A stretch of DNA of 42,641 nucleotides. Source: Gammaproteobacteria bacterium. GTDB lineage: Bacteria > Pseudomonadota > Gammaproteobacteria > DSM-19610. Below, one piece after another: positions 1 through 42,641 of this stretch (position 1 is the first letter of the stretch; each line of letters begins with the position of its first letter). A program made the translations under genes and the position numbers. A model generated the notes under the pieces. It saw only the letters and a program-made list of their open reading frames with translations, made no database searches and was not told the origin of the DNA. The stretch is from contig JAPHQV010000022.1 of the NCBI GenBank assembly GCA_026197075.1, positions 1-42,641 on the forward strand, written 5' to 3'.

Positions 1-48
1 CACCGCCCGCTCCCGAACCTCAGGTGAAAACTTGTTTGACTTGTTCAT
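1..48 (-). CDS. IS3-family transposase OrfA, N-terminal fragment at window edge
   Basis: The minus strand gives 16 codons reading MNKSNKFSPEVRERAV, running off the window start. This is the usual N-terminus of the OrfA helix-turn-helix protein of IS3-group elements, which binds the terminal repeats and is joined to OrfB by programmed frameshifting. The ATG lies 50 bases inside the terminal repeat, as expected. It is too short to show whether the transposase is intact. Confidence 0.72.
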   Translation of the reverse strand, partial: MNKSNKFSPEVRERAV

Positions 49-98
49 GGCTCCATTCTCTCAGATGTTGGAGCCTCCTCAAAACCCGGGGCGGTTCA
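1..98 (-). mobile_element. End of an IS3-family insertion sequence (partial)
   Basis: Read on the minus strand from base 98, the DNA begins TGAACCGCCCCGGGTTTTG, which matches the terminal inverted repeat style of IS3-group elements (starting TG). A transposase OrfA start follows about 50 bases in. Only this terminus is inside the window; the rest lies beyond base 1, so the second end and the target duplication cannot be checked. The element abuts the cassette-like gene at 115. Family assignment rests on recall of IS3-group ends and OrfA N-termini. Confidence 0.75.
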
Positions 99-114
99 TA
101 ATCTCCAACGTTTT

Positions 115-399
115 GTGTCTGCGTTGACAAAAGCAAAAAGGCAAATACGGAACAGTGCGCTATTGATCGACCCAGAGCACTACCAGGAGATCATGGTAGC
201 TATCGAGCGATTAGAAAGGTATCAAATAGGAAAAGAACAGCTAGTGCACGCGCGCCGGGTGGACGAGATTCCTCAGTGGGAGATCGAGCAGATTATCGAC
301 CAGAACAGGAACAGCAGGGATCAAATTAATGCGTTCGTTAATAGAATGCTCGACAAGATGCGAAGGCAAATTGGTGGGCATGACGGGCAAAGCAGCTAA
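115..399 (+). CDS. Hypothetical cassette protein, possibly 5'-truncated
   Basis: A 94-residue, charged, helix-rich protein without a signal peptide or membrane segment; I do not recognise a family. The start used is a GTG 17 bases after the insertion-sequence end. The frame stays open back into the element, so the original start may have been cut off by the insertion. The stop TAA lies inside the left arm of the attC-like palindrome at 394, which is typical of integron cassette genes. Base composition is much lower in GC than the genome from 2.6 kb on. Antitoxin-like roles are possible for a protein of this size, but nothing in the sequence proves it. Confidence 0.5.
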   Translation: MSALTKAKRQIRNSALLIDPEHYQEIMVAIERLERYQIGKEQLVHARRVDEIPQWEIEQIIDQNRNSRDQINAFVNRMLDKMRRQIGGHDGQSS

Positions 400-480
400 C
401 AAGCCCATGAACTCCGACAGTCAAAAGCTACGCTCCTCCGTCGCTCCGCTTTTGGCTGCGGGTTATGGGCGGCGTTAGCC
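394..480 (+). repeat. Integron attC-like recombination site 1
   Basis: An 87-base imperfect palindrome lies directly after the preceding stop. The left simple site is AGCTAAC-AA-GCCCAT. The right one is ATGGGC-GGC-GTTAGCC, giving paired R and L boxes with unequal spacers, as in attC. The inner part also pairs (CAGTCAAAAGC with GCTTTTGGCTG). This architecture is the hallmark of integron cassette recombination sites folded as single-stranded hairpins. No integrase gene is in the window. Confidence 0.8.
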
Positions 481-508
481 GCCAAATCAGAGCAAGAAGG
501 AAAAATTA

Positions 509-1591
509 ATGCAAGTACGAGAGTTAGTAGAGCTAGGCGCCTTTCTCAAGGAATTCATACAGGAACATGGTTTGCCGAACCTGTACCAAGAGCTTGTTAA
601 CGCCGTGAATCAAGCGGCGCAGAACCAAAATCCTGGCAATGTAACAACTAATTATAATCGCCTATTGCAGGTGCATGCGGAAGCAGATGAGCGAATTCTT
701 AGTCCAGCTCAAAGTAAATTAGTTGTTGATTATGGGGCAGACAAACTGATTGGTAAAAATGCATCGCAAAGATTGACGAGTATATTCGATAAGCATCGGG
801 CTCACCCGCAGGGTATGGTAGCCGCTATAACGGAAATGCTCAACGAAACAAATCAGCTAGCTAAACGCTCCAATCAATTAGTTTCCGTTCTTGAGCCTAT
901 GATACAAGAACATAAGCTTGACGAGGAAGAGCTTGGGGAAAATGAGGGCAGGTTATGGTTGTATTTTTCAGAAGCCGCATCAGTGACGACGATAGGTGAC
1001 TTAGAAAAAGCGGCAGATACTTGGAAACAAATACTTCATAATTTTTCTAGGATGCCTGGTGCATCAGCAGATGGTGGTCGAATACTTCAAATGCAAAAGC
1101 ATTCGCCTCTAGAATTAGAGGTGGCTGCAAATGTTGCGCTTCTAGTCCCGTTGGGTTTTGGAATTCAATGGGTACTGTCTAAGATTGAGCATGTTATCAG
1201 GATTTGTCAGGAGGCAGAAAAACTAAAACAATTGAAAGTAAAGAGTCAAATCATTAAAGACCTGTATCAAGATGCAAAAGAGCAGCGAAAAACCATCGCA
1301 GAAGAGGCAGCCGATGAAATTAAGAAAAAATACAATACGGATGGAGAAGTGCGGAATGCAGTAAAACAAGCATTATCAAAAATAATAACCTTTATCGAGG
1401 ATGGCGGTAAGCTTGATATTGACATCGGTGACAAGGATTCAGAGGCGGCTGATGTGGAAGGCGATGAGTCGAAAATTGAGCTAAAAGGCTTTATCGAGAA
1501 CATAAGAAAAGAAATAAAGCTATTACCTTCGCGCGAAAATGAGGCAGAAAATGATGAGGATGAAGAAGCAGCAGAGGGCGGTGATGGCTAA
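509..1591 (+). CDS. Hypothetical cassette protein with apolar helix and coiled coil
   Basis: A 360-residue protein of unknown function. ATG is preceded by an AAGGAA ribosome site. Residues 1-190 look helical and soluble. At about 199-222 there is a SPLELEV strand followed by an apolar helix (ANVALLVPLGFGIQWVL), then a long charged coiled coil (about 223-290) and a very acidic, low-complexity tail. A short strand plus hydrophobic helix plus coiled coil recalls membrane-contacting modules in some bacterial conflict proteins, but that is only a resemblance. It lies alone between two attC-like sites, is AT-rich, and is unlike its chromosomal neighbours. It could be a single-gene defence cassette or a structural protein; I cannot decide. 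Confidence 0.7.
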   Translation: MQVRELVELGAFLKEFIQEHGLPNLYQELVNAVNQAAQNQNPGNVTTNYNRLLQVHAEADERILSPAQSKLVVDYGADKLIGKNASQRLTSIFDKHRAHPQGMVAAITEMLNETNQLAKRSNQLVSVLEPMIQEHKLDEEELGENEGRLWLYFSEAASVTTIGDLEKAADTWKQILHNFSRMPGASADGGRILQMQKHSPLELEVAANVALLVPLGFGIQWVLSKIEHVIRICQEAEKLKQLKVKSQIIKDLYQDAKEQRKTIAEEAADEIKKKYNTDGEVRNAVKQALSKIITFIEDGGKLDIDIGDKDSEAADVEGDESKIELKGFIENIRKEIKLLPSRENEAENDEDEEAAEGGDG

Positions 1592-1602
1592 AGCGGCTAA
1601 AA

Positions 1603-1653
1603 ACCCAACAAGCCGGCACCAAAATACGCCGCGGCTTCTGGTAGGCGTTAGTC
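1603..1653 (+). repeat. Integron attC-like site 2 (short)
   Basis: ACCCAAC (1603-1609) matches the RYYYAAC inverse core and GTTAGTC (1647-1653) nearly matches GTTRRRY. Between them GCC..ACCA pairs with TGGT..GGC. At 51 bases it is shorter than typical attC sites, and the centre pairs weakly. Its position, just after one stop codon and 24 bases before the next start, supports the call. Confidence 0.5.
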
Positions 1654-1676
1654 CTCACAAAAAGGAGGGCCTTCGC

Positions 1677-2045
1677 ATGTCAAAGTTTTCATTCGCCTTC
1701 GTGCTCTTGGTGTTGTCGTCTCCGGCATGGGCAGATACAGCAAGCTGCACTATCGAAATTGAAGATGTAAATTCGGGCTCAAAATCCAAGGTAGAGCATT
1801 CGTTTGCTTTTAACTCTGGTTCCGAGGCGCAAAGAAAAAACTTCGTACTACCTGGCGGTCAATTTTCATGCACGTTAGCGTTCTTTGACCCAAGAAGTGG
1901 AACTATGTTGTCTTGCAAACTCGACGAGTTAGGTCATGAGTTCATGCAATCAGATCGTAGCGGTATTAGTGAGGGGGGCGCGAAGAACAACTTGAGTTTT
2001 CGCTATAAATCCTCGTTCTATATTTTGCAGTCATACTGCAAGTGA
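1677..2045 (+). CDS. Small secreted cysteine-containing hypothetical protein
   Basis: A 122-residue protein starting at ATG 1677, eight bases after a strong AGGAGG site (1663-1668). Residues 1-20 are a Sec signal peptide ending in PAWA-D. The mature part has five cysteines, the first soon after the cleavage site and the last next to the C-terminus, suggesting disulfides and a periplasmic location. No family is recognised. Small exported proteins of unknown role are common cargo in integron cassettes. Base composition is AT-rich compared with the chromosome to the right. Confidence 0.68.
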   Translation: MSKFSFAFVLLVLSSPAWADTASCTIEIEDVNSGSKSKVEHSFAFNSGSEAQRKNFVLPGGQFSCTLAFFDPRSGTMLSCKLDELGHEFMQSDRSGISEGGAKNNLSFRYKSSFYILQSYCK

Positions 2046-2046
2046 G

Positions 2047-2104
2047 GCCTAGTAAGCGCGCGGAATCGGTCTCGCTATGATGGTGCTCACGCACAGCGTT
2101 ATGC
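2047..2104 (+). repeat. Integron attC-like site 3 (degenerate)
   Basis: The right core GTTATGC (2098-2104) is a common attC R' box, and GCACAGC before it pairs with the GCGCGC stretch on the left. The left box is GCCTAGT, lacking the normally conserved AAC, so the site may be degenerate or inactive. It is 58 bases long and sits between two cassette-like genes. Confidence 0.4.
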
Positions 2105-2120
2105 GCTTAAGGTGAAAGTG

Positions 2121-2480
2121 ATGTTCAACATTTGTTTCAAAGAGATTTCTGTTAAGTGGTTGTCATCAATCATTTTGGCGGCTACGATTATTTCAATTCC
2201 GGCATTTGCGATCGATTCAAAAATGCAGATGACCGGGGACGTTTTTTCAAATGCATGCACGCGAGCAGACGAGAGTTGGGTCAGTTTCTGTAACGGCTAC
2301 ATTCAAGCTGTCATTGATAGTATTCCTGAAGAGGATAGCGTTTGTCTCCCGAAAGGCACTACGCGCACCGATGTTGTTACCATTACGGAGAAAGAGATTA
2401 CTGCCTCGAAACAGCTGCAAGAAATGAATGCTCATGAAGCTGTTCGCTTGGTCCTGCACCGTTTCTATCCATGTCAGTGA
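2121..2480 (+). CDS. Rap1a/Tai-family immunity-like protein
   Basis: A 119-residue exported protein. ATG 2121 follows AAGGTG by six bases; upstream GTG codons at 2112 and 2118 are possible. Residues 1-31 form a signal peptide with AFA at the end. The mature region has the pattern of the Rap1a/Tai fold: CTRAD, then FCNGYIQAVIDSI, then VCLPKGTTRTDVV, a central helix, and a FYPC terminus. The four cysteines would form the two family disulfides. Founding members (Serratia Rap1a, Tai4) neutralise periplasmic type VI secretion amidases. No effector or secretion gene is nearby, so here it is an orphan immunity-type gene in the cassette cluster. Family is fairly secure; function is inference. Confidence 0.72.
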   Translation: MFNICFKEISVKWLSSIILAATIISIPAFAIDSKMQMTGDVFSNACTRADESWVSFCNGYIQAVIDSIPEEDSVCLPKGTTRTDVVTITEKEITASKQLQEMNAHEAVRLVLHRFYPCQ

Positions 2481-2506
2481 GACGTTGTGTGTGCAGTTGG
2501 TCTTGT

Positions 2507-2516
2507 GCCTAATAAG
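2507..2516 (+). repeat. Possible attC left half-site
   Basis: GCCTAATAAG matches nine of ten bases of the left arm of the attC-like site at 2047 and comes after the last cassette-like gene. I find no matching right arm before the GC-rich chromosome resumes near 2.6 kb, so it would be a truncated site. The rest of 2481-2666 shows nothing I can identify. Confidence 0.25.
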
Positions 2517-2666
2517 GATGTCAACTTAGCGTGAACCTATCCCGAAATAATTGACACTCATCCAAATCGGCGCCTTCCTTCCCTGGATAAGTAATCTGTG
2601 CGTGTCAGACGATTGATGCAAAATTGCATGAGACTGTGCAGGCCGCCGAGGGATATATTACCGATC

Positions 2667-4211
2667 ATGAAACACCCCATCATCGCCAACAACAAGCCCG
2701 CCAAAGTAACCCTCACCCAGGGCGAGCAATACCACTTCTGCGTCTGCGGCCGCTCGAAGGAGCAACCCTTCTGCGACGGCTCCCATGCGGGCACCGGTTT
2801 CAGCCCCAAGGCCTTCACGGCGGAGGAGAGCGGCGAAGCCTGGCTGTGCCAGTGCAAGCACAGCGGCAATCTTCCCTTCTGCGATGGCACCCACAAGCAG
2901 TTCTCCGCTGATGACGTGGGCCAGGAAGGCCCGGGTCCCGAACGGCAGGATGATGGCGCGCCCGCGCCCCGGGCGACGGCGGAGGAGCCCACCCTCGAGT
3001 TCATCCACCAGCTGGCCCGGGAGGGTCTGTCACAGCTGGGTCATCACGGGCCCATGGTGGCCATGGGCGTGCCGCGCGGTGAACTGCCCCATTGGGACCA
3101 GCTGCAGCTCATGGTGGCGCAGCTGGCGACCCGGCCCCTGATGGAGGATGTGCCGGTCGCCACCGAGCTGGTGGTGGGGCCGGAGGCGAAAAAGCCGCTG
3201 GTGCTCAGGATGCCGCTGCTGGTCTCGGACATGAGCTTCGGTTCCCTGTCCGAGGAGGCGAAGATCGCCTTGGCCCGGGGCGCGGAACGAGCGGGCACCG
3301 GCATCTGTTCGGGGGAGGGCGGCATGCTGCCCGAGGAGCAGGCGGAGAATTCGCGCTATTGCTACGAGCTGGCCAGCGCGCAGTTCGGCTACCGGGAGGA
3401 ACTGCTGACCCGGGTGCAGGCCTTTCATTTCAAGGGCGGGCAGGGCGCCAAGACGGGCACGGGCGGTCACCTGCCGGGCATCAAGAACAGGGGCAAGATC
3501 TCCCAGGTGCGGGGGATACCGGAGGGCACGCCCGCCGTCTCGCCGCCCACCTTCAAGGATCTTGTCACGGTCGCGGATTTCCGTCGCTTCGCCGACCGGG
3601 TGCGGGAGATCACCGGCGGCATCCCCGTGGGCTTCAAGCTCAGCGCCAATCATATCGAGCAGGACATCCAGTTCGCCCTGGACGCGGGCGCCGACTACAT
3701 CATCCTCGACGGTCGCGGCGGCGGCACGGGCGCCGCGCCCGCGATGTTCCGCGATCACATCAGCGTGCCCACCATCCCCGCCCTGGCCCGCGCCCGCCGC
3801 TACCTGGATGTGCAGCAGGCCAGCGGCCGGGTGACGCTCATCATCACGGGCGGCCTGCGGGTGCCCATCGACTTCGTGAAGGCCCTGGCGCTGGGCGCCG
3901 ACGGGGTCGCACTGGCCAACAGCGCCATCCAGGCCATCGGCTGCGTGGGGGCACGCATGTGCAATACCAACAACTGTCCCTCCGGCATCGCCACCCAGCG
4001 AGAGGAGCTGCGCCAGCGCATCGACGTGGAACACGCGGCCGGGCGCCTGCATAACTTCCTCATGGCCTCGGTTGCCCTGATGCAAGTGATGGCGCGCGCC
4101 TGTGGGCATGATGCCCTTGCAGGGTTCAATCCCACCGACCTGGCCACCTGGCACCGGGACATGGCCCTATTGTCGGGCGTGCGGTACTCTGGCATCGCTG
4201 AACTTACCTAG
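2667..4211 (+). CDS. CDGSH iron-sulfur / FMN-binding glutamate synthase-family fusion
   Basis: A 514-residue protein. The ATG at 2667 is chosen because the first CDGSH domain follows and a GAGGG lies upstream; an in-frame upstream ATG exists at 2598. Two CDGSH motifs are present: C25-x-C27..C36-D-G-S-H40 and C61-x-C63..C72-D-G-T-H76, each binding a [2Fe-2S] cluster by three Cys and one His. After a Pro/Ala-rich linker comes a glutamate synthase central TIM-barrel domain (about 150-514). It carries the FMN region DGRGGGTGAAP and the [3Fe-4S] triplet C426-x5-C432-x4-C437. The glutaminase domain of true GltB is absent, so glutamine-dependent glutamate synthesis is unlikely. It is probably a cytosolic oxidoreductase of unknown substrate, with the CDGSH part as electron relay. 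Confidence 0.88.
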   Translation: MKHPIIANNKPAKVTLTQGEQYHFCVCGRSKEQPFCDGSHAGTGFSPKAFTAEESGEAWLCQCKHSGNLPFCDGTHKQFSADDVGQEGPGPERQDDGAPAPRATAEEPTLEFIHQLAREGLSQLGHHGPMVAMGVPRGELPHWDQLQLMVAQLATRPLMEDVPVATELVVGPEAKKPLVLRMPLLVSDMSFGSLSEEAKIALARGAERAGTGICSGEGGMLPEEQAENSRYCYELASAQFGYREELLTRVQAFHFKGGQGAKTGTGGHLPGIKNRGKISQVRGIPEGTPAVSPPTFKDLVTVADFRRFADRVREITGGIPVGFKLSANHIEQDIQFALDAGADYIILDGRGGGTGAAPAMFRDHISVPTIPALARARRYLDVQQASGRVTLIITGGLRVPIDFVKALALGADGVALANSAIQAIGCVGARMCNTNNCPSGIATQREELRQRIDVEHAAGRLHNFLMASVALMQVMARACGHDALAGFNPTDLATWHRDMALLSGVRYSGIAELT

Positions 4212-4265
4212 CCGGAACGTCGTTTGCCATCGAGTGGCTGACGGACGCCGACTCGCCGTACCTGG

Positions 4266-4361
4266 TGTGCTCGCGACCGTGCCGAGCCTCAACGTGTGAC
4301 GGTAACGGTGCGCGCCGCGGCCTATGGCTTCGCTCATGGCGCCGCTACTACGGTGGGCGTG
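4266..4361 (+). pseudogene. Decayed fragment of a LysE-family exporter gene
   Basis: This stretch closely matches the start of the intact LysE gene at 8951 (its bases about 9066-9160). Both encode PSL(N/S)V followed by TV.(V/A)RAAA(Y/H)GFAHGAATT. One base is missing after the PSLNV codons (ctgacg there, tgacg here), which creates a stop and a frameshift. Homology is lost on both sides within a few tens of bases, so only about 30 codons remain. It is a leftover of a duplication or of recombination with a related gene. Confidence 0.75.
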
Positions 4362-4400
4362 AATTTCCCCCCGGCTTTTTTACTGATCTGGAGCCGCTTC

Positions 4401-4964
4401 ATGCAGCCGACTGACATCCTCGATTTCTGGTATTCGGATCGCATCCGGAACCATTGGTTTGCCTCGACCCCCGAGCTCGATGCAGAGATCAGGGCCGGGT
4501 TCGAGGCGCTGTGGGAGGCCGCGGCGGCGGGCGATCTCGATGCCTGGCGGGAGACGCCGGAGGGCGCCCTGGCGCTCGCCATCGTCCTCGATCAGTTCCC
4601 CCTCAATATGTTCCGTGGCGATGCCAGGAGTTTTGCAACCGAAGGCAAGGCCATCGCGGTTGCCTTGCGCGCCATCGACAACGGTCTGCACGCGGCCTTG
4701 CCCGTGGAACGCCTGGCCTTCCTGTTCATGCCGCTGATGCACAGTGAACGCCTGGAGCACCAGGACCTGTCGGTGAAGCTGTTCGAGGCCCATGGGCTGA
4801 CGGACAACCTGAAATTCGCCCGCCATCACCGCGGCCTCATCGAGCGCTTTGGCCGTTTCCCGCACCGCAATGCCATTCTGGGGCGGGAGAGCACGGCGGC
4901 CGAACTCGAATACCTCGCGTCCGATCATGCCTTCAAGGGGGACGGAGGAAATAAATCTCAGTAG
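4401..4964 (+). CDS. DUF924 family protein
   Basis: A 187-residue protein starting at ATG 4401, seven bases after GGAG; longer frames run back into the LysE remnant and are rejected. It has the DUF924 pattern along its length: ILDFWY near the start, LALAIVLDQFPLNMFRGDA in the middle, PLMHSERLEHQ, and the signature FGRFPHRNAILGR near residue 160. The family is all-helical, TPR-like in fold, cytosolic, and without established function. The usual DQFPRN is DQFPLN here. No operon partner is evident. Confidence 0.9.
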   Translation: MQPTDILDFWYSDRIRNHWFASTPELDAEIRAGFEALWEAAAAGDLDAWRETPEGALALAIVLDQFPLNMFRGDARSFATEGKAIAVALRAIDNGLHAALPVERLAFLFMPLMHSERLEHQDLSVKLFEAHGLTDNLKFARHHRGLIERFGRFPHRNAILGRESTAAELEYLASDHAFKGDGGNKSQ

Positions 4965-5096
4965 CAGAGGGCGGATATGTTGGCAGAACTCAATCTGGAT
5001 GTATTGGCTGGTATACTGTTTGGAATTTGATGGCAATGGAATCTCTTAATCGGGATGTCGGTCGTACTCGTTCATTTTAAGAAAGCCCTGATTTTT

Positions 5097-5167
5097 CCGT
5101 CATTCCCGCGAAGGCGGGAATCCAGGTATTTCAAAAACCTGGGTTCCCGCCTTCGCGGGAATGACGG
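5097..5167. repeat. REP-like palindrome, family A copy 1
   Basis: Two near-perfect arms (CGTCATTCCCGCGAAGG and its complement) enclose a short AT-richer loop. The same arms occur at 7715-7782 and, diverged, at 12709-12777. The element lies in the 5' leader of the lipoprotein gene and is translated in frame if that gene starts at 5055. Dispersed palindromes of this type are found in intergenic regions of many Proteobacteria. Confidence 0.9.
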
Positions 5168-5201
5168 ACAGGACATTCATCAGCGGATCCTTCGATGGAT
5201 C

Positions 5202-5801
5202 ATGGTTCTGCCCCTGCTGGCCGTACTGGCGGGCTGTGCCGCCAGTCCCCCTCGCCAGCAGCATGATCTCTGCGCGGTCTTCGAGCAGCATCCGGACTGG
5301 TATGACTATGCCCGGTCTTCGGAAAAGAAATGGGGTGTCCCCGCGCATATCCTCATGGCCTTTGTCCGGCATGAGTCCAGTTATCGGCACAATGCGAAAC
5401 CTGCCCGTGAATGGTTTTTGTTCATTCCCCTGGGCCGGCCTTCCTCGGCCAAGGGCTATGCCCAGGTGCAGGATCCGGCCTGGAAGGACTACCGGAAGGA
5501 AACCGGTGGCCTATTGAAGAGTCGTTCGGACATGGAAGACGCCCTGGATTTCATCGGTTGGTACAACAACAAGAGCCACAAGCTGCTGGGCATCTCCAAG
5601 TGGGATCCGAAGCAACTCTATCTTGCCTATCATGAAGGCCACGGCGGATACCGGCGCGGCAGCTATCGGAAAAAGCCGAAGCTGATGAAGATCGCAGCGC
5701 GCGTGGACCATACGGCGCGGGAATACGGGGCGCAATTGCGCCAGTGTGAAGACCAGTTCAAGTGCCGCCATTGGTACCAGGTATGGCCGCTTTGCAGTTA
5801 G
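5202..5801 (+). CDS. Lytic-transglycosylase-like (SLT superfamily) lipoprotein
   Basis: With ATG 5202 the product is 199 residues and begins MVLPLLAVLAGC, a lipobox with Cys12 as the lipidated residue. This n-region lacks positive charge, whereas the in-frame upstream codons encode RILRW. The true start may therefore lie upstream (ATG 5055), with palindrome 5097-5167 inserted in the leader. The mature part has the lysozyme-like SLT pattern: ILMAFVRHESSY with the candidate catalytic Glu, then GYAQV, and ALDFIGWYNN further on. SLT enzymes cleave peptidoglycan glycan strands. An outer-membrane location is likely. The tail carries two Cys pairs that could form disulfides. Confidence 0.75.
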   Translation: MVLPLLAVLAGCAASPPRQQHDLCAVFEQHPDWYDYARSSEKKWGVPAHILMAFVRHESSYRHNAKPAREWFLFIPLGRPSSAKGYAQVQDPAWKDYRKETGGLLKSRSDMEDALDFIGWYNNKSHKLLGISKWDPKQLYLAYHEGHGGYRRGSYRKKPKLMKIAARVDHTAREYGAQLRQCEDQFKCRHWYQVWPLCS

Positions 5802-5825
5802 GGCGAAGCGGAGGAGGTTCCCCGC

Positions 5826-6440
5826 ATGAGCGGTTGTTGCGACGATAGCTGTACCCTCGAGGCGCTGCGCGAGCGCCAGCGCGGCACCCTGCGCATGGTG
5901 CTCGGCATCAATGCCGTTCTGTTCCTGGTGATCGTGGTCGCGGCGTTGTATGGCCAGTCCTCGGCGCTGCTGGCCGACAGCCTGGACAACCTGGGCGACG
6001 CCCTGACCTATGCCCTCAGCCTGTACGTGGTCTCGCGGGGCGCGGCGGCCAAGGCCCGGGTCGCCCTGTTCAAGGGTGTGCTCATCCTGCTCGCCGCCGC
6101 CCTCGTGGCGGGCCATGTGGTGTACCGGTTGCTGGTGCCGACGGTGCCCATCTTCGAATTGATGGGGATCTTCAGCCTGGTCGGGCTGGCGGGCAATTCC
6201 GCATGCCTGTATTTACTTTGGCGCCACCGCCACGAGGACGTGAACATGAGCTCGGTATGGGAGTGTTCGCGCAACGACATCGCCTCCAACCTGTCCGTGT
6301 TCGTGGCAGCCGGCGCCGTGTGGCTGACCGGCGCCGGCTGGCCCGACCTGGTGGTGGCGGCGATCCTGGCCGCGTTCCTGATGCGCTCCGCCTTGCGGGT
6401 GATCGCGTCTGCGCGGCGCGAGTTGCGCGCGGCGGGCTGA
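5826..6440 (+). CDS. Cation diffusion facilitator-type transporter, short form
   Basis: A 204-residue inner-membrane protein with GGAGGAGG upstream. It has about six hydrophobic segments. Segment 2 has D54-x3-D58 within DSLDNLGDA, the metal site of CDF proteins. Segment 5 has D151-x3-N155 within SRNDIASN. The large cytosolic C-terminal domain of typical CDFs is missing: the chain ends soon after segment 6. The N-terminus is cysteine-rich (SGCCDDSC), a possible metal-binding tag. It would export Zn, Cd, Fe or similar ions against protons. The metal is unknown, and Asn in place of the usual Asp/His may alter specificity. Confidence 0.82.
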   Translation: MSGCCDDSCTLEALRERQRGTLRMVLGINAVLFLVIVVAALYGQSSALLADSLDNLGDALTYALSLYVVSRGAAAKARVALFKGVLILLAAALVAGHVVYRLLVPTVPIFELMGIFSLVGLAGNSACLYLLWRHRHEDVNMSSVWECSRNDIASNLSVFVAAGAVWLTGAGWPDLVVAAILAAFLMRSALRVIASARRELRAAG

Positions 6441-6486
6441 GCTTGGCGCCGGCCTGACCTCCGCAGCCTCGTCTTTGGTCAAGAGC

Positions 6487-7143
6487 ATGAATCTGCCATT
6501 TACAAGAGAACAGTTCTTTGAGGTGTTTGCCGTATACAACACGGCCGTGTGGCCGGCACCGTTCCTGCTGGGTGTTCTCGCGATTCTACTTCTGGTGCTC
6601 GTGCTTGGAATTCCTGGGAAGGCAGGCCGCGCCGTCTCTTTCGGTCTTGCGTTCCTCTGGGCGTGGTTGTCCATTGCCTATCACCTGACCTTCTTCTGGG
6701 AGGTGAACCCCGCGGCGCCCTTGTTCGCGGCGATCTCATTGGGTGCAGCCATCGCGTTCGCATGGACTGGCGGCATCAGGGGGCAATTGCAATTTGAGCG
6801 GGCTATGTCCTTCCGCGTGGTCCTTGGCCTGGCGGTGGCCCTATTCGCCCTGCTGGGATACCCGCTGATCGGTGAGTTCCTGGGGCACCGCTATCCAGCC
6901 ACGCCAACCTTCGGCCTGCCGTGCCCGACTACAATCTTTACATTCGGGCTTCTGCTCATGGCGAAGTCCAACCTGCCCAGGATCCTGGTTGTCGGACCGC
7001 TGGTCTGGGCGTTCATCGGGGCGTTCGCGGCATTTTCCTTGGGCGTCAGGCAGGATCTTGCCTTGGTTCTTATGGTGGTATTGGGACTGTACCTGCTGCT
7101 GCAAGGAATTCGTTCTGGTCACCCGGGAGGAATACAGACATGA
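6487..7143 (+). CDS. DUF6064 family membrane protein
   Basis: A 218-residue polytopic protein with about six or seven hydrophobic segments. ATG 6487 is preferred over TTG 6475 because the family begins MNLPFT.EQFFEVF, as here. The motif YNTAVWPAPF before the first membrane helix fits DUF6064, a family without known function. Its stop overlaps the start of the macro-domain gene (7140) by two to four bases, so the two are translationally coupled. The family call rests on recall of the N-terminal motif. Confidence 0.75.
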   Translation: MNLPFTREQFFEVFAVYNTAVWPAPFLLGVLAILLLVLVLGIPGKAGRAVSFGLAFLWAWLSIAYHLTFFWEVNPAAPLFAAISLGAAIAFAWTGGIRGQLQFERAMSFRVVLGLAVALFALLGYPLIGEFLGHRYPATPTFGLPCPTTIFTFGLLLMAKSNLPRILVVGPLVWAFIGAFAAFSLGVRQDLALVLMVVLGLYLLLQGIRSGHPGGIQT

Positions 7144-7676
7144 GCCAGAAAACCTTCCACAACCTCGTCATCGAATGCGTCACCGGCGACATCGTGCGCC
7201 AACCGGACATGGACGCCATCGTCAATGCCGCCAATGCCCAGTTGCGCATGGGCGGCGGCGTGGCCGGGGCCATCCACCGGGCCGCCGGGCCCGGGCTGGA
7301 GGAGGAGTGCCGCCCGCTGGCGCCCATCGAGCCCGGGCAGGCGGTGATCAGCGGCGGGCATGATCTGCCCAACCGCCATGTGATCCATTGCCTGGGGCCG
7401 GTGTATGGCCAGGACGAGCCGGCCGCGGAACTGCTGGCGGCCTGTTATCGCCACGCCCTGCAACTGGCGGAGGAGGCCGGCATCGAGAGCATCGCCTTTC
7501 CCGCCATCTCCACTGGCGCCTTCGGTTATCCCCTGGCCGAGGCGGCGCGGGTGGCGCTGTGCACCGTGATCGACGAGGCCCCGCGTCTGGCTACGGTGCG
7601 GCTGGTGCGCTTCGTACTACATGACCCGGCCGACCAGCGTGTCCATGTGGAGATTCTTGAAGGCCTCGACGCCTAG
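7140..7676 (+). CDS. Macro domain protein, likely ADP-ribose / O-acetyl-ADP-ribose hydrolase
   Basis: A 178-residue single-domain protein. ATG 7140 overlaps the previous stop and follows GGAGG. The macro fold is marked by TGDIV (15-19), NAAN (29-32), the glycine-rich GGGVAGAIHRAAG, and PAISTGAFGYP near 120-130. Together these bind the distal ribose and diphosphate of ADP-ribose. The set matches the MacroD/YmdB class, which removes mono-ADP-ribose from acidic residues or deacetylates O-acetyl-ADP-ribose. It is cytosolic. Coupling to a DUF6064 membrane protein is unusual and its meaning unknown. No ADP-ribosyltransferase is nearby. Confidence 0.9.
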   Translation: MSQKTFHNLVIECVTGDIVRQPDMDAIVNAANAQLRMGGGVAGAIHRAAGPGLEEECRPLAPIEPGQAVISGGHDLPNRHVIHCLGPVYGQDEPAAELLAACYRHALQLAEEAGIESIAFPAISTGAFGYPLAEAARVALCTVIDEAPRLATVRLVRFVLHDPADQRVHVEILEGLDA

Positions 7677-7714
7677 GGATCTCGGGTTTATCCGTCGTTC
7701 CCGTGGCTTCTTTC

Positions 7715-7782
7715 CGTCATTCCCGCGAAGGCGGGAATCCATGTTTTAAAAGACCTGGATTCCCGCCTTCGCGGGAATGACG
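7715..7782. repeat. REP-like palindrome, family A copy 2
   Basis: The arms are nearly identical to those at 5097-5167, with a different AT-rich loop. It lies between the macro-domain gene and the P-loop gene. A short extra piece of the arm (AATGACGAGAAAG) is repeated just after it around 7799-7811. Confidence 0.9.
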
Positions 7783-7852
7783 AGAAAGGAGCAGCTGCAA
7801 TGACGAGAAAGAAGCCGCGGATATGACGGATACATCAAAGGTACCTGACGCA

Positions 7853-8350
7853 ATGAAAATCATCCTTCTGGGAAATGCCGGGGCGGGGAAGAGTACTTTT
7901 TCCCGCAAGCTCATGGCGCAGGAGCAGGCCGCACGGCTTTCGCTGGATGAAGTGGCGTTCCAGGGTGGCACGGAACGGCGCGTCCTGCAGGACAGCATCC
8001 GTGATGTGCAACGTTTCATTGCGGAGCATGACAGCTGGATTATCGAGGGCTGCTATGCGGACATTATCCGGCCGGTCCTTGACCAGTGTGAGGAACTCAT
8101 TTTCCTCAATCCCGGAGTCGAGGCCTGCGTCGCGCACTGCCGGGCCAGGCCCTGGGAGCCGGAGAAATACGGCTCCCCCCAGGCGCAGGATGAAAATCTG
8201 GAGAATCTCATCGAGTGGGTGCGCGCCTACGAGACGCGCGGGGATGAGTACGGACTCCGCGCGCACCTGGCGCTCTATGAATCCTTCCAGGGGAAAAAGC
8301 GTGAGTTCAATGATGCGAGCCAATATGCCGCGCCAGGCTTGGCCCCCTAG
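7853..8350 (+). CDS. Small P-loop NTPase (adenylate/shikimate kinase-like)
   Basis: A 165-residue cytosolic protein. ATG 7853 is preferred over 7823 because the beta-strand and Walker A loop GNAGAGKST (residues 7-15) then begin at the N-terminus, as in this family, and AAAGG lies upstream. SLDEVAF gives the substrate-lid aspartate, and DSWIIEGCYAD resembles the second conserved block of FlaR-like and AAA_18-type small kinases. The C-terminal half is helical, with an arginine pair in CRARPWEPEKY. Substrate is unknown. Some relatives were called topology-modulation proteins without firm proof. Confidence 0.75.
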   Translation: MKIILLGNAGAGKSTFSRKLMAQEQAARLSLDEVAFQGGTERRVLQDSIRDVQRFIAEHDSWIIEGCYADIIRPVLDQCEELIFLNPGVEACVAHCRARPWEPEKYGSPQAQDENLENLIEWVRAYETRGDEYGLRAHLALYESFQGKKREFNDASQYAAPGLAP

Positions 8351-8390
8351 GCCAATGTCCGGCCTGTCCCGATCAGGGCACTGAAACCCC

Positions 8391-8954
8391 ATGACGGACA
8401 TCGAGGGCCGCATCATCCGCCTGCGCCCGGCGCGCGAATCAGACAGGCGTGACGTATACCAGTGGCTGACGGCATCCGATCTTACGCCGTCCATGCTGGG
8501 GCCACCACACTATCCACAGGCACAGCCGCCCACCTGGGAGGAATTCTGTGCCGATTACGGCCCACACTTCTTCGACGGGCTGACGCCCGAGATCGAGGCC
8601 TCGTACATCATCGAGCATGCAGGCGACGCGGTTGGACAGGTCAACTACGAGGTACGCGACGCCCCCGTCCGCCACGCCGAGCTGGACATCTGGTTGCGCT
8701 CCGAGGCGGATACCGGGCATGGCTACGGCCCGGACGCGCTCATGGCATTGACCGCGTACCTGTCTGCCTCGCTGGGCATACAGACGTTCCTGCTGCGTCC
8801 GTCCGCGCGCAACCGGCGTGCGATCCGCGCATACCAGAAGGCCGGCTTCGAGATCATCCCCATGACCGCGCAAGAGCAGATCAAGACCTATGGCCCTGGT
8901 GACTACGATGACACCGTCGTGCTGGTCATGGAGCGATCCGCCGGGAAAGAATGA
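8391..8954 (+). CDS. GNAT-family N-acetyltransferase
   Basis: A 187-residue single-domain enzyme that would transfer acetyl from acetyl-CoA to an amine. The N-terminus IRLRPARESDRRDVYQWL is the RimJ/RimL-type first strand and helix. The acetyl-CoA binding loop is ADTGHGYGPDAL near residue 105-117. The late motif NRRAIRAYQKAGF (about 142-154) is the conserved NxxAxxxYeKxGF block, followed by a strand ending near the C-terminus. This resembles AAC(6')-like and ribosomal-protein acetyltransferases; the substrate cannot be read. The stop overlaps the LysE start (8951) by four bases, implying co-translation. Confidence 0.88.
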   Translation: MTDIEGRIIRLRPARESDRRDVYQWLTASDLTPSMLGPPHYPQAQPPTWEEFCADYGPHFFDGLTPEIEASYIIEHAGDAVGQVNYEVRDAPVRHAELDIWLRSEADTGHGYGPDALMALTAYLSASLGIQTFLLRPSARNRRAIRAYQKAGFEIIPMTAQEQIKTYGPGDYDDTVVLVMERSAGKE

Positions 8955-9637
8955 CGCAGGATCCAACCTGGCCTCGACAGGCAGGCATGACCCAGGCAGA
9001 ATTTTTAACCACCATGGCCATCACCCTCACACCCGCCAGCATGGCGGCCCTGTTCCTTGCGATGCTCGTACTCGCGGCGGTGCCCAGTCTCAGCGTGCTG
9101 ACGGTGACGGCGCGCGCCGCGGCCCATGGCTTCGCGCATGGCGCCGCCACCACGGCGGGTGTGGTGGCGGGCGACCTGGTGTTCATCCTGCTGGCCATCT
9201 TCGGCCTGGCGCTGCTGGCCGAAACCCTGGATGAAGGCTTCCGGTTCGTGCGCTACCTGGGCGCGGCCTGGCTGCTGTACCTCGGCATCCGGCTGTGGAC
9301 GACGCGGCCACGCCTGGTGGAGGAGGGCGTGGTCAGCCGCACCTCCCTGCGCGGCAGCTTCATGGCCGGCCTGTTGCTGACTCTGGGCGACCAAAAGGCC
9401 ATCCTGTTCTACCTGGGCTTCTTTCCCGCCTTCCTCGAGTTGGATTCCCTGACCGCACTGGATGCCGGCCTGGTGGCGGCCATCGCCATCCTGGCCGTGG
9501 GCGGCGTGAAGCTGGCCTATGCCTTCGCCGCGGATCGGCTGCGCGCGCGGTCGGGTGCGCGGGTCGGGGTGGCACTGAATGGTCTCGCGGCCCTGCTGCT
9601 GATCGCGGTTGGCTTGTTTCTGCTGCTCGGCGCCTGA
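8951..9637 (+). CDS. LysE/RhtB-family amino acid exporter
   Basis: A 228-residue inner-membrane protein with about six hydrophobic segments. ATG 8951 overlaps the preceding stop and follows GGGAAAG; internal ATGs at 8987 and 9014 are plausible alternatives, since the first membrane helix starts near residue 30. VPSLSVL, then GFAHGAATTAGVVAGD in the first loop, and LGAAWLLYLGIRLW fit the family, which exports amino acids or homoserine lactones by proton exchange. A frameshifted piece of a related gene lies at 4266. Pairing with a GNAT suggests handling of a small amine, but the substrate is unknown. Confidence 0.88.
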   Translation: MTQDPTWPRQAGMTQAEFLTTMAITLTPASMAALFLAMLVLAAVPSLSVLTVTARAAAHGFAHGAATTAGVVAGDLVFILLAIFGLALLAETLDEGFRFVRYLGAAWLLYLGIRLWTTRPRLVEEGVVSRTSLRGSFMAGLLLTLGDQKAILFYLGFFPAFLELDSLTALDAGLVAAIAILAVGGVKLAYAFAADRLRARSGARVGVALNGLAALLLIAVGLFLLLGA

Positions 9638-9653
9638 TGTGCGGGAAAGGTGC

Positions 9654-9673
9654 ATGCCCGTCTGCGCGGGCAT
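9654..9673 (+). terminator. Possible hairpin terminator after LysE
   Basis: ATGCCCG and CGGGCAT pair as a seven-base stem around a six-base loop, 16 bases after the LysE stop. There is no run of T after it, so it is a weak candidate for intrinsic termination. Confidence 0.3.
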
Positions 9674-9768
9674 CGCGAATGAAGGGTCAATACAACGATT
9701 ACCTGTCCCATCGGCTTGCCTGCCACCCGGAAAATCGAATATAACTGGGCGTGTAGGAGCGCTGTTTC

Positions 9769-11298
9769 ATGGTTGTGGCGGTAAACCCGAGGGCATTTCT
9801 GCCCATGCTGTTGGTGGGCCTGGCCTATTATGCTGGTGCCTGGCTGAGTGTGCATTACACCATCACGCCGGAAGGCATTGCGATCCTGTGGCTGCCGAAT
9901 GCGATCCTGCTGCCGGCCTTTCTCCTGCTCCCGTACCGGCAATGGCCGCTGCTCGCGCTGGCGGCGCTGGTGGCCGAGATCGCTGCGGACACACCCAGCT
10001 TTCCGCTCTGGGCGGCATTTGCGTTCGGTCTGGTCAATCTCTTCGAAGTCAGCCTCGCCGCAATTCTGATCCGGCAGCGGGTCCGGACTCCCTTCGGTTT
10101 CGAGCGCTTGCGCCACGGGGCCTATTTCCTGCTGTTCGGCCCCTTGTTGGCCTCCGCGCTGGCCGCGCTGGCGGGCGCGGGCGTGTACCTGCTGCTGGGG
10201 CGCGCGGATACCCCCTACCTGACACTCTGGCTGCTGTGGTGGTTCGGCGATGCCCTGGGCCTGCTGTTGCTGACGCCCTTCATCGTGGAGGCCTGGCGCT
10301 GGCTGGAGCGGGGCATGCCCAGGTTGCGCTGGCCGGTGATGCTCGAATGTCTGCTGCTCTGGAGTGTGGTGCTCGCTCTGGGGCTTACGGTCTTCGAGCA
10401 GGGTGACGCCTCGGGCATGGACTTCTTCTTCCGGCTGGTCTGGCTGGTGCCGCTGGGGATCCTGGCGGCGCTGCGCCTCGGGATCCTGGGCGCGACGGCC
10501 ACGGTGATGCTGATTGCCGTCCTGGCGGTCTGGCAGCTGGTAGCGGGCATACACCCCTACGCCACCTCCATGCCACAGCAGGCCGTCTGGCTGACCCAGG
10601 AATACCTGGCGGTGATCGCGCTGGTATCGGTGGGGCTGGCCATTCTGCTGCGCGAGATCGCCGACCAGCGCGAGTCTCTGAAGGAAAACGAACGGACCCT
10701 GGCCGCCTACAACGAGGTGCTGGAGGAACGGGTACACACACGGACCCTGGCCCTGGAAGAGGCCAACCGGTCCCTGCGCCATGCCAACGAGCAGCTGGCC
10801 ACCATGGCCGCGACCGATGAACTCACCGGGATCGCCAATCGTCGGCATCTGCGTTCCGAGGCCCAGCGGGAACTGACGCGCCTGGGACAGGATGGGGAGA
10901 CCGCATCGGCGATCATGGTGGACCTGGACCGCTTCAAGGCCATCAATGACCAGTACGGCCACGAGGCGGGCGACCAGGTGTTGTGCTCGATACTCGAGCC
11001 CATGCGCCAATGCCTGCGGCCGCGGGACCTGGTGGGCCGCATGGGCGGCGAGGAATTCCTGATCCTGCTCACCGGGGTGGATCAGGCCGCGGCCGCCGGC
11101 ATCGCCGAACGCATTCGCGCGGCCATCGAAGTGCTGGAGATCGATTACGATGGCCGGCATATCCCGGTTACCGCCAGTTTCGGCATCGCCCAGTGGGACG
11201 GCCAGTGCGGGCTCGATGAGCTGGTCCGCCGCGCCGACGAAGCGCTCTACCGCGCCAAGGGGGCCGGCCGGAACCGCGTGGAATGTCATGGGGCTTGA
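9769..11298 (+). CDS. MASE1-GGDEF diguanylate cyclase
   Basis: A 509-residue inner-membrane enzyme making cyclic di-GMP from two GTP. Residues about 5-300 form the MASE1 sensor, with eight or so membrane helices (AILWLPNAILLPAFLLLPYR is typical). A coiled linker (about 300-345) leads to a GGDEF domain starting ATDELTGIANRRHL. The active-site loop is GGEEF (426-430), a functional variant. RPRD at 418-421, five residues earlier, is the inhibitory I-site for product feedback. Substrate-binding residues appear intact. The signal sensed by MASE1 is unknown. It ends shortly before the TetR promoter and is likely transcribed alone. Confidence 0.93.
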   Translation: MVVAVNPRAFLPMLLVGLAYYAGAWLSVHYTITPEGIAILWLPNAILLPAFLLLPYRQWPLLALAALVAEIAADTPSFPLWAAFAFGLVNLFEVSLAAILIRQRVRTPFGFERLRHGAYFLLFGPLLASALAALAGAGVYLLLGRADTPYLTLWLLWWFGDALGLLLLTPFIVEAWRWLERGMPRLRWPVMLECLLLWSVVLALGLTVFEQGDASGMDFFFRLVWLVPLGILAALRLGILGATATVMLIAVLAVWQLVAGIHPYATSMPQQAVWLTQEYLAVIALVSVGLAILLREIADQRESLKENERTLAAYNEVLEERVHTRTLALEEANRSLRHANEQLATMAATDELTGIANRRHLRSEAQRELTRLGQDGETASAIMVDLDRFKAINDQYGHEAGDQVLCSILEPMRQCLRPRDLVGRMGGEEFLILLTGVDQAAAAGIAERIRAAIEVLEIDYDGRHIPVTASFGIAQWDGQCGLDELVRRADEALYRAKGAGRNRVECHGA

Positions 11299-11323
11299 CT
11301 GGAACGAACATTCGTTCTAGTCT
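11295..11323 (+). promoter_or_regulatory. tetR promoter with operator O1
   Basis: TTGACT (11295-11300) and TAGTCT (11318-11323) are spaced by exactly 17 bases and resemble sigma-70 elements. The spacer is filled by GAACGAACATTCGTTC (11302-11317), an inverted repeat of GAACGAA around two central bases. The same operator recurs at 11976-11991, which supports autoregulation by the TetR protein encoded next. Confidence 0.72.
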
Positions 11324-11329
11324 TCAGGC

Positions 11330-11929
11330 ATGTCAGAAACCAGAGCCAGGGCCACAACCGAGCGGGGCGCCGCCGCCACCGAGCAGGTGATGCAGGCCGC
11401 CCTGCGCCTGTTCACCCGCCAGGGGTATTTCAATACCTCCATTCCGGACATCGTGCGGGAATCGGCGGTCAGCACCGGTTCCATCTACCACCGCTTCCGT
11501 GACAAGGAAGGCATCGCCAGGAGCCTGTATGACAGCCTGGTCGAGCGTATGGAGACGGCCTTTTCCGACATCGAGTCCCGGCACCAGAGCGCCCATGATC
11601 GCTGCCGTGCGGTCATTGCCTTGCTGTTCCGGCTGACCGAGGAAGAGCCGGAACTGATGCGGTTCATGCTGTTTTCCCGCCACCGCGAGTTCATTCCGGA
11701 ACTGGCCCCGGTCTGTTCCTCGCGCCCCTTCGTGCAGATGCGCGAAATGGTCCGCGCGGGGATGGCCGCGGGTGAGATCAGGACCCTGGAGCCGATCGTG
11801 GCGGCCGCGTCGGTGTTCGGCGGTGCCTTGCGCCTGATTCAGCTGCGCCTGGACGGGATACTCGACAAGCCTCTTCCGGACTACCTGGAGGAAATCTGGG
11901 CCTGTGCCTGGAGGTCGGTCGCGGAGTAA
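11330..11929 (+). CDS. TetR/AcrR-family transcriptional regulator
   Basis: A 199-residue repressor-type protein. Residues about 17-63 form the TetR helix-turn-helix: LFTRQGYFNTSIPDIV, then SAVSTGSIYHRFRDKEGI. The helical C-terminal domain would bind an unknown ligand. The start ATG lies seven bases after the putative -10 element, so the leader is very short. Identical operators before this gene and before the DsrE gene (12005) indicate it controls itself and the DsrE-TusA pair. The C-terminal region has two cysteines (about 127 and 192) that might sense sulfur species; that is speculation. Confidence 0.92.
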   Translation: MSETRARATTERGAAATEQVMQAALRLFTRQGYFNTSIPDIVRESAVSTGSIYHRFRDKEGIARSLYDSLVERMETAFSDIESRHQSAHDRCRAVIALLFRLTEEEPELMRFMLFSRHREFIPELAPVCSSRPFVQMREMVRAGMAAGEIRTLEPIVAAASVFGGALRLIQLRLDGILDKPLPDYLEEIWACAWRSVAE

Positions 11930-11936
11930 GGCTTCC

Positions 11937-11963
11937 CCCGGACCCGCGGCCGGCATTTTTTTT
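11937..11963 (+). terminator. Possible intrinsic terminator of tetR
   Basis: A GC-rich stretch with CCGG repeats on both sides of ACCCGCGG is followed by eight T residues (11956-11963), just after the tetR stop. The stem is imperfect, but the T run fits an intrinsic terminator. If real, the DsrE gene needs its own promoter, consistent with the second operator. Confidence 0.4.
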
Positions 11964-11975
11964 GACCAACAAATA

Positions 11976-11991
11976 GAACGAATGTTCGTTC
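11976..11991 (+). promoter_or_regulatory. TetR operator O2 before dsrE-tusA
   Basis: GAACGAATGTTCGTTC is the exact reverse complement of the operator at 11302-11317, flanked here by one more matching base on each side. It ends three bases before the AGGAGG site of the DsrE gene. A repressor bound here would block transcription; a TTGACC at 11962-11967 may be the -35 element, but I see no good -10. Confidence 0.75.
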
Positions 11992-12004
11992 TAAGGAGGA
12001 GATG

Positions 12005-12421
12005 ATGAAGTCCCTGGCAATCGTGGTACGTGATGATGGGTACGACAAGCTGCTCACCCCCCTGGCCTTCGCCTATCTGCAGGGCGCCGAAGGGACCCAG
12101 GTGGATATGCTGTTCGTCAACTGGGCGGTGCTGGCGTTGACCGAGGAGGGCGCCCACCAGCAATGCATCCAGGGCGAGCATGCCGACCGGGATGCCTGGG
12201 TGCGGGAGCGGGTGGGCAAGGCCGGCCTGCCGGAGGACATCTACGACGTGATCAAGGCCCTCAAGGCCACCGGCAACGTCAATTTCTATGCCTGCAGTCT
12301 CGCGGCCGGGATCTTCGGGGTGGATCAGGACAACCTGATCCCGGAGGCATCCGGCATCGTCGGTGCCTCCTGGTTCCTGAATGACAAAGCGGCGCACGCC
12401 GAACACTGCCAATACTTTTAA
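12005..12421 (+). CDS. DsrE-family sulfur-transfer protein (cytosolic)
   Basis: A 138-residue protein of the DsrE/DsrF fold. ATG 12005 is preferred to ATG 12002, because AGGAGG (11994-11999) then has a five-base spacing. The N-terminal strand is LAIVVRDDGYDKLLTPLAFA. The conserved cysteine is C97 in FYACSLAAGI, matching the position of the persulfide-carrying Cys in DsrE2/DsrE3-like proteins. C54 and C135 are extra. Unlike membrane DsrE2 it has no hydrophobic helices. Such proteins pass sulfane sulfur with TusA in sulfur oxidation. The TusA gene follows 11 bases later, so the two form an operon under the TetR operator. Confidence 0.85.
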   Translation: MKSLAIVVRDDGYDKLLTPLAFAYLQGAEGTQVDMLFVNWAVLALTEEGAHQQCIQGEHADRDAWVRERVGKAGLPEDIYDVIKALKATGNVNFYACSLAAGIFGVDQDNLIPEASGIVGASWFLNDKAAHAEHCQYF

Positions 12422-12432
12422 GGAGTCGAGTC

Positions 12433-12669
12433 ATGAACAAGCTTACCGTTACCCGCCAATTGGACACCTCCGGCAAGTGTTGCCCCATGCCGATCGTCGA
12501 AACCAATGTGGCCATGAAAACGATCCATTCCGGCGAAGTGCTGGAAATCGTGGCAACCGATCCCGGCACCCGGACGGATATCCCTTCCTGGTGTGAACGT
12601 ACCGGGAATATTCTGGTCGACACGGATGAAACCGATGGGGTGTTGCATTACTACGTGCGCAAGAGCTGA
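12433..12669 (+). CDS. TusA-family sulfurtransferase
   Basis: A 78-residue protein of normal TusA size. C17-P-M-P20 is the CPxP motif whose cysteine carries a persulfide. It is preceded by a second cysteine, C16, giving an unusual CC pair. The rest follows the family (LEIVATDPGTRTDIPSWCERTG), including the C-terminal DP and a further Cys. AAGGAG lies over the DsrE stop, seven bases before this ATG. Housekeeping TusA serves tRNA thiolation. The linkage to DsrE and a TetR regulator instead suggests a role in dissimilatory or detoxifying sulfane-sulfur transfer, by analogy with rhd-tusA-dsrE clusters of sulfur oxidisers. Confidence 0.92.
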   Translation: MNKLTVTRQLDTSGKCCPMPIVETNVAMKTIHSGEVLEIVATDPGTRTDIPSWCERTGNILVDTDETDGVLHYYVRKS

Positions 12670-12708
12670 ATACAGGCCGGGAATTTTTTAAGGAACTTCC
12701 GATTTAGC

Positions 12709-12777
12709 CGTCATGCCCGCGAAGGCGGGCATCCATGCTTCCAAGTCTTCTGGATTCCGGCCTTCGCCGGAATGACG
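12709..12777. repeat. REP-like palindrome, family A copy 3 (diverged)
   Basis: The arms are CGTCATGCCCGCGAAGGCGG and a partly matched return arm ending GAATGACG. The two arms come from differing versions of the family A arm, so pairing has mismatches. It lies between the TusA gene and the periplasmic DsrE-like gene. Confidence 0.85.
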
Positions 12778-12816
12778 AAAAAAGGATTGATCAGAGGCCC
12801 CTAAGGAGTCATGAAC

Positions 12817-13311
12817 ATGAAAATCCGTCTGAACGCCATTCTGGCGCTGATAATGCTGCTGTGTTCCCTTTCCGTGGCAGCAGCCGAAATCCATGATGCC
12901 GCGGCCCTGGGGGATCTCAAGCAGGGCAAGGGTGTGTTCCTGGTGGATATCGGTGAGCCGGGAAAGCTGGCCTTCTACCTGAAGGTGATCGAGGGTACCT
13001 ACCAGGGAATGAAGGATCAGGGCGTAACGCCGGATTTCATCCTGGTGTACATCGGCCCCAGCGTGAAATATCTCTCCACGAAACCCGATGAAGACCTGAT
13101 GTTCGAACACAATGATGCGCTGCAGAGCATTGCCGAACGTGTCGCCGCACTGGGTGAGCTCGGCGTGCGCCAGGAGATCTGTGCCGTCGCCACCCGGGCG
13201 TTCGCCATTGATAACGGCGCATTGTTGCCGGCCCTGACCCTGGTGGGTGACGGGTTCATCTCGCTGATCGGCTGGCAGGCCCAGGGGTATCACCTGGTGC
13301 CGGTGTTCTAG
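12817..13311 (+). CDS. Periplasmic DsrE-like protein
   Basis: A 164-residue exported protein. The third in-frame codon pair is ATG 12817, eight bases from AAGGAG (12803-12808); ATG 12811 is too close. Residues 1-23 form a signal peptide (ALIMLLCSLSVAAA-E). The mature part has the DsrE-like fold seen in periplasmic family members: KLAFYLKVIEGTYQGM, ILVYIGPSVK, then C122 within RQEICAVATRAF and the ending LTLVGDGFISLIGWQAQGY. C122 is the only mature cysteine and a candidate sulfur carrier. Presence beside the TusA operon suggests sulfur metabolism outside the cytoplasm. It has no operator of the TetR type and is separated by a REP element. Confidence 0.82.
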   Translation: MKIRLNAILALIMLLCSLSVAAAEIHDAAALGDLKQGKGVFLVDIGEPGKLAFYLKVIEGTYQGMKDQGVTPDFILVYIGPSVKYLSTKPDEDLMFEHNDALQSIAERVAALGELGVRQEICAVATRAFAIDNGALLPALTLVGDGFISLIGWQAQGYHLVPVF

Positions 13312-13400
13312 GATAGGGGCGCCCGATGTTCAGTGCGTGGGCGCGAATGAACCAGGAACCCTCTGATTAATCCACATTACGTCATCCCGGCGCATACCCT

Positions 13401-13428
13401 CGTCATCCCGGCGCATGCCGGGATGACG
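13401..13428. terminator. Perfect palindrome between converging genes
   Basis: CGTCATCCCGGC pairs perfectly with GCCGGGATGACG around a GCAT loop. A single extra arm copy (CGTCATCCCGGCGCAT) lies just before, at 13380. It sits between two converging genes and could stop transcription both ways, but has no T run. It is probably a truncated relative of the family A palindromes. Confidence 0.5.
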
Positions 13429-13445
13429 GGTTGATCGGCGATTCC

Positions 13446-14399
13446 CTAGAACCCGAACGCCGCCGCTTCACGCTGCCGGTAGGCTTCATGGGCATTGCGC
13501 CCCGCCAGTTCCTCGAAATCCGCCAGTGACTGCCAGGAGCTGGAGTCGAACGCGTTGATGGCGGACTGCATGTCGGTGCCCGCGTCCACGGCCTGCTGCA
13601 TGTGCTCGAGCAGGGCGGTCAGATAATCGCGGTTGCCATGGGCGAAGTCGGACAGCGGGCCGGCTTCACCGTGGCCGGGCAGGAAGCGCGCATCGGGATA
13701 CTGTTCCAGCCGCTCCCAGGCCTGCAGCCAGCCTTCCAGGTCACTTACTTCCGATACCAGCGACAACAGGCGACCACGATAGAGCACGTCACCGGCATAG
13801 ACCAGATTATCCTGGGGCACATGCACGATGAGGCTGCCCGGGGTGTGGGCCTGGCCCACCGCGACGATCTCCAGGGATACCCCGCCAAGGTCCAGGGTGA
13901 GCTTGTCCTCCACCAGCTTCTCCGGCGCCGGCGGTGTGGCGATACTGCCGTCCGGCAGCTCCAGCGTCGTCTCGATGGTGCGGGCGAAGGCATCACCCGA
14001 TGCCTGCATGCGCGGCAGGGCCTCCTGGCCGGCGACGAGGGTGGCGCCCTGCGCCTGGAAGGGGCCGTTGCCCATGAAGCGATGGGGCTGGGAGTTGCTG
14101 TTCACCACGTAGCGCACGGGCCGTTCGGTGATGAGACGGATATGACGCAGCATGTCGTTGGCCATGGCGGGGCCGTAGCCGGAATCGAGCACCGCCACCG
14201 CGTCCTGGCCCACCACGAAGGCCAGGTTCATGCGGTAGCCGTTGTTGTCCTTGCTGGGTCCGCCATAGGGTCCTATCCAGGCCCAGACATGTTCGCTGAT
14301 CTGCGTGGGCTTGGGCAGGATCCAGTCCTCGGCGGCGACGGGTGTGAGCCACAGGCAGGCGAACAGCAGCCAGACGGGATGGGAAAAGGCAGGTTTCAT
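13446..14399 (-). CDS. Exported MBL-fold protein with altered zinc motif
   Basis: A 317-residue protein with a signal peptide (about 1-23, PVAAED) and AAGGA upstream. It aligns with periplasmic metallo-beta-lactamase-fold hydrolases of the SoxH/quinoprotein-relay type: DSGYG near 72, H185 in GQAHTPGS, D204 in YAGDVLY, H243 in PGHGE. The main motif HxHxDH reads N102-S-Q104-P-H106-R107, so the first three His and the Asp are all replaced. A normal two-zinc site is therefore not expected. It may be a non-catalytic binding protein, use one metal, or have a new activity. It is transcribed convergently with the periplasmic DsrE-like gene. Confidence 0.82.
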   Translation of the reverse strand: MKPAFSHPVWLLFACLWLTPVAAEDWILPKPTQISEHVWAWIGPYGGPSKDNNGYRMNLAFVVGQDAVAVLDSGYGPAMANDMLRHIRLITERPVRYVVNSNSQPHRFMGNGPFQAQGATLVAGQEALPRMQASGDAFARTIETTLELPDGSIATPPAPEKLVEDKLTLDLGGVSLEIVAVGQAHTPGSLIVHVPQDNLVYAGDVLYRGRLLSLVSEVSDLEGWLQAWERLEQYPDARFLPGHGEAGPLSDFAHGNRDYLTALLEHMQQAVDAGTDMQSAINAFDSSSWQSLADFEELAGRNAHEAYRQREAAAFGF

Positions 14400-14637
14400 G
14401 AGGGTGTCCTTGGGCGATTCCGGATGCGGCCGTGCGCTTGTGTGCGCTGCGGGTATGTGGATATGACGGTATAACCGGGCGTGCTATTCCTTGCGCAGGC
14501 GGCACGACGGTTTGCAGGGATCATGGACCGCTGTCATCTGCATTTCAATCGCAGATGAGCCCCGTCCACTGACCCCGCCCCTTTTAAAGGAGACCGCCTG
14601 TCGCTATGGTAGGCCTCATCCAGTCCAGACCAACGCC

Positions 14638-16014
14638 ATGACCGCACTCCATCAAGCCATCGCCCTGCACCAGGCCGGCGATCTCGACGCTGCCGAATCC
14701 CTGTACCGCGATATCCTGGCTCGTGAGCCGGAGCAGGCCGATGCCCTGCATCTGCTCGGCCTGGTCCAGTATGCCAAGGGTGATGCCGCCGGCGGCGCGG
14801 CACTGATCAGGCGCGCAATCGCCAGCGCACCCGCCAATGCCGTCTATCACTTCAACCTGGGCAATGTGTGCCGTGACCTCGGTGATCCGGATGCGGCGCT
14901 ACGGGCCTACGCGGCCGCCATCGAGCTGCAGCCCGGGGAGGCGGACTATCACTACAACCTGGCGGAACTGCTGGATGCGCAGGGGCAGGGGGATGCGGCG
15001 CTGGATCATTATCGCAGGGCGGTGGAACTCGAACCCGATCATGCCGCGCTGCGTCTCGACCTGGGCGCCTGCCTGCAGGGCCTGGGTCGGCTGGACGAGG
15101 CCGCGCAACAATACCGGCAGGCACTGGCGCTGGAACCGGGGCTGGCGCAGGCCCACAACAACCTCGGCGGTATCCACCAGGCGCGTGATGAGCTGGACGC
15201 GGCGGCGGATTGTTATCGTGCCGCCCTGGCGGTCGACCCGGAACTGGCCGAGGCGCATCGCAATTACGCCGCCGTGCTGGAGGCGACCGGGCAGCGGGAA
15301 GCCGCCCTGAAGCATTACCAGGAAGCCCTGCGCCTGAAGCCCGACTACGCCGAGGTGGCCTACAAGCTGGCGGCCCTGCGGGGCAATGCGGCACCCGAGA
15401 CCGCGCCGCAGGAATACATCGCCGGCCTGTTCGATCAGTATGCCGAGGCGTTCGATGAACATCTCACCGGTGCACTGGGCTACCGGACACCACAGCGCCT
15501 GCGCGAGCTGTTCGATGAACTGGCAGGCACTGCGACCGGACTGCGGGTGCTGGATCTCGGTTGCGGCACGGGGCTCTCGGGACTGGCCTTCCGGGATCGT
15601 GCCGCGTTCCTGGCCGGCGTGGATCTTTCCCCGCGCATGCTCGAACAGGCCCGCGCCCGTGAACGCTACGACGAGTTGCAGTGCGGCGACGTGATGCAGG
15701 CCCTGGAGGCCGAAAGCGCTGCCTGGGAACTGGTGCTGGCGGCCGATGTCTTCGTCTACCTGGGTGACCTGGCTGCCGTGCTGGCAGCCTGTGGCCGGGC
15801 GTTACGGCCCGGCGGCTGGTTGCTGTTTTCCGTGGAGCAGGGCGATGGGAAGGATTTTGTGCTGGGAAAGTCGGGCCGCTATGCTCATAGTGTCGAGTAT
15901 CTGCAGCATCTGGCGGATGCGACCGGCCTGACGGTGCGCGCGGTACGCGCGACGGTGTTGCGGCAGGACTTCGGCGAGGATGTGAAAGGCTGGTTGTTCG
16001 CACTACAGAAATGA
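14638..16014 (+). CDS. TPR-repeat methyltransferase fusion
   Basis: A 458-residue cytosolic protein. ATG 14638 is chosen because the first TPR helix follows; the open frame runs further up, without similarity. Residues about 5-270 hold roughly seven TPR units (for example AHNNLGGIHQARDELDAAAD). Residues about 290-458 form a class I SAM-dependent methyltransferase with motif I LDLGCGTGLSGLAF and the acidic loop GVDLSPRMLEQA. The order matches the TPR plus methyltransferase proteins sometimes called contractility-associated; substrates are unknown. The 238 bases between it and the divergent MBL gene hold presumably both promoters. They also hold a CATCTGC/GCAGATG hairpin at 14535-14557. I recognise no operator. 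Confidence 0.87.
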   Translation: MTALHQAIALHQAGDLDAAESLYRDILAREPEQADALHLLGLVQYAKGDAAGGAALIRRAIASAPANAVYHFNLGNVCRDLGDPDAALRAYAAAIELQPGEADYHYNLAELLDAQGQGDAALDHYRRAVELEPDHAALRLDLGACLQGLGRLDEAAQQYRQALALEPGLAQAHNNLGGIHQARDELDAAADCYRAALAVDPELAEAHRNYAAVLEATGQREAALKHYQEALRLKPDYAEVAYKLAALRGNAAPETAPQEYIAGLFDQYAEAFDEHLTGALGYRTPQRLRELFDELAGTATGLRVLDLGCGTGLSGLAFRDRAAFLAGVDLSPRMLEQARARERYDELQCGDVMQALEAESAAWELVLAADVFVYLGDLAAVLAACGRALRPGGWLLFSVEQGDGKDFVLGKSGRYAHSVEYLQHLADATGLTVRAVRATVLRQDFGEDVKGWLFALQK

Positions 16015-16023
16015 CCGAAAGGT

Positions 16024-16114
16024 GGGGTCAGGTCTTGCAATGCAACATTCACATGCCTGCTATGAACAATGCACATCTCCATTCCGTGAATGTTGCATTG
16101 CAAGACCTGACCCC
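16024..16114. mobile_element. MITE-like element with 29-bp perfect inverted repeats
   Basis: Bases 16024-16052 and 16086-16114 are perfect 29-base inverted copies, beginning GGGGTCAGGTCTTGC and separated by 33 bases. No protein is encoded. The GGGGTCAGGTCTTGCA end is one I recall next to REP-associated tyrosine transposase genes in many gammaproteobacteria. The element is therefore probably a non-autonomous unit moved by such a transposase elsewhere. It lies between the TPR-methyltransferase and DUF502 genes. Confidence 0.8.
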
Positions 16115-16145
16115 TTTCCTTTTGTACAGCTTAGGAACGTGAACC

Positions 16146-16769
16146 ATGATGGCAACTATCGGCAAGAATATCCTCACCGGCCTGTTCACCATGTTGCCGG
16201 TGGTGTTGACCCTGTACCTGCTGTACTGGCTGGTGGTCTCCACCGAGAAACTGCTGGGCGGGGTGCTGCACTACATCGTCCCGGATGTACTCTATGTGCC
16301 GGGCATGGGCGTGGGCGCCGGCCTGGTGGTGGCCTTTTCCGTGGGGCTGCTCATGCACAGCCTGCTGGTGCAGCGCCTGTTCGCGCGCGGCGAGAGCATT
16401 TTCTACCGCCTGCCGCTGGTCAAGTCGGTATACATGGGCATCCGCGACCTGCTGGATTATTTTTCGCCCAAGCGCAAAAAGGATTTTGAGCAGGTGGTGG
16501 CGGTCACTCTCGGCGAAACGGGCCTGCAGCTGATCGGCCTGGTGACCCGCACCGACCTGGATGATGTACCCGGCGGGCTCAATGTGCCCGATACGGTGCT
16601 GGTGTATTTTCCCATGAGCTACATGATCGGCGGTTATGCGGCCCTCACGCCGCGCAGCGCCATCCGTCCGCTGAACATGAAGATGGAGGAGGCCATGCGC
16701 TTCATTCTCACCGCTGGCGTGACCGGCTCGCCCGTGCAATCCCACGGGAACGAGAACCCGCACCCGTAG
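16146..16769 (+). CDS. DUF502 family membrane protein
   Basis: A 207-residue protein. Two hydrophobic helices at about 8-30 and 50-75 are followed by a soluble domain. The family pattern is clear: TGLFTMLPVVLTLYLLYWL at the start, then YRLPLVKSVYMGIRDLLD, FEQVVAVTL, and VYFPMSYMIGGY. The role is not established; plant homologues interact with membrane traffic proteins. The last residues and the stop codon (16767-16769) fall inside the REP element at 16761, so the C-terminus has been reshaped by that insertion or the gene simply reads into it. Confidence 0.9.
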   Translation: MMATIGKNILTGLFTMLPVVLTLYLLYWLVVSTEKLLGGVLHYIVPDVLYVPGMGVGAGLVVAFSVGLLMHSLLVQRLFARGESIFYRLPLVKSVYMGIRDLLDYFSPKRKKDFEQVVAVTLGETGLQLIGLVTRTDLDDVPGGLNVPDTVLVYFPMSYMIGGYAALTPRSAIRPLNMKMEEAMRFILTAGVTGSPVQSHGNENPHP

Positions 16770-16835
16770 GAGCGGGCTCTGCCCGCGAACGGACGTGCCA
16801 CCGACCTTCGCGGCCGAAGGCCGCTCCTACGGGTG
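16761..16835. repeat. REP-like palindrome, family B copy 1
   Basis: CACCCGTAGGAGCGG at the left pairs perfectly with CCGCTCCTACGGGTG at the right. The interior resembles the copies at 17910 and 19995 but is diverged. The GTAGGAGCGG...GCGA arm is a REP type common in Pseudomonas, Xanthomonas and relatives. Confidence 0.9.
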
Positions 16836-16880
16836 GTTTGGGGACGGACTCAGGGGTATGCCCTCTGCTAGAATGCCCCC

Positions 16881-17903
16881 ATGCAACTGCGCCCCGAACA
16901 GCTCGACGCCCACCTGAAAAAGACCCTGGCCCCGGTGTATTTCCTCACCGGCGATGATCCCCTGCTGATGACCGAGGCTGCCGACGCCCTGCGCGCGGCG
17001 GCGCGGGCCCGTGGTTATTCGGACCGCGAGGTGCTGAGCGTGGAGTCCGGCTTCGACTGGGACCAGTTGCTGGCCGCCGCCGGCAACCTGTCCCTGTTCG
17101 CCGAGCAGCGCATCCTGGAGCTGCGCCTGCCCACCGGTAAGCCCGGGGATGCCGGGGCCAAGGCGCTGCGCGCCTACGTGGAGCGGCCGCCGGAGGACAC
17201 GGTGCTGATCATACTGGCCGGCAAGCTGGATGCCTCGGCACGCAAGAGCAAGTGGGTGCAGGCCCTGGAGCAGGCCGGGGTGATGATCACCCTGTGGCCG
17301 GTGGACATGCACAAGCTGCCGGCCTGGATCCGCCAGCGCATGCAGGACCGCGGTCTCAAGCCGGAAGCGGAGGCGGTGGCGCTGCTCGCGGAGCGGGTGG
17401 AGGGCAACCTGATGGCCGCCGCCCAGGAGATCGAGAAGCTGTTGCTGCTGCAGGGCCCGGGCCCGCTGAGCGCCGCGGCGGTGCAGGCCGCGGTGGCGGA
17501 CAGCGCCCGTTTCGACGTATTCGGCCTGGTGGACACGGCCCTGTCGGGCGAGGTGGCACGCAGCCAGCGCATGCTCACCGCCCTGCGTGGCGAAGGGGTG
17601 GAGCCGGTGCTGATCCTGTGGGCCCTGGCACGGGAGATCCGCAGCCTGGCGGCCATGGCCCGCGAGGTGGCCCAGGGCACGGCCCCGGGCCAGGTGATGG
17701 CCAAATACCGGGTGTGGGAGTCGCGCAAGAAGCCCATCGGCGCCGCCCTCGGGCGGCTGCGCCTGCCCCAGTGGCAGCGCCTGCTGCGCCAGGCGGCGGA
17801 GCTGGACCGCGTCATCAAGGGCCAGGCCCCGGGCAACCCCTGGGACGAGCTGGTACAATTGACCCTTCGGCTGGCCGGCCTGGAGCTGCGGCGGACGGGA
17901 TAA
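16881..17903 (+). CDS. holA: DNA polymerase III delta subunit
   Basis: A 340-residue protein of the usual HolA length. It forms part of the clamp loader and opens the beta sliding clamp. Family features are the N-terminal MQLRPEQLDAHLKKTLAPVYFLTGDDPLL, the SLFAEQRILELRLPTGKPG strand-loop that contacts the clamp, and the middle FDVFGLVDTALSGE. In E. coli it follows leuS-lptE; here only a REP element and DUF502 precede it, so that link is broken. It is normally co-expressed with nadD, which is two genes further on here, after proA. Start ATG 16881 fits the family N-terminus. Confidence 0.95.
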   Translation: MQLRPEQLDAHLKKTLAPVYFLTGDDPLLMTEAADALRAAARARGYSDREVLSVESGFDWDQLLAAAGNLSLFAEQRILELRLPTGKPGDAGAKALRAYVERPPEDTVLIILAGKLDASARKSKWVQALEQAGVMITLWPVDMHKLPAWIRQRMQDRGLKPEAEAVALLAERVEGNLMAAAQEIEKLLLLQGPGPLSAAAVQAAVADSARFDVFGLVDTALSGEVARSQRMLTALRGEGVEPVLILWALAREIRSLAAMAREVAQGTAPGQVMAKYRVWESRKKPIGAALGRLRLPQWQRLLRQAAELDRVIKGQAPGNPWDELVQLTLRLAGLELRRTG

Positions 17904-17909
17904 GAATCC

Positions 17910-17977
17910 TGTAGGAGCGGCCTCTGGCCGCGAAAGGCCGGTGCCACTGCTGTTCGCGGCCAGAGGCCGCTCCTACA
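17910..17977. repeat. REP-like palindrome, family B copy 2
   Basis: A 68-base unit with 25-base arms beginning TGTAGGAGCGGCCTCTGGCC. Its reverse complement equals the element at 19995-20062 at all but one position, so the two are inverted copies. They lie on either side of proA-nadD. Confidence 0.93.
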
Positions 17978-18017
17978 AGGGGCAATCTTTCAAGGTAAGG
18001 CGCAAGCACGAGAACCC

Positions 18018-19301
18018 ATGAACGCAGAAGCAGACAGCCTGAATTTCGACATCCCCGCCTACATGCAGAAGGTGGGCGAGCAGGCGCGCGCCGCCGCCCG
18101 TGCCGTGGCCGCCGCCGACACCGGTGCCAAGAACGCCGCCCTGACCGCCATCGCCGCCGCCATCGAGGCCGCCACCGCGACCCTGGCCAGCGAGAACCGC
18201 AAGGACCTGGAGGCGGGCAAGGCACGCGGCCTGGACGCGGCCCTGCTGGATCGCCTGGAACTGACCCCGGCGCGCATCAGTGCCATGGCCGAGGGCCTGC
18301 GCCAGATCGCCGCGCTGGCGGATCCCGTGGGCGAGATCTCCGACCTCAAGTACCGTCCCTCCGGCATCCAGGTGGGGCGCATGCGTGTGCCGCTCGGGGT
18401 CATCGGCATCATCTATGAATCGCGTCCCAACGTGACCGCCGACGCCGCCGGCCTGTGCCTGAAGTCGGGCAACGCGGCCATCCTGCGCGGCGGCTCCGAG
18501 GCGGTGCATTCCAACCAGGCCATCGCCGCCTGTATCCGCGACGGCCTGCGCGCCGCCGGCCTGCCCGAGACTGCCGTGCAGGTGATCGAGACCACCGACC
18601 GCGCCGCCGTGGGTGAACTGGTGCGCATGGAAAAATACGTGGATGTCATCGTGCCGCGCGGCGGCAAGGGCCTGATCGAACGCATCAGTCGCGAATCGCG
18701 CGTGCCGGTGATCAAGCACCTGGATGGCATCTGCCACACCTACATCGACGACGAAGCCGATGTCGACAAGGCCGTGACCGTGGCCTTCAACGCCAAGACC
18801 CAGCGCTATGGCACCTGCAACACCATGGAGACGCTGCTGGTGCATGAAGGTATCGCGGCACGCATCCTGCCGATGCTGGGCAAACAATATCAGGACGCGG
18901 GTGTGGAGCTGCGCGGCTGCGCGCGCACCTGCGCCATCCTGCCCGGCATCACGGCCGCCAGCGAGGAGGACTGGGATACGGAATACCTGGCGCCCATTCT
19001 CGCCGTGCGCGTGGTGGCCGATCTCGATGAAGCCATTACCCACATCGAACGCCACAGCTCGCGCCACACCGATGCCATCCTCACCGAGAACCTGGGCCGC
19101 GCGCGCCGCTTCCTGCGCGAGGTGGATTCCAGCTCGGTGATGGTGAACGCTTCCACCCGCTTCGCCGACGGCTTCGAATACGGCCTGGGCGCCGAGATCG
19201 GCATCAGCACCGACAAGCTGCATGCCCGTGGCCCGGTGGGCCTGGAAGGTCTGACGACCCTGAAATTCGTGGTGCTGGGTGACGGTCATATTCGCCAGTG
19301 A
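18018..19301 (+). CDS. proA: Glutamate-5-semialdehyde dehydrogenase
   Basis: A 427-residue cytosolic enzyme, normal length. It reduces gamma-glutamyl phosphate with NADPH to glutamate semialdehyde in proline synthesis. The signature [20 protein letters not shown] is at about 134-153. The catalytic cysteine is C267 in [14 protein letters not shown], and the end [13 protein letters not shown] is typical. The partner proB is not in the window. The gene lies 18 bases before nadD, suggesting one transcript, as in several gammaproteobacteria. It starts 40 bases after a REP-like palindrome. Confidence 0.97.
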
Positions 19302-19319
19302 CCAGCAGGTACCACGCCG

Positions 19320-19970
19320 ATGATCGGTATCTTCGGCGGCACCTTCGATCCCATCCATTACGCACACCTGCGCACCGCCCTGGAAGTGCAGCAGCAGCTG
19401 GAACTGGCGGAGCTGCGTTTCATTCCCGCCGCCGTTCCTCCCCATCGTTCCCAGCCCCTGGCCAATGCCCAGCAACGCCTGGACATGGTGCGGCTGGCCA
19501 TTCAGGACCAGCCCGGCATGACGGTGGACGGACGGGAACTGGAACGGGAAGGGCCTTCCTACATGGTGGATACCCTGGCCTCGCTGCGCGACGAGCTGGG
19601 CGAGGTACCGCTGGTGCTGATTCTGGGCATGGATGCCATGCTCGGCCTGCCGGACTGGCACCAGTGGACGCGGCTGATCGAACTGGCGCACATCGTGGTG
19701 ATGGAGCGGCCCGGTGCGGCGTTGCCGGAGCAGGGCGAGCTGGCGGAACTGGTGCGCGTCCATCGCTGCGAGAAAATCGCACGCTTGGCACAGAAGCCGG
19801 CCGGGGCAGTGTGGTTCGTGTCGGTCAGTCAGCTGGATATTTCCGCAACGGACATCCGGGCACGGTTGGCGGCGGGCGCGAGCCCGCGCTTCCTGCTGCC
19901 CGATGCGGTGCTGGACTATATTTTGGATGAAGGATTGTATGGCGTATCGGGTCAGTTGCCAGGCGGGTAG
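19320..19970 (+). CDS. nadD: Nicotinate-nucleotide adenylyltransferase
   Basis: A 216-residue enzyme joining nicotinate mononucleotide with ATP to deamido-NAD, the central step of NAD synthesis. The nucleotidyltransferase loop GGTFDPIHYAHL starts at residue 6, with H13 and H16 contacting ATP. The C-terminal ISATDIRARL corresponds to the usual ISSTxIR motif. WHQWTRLIELAHIVVMERPG is also family-typical. The short gap after proA implies co-transcription. In many relatives nadD leads directly into rsfS; here a REP element and about 100 extra bases separate them. Confidence 0.97.
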   Translation: MIGIFGGTFDPIHYAHLRTALEVQQQLELAELRFIPAAVPPHRSQPLANAQQRLDMVRLAIQDQPGMTVDGRELEREGPSYMVDTLASLRDELGEVPLVLILGMDAMLGLPDWHQWTRLIELAHIVVMERPGAALPEQGELAELVRVHRCEKIARLAQKPAGAVWFVSVSQLDISATDIRARLAAGASPRFLLPDAVLDYILDEGLYGVSGQLPGG

Positions 19971-19994
19971 AAACTGTATTTCCCGTTTGGGCAC

Positions 19995-20062
19995 CTGTAG
20001 GAGCGGCCTCTGGCCGCGAACAGCAGTGGCACCGGCCCTTCGCGGCCAGAGGCCGCTCCTAC
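19995..20062. repeat. REP-like palindrome, family B copy 3
   Basis: This copy differs at one base only from the reverse complement of 17910-17977, including the normally variable centre. The AT-richer bases 20063-20135 after it contain the run CTTTGCGC-ACTTTGCGCC-TTTGCGG, a tandem of a TTTGCGC unit, before the rsfS start. Confidence 0.93.
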
Positions 20063-20135
20063 AGACGAGATTTTGCAATGATCGGATTTTCTTTGCGCAC
20101 TTTGCGCCTTTGCGGTGAATAGAGGTTTTTGATTG

Positions 20136-20504
20136 ATGGAAGCAACTGAATTGAAAGACCTGGTGATCGCGGCCCTGGAAGACCTCAAGGGTGTGCAGAT
20201 CACCGCGCTCGACGTCCACGACATGACCTCGGTCACCGACTGGATGATCATCGCCAGCGGGACCTCCAACCGCCATGTGAAGTCCCTGGCGAACAATGCC
20301 GTGGTGGAGGCCAAGCAAAAGGGCGTCATGCCCATCGGCACGGAAGGCGAGCAGGCCGGGGAATGGGTGCTGGTGGATTTCGGCGACGTGGTGCTGCATG
20401 TGATGCTGCCCGCGGCACGCGACTTCTACAACCTGGAAAAACTCTGGGCCGTGGGCGGTCCGGGCGCAGAGGTGGAGCCCAACCGGCGCATGGGCCAGGA
20501 GTAG
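20136..20504 (+). CDS. rsfS: Ribosomal silencing factor RsfS
   Basis: A 122-residue protein. ATG 20136 is used rather than the TTG just before it. It binds ribosomal protein uL14 on the 50S subunit and blocks joining with 30S when nutrients fall. The family core is visible: [42 protein letters not shown], and the FYNLEKLW near residue 100. Followed 10 bases later by rlmH, the usual partner, so both ribosome-linked genes are co-transcribed. Confidence 0.96.
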
Positions 20505-20514
20505 GCCTCGCTGC

Positions 20515-20985
20515 ATGCAGATCCAGCTCATCGCCGTGGGCACGCGCATGCCGGCCTGGGTGCAGGAAGGGTTCACGGAATACGCCAGGCGGATGCCGCG
20601 CGAATGCGCCTTGCAGCTGGTGGAGATCCCGCTCGGCAAGCGCGGCAAGAATGCCGATGTGCAGCGCGCCATCGCCGAGGAAGGCGAGAAGATGCTGGCG
20701 GCGCTGCCGCGCGACTGCCAGGTGATCGCCCTGGAGGTGGAGGGCCGTGCCTGGAGCACGCCACAGCTGGCCGGTGAGTTGGAGACCTGGCTGGGCGCGG
20801 GCCGTGATGTGGCCCTGCTGGTGGGCGGCCCGGACGGCCTTTCCGAGGCCTGTCGCGCGCGTGCCGACCAGGCCTGGTCCCTGTCCCCCCTGACCCTGCC
20901 GCACCCCCTGGTGCGGGTCCTGCTGGCCGAACAGCTGTACCGCGCCTGGACCCTGTACAAGGGTCATCCCTACCATCGACAATAG
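20515..20985 (+). CDS. rlmH: 23S rRNA pseudouridine-1915 N3-methyltransferase
   Basis: A 156-residue SPOUT methyltransferase of standard size. It methylates pseudouridine 1915 in helix 69 of 23S rRNA, using SAM bound in a trefoil knot. The N-terminus [17 protein letters not shown], the SAM-site loop [11 protein letters not shown] and the end [11 protein letters not shown]...YKGHPYHR are diagnostic. It lies directly after rsfS, as in most gammaproteobacteria. Confidence 0.97.
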
Positions 20986-21005
20986 ACCCCGGGTGGCAGA
21001 CTGCC

Positions 21006-21623
21006 ATGACTGAGACACCGACCCTGGTACTGGCTTCCGCCTCGCCGCGCCGCCGCGAGCTGCTGACCCAGATCGGGGTGCGGCACCGGGTGCTGGCGGT
21101 GGACCTGGACGAAAGCCGCCGTTCCGGTGAGACGCTGGAGGCCTTCGTGCAGCGCCTGGCCCTGGACAAGGCCCTGGCGGGCTGGCAGGCCCTGCCGGTG
21201 GTGGAGCGCGGGCCGGTGCTGGGCGCCGACACCCTCGTGGTGCTGGATGGCGAACCCCTGGGCAAGCCACAGGATCGCGATGACGCCCTGGCCATGCTGG
21301 CGCGCCTGTCGGGCCGCACCCACGAGGTGCTGACCGCCGTGGCGCTGGTGACGCCGGAGCCCGAGGTCCGCCTGAGCCGCAGCCGGGTGACCTTTCGCCC
21401 CATCGAGACCGCCGAGCGGCTGGCCTACTGGGAAAGCGGGGAACCCGTGGACAAGGCCGGTGCCTATGGCATACAGGGTCTGGGCGCCATCTTCGTGGCG
21501 CGGCTGGAAGGCAGTTACAGCGGCGTGATGGGCCTGCCGCTGTTCGAGACCGCGGCGCTGCTGGCCGGGGCGGGCATATATCCGGCAGAATTCCAACGTT
21601 CACGCGGAAACCGATATGAGTGA
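21006..21623 (+). CDS. maf: Maf/YhdE nucleoside triphosphate pyrophosphatase
   Basis: A 205-residue enzyme that hydrolyses non-canonical or dTTP/UTP nucleotides to monophosphates, cleaning the nucleotide pool. [12 protein letters not shown] (residues 9-20) is the substrate loop, GADTLVV carries the metal-binding Asp, and the [15 protein letters not shown] segment has the base-contacting Q. These are typical of the YhdE subgroup. The stop overlaps the rng start (21616) by eight bases, the classic maf-rng arrangement. Confidence 0.95.
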
Positions 21624-23085
21624 GGAAATCCTGGTCAATGTCACCCCGCAGGAGACACGCGTCGCCGTCGTGGAGAACGGTGTGCTGCAGGAAGTGTTCA
21701 TCGAGCGCAGCAATCGCCGCGGCCTGGTGGGCAACATCTACAAGGGCAGGGTGTGCCGGGTGCTGCCGGGCATGCAGGCCGCCTTCGTCGACATTGGCCT
21801 GGAGCGGGCCGCCTTCCTGCATGCCTCGGATATCATCCCGGAAGTGAATGGGGAGCGGCTGGAGCCCAGCGGGCAAACGGAACCCATCAGTCAACTCCTG
21901 CACGAGGGCAAGACCCTGGCGGTGCAGGTGATCAAGGACCCGCTCGGTACCAAGGGCGCGCGCCTGACCACGCACATCACCATCCCCGCCCGCTACCTGG
22001 TGTTCATGCCCGGCGAGAAGAACCTGGGCGTATCGCAGAAGATCGAGGACGAGACGGAACGCCAGCGGCTCAAGGACATCGTGCTGTCCCTGGACGGCGA
22101 ACAGAGTGGCAATGGCTATATCATCCGCACCGCCGCCGAAGGCGTGGATGAGGAGGCGATTACCAAGGAGGTGGAGTTCCTCCACAAGTTGTGGGAATCC
22201 ATCCAGGAACGCTCCATCAGCGTGGAGCCCGGTAACGTCATTCACGAAGACCTGCCGCTCACCCTGCGCGTGTTGCGCGACCTCCTCGATACCGAAGTGG
22301 AGAAGATGCGCATCGACTCCCGCGAAACCTACCAGCGGGTGGAGCGCTTCGTGGAGCGCTTTATTCCCGAGTTGCGCGAACACATCGAATACTATCCCGG
22401 TGAACGACCGCTGTTCGATCTCTATGGGGTGGAGGATGAGATCCAGAAGGCCCTGGATCGCAAGGTGCAGCTCAAGTCCGGTGGCCACATGGTCATCGAC
22501 CAGACCGAGGCCATGACTACCATCGACGTGAACACGGGCGCCTACGTGGGGCATCGCAATCTGGAAGAAACCATCTTCAAGACCAACCTGGAAGCGGCCC
22601 AGGCCATCGTGCGCCAACTGCGACTGCGCAATCTCGGCGGCATCATCATCATCGATTTCATCGACATGACCGTGGATGAACACAAGCGCAAGGTGCTGCG
22701 CGCCCTGGAAAAGAGCCTGGAAAAGGATCATGCCAAGACCTATATCAGCGAGGTCTCCAACCTGGGCCTGGTGCAGATGACCCGCAAGCGTACCCGGGAA
22801 AGCCTGGAGCATGTGCTGTGCGAGACCTGTCCGGTGTGCGCCGGCCGTGGCACCATCAAGAGCGCCGAGACGGTTTGCTATGAATTGTTCCGGGAGCTCA
22901 TCCGCGAAGCGCGCCAGTTCGATGCCGGGGAGTTGCTGGTGCTGGCTTCGCAGGAGGTGGTGGATCGCCTGCTCGACGAACAATCCACCAGCCTGGCGGA
23001 ACTGGAAACCTTCATCGGCAAGCCTATCCGCCTGCAGGTGGAATCCCTCTACGCCCAGGAGCAATACGATGTGGTGCTGATGTGA
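21616..23085 (+). CDS. rng: Ribonuclease G
   Basis: A 489-residue endoribonuclease that matures the 5' end of 16S rRNA and decays mRNAs. The S1 domain is near the start ([24 protein letters not shown]). The DNase I-like catalytic part has the metal-binding aspartates in [12 protein letters not shown] and [12 protein letters not shown] (in [10 protein letters not shown]) is the zinc-link that joins dimers into tetramers. It lacks the long RNase E scaffold tail, so it is RNase G rather than RNase E. It is translationally coupled to maf, and yhdP follows closely. Confidence 0.97.
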
Positions 23086-23122
23086 AGGTGCCTTGCGTGC
23101 TTTCCTCGCACCACTGAGTTAC

Positions 23123-26100
23123 ATGTCGATGTTGCATCGCGTCTTTCAACTGCTGTGGTTCGCTTTCGCCGCCTTGCTCATCCTCATGGCCGTGACCTTC
23201 AGCGCGGCGCGCCTGTTGTTACCCCATATGGGCGACCAGCGCGCGCAGCTGGAAAACCGCCTGGAAACCCTGCTGCAACGACCGGTGCGTATCGAGCGCA
23301 TGGACGCCGCCTGGCGCGGCTTCGGTCCCACCCTGCAACTGCACCAGCTGCGCATCCTGGATGAAACGGGTAACGAAGAACTATTGACACTGGAAGCGCT
23401 GTGGCTGCGCGTGGACCTTTTCGAATCCCTGCGCCAGCGCACCCTGGTTACCTCCGACGCCAGCCTGGTGGGCCTGGACCTGGACCTGGTGCGCCGGCCC
23501 GATGGCCGCATCAGCCTGCGCGATATGCCCTTGCCGCTCCGGCAACTGTCCATGGAACGGGTACTGGCTGCCCTGGATGCGGTGGGCGAGTTGTCCCTGT
23601 TGCAGACCCGCTTGCGCTGGGAGGACCAGACCGGCGAGCTGCCGCGCCTCGAGATTCACGACATGATCTTGCGGTTGGAGGTGCGCGACCGGGCCCTGTG
23701 GGCCGATGTCGATGCACCACTGCCTCCCGCCTACGGGGAGCGCCTGCGCGCCTCGTTGCGGATCACGGGAGAGGCGATTCACCTGGAGGAACTGCGCGGC
23801 CGCTTTTTCCTGCAATTGGACGGCTTGCACCTGGCTGCCTGGAGCAGCCTGGTGCCGCATCGAAACCTGGATCTGTGGGGTCGTCTCGACCTGCGGCTGT
23901 GGGGCCAACTGGAGCCCGGCCGGCTCGACGAGGTCGCGGTGGATTTCAGTTTGCGGGATGCCCAGCTCACGAGCCTGGCCAATGGCGATGTGTCGCCGTT
24001 TATTTTCACCCGCCTGGAGAGCCGCCTGCTCTGGTCCCGCCTGGAGGATGGCTGGCGGCTGAGTGCCGACGGCTTCGAGCTGGTGGAAAACGGCGCCACC
24101 TGGCCCGCCAGTCGCTGGCGCCTGGAACATCGGGCCGACACGGCCGGCGCCCTGGCCTGGCGCGGCGAGGCTGGCCACCTGGACCTCGGCGTCCTGTCGC
24201 GCCTGTTGCTGGCCTTGCCGCTCCCGGCCGCCCTGGAGGATCCGTTGCGGGCGATCCTTCCGCAAGGGCAGCTCACCGACCTGCGCTTCGCCACCCGGAT
24301 CCGGGACGGCATACCGGAGACAGTGCGCCTGCGCACGGATTTCCTGGACCTGCACACCCGACCCCATGGCCAGCTGCCGGGGATACAGGGCTGGAGCGGG
24401 CGGGTCGATGGCGACCAGGACCTGGGCACCCTGCAACTGGAACTGGCCGAGGCCGGTTTGCAACAGGCGCTGTTCCGCGACCCGTTGCCGCTCACCGAGG
24501 GTGGTGGCGCCATCCATTGGCGGCGCGCCGATCAACAACTGAGTGTCTACAGCAACCGGTTCCGGCTGGCCAACGAGGAAGTGGCGGGAGAGGGTCACTG
24601 GCGGGTGGATGTGCCGGACCCGCTGACCGATTCGGCGCGCTTGCCCTATCTCGATCTGCGCTTCCAGGTGGAACGTGGCCAGGTCGCCCGCACCGGGCGT
24701 TACCTGCCGGTAGGCATCATGAACGAACGGGCGGTGGCCTGGCTTGACCGGGCGCTGGTGGCGGGGGAGATCACCGCGGGTACGGTGTTGTTTCACGGTC
24801 CCTTGCGCGGCTTTCCCTTCGATGCCGGTCAGGGGCGCTTCGAGGTGCAGGCGGATGTCGCGGACGCGGTGCTCGATTACCAGGCAGGCTGGGAACCCAT
24901 TCGGGACCTGCGCGCGCGACTGGTCTTCGCCGGCGCGGGTATGGAGATCCTCGGTCACGAGGGGCGCGTCGGTCCCACGCGGCTGACGGAGGTGCGCGCC
25001 CATACACCCGATCTGCGCCGCAGCGGTCCGCCCTTGCGCATCACCGGGCAGGCCAGCGGTCAGCTGGAGGATATGCAGGAGTTCCTGCGCGCCAGCCCGC
25101 TCCGGGAGCGCCTGGGTGGCCTGACGGATGGGGAGCTGCGCCTCAGCGGACCCGCCCGGCTGGAGCTGGAGCTGGGCGTGCCGCTGCGCAAGGCCCAGGG
25201 TGACTTTCGCGTGCAGGCACAGTTGCACCTGGCGGACAATCGATTGTCGGTCGAAGCCCATGAGCTGAGTCTGGAGGGCCTGGGCGGCCTGGTCTCGTTC
25301 ACCGAACGCAGCATCGGCAGCCGCGGCTTGCAGGCGCGCCTCTGGGATACGCCCGTGCAGATCGAACTCGACACCCGTCCCGGGGAGGGGGGCTATCACC
25401 GCGTGCGCCTGCAGGGAGCGCCGGACCTGGTGGCCCGGCGGGGTGAGTGGGGCTGGCCGCTGGCCGACCGTCTCGAGGGGAAGACGGACTGGCGGGCGGA
25501 GATCCGGGTACCTGCATCGCAGGATGGGCAGGCGGGTGGACTGTACCTGGAACTGGCTTCCGATTTGCGTGGCCTCGGGGTGGATATACCGGAACCCCTG
25601 GGCAAGACGGCGGCAGAGGTGCGCCCGCTGCGCCTGTGGCGCACCCTGGGCGGGCAGGAAGACGCCCCCCTGTGGCTGCAGTATGGCGAAGGGTTGCAGG
25701 CTGTGCTGGAACTGGAAACCGGTGCGGAGGGACAGCGACTGGTGCGCGCGGGTGTGCGGCTGGGAGAGGGTGACGCGCGCCTGCCCGCAGACCCGATATT
25801 GCAGCTGGTCGGCCGGCTGCCGCGCCTGTCCCTGTCCGAATGGCAGGCCTGGCAGCCGGCGGGGAAGAAGGACATGACGACCCTGCCGCCGCTGGAGGTC
25901 GACCTGGCCATTGGGCAGCTGGAACTCTACCGGCGCCTGTTGCGGGACACGGCCGTGCGCTTGCGCCAACGAGACACGGAGTGGCGCGCGCAACTGAGCG
26001 GTCGAGGCGCACAGGGTCAGGCGCGCATCGGTAACGGCAAGCAAGGCCTGGAACGAATCGACCTGGATCTCGATCACCTGCATGTCTCCCGCCTTCCCGA

Positions 26101-26974
26101 TGCCCCGCACTTGCGCAAGGAACTGGATCTCGACCCGCGCACCCTGCCGCTGTTGTCCGTGAAGATACGTGACCTGCAGCTGGACGATCGCGCCCTGGGT
26201 AACCTGATGCTGGAGACCCTGCCACGTCCCGATGGCCTGCGCGTCGAACAGCTGACCCTGAGCGGGGAGGAATACAAACTGCAGGTCCAGGGCGAATGGC
26301 GCATGAATGCCGCGGGGCAGCCCTTGTCCCAGTTCGAGCTGCAACTGGATGACGCGAATCTGGGCGCCTTGCTGGAGACCTTCGGCCATGAGCGGATCAT
26401 GGAAAGCCGACGCGCCAATGCCCTGCTGGTGGCCAACTGGCCCGGTTCCCCGCTGGACTTTGACCTGGACCAGGTGGAGGGTCGCCTGGATCTCGACATC
26501 GGCGCCGGCCAGCTGGTCAAGCTGGATGCGCCAGCGGGTCGTTTGCTGAACATCTTCAGTGTCCACAGCTTGCAGCGGCGCCTGGCCCTGGATTTCAGCG
26601 ACGTGTTCGGCAAGGGCTTCAGTTTCGACAGCATCACCGGCCATATCACTTTCATGGCGGGTGACGCCTATACCCAGGACCTGGTCATGCATGCGCCTTC
26701 TGCGCAGATCGCCATCGCCGGCCGCACCGGCTTCGTGGCCCGCGACTATGACCAGCTGGTCACCATCACGCCACTGGTGTCCTCGAGCCTGCCCCTGGCC
26801 GGCGTACTGGCCGGTGGGCCGGCGGTGGGCGCGGCCCTGTTCGTGGCGGAAAAACTGTTCGGCGAGCGCATGAATCGCCTGGCCCGCTACCAGTACCAGG
26901 TGACCGGTTCCTGGGACGCGCCGCAGCTGAAGCGTCTCGATCTCAGTCCGGCACCCGGGTCGGGCGCGGACTGA
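23123..26974 (+). CDS. yhdP: AsmA-like phospholipid transport protein YhdP
   Basis: A 1283-residue envelope protein of usual size. One N-terminal membrane helix (about 8-32) is followed by a very long beta-rich groove region that bridges to the outer membrane. ATG 23123 is chosen over TTG 23093, since family members begin close to the helix. The C-terminal AsmA-like block has FSFDSITGHITFMAGDAYTQ, then the conserved GPAVGAALFVAEKLFG and RYQYQVTGSWDAP. YhdP, with TamB and YdbH, carries phospholipids from inner to outer membrane. It directly follows rng, as in E. coli. The Mla system later in the window works on the same outer-membrane lipids. Confidence 0.95.
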   Translation: MSMLHRVFQLLWFAFAALLILMAVTFSAARLLLPHMGDQRAQLENRLETLLQRPVRIERMDAAWRGFGPTLQLHQLRILDETGNEELLTLEALWLRVDLFESLRQRTLVTSDASLVGLDLDLVRRPDGRISLRDMPLPLRQLSMERVLAALDAVGELSLLQTRLRWEDQTGELPRLEIHDMILRLEVRDRALWADVDAPLPPAYGERLRASLRITGEAIHLEELRGRFFLQLDGLHLAAWSSLVPHRNLDLWGRLDLRLWGQLEPGRLDEVAVDFSLRDAQLTSLANGDVSPFIFTRLESRLLWSRLEDGWRLSADGFELVENGATWPASRWRLEHRADTAGALAWRGEAGHLDLGVLSRLLLALPLPAALEDPLRAILPQGQLTDLRFATRIRDGIPETVRLRTDFLDLHTRPHGQLPGIQGWSGRVDGDQDLGTLQLELAEAGLQQALFRDPLPLTEGGGAIHWRRADQQLSVYSNRFRLANEEVAGEGHWRVDVPDPLTDSARLPYLDLRFQVERGQVARTGRYLPVGIMNERAVAWLDRALVAGEITAGTVLFHGPLRGFPFDAGQGRFEVQADVADAVLDYQAGWEPIRDLRARLVFAGAGMEILGHEGRVGPTRLTEVRAHTPDLRRSGPPLRITGQASGQLEDMQEFLRASPLRERLGGLTDGELRLSGPARLELELGVPLRKAQGDFRVQAQLHLADNRLSVEAHELSLEGLGGLVSFTERSIGSRGLQARLWDTPVQIELDTRPGEGGYHRVRLQGAPDLVARRGEWGWPLADRLEGKTDWRAEIRVPASQDGQAGGLYLELASDLRGLGVDIPEPLGKTAAEVRPLRLWRTLGGQEDAPLWLQYGEGLQAVLELETGAEGQRLVRAGVRLGEGDARLPADPILQLVGRLPRLSLSEWQAWQPAGKKDMTTLPPLEVDLAIGQLELYRRLLRDTAVRLRQRDTEWRAQLSGRGAQGQARIGNGKQGLERIDLDLDHLHVSRLPDAPHLRKELDLDPRTLPLLSVKIRDLQLDDRALGNLMLETLPRPDGLRVEQLTLSGEEYKLQVQGEWRMNAAGQPLSQFELQLDDANLGALLETFGHERIMESRRANALLVANWPGSPLDFDLDQVEGRLDLDIGAGQLVKLDAPAGRLLNIFSVHSLQRRLALDFSDVFGKGFSFDSITGHITFMAGDAYTQDLVMHAPSAQIAIAGRTGFVARDYDQLVTITPLVSSSLPLAGVLAGGPAVGAALFVAEKLFGERMNRLARYQYQVTGSWDAPQLKRLDLSPAPGSGAD

Positions 26975-27005
26975 AGCAGGCCCTAAATATGGTATCCTTC
27001 CCGCC

Positions 27006-27335
27006 ATGCTGCGCTATCTGACCGTTTTTGCTTGTATTCTTGCCGAGTCCGCGGCCCTGGCGGAAGACCGCTGGAGCCTGTCCGCCGAGCAATGGGCGCG
27101 GCCGCGCAGCGGTGCCAGCCTGGTATCCATGGAACCCCTGGCGGAAGTGGTGCGGCATTTGCATGAGAATGGCGAGCAGCGTCTGTTTATTGCCTATCCA
27201 GGAGGCGAGGAAGGCAGCCTCTGGGCTTTTGAGCTGCGTTCCTGGCTGGTGGCCCTGGGTGTCCCCTCGCGGCGCATCCAGTTGACGGCGGGCAGTGGCC
27301 AGGACGACGCCCTCGAATTACGTATACAGGACTGA
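27006..27335 (+). CDS. Small exported hypothetical protein
   Basis: A 109-residue protein with a signal peptide (about 1-19, ESAALA-E). The remainder pairs a strand-rich core (LFIAYPGGEEGSLWAFELRSWL) with LGVPSRRIQLTAGSGQDDALEL. That end resembles the last part of OmpA-like or related fold domains, where a rotated helix and ALGVP(A/S)xRI strand occur, but the peptidoglycan-binding residues are not evident. It lies between yhdP and the amidase gene with short gaps, so is probably in that operon. Function is unknown. Confidence 0.72.
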   Translation: MLRYLTVFACILAESAALAEDRWSLSAEQWARPRSGASLVSMEPLAEVVRHLHENGEQRLFIAYPGGEEGSLWAFELRSWLVALGVPSRRIQLTAGSGQDDALELRIQD

Positions 27336-27345
27336 TAGATATCCC

Positions 27346-28167
27346 ATGAGTGTGATTGCATGCGTACAAATGGCTTCGGGCCCCAATGTGGGCGCGAACC
27401 TGCTGGAAGCTGAACGACTGATCGCCGCGGCCGTCGGGCGCAAGGCCCGGCTCGTGGTGTTACCGGAGAATTTCGCCATTATGGGCATGACCGAGACTGA
27501 CAAGCTCAAGGTCAAGGAACAGCCCGGTGCCGGTCCCATCCAGGAATTCCTTGCCCAGCAGGCGGCCCGTCATGGCATCTGGCTGGTGGGGGGCACCGTG
27601 CCGATCGCCGCGGACAACTCGGACAAGGTGCGCGCCGCCTGCCTGTTGTTCAACGACAAGGGTGAACAGGTCGCGCGCTACGACAAGATCCATCTCTTCG
27701 ATGTGGAACTGGTGGACAGCAAGGAGCGTTATAACGAATCGGAAACCATCGAGCCGGGTCAGGACACGGTGGTGGTGGATACCCCGCTGGGCCGTCTGGG
27801 GCTGGCGGTCTGCTATGACCTGCGTTTCCCTGAACTGTTTCGCTCCATGCTGGACCAGGGCATGGAGCTGGTGGCCTTGCCGTCTGCCTTCACGGCGGTT
27901 ACCGGTAATGCCCATTGGGATGTGCTGGTGCGCGCCCGGGCGGTGGAAAATCTCTGCTACGTGGCCGCGCCGGCCCAGGGTGGCTATCATGTCAACGGCC
28001 GCGAAACCTACGGCCACAGCATGATCGTCGATCCCTGGGGTGTCGTGCTGGACCGCCTGGTGAGTGGTTCCGGCGTGGTATGCGCCGATGTGGACCGCAA
28101 GCGTCTCGAACGGGTACGCAGGACCTTCCCTGCCATCCAGCATCGCTCGCTGACCTGCCGGGTGTAG
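27346..28167 (+). CDS. Nitrilase-family amidase (Nit1/YbeM-like)
   Basis: A 273-residue cytosolic enzyme; ATG 27346 fits the family start. The catalytic triad is visible: E41 (VVLPEN), K114 (YDKIHLFD) and C156 (AVCYDLRFPELF). YDLRFPELFR and the RARAVENLCYV segment place it with deaminated-glutathione amidases, which hydrolyse the amide of glutathione whose amine was lost by transaminases. This is a repair activity. In Pseudomonas-like genomes this gene lies between yhdP and tldD; here tldD does not follow, and darP comes next on the other strand. Confidence 0.92.
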   Translation: MSVIACVQMASGPNVGANLLEAERLIAAAVGRKARLVVLPENFAIMGMTETDKLKVKEQPGAGPIQEFLAQQAARHGIWLVGGTVPIAADNSDKVRAACLLFNDKGEQVARYDKIHLFDVELVDSKERYNESETIEPGQDTVVVDTPLGRLGLAVCYDLRFPELFRSMLDQGMELVALPSAFTAVTGNAHWDVLVRARAVENLCYVAAPAQGGYHVNGRETYGHSMIVDPWGVVLDRLVSGSGVVCADVDRKRLERVRRTFPAIQHRSLTCRV

Positions 28168-28187
28168 CACCCTGCGGTTTTGTCGGC

Positions 28188-28706
28188 CTACGGCGACGCC
28201 TCTCCTTCCTCCAGTTCACGCAGGTAACGGAACAGCTGGCGCGCCGCCTTCGGCGCCTGCCCGCGTTCCTTTTCCCGACGTGCCTGCAGCAGCCATTGCC
28301 GCAGGCGCTGCCGTTCCGCTGCGGGATGACGCTCGCACACCTCGTCCACCACGCTATCACCTTCCTGCAGCAGGCGGTCACGCAGTTGCTCCAGCTGGTG
28401 AAAGTGGTGTGCAGACTCACGTGACTGGCGGTTACGTTGTTCCAGCGCGGCGCGAATGGGCGCGGCATCTATATCGCGCATCAGCTTGCCGATATATTGC
28501 AGCTGCCGCTTGCGTCCGCCATGGGCCGTGATGGTCTTGGCCTGGTCCACGGCGTCGCGCAGGTCCTGGGGCATGGGGATGCTGTCCAGGGCCGAGGCGG
28601 ACAGCTCGAGCAATTCCCCGCCCAGTTCCTGCAGGGCGGTCATGTCACGCTTGCGCTGTGACTTGCTGGGCGGCTCATCGTACCTTTCGTTGTCTTCTTC
28701 GTGCAT
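28188..28706 (-). CDS. darP: Ribosome biogenesis factor DarP/YjgA
   Basis: A 172-residue helical protein binding late 50S assembly particles. ATG 28706 gives the familiar beginning MHEEDNERYDEPPSKSQRKRDM; a longer frame upstream to 28751 is not family-like. SKSQRKRDMTALQELGGELLEL, RQLQYIGKLMR and the final RQLFRYLRELEE are diagnostic. It lies 32 bases downstream of ptsI on the same strand and may end that transcript. It usually neighbours pmbA/tldD; neither is here. Confidence 0.93.
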   Translation of the reverse strand: MHEEDNERYDEPPSKSQRKRDMTALQELGGELLELSASALDSIPMPQDLRDAVDQAKTITAHGGRKRQLQYIGKLMRDIDAAPIRAALEQRNRQSRESAHHFHQLEQLRDRLLQEGDSVVDEVCERHPAAERQRLRQWLLQARREKERGQAPKAARQLFRYLRELEEGEASP

Positions 28707-28738
28707 GGGATTCCGGGTGGCTGTGGTGCGTGGGGATT

Positions 28739-30490
28739 TCAACGGCGGCACTTGTCGTCCTGGTTCAGGCTGTCCAGGCGGCCGTGGATTTCCTGCAGGT
28801 CATTGCAGGCGATGATGCTCTCCACGTGCTGTTGCGCCTCACGCTTGGAACAGCGGGTGATGCAGTCCTTTACTTCCAGGATGCTGGAGGGGTACATGCT
28901 GAACTGGGTGAGGCCCATGCCCAGCAACAGCCGGGTGAAACGCGGGTCACCGGCCATTTCACCGCACATGGACACGGGAATATCCGCGGCCTGGCCAGCC
29001 TGGATGATGAGCTGGATGAGGCGCAGCACCGCCGGGTGCAGGGGATCATAGAGATAGGCCACCTCGTCGTCGATACGGTCGATGGCCAGGGTGTACTGGA
29101 TCAGGTCGTTGGTGCCAATGGACATGAAGTCCAGTTTTGCGGCGAAGCAGGGTGCGGTAAGGGCGGCGGCGGGGATCTCGATCATGCCGCCGATGGGCAA
29201 GTGGGGGTCGAAGGCATGGCCCTCGGCGCGCAGCTGCTCCTTGGTTTCCTCCAGCAGGCCCAGCACCTGGTTGAGTTCCTGCAGGTTAGACAGCATGGGA
29301 ATCATGATGCGGGTGGGACCCGCGGCGGAGGCGCGCAGGATGGCGCGCAGCTGGGGGCGGAACAGGTCCAGGTCCTTGAGACACAGGCGGATGGCACGCA
29401 GGCCCAAGGCCGGGTTGCTGCTGCTGCGCTCGGGCAGCGGCCCGCTGTCCACCTTCTTGTCGGCACCGAGATCCAGGGTGCGGATGGTGACCGGCAGGCC
29501 CTCCATGGCCTGGATCACCGACCGGTACTGCTCCAGCTGTTCTTCCTCGGACGGGATGTCCGTGCGATTCATGAACAGGAATTCGGTGCGATACAGGCCG
29601 ATACCTTCGGCGCCCACGGCCAGGGTGCGCTCCATGTCCTGGGGTAGTTCGATATTCGACAGCAGCTGCACGCGTACCCCGTCGCGGGTAATGGCGGCGG
29701 TGCCTTTCAGGAGCTCCAGGTTTTCCCGGCGATCACTTTCCGCATCCTGCAGTTTCCGGTAGTGAGACAGCAGGCCGGCATCGGCACCGGCCAATACCAG
29801 GCCCTGCTCGCCATCCAGAATGATGGTTTCATCGTCCTGGATGTAGCGCCGCGCACTGTGCGCGCCGACGATGGCGGGGATGCCCAGGCTGCGGGCCAGG
29901 ATCGCCGTATGGGACAGGGGGCCGCCGAACTCGGTTACAAAGGCTGCCACGCCCTGGTGATGCAGCAGCACCGTGTCCGAGGGGGTCAGGTCGCTGGCGA
30001 AGACGATGGTGCCTGTGAGGTCGAAACCGACGTTGCCGTGATCCTCTGCCCCGGAGACCAGGATACGCAGGATGCGATGGATGACATGGTTGACGTCATC
30101 CTTGCGGGTGCGCAGGTAGGGATCATCCATTTCATCGAACACCGCGGCCAGGGCTTCCTGTTGCAGTTTCAGGGCCCACTCGGCATTGCACTGTTGTTCG
30201 CGTATGGATTGCACCGGCACGTGTACCAGGCTGGAATCCTGCAGCATCAGCAGGTGGGTGTCGATGAACTCGACGATGTCCTTGCGCGTGGCCTCGGGGA
30301 TCTGGTCGCGGATGGCGCTAAGTTGCCGGCGGGCGACCTCCACGGCCTGTTGGTAGCGCCGTATTTCCTGGTCCACGACCTCAATGGCGATATGCTGCTC
30401 GCGAACCTCCAGGGCATCCTGCTGCAACACGTGTGCCTTGCCGATGACAATGCCGCGTGATACGCCGATGCCGGAGAGGATGAAGGACAT
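28739..30490 (-). CDS. ptsI: PTS enzyme I (phosphoenolpyruvate-protein phosphotransferase)
   Basis: A 583-residue cytosolic enzyme of usual length that takes phosphate from PEP and gives it to HPr. The phosphorylated His194 lies in GGPLSHTAILARSLGIPAIVG. The PEP-binding barrel follows with RTEFLFMNR, and MCGEMAGD near 510 holds the catalytic Cys. No N-terminal GAF domain exists, so it is not the PtsP/EI-Ntr form. Last gene of the phosphotransfer block, nine bases after ptsH. With no sugar permease in the block, the chain is likely regulatory. Confidence 0.96.
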   Translation of the reverse strand: MSFILSGIGVSRGIVIGKAHVLQQDALEVREQHIAIEVVDQEIRRYQQAVEVARRQLSAIRDQIPEATRKDIVEFIDTHLLMLQDSSLVHVPVQSIREQQCNAEWALKLQQEALAAVFDEMDDPYLRTRKDDVNHVIHRILRILVSGAEDHGNVGFDLTGTIVFASDLTPSDTVLLHHQGVAAFVTEFGGPLSHTAILARSLGIPAIVGAHSARRYIQDDETIILDGEQGLVLAGADAGLLSHYRKLQDAESDRRENLELLKGTAAITRDGVRVQLLSNIELPQDMERTLAVGAEGIGLYRTEFLFMNRTDIPSEEEQLEQYRSVIQAMEGLPVTIRTLDLGADKKVDSGPLPERSSSNPALGLRAIRLCLKDLDLFRPQLRAILRASAAGPTRIMIPMLSNLQELNQVLGLLEETKEQLRAEGHAFDPHLPIGGMIEIPAAALTAPCFAAKLDFMSIGTNDLIQYTLAIDRIDDEVAYLYDPLHPAVLRLIQLIIQAGQAADIPVSMCGEMAGDPRFTRLLLGMGLTQFSMYPSSILEVKDCITRCSKREAQQHVESIIACNDLQEIHGRLDSLNQDDKCRR

Positions 30491-30499
30491 GGCCAGAGC

Positions 30500-30769
30500 C
30501 TATTCGGCCTCCTCGAAACGACGTGCAATCAGGTCGCCGATTTGCTGGACGGCCTGATCGGCATCCCCGCCATCGGCATAGACGGTGATGGTGGAGCCCT
30601 TGGATGCCGCCAGCAGCATCACACCCATGATGCTCTTGCCATTGACCTTCTGACCGTTGCGGCCGATCTGGATATCACTATCGAATTGCGAAGCGAGAGT
30701 AACGAGCTTGGCCGCCGCGCGTGCATGCAGTCCCAGTTTGTTGATGATTTCACAGTCCAGTTGAGGCAT
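30500..30769 (-). CDS. ptsH: Phosphocarrier protein HPr
   Basis: An 89-residue protein of normal size. His15 in GLHARAAAKLV is the site phosphorylated by enzyme I. Ser46 in GKSIMGVMLLAAS is kept, which is the site used by HPr kinase. That kinase is encoded three genes upstream (32026-32973), so this HPr can be controlled at both sites. Single base between this start and the EIIA stop shows tight packing. Confidence 0.96.
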   Translation of the reverse strand: MPQLDCEIINKLGLHARAAAKLVTLASQFDSDIQIGRNGQKVNGKSIMGVMLLAASKGSTITVYADGGDADQAVQQIGDLIARRFEEAE

Positions 30770-30770
30770 G

Positions 30771-31172
30771 TCAGCGATCGATCCTGGTTTTACAAAGCAT
30801 TACACCATCGCGGCCGCCACTGATGGCCTTGTGGGTCAGTTCGTCGAGGTGCAGGGAAGGATAGTTGAGCACTCGCACGAGCATGGGAAGATTGACCCCG
30901 GCGATGACATTGGCCTTGCAGGCGCTCTGCAGGCGACAGGAGATGTTGCTGGGCGTGGAACCGAACAGGTCGGTCAGCACCAGGACCCCGTCACCCTCGT
31001 CCAGGGCCGCGGCTGCCGCTCGCGCCTGTTCGAAAATGGTGTCGGGATTGCAGTCGCTGGCGGCTTCCAGGGTCTTCGCGGCCAGGGGGCAGCAGCCGAG
31101 GATGTCGGTGGCGGATTTCAGCAGGGCCGGGCCGAGGTGACCGTGGGTGATGATCAGCAGGCCGACGCTCAT
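30771..31172 (-). CDS. Mannose-family PTS EIIA component
   Basis: A 133-residue cytosolic protein with the EIIA-Man fold. ATG 31172 is used, since it overlaps the rapZ stop as ATGA; longer forms run into rapZ. His10 in IITHGHLG is the phosphorylation site. VLVLTDLFGSTPSN is the second conserved block, and GVNLPMLVRVLNY the third. EIIB and EIIC partners are absent here, so as in other proteobacteria with this cluster it probably senses phosphorylation state rather than serving transport. Confidence 0.92.
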   Translation of the reverse strand: MSVGLLIITHGHLGPALLKSATDILGCCPLAAKTLEAASDCNPDTIFEQARAAAAALDEGDGVLVLTDLFGSTPSNISCRLQSACKANVIAGVNLPMLVRVLNYPSLHLDELTHKAISGGRDGVMLCKTRIDR

Positions 31173-32029
31173 GGCAGTTCCCGGTGGCGCAGGGCGACAT
31201 TCTGGTGGTGCTCCCGGAACCAGGCGGCCAGCCGTTCGGTGAGGTACACCGAGCGGTGTTGGCCGCCGGTGCAACCGATGGCCACGGTCAGGTAGCTGCG
31301 TTTGTCGGCCTTGAAGTGCGGCAGCCAGTATTGCAGGAAGTCACGGATCTGTTCGTACATGGTCAGTGCCAGTTCATGCTGGTCGAGGAAATCCGCCACG
31401 GCCGGGTCGCGGCCGGTAAGGGGGCGCAGGTTCGGGTCCCAGTGGGGGTTGGGCAGGCAACGGGCATCGAAGACGAAATCCGCATCACCGGGTATGCCGT
31501 GCTTGAAGCCGAAGGATTCGAACAGCAGGGACAGGTCGCGGTTTTCGACGGAACCGACCCGTTCCTGAACCAGGTCACGCAGTTGGTGCACATTGGTGTG
31601 GCTGGTATCGATGAACAGGTTGGCATTCTGGGCGATGGGGTTCAACAGTTCCCGTTCCCGGGCGATGGCATCGGCCAGGGAAACCTGCTTGCCGCTCAGG
31701 GGGTGCTTGCGGCGGGTTTCGCTGAAGCGCTTGAGCAGGGTCGGTTCGTCGGCCTGCAGGAAGATGATCTGGCATTCGATGTCCTGGGCGCGCAGTTCGC
31801 CGAGGATGGTGCTGAAACGCTGCAGTTGGTCGGGATGGTTACGGGCATCGATACCGATGGCAACCCGCTCCGGCGCCCGGTCGCTGTTTTCCTCCATCAG
31901 GTGCCGGGCGAAGGTGGCCAGCAGGCCCACGGGGAGATTGTCGATGCAATAGAACCCGACGTCCTCCAGGGTATGCAGGGCGACGCTCTTGCCCGAGCCC
32001 GACAGGCCGCTGATGATCAGTAGCTTCAT
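31169..32029 (-). CDS. rapZ: RNase adapter protein RapZ
   Basis: A 286-residue protein. Walker A is GLSGSGKS (8-15); the middle has IGIDARN, and the C-terminal domain has the conserved block IGCTGGQHRSVYL with the HR pair. In E. coli it presents GlmZ RNA to RNase E and senses glucosamine-6-phosphate, adjusting GlmS. Whether GlmZ-type RNA exists here is unknown, and the role outside Enterobacteria is not settled. It overlaps hprK upstream and EIIA downstream by four bases each. Confidence 0.95.
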   Translation of the reverse strand: MKLLIISGLSGSGKSVALHTLEDVGFYCIDNLPVGLLATFARHLMEENSDRAPERVAIGIDARNHPDQLQRFSTILGELRAQDIECQIIFLQADEPTLLKRFSETRRKHPLSGKQVSLADAIARERELLNPIAQNANLFIDTSHTNVHQLRDLVQERVGSVENRDLSLLFESFGFKHGIPGDADFVFDARCLPNPHWDPNLRPLTGRDPAVADFLDQHELALTMYEQIRDFLQYWLPHFKADKRSYLTVAIGCTGGQHRSVYLTERLAAWFREHHQNVALRHRELP

Positions 32030-32973
32030 GAGGATGCATTGTCCATGAAATGGGCCTGGCGCGCGATGAATTCAGCGCTGGCGTCACGGCCCTTCAGGTA
32101 CAGCAGGTGGTTGCGGACAGCGGCTTCGGCCAGTACCGCGAGGTTGCGTCCCGGTGCCACCGGCAGGGTGATCTCCGGGATATCGACTCCCAGTATGGTG
32201 CGTGTGGCGCGACTGCCCTGCAAGCGGTCGATGGTACGGATCTGGGAGTCGCTCATATCCTCGAGGCGGATGATCAGGCGCAGGTTGCGATTCTGCTTGA
32301 TCGCGCTATCTCCGAACATGGAGCGGATATTGAGAATACCCAGGCCTCGCACCTCGAGAAAATCCTCCAGCATGGGCGGGCAGCGGCCATTGAGGATGTC
32401 CGGCGCCAGGCGGGCGAACTCCGGCGCGTCGTCCGCCACCAGGCGATGGCCGCGGGCGACCAGTTCCAGTGCCAGTTCGCTCTTGCCGATGCTGGCATTG
32501 CCCGCGATCAGTACCCCGACCCCCATGATTTCCATGAAGACTCCGTGCAGGGTGGTTTTCTTCGCCAGCAGGTTGGCGAGGTGATACTGCAGATGTTCTA
32601 CCAGGTATTGGGAGGGCCGGGTGGAGGACCAGATGGGCGTGGGTGAACCCTTGGTGCGCTGTAGCATCTCTTCCCCGGCCTTTTGTCCATCGGCCATGAT
32701 GACCAGGTCGGATATGCCCGAGAACAGCAGGTCCAGGCTGTCCAGGCGGGTGTTCTTGCGCAATTGGCGCAACCAGGCAAATTCGCTCGCGCCGATCACC
32801 TGGATGCGGTGGGGGTGGATGAGATTGAGATAGCCGGCCAGGGATACGTCAGGGTCCTGGATCTGGTCACCCCGGAGCGGGTTCGACCCGTGATCCTTAC
32901 CGGTGACCCACCGCAGGCCAAGTCTGTCGCGCAGGGCCTCGAACAGACTTTGGACCGTGGGCGTCTCGTTCAT
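32026..32973 (-). CDS. hprK: HPr kinase/phosphorylase
   Basis: A 315-residue enzyme that phosphorylates and dephosphorylates HPr on Ser46. Walker A is GNASIGKS (158-165), followed by ALELVARGHRLVADD. The signature EVRGLGILNIRSMFG, which couples the two activities, is intact, and the C-terminal helices are normal. The N-terminal domain (1-130) is the usual regulatory part. It is common in Gram-positives but restricted among Gammaproteobacteria, where it pairs with regulatory PTS genes. Four-base overlaps with ptsN and rapZ show translational coupling. Confidence 0.96.
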   Translation of the reverse strand: MNETPTVQSLFEALRDRLGLRWVTGKDHGSNPLRGDQIQDPDVSLAGYLNLIHPHRIQVIGASEFAWLRQLRKNTRLDSLDLLFSGISDLVIMADGQKAGEEMLQRTKGSPTPIWSSTRPSQYLVEHLQYHLANLLAKKTTLHGVFMEIMGVGVLIAGNASIGKSELALELVARGHRLVADDAPEFARLAPDILNGRCPPMLEDFLEVRGLGILNIRSMFGDSAIKQNRNLRLIIRLEDMSDSQIRTIDRLQGSRATRTILGVDIPEITLPVAPGRNLAVLAEAAVRNHLLYLKGRDASAEFIARQAHFMDNASS

Positions 32974-33440
32974 GCGGTGGCGCGGTGCAGTTCCCAGCCG
33001 TCCAGGGCGCGCAATAGTTGCTCGGCGTCCTGGCTGGCGCGCAGGTTCTCGCAGAGCTTGCGATCGCTGAACATCCGGGCCAGGGCCGCCAGGATTTGCA
33101 GGTGCTCGTCAGTGGAGGCCTCGGGCACCACCAGGGCGAACAACAGGTCCACGGGCTGGTGATCCACGGCGTCATAATCCACGCCGTTCTTCAGGGTGAT
33201 GATGGCGCCGACGGGTGCATCGATGCCGGTCATGCGACCGTGGGGAATGGCCACGCCGGTGCCGAGGCCCGTGCTGCCGAGCCGTTCCCGGTTGAGCAGA
33301 CTGTCGAAGATATCCACTTCCGCGAGACTGGGGATGCTCGCGGCGAGCAGACCTGCCAGGGCCTCCAGCACCCGTTTCTTGCTGGTGAGATCCTGTTGGC
33401 AGGCGATGCGATCAGCGGTGAGTAAATGCGTAATATGCAT
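32970..33440 (-). CDS. ptsN: PTS nitrogen regulatory EIIA protein
   Basis: A 156-residue EIIA of the fructose/mannitol class. His67 in GLGTGVAIPHGR is the phosphorylation site, and the helical EVDIFDSLLNRERLGSTG precedes it. In E. coli unphosphorylated PtsN binds potassium transport and sensor proteins. Here the local donor would be HPr from ptsH, because no separate NPr or PtsP is seen. It is separated from hpf by a strong hairpin at 33455. Confidence 0.95.
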   Translation of the reverse strand: MHITHLLTADRIACQQDLTSKKRVLEALAGLLAASIPSLAEVDIFDSLLNRERLGSTGLGTGVAIPHGRMTGIDAPVGAIITLKNGVDYDAVDHQPVDLLFALVVPEASTDEHLQILAALARMFSDRKLCENLRASQDAEQLLRALDGWELHRATA

Positions 33441-33454
33441 GTCGTGCGGCCCGT

Positions 33455-33479
33455 GAGCCCCGTTGCGGAAACGGGGCTC
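33455..33479. other. Perfect hairpin between hpf and ptsN
   Basis: GAGCCCCGTT and AACGGGGCTC form a perfect ten-base stem with a five-base loop in the 51-base gap. It lacks a T tail on the minus strand, so it could be a partial terminator, an mRNA-stabilising structure or a processing site that lowers expression of ptsN-hprK-rapZ relative to hpf. On neither strand is it part of a coding region. Confidence 0.55.
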
Positions 33480-33491
33480 CTTAGCGAGTGA

Positions 33492-33812
33492 TTAGAACTG
33501 GGTCTTGATGGAACCTTCGGCGCGATGGTGGTCGGTGATCTTTTCCTTGTGCTTCTTCACCTGGCGATCGAGCTTGTCCACCAGACCGTCGATGGCGGCG
33601 TACATGTCTTCTTCGATGGCATCGGCGAACAGGGTGCCACCGCTGATGTGCATGGTGGCTTCCGCCTTGTGACGCAGCTTCTCCACGCCGAGTACCACGT
33701 GGACATCGGTTACATGATCGAAATGTCGTTCCAGGCGGTCGAACTTGCTGTTCACGTAGTCACGCAGCGGTTCGGTGATATCCACATGATGTCCGGTCAG
33801 ATTGATGTTCAT
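33492..33812 (-). CDS. hpf: Ribosome hibernation promoting factor (short form)
   Basis: A 106-residue protein of the short HPF class, binding the 30S decoding centre and helping 100S ribosome dimers in stationary phase. MNINLTGHHVDITEPLRDYV, the EEDMYAAIDGLVDKLDRQVKKHKEK helix and an acidic-basic tail are typical. It follows rpoN by 22 bases, as in most gammaproteobacteria. Confidence 0.95.
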   Translation of the reverse strand: MNINLTGHHVDITEPLRDYVNSKFDRLERHFDHVTDVHVVLGVEKLRHKAEATMHISGGTLFADAIEEDMYAAIDGLVDKLDRQVKKHKEKITDHHRAEGSIKTQF

Positions 33813-33834
33813 TCAGGTACTCCTCGTCCTTTGC

Positions 33835-35355
33835 CTAAGCCAGGCGTTTGCGTTCATTGGAAGGAGGGATAGACATCGCCTCCCGATACTTTGCCACCGT
33901 TCGGCGCGCGACATTGATTCCCTGGTCGGCGAGCAGATCGGCGATTTTGCTGTCACTCAAGGGTTTTACGGTATTTTCCGCCGCCACCAGTTTCTTGATG
34001 ATGGCGCGGATGGCCGTGGCGGAACATTCGCCGCCATCCGCGGTACCCACGTGGCTGGAAAAGAAAAACTTGAACTCGAAAATGCCACGCGGGGTATGCA
34101 TGTATTTCTGGGTGGTGACCCGTGAGATGGTGGACTCGTGCATTTCCACGGCTTCCGCGATGTCGCGCAACACCAGCGGTTTCATGGCTTCGTCGCCGTA
34201 TTCGAAGAAACCGTGCTGGCGATCCACGATACAGCGCGCCACCTTGAGCAGGGTTTCATGGCGACTTTGCAGGCTCTTCAGGAACCAGCGCGCCTCTTGC
34301 AGGTGATTGCGCAGGTAGTTGTTGTCCTCGCTGTTGTCGGCGCGGCGTACCAGACTGGCGTAGTACTGGTTGATGCGCAGGCGGGGAATGGCGTCGGTGT
34401 TCAGTTCCACGACCCATTGACCCTTGCGCTTGGTAACGAAGACATCGGGGACCACATACTGTGCCGCGTTTTTCGCCAGTTGCGAACCCGGACGCGGGTT
34501 CATGGATTGAATGAGCTCGATGACCTGGCGCAATTCCGCTTCCGTCAGCTTCATGCGCCGCATGAGCTGAGTATAGTCCCGATTGGCCAGCAGATTCAGG
34601 TGTTCTGCGGCGAGTTGGCGCGCTTCCATGACCCAGGGGGTGGCGGGATCCAGCTGGGCGAGCTGAATACCCAGGCATTCCGCGGGGTCGCGCGCACCGA
34701 CCCCGAGGGGATCGAACTGCTGGATGCGGTGCAGTACCGCCTCGACCTCGTCCAGTTCCAGGTCGGCATCTTCACCCAGTTCCCGCACCAGACCCTGGTG
34801 GATGTCCTCGATGTCCGTGCCCAGGTAGCCGTCATCATTGATGGAGTCGATGATGGACGTGGCGATCAGGCGGTCCCGGTCGCTGAAGGGGGTCAGGCCG
34901 AGCTGCCACATCAGGTGCTGGTAGAGGTCTTCGGTTTCGCCGTTGTGGGTTTCGAGAAAATCGCGGTTGTCGTCGTTGCCGGGGGCGCTGTAGCTGGTCT
35001 GGCCCATGTCACCCATGTCGAAGGTGTCTTCCCAGGTGCTGTCCAGGGCCAGCTCGTCAGGCATGGTGTCTTCGGCCGGACGTTCCGGCAGTTCCGTTAC
35101 GGCATCGGTCTCGGCTTTTTGTTCCGAGATCTGCAGTTTTTCGTCGGCGGCGTTGTCATCGGTCAGGGATTCCGCATGGTCGAGATCGTCCATGCTTTCG
35201 CTGTCGGAGGGTTCCAGCATCAGGTTGGAATCCAGGACCGTCTGTACCTCCAGCTGCAGCTCCAGGGTCGACAACTGCAGCAGGCGGATGGCCTGTTGCA
35301 GCTGCGGAGTCATGGTGAGGTGCTGACCAAGACGTAACTGTATGGATTGCTTCAT
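33835..35355 (-). CDS. rpoN: RNA polymerase sigma-54 factor
   Basis: A 506-residue sigma factor directing transcription of enhancer-activated genes. Region I is [20 protein letters not shown] with glutamine-rich helices. An acidic region II lies at about 50-140. The DNA-binding part ends in the RpoN box ([11 protein letters not shown], about 483-493), which contacts the -24 element. The order lptB, rpoN, hpf, ptsN is classic. An 89-base gap with no coding separates it from lptB and could hold its own promoter. Confidence 0.97.
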
Positions 35356-35444
35356 GTTTTAGTTGAAGTCAGCCGTAGATGTCGCATGAAGCGATTCTAC
35401 TGCATAGTTCGTGCCATTGGGAGGGGTAACGGGTGTAATAAGGG

Positions 35445-36170
35445 TCACAGCCGGAATTCGTCGCCCAGGTAGACTTCCCGCACCTGGCGGTTGGCGAGGA
35501 TGGCCTCGGGCGGGCCCGCGGCGATCACCTGCCCGGAACCCATGATATAGGCCCGGCCGCAGATGCCCAGGGTCTCGCGCACATTATGGTCCGTGATCAG
35601 GATGCCGATGCCGCGCTCGCTGAGATGGCGGATGATGCGCTGGATGTCCACCACGGAAATGGGGTCCACCCCGGCGAAGGGTTCGTCGAGCAGGATGAAA
35701 CGCGGCTCGGCCGCCAGGGCGCGGGCGATCTCCACCCGCCGGCGCTCGCCGCCGGACAGGCTCACCCCGGCCTGATCGCGCAGGTGGGCCACGTGCAGTT
35801 CCTGCAGCAGTTCCTCCAGGCGTTCCTCCCGGGCGCGGCGATCCATCCCGGGGCGGGTCTCCAGCACGGCCATCAGGTTCTGGGCCACGCTCAGCTTGCG
35901 GAAGATGGAAGGCTCCTGGGGCAGGTAGCCGACCCCGGCACGGGCGCGGGCATGCATGGGTTTGCGGGTCAGGTCCTGGTCGTCCAGGTGAATGCTGCCG
36001 GCATCACAGGGCACCAGGCCGACGATCATATAGAAGCAGGTGGTCTTGCCCGCGCCATTGGGACCCAGCAGGCCGACCACCTCGCCACTGCGGACCTCGA
36101 GGCTCACATCGCCGACCACCTGGCGCGACTGGTAGCGTTTCCCCAGTTGTTGGGCGCTCAGCAGGCTCAT
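35445..36170 (-). CDS. lptB: LPS export ABC transporter ATP-binding protein
   Basis: A 241-residue ATPase powering LPS extraction with LptFG. Walker A is GPNGAGKTT (about 36-44), the signature LSGGERRR, and Walker [14 protein letters not shown], then the D/H-loops. FAGVDPISV and [10 protein letters not shown] are LptB-specific. Its ATG overlaps the lptA stop by four bases. LptFG are not in this window. Confidence 0.97.
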
Positions 36171-36685
36171 TCGCTGGCTTGCCCCTCGGTGTTGGGCCTG
36201 GGTTGCAGGATGATGTGCACCCGCTGGCCACCTTCCGGGTCTCCGCCCAACACCCGGTCCTGGGCCACTTCATAGACGATGCGATCGCTGCGGAAGCTGT
36301 CCTGGCCCTGCCAGGCAACGGCTTCCTCGAGCAGGATCAGTCGCTCGGGATCGGCGTAATACTCCATGCGCAGGGCCTCGGCCCGCATGTCTTGGTCCTT
36401 GCCGTCGGGGCGTTGCCGGTAGGTGGCCGGCTTGCCCAGCAGGATGACCCGATCCAGGTTGGCGCCATCCTGGTACACGGTCATGTGCTCGCCGGTGAGC
36501 ACCAGGGTGCCCTGGGTGACCCGAACATTGCCGATGTAGATGCTGACGCCTTTCTGGTCGTCCAGCTCGGCCTGGTCGGATTCGATATGCATGGGTTGCT
36601 CGCGGTCGCTGGACAGGGCCCAGGACGGCAGGGGCAGACACAGACACAGCAGTAACAGCCAGTGTTCAGGGTTTGCGCGGTTCAT
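36167..36685 (-). CDS. lptA: LPS transport periplasmic protein LptA
   Basis: A 172-residue periplasmic bridge protein. ATG 36685 is preferred over GTG 36691. Residues 1-20 are a signal peptide (LPLPSWA). The OstA-type beta-jellyroll is recognised by [19 protein letters not shown], then [17 protein letters not shown]. It carries LPS from LptC to LptD. Overlaps both the lptC end and the lptB start, so the three genes are coupled. Confidence 0.95.
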
Positions 36686-37238
36686 GTACACCTCGTACCT
36701 CGGAAAGCAGTTCCATGCGGCCCTCGCCCAGCCAGCCGCGCATGCCGACCGCCGTCACATCCCAGCCCGTGCCCAGGAATCTGACCGGCAGGTCGGTCTC
36801 CACGTATTCGTCATCGGGCAGCGCCAGCAGTTCCTCGGTGAGCATGGTCATGGGCGCCACCTCGGCCGTGGCCACGCGCTCCACGACCACCTCGCGCTGC
36901 AGGCGCACCCGTTCCCCGGCGGGACCGATCCAGGCGAAGCGGGCACTGATCTGCCAGTCCGGCGCCTGTGGCCGGTAGATTTCCATGTAGGGCTCGTCCA
37001 CCTCGGCGGTGTCGTCGTCGGGATAATGCTCCAGGTGCGTGCCCTGGATACGATGCTTCGGTTGCCCGGTCTCGTCCATGGCCACCAGGATGAAATCATC
37101 CAGGAAAAAATCCGGCCGATGCACGCGGGCGCGATCCTCCGCCTCACCGCTGAGCTGCACCTCGCTCAACAGCCACCAACTGAGCACGGCGGCGCCCAGC
37201 AGGATGGTGATCAGCAACAGGTTACGGCGCAGGAACAT
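36666..37238 (-). CDS. lptC: LPS export protein LptC
   Basis: A 190-residue protein anchored by an N-terminal helix (about 8-27) with the beta-jellyroll in the periplasm. HRPDFFLDDFILVAMDETGQPKHR is the family start of the soluble part, where YF.....T usually appears. It receives LPS from LptBFG and hands it to LptA. The 3' end overlaps lptA by about 20 bases. The stop of kdsC lies four bases before the start. Confidence 0.93.
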   Translation of the reverse strand: MFLRRNLLLITILLGAAVLSWWLLSEVQLSGEAEDRARVHRPDFFLDDFILVAMDETGQPKHRIQGTHLEHYPDDDTAEVDEPYMEIYRPQAPDWQISARFAWIGPAGERVRLQREVVVERVATAEVAPMTMLTEELLALPDDEYVETDLPVRFLGTGWDVTAVGMRGWLGEGRMELLSEVRGVHEPRKP

Positions 37239-37241
37239 CGT

Positions 37242-37763
37242 CTAGAGGTACTTCGCCATTTCTTCGTCCAGCTTGCCCATGGCCTCGAGCAGCATTTCGC
37301 AGACGTCGCGGCCGGCGCCGCGGCCGCCGCCACTGGGGGTTTGCCAGTGGGCGTGTTTTTTCACCAGCGGATGGGCGTCCTGCACGGCGATGGCCAGGCC
37401 CACCTGGCGCATGACCGGCAGGTCCACCACGTCATCGCCCACGTAGGCCACCTGGTCCGCGGACAGATTCATTTCCGCCAGCAGTTCGAGGAAGGCTACC
37501 GTCTTGTCGTGCTGGCCCTGGTAGATGCGCTTCACGCCCAGGTTCGCCATGCGATGCTTGACCACTTCGGAGGTCCGGCCGGTGATGATGGCGACCTCCA
37601 TTCCGTGGCTGAGCAGCATCTTGATGCCGTGACCATCACGGGAATGAAAGGCCTTGTATTCCTGGCCGTCATCGCCGAGGAACAGACTGCCATCGGTAAG
37701 TACCCCATCCACATCGAAGATGAGCAGGCGGATGCGTGCGGCTTTTTCCAGTATATCCTTCAT
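37242..37763 (-). CDS. kdsC: KDO 8-phosphate phosphatase
   Basis: A 173-residue HAD phosphatase without cap domain, tetrameric in the family, releasing KDO from KDO-8-phosphate for LPS inner core. DVDGVLTDGSL (about 17-27) holds the nucleophile Asp. GMEVAIITGR has the second motif, and VGDDVVDLPVM the metal-binding aspartates. ATG 37763 gives the normal N-terminus; longer reading overlaps kdsD. It precedes lptC as in E. coli. Confidence 0.96.
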   Translation of the reverse strand: MKDILEKAARIRLLIFDVDGVLTDGSLFLGDDGQEYKAFHSRDGHGIKMLLSHGMEVAIITGRTSEVVKHRMANLGVKRIYQGQHDKTVAFLELLAEMNLSADQVAYVGDDVVDLPVMRQVGLAIAVQDAHPLVKKHAHWQTPSGGGRGAGRDVCEMLLEAMGKLDEEMAKYL

Positions 37764-37800
37764 ATCGATTCCAGGGAGATCGGTTTGTGTATTGCAGTCC

Positions 37801-38772
37801 TCAGACCACGCCGGCACGCAACAGGTCGTGCATGTTCAGGGCGCCGACGGGTTCCTGCTGTGCATTGACCACGATCAGGCCGTTGATCTTCTTGCTGTCC
37901 ATCACCTGCAGCGCCTCTGCCGCGAGGACCCCGGGCTGGATGGTCCTGGGGGCGCGGGTCATGACTTCATGGATGGGCGTGGTGTGGATGTCCACGCCCC
38001 GGTCCAGGGTGCGGCGCAGGTCACCGTCGGTGAACAGGCCGGTGAGCTTGCCCTGTGCGTCCACCACGGCGGTCATGCCCAGGCGCTTGGCGGTCATCTC
38101 CAGCAGGGCATCGCGCAAGGAGGTGTCCTCCCGTACCCGGGGAATGGCGTCGCCGGTGTGCATGATGTCGTCGATGAGCAGCAACAGGCGCCGGCCCAGC
38201 GCACCGGCCGGGTGGGAGCGGGCGAAATCATCGGCGGTGAAGCCGCGTGCATCCAGCAGGGAGATGGCCAGGGCATCGCCCATGACCAAGGCGGCGGTGG
38301 TGCTGGAGGTGGGGGCCAGGTCCAGCGGGCAGGCCTCCTTCTCCACGCCCACGTCCAGGTTCACCGTGGCGGCCCGCGCCAGGGTGGAGTGTGGCTTGCC
38401 GGTGAGGGCGATGAGGGGCACATCGAGGCGCTTGATTATGGGCAGGATGGTGAGGATCTCCGCCGTCTCGCCGGAGTTGGACAGGGCCAGGACCACATCC
38501 TTGGGCGTGATCATACCCAGGTCGCCGTGACTGGCCTCGCCGGGATGGACGAAGAAGGCCGGGGTGCCGGTACTGGCCAGGGTGGCGGCGATCTTGTTGC
38601 CGATGTGGCCGGACTTGCCCATACCGATCACCACCACGCGTCCCTCGCAGGCGAGCATCAGCTGGCAGGCCCTGGCGAACAGGCTGTCGATGCGCGCGGC
38701 GAGCTGGCTCACGGCGCGGGCTTCGGTTTCGATCACGGCCAGGCCGAGGCGGAGCAGGGTTTGTTCGTTCAT
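37801..38772 (-). CDS. kdsD: Arabinose-5-phosphate isomerase (KpsF/GutQ family)
   Basis: A 323-residue enzyme converting ribulose-5-phosphate to arabinose-5-phosphate, the first step to KDO. The SIS domain (about 40-180) shows VVVIGMGKSGHIGNKIAATLASTGTPAFF and the active-site TSSTTAALVMGDALA. Two CBS domains follow (about 200-323). ATG 38772 gives the family N-terminus; the upstream open frame overlaps yrbG and is ignored. It is followed by kdsC after 37 bases. Confidence 0.96.
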   Translation of the reverse strand: MNEQTLLRLGLAVIETEARAVSQLAARIDSLFARACQLMLACEGRVVVIGMGKSGHIGNKIAATLASTGTPAFFVHPGEASHGDLGMITPKDVVLALSNSGETAEILTILPIIKRLDVPLIALTGKPHSTLARAATVNLDVGVEKEACPLDLAPTSSTTAALVMGDALAISLLDARGFTADDFARSHPAGALGRRLLLLIDDIMHTGDAIPRVREDTSLRDALLEMTAKRLGMTAVVDAQGKLTGLFTDGDLRRTLDRGVDIHTTPIHEVMTRAPRTIQPGVLAAEALQVMDSKKINGLIVVNAQQEPVGALNMHDLLRAGVV

Positions 38773-38791
38773 GATTGGCGTGAGTGCGGCA

Positions 38792-39766
38792 TCAGGCGGT
38801 GGCAAGGGTGGTGAAGTATAACAGGGCCAGGTAGCCGCCATAGCAGGCGAGCAGGAAGGCCCCCTCGAAGCGCTTGATATGGCCGTGGCCACGCACGCCA
38901 TAGGCCAGCACCAGTAACAGCAGGGTCAGGCCGATCATGACGGGAAAGTCGCGTGTCACCACTGCAGGCTCGATCGCCGCGGGGTGAATCAGTCCCGGCA
39001 GGCCCAGCACCGCCAGCAGGTTGAACATGTTGGAACCGATGACATTGCCGATGGCGATGTCGTGTTCGCCCTTGAGGGCACTCATTACCGAGGCGGCCAG
39101 TTCCGGCAGGCTGGTGCCGATGGCGACGATGGTCAGGCCGATGACCAGGTCGCTGACCCCCAGGGCGTGGGCAATCTCCACCGAACCCCATACCAGCATG
39201 CGCGAACTGACCATCAGCACCACCAGGCCCAGCAGGGTCCACAGCAGGGCCTTGCCGGTGCTCAGGTCGCGCGGGATCTCGGCGTCGAACTCGCCGATCA
39301 TGGGCTCGGTCTGCTGGGAACGCAGGCCCAGCCAGACCACGCCGGCGGCCAGTACGAACATGCCACCGACCAGGATTACCCCGTCCATGAGACCAAGGTG
39401 GTTGTCCCACAACAGTAGCAGGGCGACCAGCATGATGGTCAGCAGGATGGGAAACTCGCGGCGCAGGATCTGGGAGTTCACCTGCAGGGGGGCAATGACC
39501 GCGGTGAGGCCGAGGATGAGGGCGACGTTGGTGATGTTGGAACCCAGGGCATTGCCCACGGCGAGACCAGGATTGCCCTGCAGGGCGGCGACGATGGACA
39601 CCAGGATCTCCGGTGCCGAGGTGCCGAAGCCGACGATGGTCAGGCCGATGATCAGTGGTGACACGCCCAGGTTGCGGGCGGTGGCGGCGGCGCCGGTAAC
39701 AAACCGGTCCGCGCCCCAGACGAGCAGGGCGAAGCCGACGATGACTGCGAGCAATTCTATCCACAT
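38792..39766 (-). CDS. yrbG: Calcium/sodium antiporter, YrbG family
   Basis: A 324-residue inner-membrane protein with about ten helices in two inverted repeats. The alpha-1 motif is VGFGTSAPEILVSI with GNALGSNITN; alpha-2 is AIGTSLPELAASV with GNVIGSNMFN. These hold the ion-binding acidic residues of the CaCA superfamily. A cytosolic loop separates the halves. Leads the yrbG-kdsD-kdsC-lptCAB order as in E. coli; its start lies 132 bases downstream of the small zinc-ribbon gene. Confidence 0.95.
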   Translation of the reverse strand: MWIELLAVIVGFALLVWGADRFVTGAAATARNLGVSPLIIGLTIVGFGTSAPEILVSIVAALQGNPGLAVGNALGSNITNVALILGLTAVIAPLQVNSQILRREFPILLTIMLVALLLLWDNHLGLMDGVILVGGMFVLAAGVVWLGLRSQQTEPMIGEFDAEIPRDLSTGKALLWTLLGLVVLMVSSRMLVWGSVEIAHALGVSDLVIGLTIVAIGTSLPELAASVMSALKGEHDIAIGNVIGSNMFNLLAVLGLPGLIHPAAIEPAVVTRDFPVMIGLTLLLLVLAYGVRGHGHIKRFEGAFLLACYGGYLALLYFTTLATA

Positions 39767-39898
39767 AGGGGCGCTATCTTACCGCCGGGGCGCACATAAG
39801 AACACGCTGCCTGCGACAGTGAATGCCGCCAGGCCGAATCCCGAGTGTCCGGATTCCTGCACTGACCCGCTCCTGTTTGGGCGAAACCCGATGGGGCA

Positions 39899-40084
39899 TC
39901 AGGTGGCCTGGGTACGTTCCGCGCCGCAACGTGTACAGCGAAAGCGTGTCACCAGTTTGCCGGTCTTGACGTCGAAGGGGGTGCCCGGCACGGGCTGCCA
40001 TTTGTGATACCCGCGCTTGCACAGGGTGTTTCCCGGGTTTCGCTTTGCGGCCGTGGGTTTTTTGAAGGGGATGACATTGCTCAT
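39899..40084 (-). CDS. Small conserved zinc-ribbon-like protein
   Basis: A 61-residue basic protein starting MSNVIPFKKPTAAKR. C22 in TLCKRGYHKW and the CTRC pair near 51-54, in RFRCTRCGAERT, could form a zinc ribbon. The pattern VIPFKKP...LCxxGxHKW...FDVKxGKLVTxxRCxRCG is one I recall in short hypothetical proteins of gammaproteobacteria, so I take it as a real gene. Function is unknown. The flanks at 39767-39898 and 40085-40224 hold nothing else I can name besides presumed promoters. Confidence 0.75.
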   Translation of the reverse strand: MSNVIPFKKPTAAKRNPGNTLCKRGYHKWQPVPGTPFDVKTGKLVTRFRCTRCGAERTQAT

Positions 40085-40224
40085 GCAGGTAAGCCGGATC
40101 AGTCGGAACTGACGCCATCATACCCCGCCATCCGGGTGCCGGGACAGTCGTTCCGGGCAGGTTTGCGGGACCGCGGCCGACACGGTACAGTGCGCGCTGA
40201 TTACCCCCGGAAACCCTGCCGACC

Positions 40225-41058
40225 ATGGCCGCCGATCCTCCTGTCACCTCTGCACCACAAGATCCCCTGGTGTGTATCCGCGGGTTGCGCTTCACGCGCG
40301 GCAGCCGCGTGATCTTCGATGGCGTGGACCTGGATATTCCCCGTGGCAAGGTCACCGCCATCATGGGTCCCAGCGGTACCGGCAAGACCACCCTGCTGCG
40401 GCTGATCGGCGGGCAGCTCAAGCCCATGGCCGGATCGGTGCTGGTGGATGGCCAGCAGGTCGCGAAGCTGGGTCACGGCGAGTTGTATGCCCTGCGCCAG
40501 CGCATGGGCATGCTGTTCCAGAGCGGTGCCCTGCTGACGGACCTCAATGTATTCGACAACGTGGCCTTTCCCCTGCGCGAGCATACGGATCTGCCGGAAG
40601 CCATGATTCGCGACATCGTGCTCATGAAGCTGGAGGCAGTGGGTCTGCGTGGCGGCCACCAGTTACTCACCAATGAACTGTCCGGCGGCATGGCCCGGCG
40701 CGTGGCGCTGGCGCGGGCCATCGCCCTGGATCCCATGATGGTCATGTATGACGAGCCCTTTGCCGGCCAGGACCCGATCTCCATGGGTGTGCTGGTGAAG
40801 CTGATACGCCTGCTCAACGATGCCATGGGACTGACCAGTATCGTGGTGACCCATGACGTCCCCGAGGCCATGGGTATCGCTGATCACCTCTACCTGATTT
40901 CCGATGGCAAGGTGGTGGAGCAGGGCAGTCCGGCACAATTGGAGGCCTCGTCCTCGGACTGGGTGCACCAGTTCCTCCATGGTGAACCCGATGGCCCGGT
41001 CCCCTTTCATTATCCGGCGCCGGACTTTTTCGATGACCTCATGGCGGGGGAGCAATAG
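40225..41058 (+). CDS. mlaF: Phospholipid ABC transporter ATP-binding protein MlaF
   Basis: A 277-residue ATPase. Walker A GPSGTGKTT begins at residue 48; the signature is LSGGMARR (about 152) and Walker B MVMYDEPFAGQDP. MlaF with MlaE drives lipid movement between inner membrane and the periplasmic carrier, keeping phospholipids out of the outer leaflet. The tail FHYPAPDFFDDLM is usual for the group. It is divergent from yrbG, as in E. coli, and followed three bases later by mlaE. Confidence 0.96.
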   Translation: MAADPPVTSAPQDPLVCIRGLRFTRGSRVIFDGVDLDIPRGKVTAIMGPSGTGKTTLLRLIGGQLKPMAGSVLVDGQQVAKLGHGELYALRQRMGMLFQSGALLTDLNVFDNVAFPLREHTDLPEAMIRDIVLMKLEAVGLRGGHQLLTNELSGGMARRVALARAIALDPMMVMYDEPFAGQDPISMGVLVKLIRLLNDAMGLTSIVVTHDVPEAMGIADHLYLISDGKVVEQGSPAQLEASSSDWVHQFLHGEPDGPVPFHYPAPDFFDDLMAGEQ

Positions 41059-41061
41059 GCC

Positions 41062-41844
41062 ATGGCGGGCATGATTCGACGGCTGGGACGCTGGGGGCTG
41101 AGTTTCTTCGAGCGTTTGGGGCGCGGTCACCTGTTCCTGCTCGAGGCGCTGGCGGGGCTGCCCAGCCTGTTGTCCCGGCCGGGCCTGGTGGTGCAGCAAC
41201 TTTATTCCGTGGGGGTGTTGTCGCTACTGATCATCGTGGTGTCCGGCCTGTTCGTGGGCATGGTGCTGGGTTTGCAGGGCTATAACACCCTGGTGGGTTT
41301 TGGCGCCGAGCAGTCCCTGGGCATGCTGGTGGCCCTGACCCTGGTAAGGGAGATGGGGCCGGTGGTCACCGCGCTGCTGTTTGCCGGACGTGCCGGATCG
41401 GCGCTCACCGCCGAGATCGGCCTGATGAAGGCGACCGAACAGCTGTCGGGCATGGAAATGATGGCGGTGGATCCCATGCGCCGCGTGGTGGCACCGCGCT
41501 TCCTGGCGGGTTTCATCTCCATGCCCCTGCTGGCGGCCATCTTCAGCACGGTGGGTATTTACGGTGGTTATTTCGTCGGTGTCGGCCTGTTGGGCGTGGA
41601 CGCCGGTGCCTTCTGGTCGCAGATCCAGGACAAGGTGGATCTGCACGAGGATATCTATAATGGGGTCATCAAGAGCCTGGTATTCGGTTTCGCGGTGACC
41701 TGGATCGCGGTGTTCGAAGGCTATGATGCCACTCCCACCTCGGAAGGCGTCAGCCGTGCCACCACCCGTACGGTGGTGCATGGCGCGCTGGCGGTGCTGG
41801 CGTTGAACTTCGTGCTCACCGCGCTGATGTTTGGGGAAATCTGA
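41062..41844 (+). CDS. mlaE: Phospholipid ABC transporter permease MlaE
   Basis: A 260-residue inner-membrane permease with about five helices. The family features are an N-terminal amphipathic helix and [19 protein letters not shown]. Next come [33 protein letters not shown] near the middle, and [13 protein letters not shown] near the end. These match MlaE/TrgI-type permeases working with an MCE protein. Tightly spaced between mlaF and mlaD, indicating one operon. Confidence 0.96.
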
Positions 41845-41846
41845 TC

Positions 41847-42311
41847 ATGATGCAGAGCAAGACAGTGGAGATCGCGGTGGGCATCTTCGTGGCCCTGGGC
41901 CTCGGTGCCCTGTTCATACTGGCCATGCAGGTGAGCAATCTCAGTAACCTGGGTGGCGATGACGGCTATGAGGTCCGGGCCGGCTTTGACAACATCGGCG
42001 GGTTGAAGGTGCGATCGCCGGTGACAGTGGCGGGTGTGCGGGTGGGCCGGGTGGCTGCCATCGACTACGACGATGAAAATTACCAGGCCGAGGTGATCCT
42101 GCGCATCGATCCGCGCTTCGATGCCTTTCCCCTGGATACCTCGGCCAGCATCTTCACCTCCGGCCTGCTGGGCGAACAGTACGTGGCCCTGGAGCCCGGC
42201 GGTGATATGGAGTACCTGCGCGATGGTGACCGCATCACCTTGACCCAGTCGGCCCTGGTGCTGGAACAGCTCATCGGCAAGTTCCTGTTCAGCCAGGCCG
42301 ACAAGGAGTAG
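41847..42311 (+). CDS. mlaD: MCE-domain lipid-binding protein MlaD
   Basis: A 154-residue protein with one N-terminal membrane helix (about 8-29) and one MCE domain. The MCE part begins YEVRAGFDNIGGLKVRSPVTVAGVRVG; the following ALEPGGDMEYLRDGD and the helical tail ALVLEQLIGKFLF are typical. It forms a hexameric ring above MlaE. The gene starts two bases after mlaE ends. Next comes mlaB, not mlaC. Confidence 0.95.
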   Translation: MMQSKTVEIAVGIFVALGLGALFILAMQVSNLSNLGGDDGYEVRAGFDNIGGLKVRSPVTVAGVRVGRVAAIDYDDENYQAEVILRIDPRFDAFPLDTSASIFTSGLLGEQYVALEPGGDMEYLRDGDRITLTQSALVLEQLIGKFLFSQADKE

Positions 42312-42314
42312 GCC

Positions 42315-42632
42315 ATGGCCGAGGCCAGCTCAATCGAGGCCCGCGCCGCCGGCGAGGTGGCGGTCAGTGGCCTGCTGGAATTCGCCACGGTAACGGCGTT
42401 GCTGGCACCGCTGGAAGCCTTGTTGCCAGAGACGGGCAGCCTGCGGGTGGATCTCGGTGCCGTGCGTCACACCGACAGCGCCGGTCTCGCGCTGCTGGTG
42501 CATTGGCAACGCCTGGCGCGCCAGCGCGGCCTGGACCTCGAATTCCACCATGCCCCGGACCAGCTCATGGACATGGCCCGCCTCAGCGGCCTCGATGACA
42601 TCCTGCCCTTGCGGGGCGCGCCGACGGCCTGA
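42315..42632 (+). CDS. mlaB: STAS-domain protein MlaB
   Basis: A 105-residue single STAS domain protein; AAGGAG lies over the mlaD stop. LRVDLGAVRHTDSAGLALLVHW is the STAS core, where DSAG is the regulatory serine loop. MlaB binds MlaF and supports transporter assembly. It is usually preceded by mlaC (periplasmic carrier), which is missing here. The remaining bases up to the window end hold no feature. Confidence 0.9.
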   Translation: MAEASSIEARAAGEVAVSGLLEFATVTALLAPLEALLPETGSLRVDLGAVRHTDSAGLALLVHWQRLARQRGLDLEFHHAPDQLMDMARLSGLDDILPLRGAPTA

Positions 42633-42641
42633 GCCGCCGGC

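Follow-up and report, generated by a model that had tools for sequence, protein, structure and literature searches.

The metallo-beta-lactamase (MBL) fold and the SoxH name are both already known, and several described systems come close to the protein considered here. SoxG of Paracoccus pantotrophus is reported to contain close to one Zn, and SoxH of the same species is said to hold fractional (substoichiometric) Zn and Cu. Subclass B2 MBLs carry Cys at position 221. The NCBIfam models TIGR04558 and TIGR04559 describe quinoprotein relay system zinc metallohydrolases 1 and 2, respectively, which are related to SoxH (SoxH_rel_PQQ). Chlorothalonil dehalogenase (Chd; PDB structure 6UXU) has one catalytic Zn per site, with Asp116, His117, Asn216, and His257 as ligands (PMC12784990). 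SoxH could replace SoxB in Sulfurimonas strain CVO, according to a paper that cites other work on this point (PMC11237559).

Fold, export signal, and metal motif of the window protein

We analyzed an MBL gene in the window, the whole 42,641-nucleotide stretch of DNA under study (Table 1). Its open reading frame starts with ATG and encodes 317 aa without interruption, intact as the original prediction had it. The protein scores 49.3 bits against Pfam PF00753 (Lactamase_B; cutoff, 22.7) and is a member of the MBL-fold superfamily. AlphaFold2, given an alignment of 55 sequences, modeled it with a mean pLDDT of 96.0 and a pTM of 0.91, the lowest pLDDT values falling in residues 1 to 10. With K2, a hydrophobic stretch from residue 9 to 22, and VAA/ED, the N terminus resembles a signal peptide by eye, and the protein is probably exported. 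Its sole cysteine is residue 15, within the signal region. The mature protein would thus contain no cysteine and would not itself be a persulfide carrier.

By alignment, the H-H-D-H positions of the canonical motif correspond to N102, Q104, H106, and R107. Residues 98 to 112 of the window protein read VVNSNSQPHRFMGNG, and canonical family members at the same stretch read, for example, VINTHVHPDHIFGN. Where the MBL superfamily has HxHxDH, the window protein has NSQPHR, confirming the claim that all four residues are changed. The later MBL ligands align with H185, D204, and H243, which are kept as predicted. The histidines of the protein lie at positions 7, 37, 86, 106, 185, 193, 243, 254, 266, and 304, and a search of the entire protein found neither HxH nor HxHxDH. 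This rules out an alternative location, in which another nearby segment supplies the motif. In the model, the motif sits at the start of a helix spanning residues 105 to 108, with H106 in place of Asp.

The top match among solved folds was 6UXU (Z score, 32.3; root mean square deviation [rmsd], 2.2; 277 residues aligned), followed by 8D2Z (Z score, 31.4; rmsd, 2.6; 273 residues aligned); B1 and B2 lactamases matched with Z scores of 24 to 26. Since 6UXU is mononuclear and a close structural relative, the scaffold can work with partly replaced ligands. Against the NCBIfam B2 model the window protein scored 55.6, compared with a cutoff of 240, and it reads NxQxHR rather than NxHxDR.

Table 1. 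Positions of the MBL gene, its motif and ligand positions, and its neighbors in the window
Feature	Coordinates	Strand	Basis
Q-type (SoxH-clade) MBL-fold protein, 317 aa	13446..14399	-	ORF; Pfam Lactamase_B; AlphaFold2
Probable signal peptide, residues 1-23, MKPAFSHPVWLLFACLWLTPVAA	14331..14399	-	By eye
NSNSQPHR, residues 100-107, in place of NTHxHxDH	14079..14102	-	Alignment
H185, retained ligand position (= His196)	13845..13847	-	75/77 distinct Q-type rows with a letter there
D204, retained ligand position (= residue 221)	13788..13790	-	76/77 distinct Q-type rows with a letter there
H243, retained ligand position (= His263)	13671..13673	-	77/77 distinct Q-type rows with a letter there
Exported DsrE-family protein, convergent neighbor	12811..13311	+	Pfam DsrE 1.9e-6; signal-like N terminus
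TusA-family sulfur carrier	12433..12669	+	Pfam TusA 9.3e-23
Cytoplasmic DsrE/DsrF/DsrH-like protein	12002..12421	+	Pfam DrsE_2 3e-8

Single origin and conservation of the Q-x-H motif

Some match to the window protein was present in 38 of 56 related genomes, and a scan of GTDB contigs for relatives returned 64 loci. The 14 closest (L048 to L061), 49 to 87% identical to the window protein, come from metagenome genomes and from genera that oxidize sulfur, including Thioalkalivibrio, Sedimenticola, Thiohalocapsa, Thiohalobacter, and Thiogranum, with a Chromatiales MAG and others also represented. All 13 close relatives with an intact motif region (L049 to L061) read N[ST]NSQ[PA]HR, in agreement with the suggestion that NSNSQPHR is conserved in a subclade; the relative L006/L037 reads NSQAAR. 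Widening the search gave matches in 71/369 genomes of the class (E value, 1e-30; both motif types) and in 15/398 genomes of the phylum (1e-60). These wider searches added members of two further Q subgroups, G[GSAT]QDHR-like and ENGQxHA-like, which also occur outside the class and in Alphaproteobacteria (plasmid records).

To describe conservation, we reduced 103 rows to 78 distinct ones (<95% identity), counting a row as Q-type if its residue 104 was Q or E and its residue 106 was H, Q, or A, a definition that leaves the variant L209 uncounted and makes the percentages slightly high. Q104 was present in 76 of the 78 rows, H106 in 75, and N302 in 77/77; counts for the later ligand positions are given in Table 1. 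A first set of 48 Q-type sequences, which excludes L005 because of a deletion, gave 46 for Q104, 45 for H106, 46 for H185, 47 for D204, and 48 for H243. Canonical relatives had H104 and D106 in 24/24 cases each. The signature retained by the Q-type family is Q-x-H together with the later H, D, and H. Positions one and four of the motif vary: position 102 is N in 45 rows and G in 33, and position 107 is R in 50, A in 23, and something else in 5 (among R, A, S, Y, and H). Thus, all four residues do differ, but the informative part of the change is only HxD to QxH. No cysteine occurs past residue 40 in 61/78 rows.

Three of the 78 rows have lost H106 (A once, Q twice), and the sister sequences L011 and L138 have E for Q104 and Y for H185, with D204 also missing from L138. 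This pair looks like erosion of the site in one lineage. The H106 losses, together with the joint loss of H185 and Q104 in one small lineage, indicate that a Q-type site can erode.

Origin was assessed with quick trees, using SH-aLRT as the single support measure. All 48 Q-type rows of an 87-sequence tree fell to one side of a single branch (SH-aLRT, 98), and the same branch had a value of 95 with the motif columns removed. Support for the Q branch was 94 in a 95-row tree to which Paracoccus and other rows were added and from which motif columns were omitted. The switch from HxD to QxH has one origin, on one branch of the tree. Within the Q clade, dN/dS was 0.071 to 0.177 in nine codon comparisons, which indicates purifying selection on its genes. 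The change had been attributed to neofunctionalization rather than decay. The conserved motif, dN/dS of 0.07 to 0.18, and pLDDT of 96 agree with this, but the change dates to the family ancestor. It is no peculiarity of the window protein but the hallmark of a large single-origin clade that includes the Paracoccus SoxH position.

A genome of the same genus (G001) carries an orthologue (L048, 7965 to 8815; also L036) whose C-terminal part is 87% identical. At the DNA level, an internal deletion joins the "MNL" codons to "RFMGN," shifting the frame and removing the motif region; this is either gene loss or an assembly fault. We rejected the EPDR of this copy (L005/L036/L048) as a partial reversion to D. 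Given the deletion and frameshift, the copy is uninformative on the motif and was excluded from the counts. In a separate relative, L209 (5227 to 6228; G072), the sequence reads ENGDLHATTGN, with D instead of Q; it may be an intermediate or another Q-clade variant.

We also observed a second set of altered MBLs, from several phyla, with Asn or Asp in place of the second histidine (HxNxDH or HxDxDH instead of HxHxDH; L067 to L070, L072, L073, L075, L076, L078, L080, L082 to L088, L091, L097 to L100, L102, L105, L106, and others). In the tree, nine HxNxDH rows group together as a single clade (SH-aLRT, 100).

The sox clusters of three Paracoccus records (P. ferrooxidans, P. denitrificans, and P. 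versutus; L242 to L244) run soxB, soxC, soxD, soxE-like, and soxF-like, followed by two MBL genes. The annotation of L242 names soxB and soxC; for soxD to soxH we assigned the names ourselves, on the assumption that the P. pantotrophus gene order applies. The SoxG-position MBL (303 aa) reads THGHPDH and retains HxHxDH. The SoxH-position MBL reads NENGQGHAMLGN and groups with the ENGQ subgroup inside the Q clade (SH-aLRT, 99). The window protein shares a clade with this SoxH-position protein, apart from HxHxDH relatives. The metal contents reported for SoxG and SoxH, if right, fit an altered site in SoxH.

The best NCBIfam matches of the window protein were TIGR04559 (170.9 bits; cutoff, 280) and TIGR04558 (128.9 bits; cutoff, 300), both far below cutoff. 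Fetched members scoring over the cutoffs had HxHxDH at 12/12 TIGR04559 loci and 5/6 TIGR04558 loci. We looked for a PQQ dehydrogenase near the window gene and recognized none between 8.4 and 17.9 kb, where six genes and TusA were judged by Pfam and the rest by eye. Membership in the quinoprotein relay group was rejected, since the score is below cutoff and the members have HxHxDH. The suggested alignment with SoxH and quinoprotein relay MBLs thus gave a divided result: the SoxH position is Q-type, but the relay MBLs have HxHxDH and are a different group. One TIGR04558 member over the cutoff (L152; G125) has NLHPDY and a G at the D204 position, which is another altered site.

Gene neighborhoods of Q-type genes

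In the window, the MBL gene is convergent with the gene for the exported DsrE protein, beyond which lie genes for TusA and the cytoplasmic DsrE-like protein. The neighbor had been described as a periplasmic sulfur-carrier-like protein; it belongs to the DsrE family and has a signal-like N terminus (Table 1), but the pairing is kept only within the genus, recurring only in the same-genus genome (L048). As the adjacency is confined to the window genus, we rejected a DsrE partnership as a general feature of the family. At L061, a different DsrE protein is encoded upstream of the MBL. Between the convergent genes, positions 13380 to 13428 hold CGTCATCCCGGCGCAT[AG]CC twice, together with an inverted repeat that is perfect over 12 bases, which look like a dispersed-repeat-like hairpin; no classical terminator was found at these positions. 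At one end of the window, positions 1 to 2000 have a GC content of 0.455, compared with 0.61 to 0.70 elsewhere, and contain an ORF (509 to 1591).

The window gene is not in a sox cluster; its neighbors are DsrE, TusA, TetR, and others, and SoxB is on contig C26. Because dsrA and soxB both score over cutoff in the window genome, the organism is a probable sulfur oxidizer. A chrB-chrA pair is located on another contig, without the MBL. Separately, a canonical paralogue (HYHADH) lies directly downstream of another gene for an exported protein of about 160 aa, DsrE-like as judged by eye, in three genomes of the window genome's family (L182, L194, and L195), L182 being contig C21 of the window genome itself. 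A comparable paralogue follows a tadA-like gene in several other genera (L188, L189, L191, L198, and L201).

We then considered 59 Q-type loci with flanks, taking the four nearest called genes on each side. Left out of this set were same-contig duplicates (L038 to L040), short loci (L114 to L138), L036/L048 (deletion), L044 (split gene), and L209 (ENGDLHA). The controls were 23 canonical-paralogue loci that we chose from the listed matches, plus L063. Gene calls at these loci are our own choice of ORFs rather than annotation, and the seeds for the phmmer neighbor test came from Q-type loci only, which biases the test away from canonical-locus families.

A chrA gene (chromate transporter family) was near the MBL in 9/59 Q-type loci (L049, L050, L051, L052, L057, L058, L059, L163, and L166) versus 0/23 controls. 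Five of the nine are from Thioalkalivibrio, and the nine represent about five genera. The chrA neighbors are mostly accompanied by chrB and sometimes by a rhodanese gene. The pair arsC and acr3 was near the MBL in 3/59 Q-type loci (L178, L206, and L216) versus 0/23 controls. Enrichment of chr and ars over the controls gave a one-sided Fisher P value of 0.014, with relatedness ignored. Neither a chr nor an ars pair was among the eight nearest called genes at 47/59 loci, and at many ENGQ-type loci no sulfur or metal neighbor was seen.

Several loci illustrate these arrangements, and the gene families were confirmed for the examples named. L163 is a whole chr operon, with chrB, two chrA genes, superoxide dismutase, rhodanese, the MBL, and a ChrB_C protein. 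The order at L178 is arsR-arsC-MBL-acr3, and the MBL gene overlaps both flanking genes by 4 bases; L216 has rhodanese genes on either side and an arsenite methyltransferase. Outside the counted 59, the split MBL copy at L044 adjoins arsJ, and at L240 and L253 the neighbors include ArsR and an ArsP-type permease. Fusions of an exported rhodanese domain with the MBL occur in the ENGQ subgroup, at L034 (by Pfam) and at L127 and L136 (by eye). Single neighbors include TusA (L168), an SQR-like flavoprotein (L169 and L214), and a multiheme cytochrome (L035 and L054). Outside the window genus, chr, ars, rhodanese, TusA, and sox genes are the recurrent partners of Q-type genes. The word "lactamase" was not found in the accessible part of a Thioalkalivibrio arsenite transcriptome paper (PMC6620896).

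Proposed site, competing explanations, and relation to known systems

From the sequences, we lean, with somewhat better than even confidence, toward a site that has been rebuilt as a single-metal center serving periplasmic sulfur/thiol chemistry. The window protein, which is probably exported, belongs to the SoxH clade of the MBL fold, and in the ancestor of that clade the two-metal motif HxHxDH was rewritten once to [NG]xQxH[RA], with H185, D204, and H243 kept. The alignment suggests a single-metal center of the H106-D204-H243 type, in which H106 would replace Asp120 and H185 and Q104 would lie beside it. Working with one metal would then resemble subclass B2 lactamases and chlorothalonil dehalogenase. 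The protein may act in the periplasm on sulfur- or thiol-bound adducts that proteins of the rhodanese, TusA, DsrE, and Sox types produce or process, among them adducts arising from contact of chromate or arsenic with thiols, and would do so as a hydrolytic or binding partner rather than a persulfide carrier. We infer both the metal and the reaction of Q-type proteins. As substrate we propose, from gene neighborhood alone, thiol adducts of sulfane sulfur, Cr, or As, because these would unite the sox, chr, ars, and rhodanese contexts. Several observations weigh against the rebuilt site and this role: the site has eroded in a few rows, 47/59 Q-type loci lack chr and ars pairs nearby, the window gene itself lies outside any chr/ars operon, with chrBA on another contig, and the G001 copy is cut by a deletion. 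A broader claim seems to us rather doubtful: that Q-x-H proteins form a distinct MBL catalytic class with a His3-Asp single-metal center and that SoxH and its chr/ars relatives are a general periplasmic thiol-adduct enzyme, which would take apart sulfane sulfur, thiol-chromium, and thiol-arsenic species.

The main alternative is a metal-free pseudoenzyme. Its MBL fold would serve in the periplasm as a scaffold or to bind an oxyanion, a thiol, or a sulfur-carrier protein, and structure or ligand binding would explain why H185, D204, and H243 persist. Difference at all four main-motif positions speaks for this, and R107 adds positive charge to the site in 50/78 rows, H106 is dispensable in 3/78, and P. 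pantotrophus SoxH is reportedly substoichiometric in Zn and Cu. However, three His and one Asp are each kept in >95% of distinct rows, which exceeds what oxyanion binding or a scaffold would need, and D204 would be expected to repel an anion; we regard the pseudoenzyme as possible, though on the improbable side. A different kind of alternative, concerning role only and overlapping with the rebuilt site, is a specific chromate- or arsenic-resistance factor for which the sulfur contexts are incidental. The occurrence of chrA in 9/59 and arsR-arsC-acr3 in 3/59 loci, with 0/23 in controls, would make sense for such a factor. Yet in Paracoccus the gene comes last in a sox cluster, rhodanese, TusA, and SQR-like neighbors occur without chr or ars, and with 5/9 chr loci from Thioalkalivibrio there are fewer than 12 independent events. 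A dedicated resistance role appears unlikely.

That TIGR04559 and TIGR04558 are the top NCBIfam matches might suggest an ordinary two-metal hydrolase of the quinoprotein relay (SoxH_rel_PQQ) type whose motif has merely diverged. This is very improbable, given scores far under the cutoffs, fetched members that have HxHxDH save L152, a window protein without HxH, and no PQQ dehydrogenase identified nearby. Decay of a gene without function is scarcely credible, even with the G001 copy frame-broken by its internal deletion and the L044 copy split: the window frame is intact, dN/dS in the clade is 0.07 to 0.18, and the motif is conserved in many genera. The dN/dS values refute decay for the family, leaving room for relaxed selection within the window genus alone.

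These results suggest that proteins under the SoxH name fall into two groups whose active sites differ, the HxHxDH quinoprotein relay proteins and the Q-x-H proteins of sox, chr, and ars operons. The split yields a clear prediction on metal content. Operons that carry the gene offer knockout targets with a readable phenotype, tolerance of chromate or arsenite. For enzyme evolution, this is a case of a metal-site motif giving way to another one, which many genera have since retained. The general thiol-adduct enzyme, if true, would give SoxH a function and would link sulfur oxidation and oxyanion detoxification through one protein family. In the literature covered, which is largely outside subscription journals, we found no description of Q-x-H in SoxH and none that places an MBL gene in a chr or ars operon; this is weak evidence of absence. 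Within that coverage, Q-x-H as the signature of the SoxH clade, the distinction between this clade and the quinoprotein relay group, and the chr/ars operon copies are apparently new.

Of the described proteins, Paracoccus SoxH shares the MBL clade, the Q-x-H change, and the retained H, D, and H with the window protein; it is likewise of the exported type and from a sulfur oxidizer. It differs in its subgroup motif (ENGQGHA versus NSQPHR) at about 30% identity, and its gene ends a sox cluster, whereas the window gene is outside any sox cluster. The TIGR04558 and TIGR04559 proteins resemble the window protein in fold and overall length and give its top NCBIfam scores, but 17/18 fetched members have HxHxDH, and no PQQ dehydrogenase was recognized near the window gene. 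Chd (6UXU) is the nearest full-length solved fold and also departs from the full ligand set, with mononuclear Zn (PMC12784990). Its pattern is the opposite one, however: the H, D, and H of the motif are retained (NTSYHGDH), and the counterparts of H185 and D204 are lost. The B2 MBLs CphA and Sfh-I are known mono-zinc enzymes (PDB titles), and CphA has N and R at motif positions one and four (NTNYHTDR), with H and D where the window protein has Q and H. Since N and R also occur in B2 MBLs, the distinctive part of the window motif is Q-x-H. The Burkholderia cenocepacia MBL-superfamily protein 8d2z is the closest PDB sequence (E value, 1.2e-20) and the second closest fold, and it too lacks the D and H of the motif (SHYHAVR), but unlike the window protein, it retains both His of HxH.
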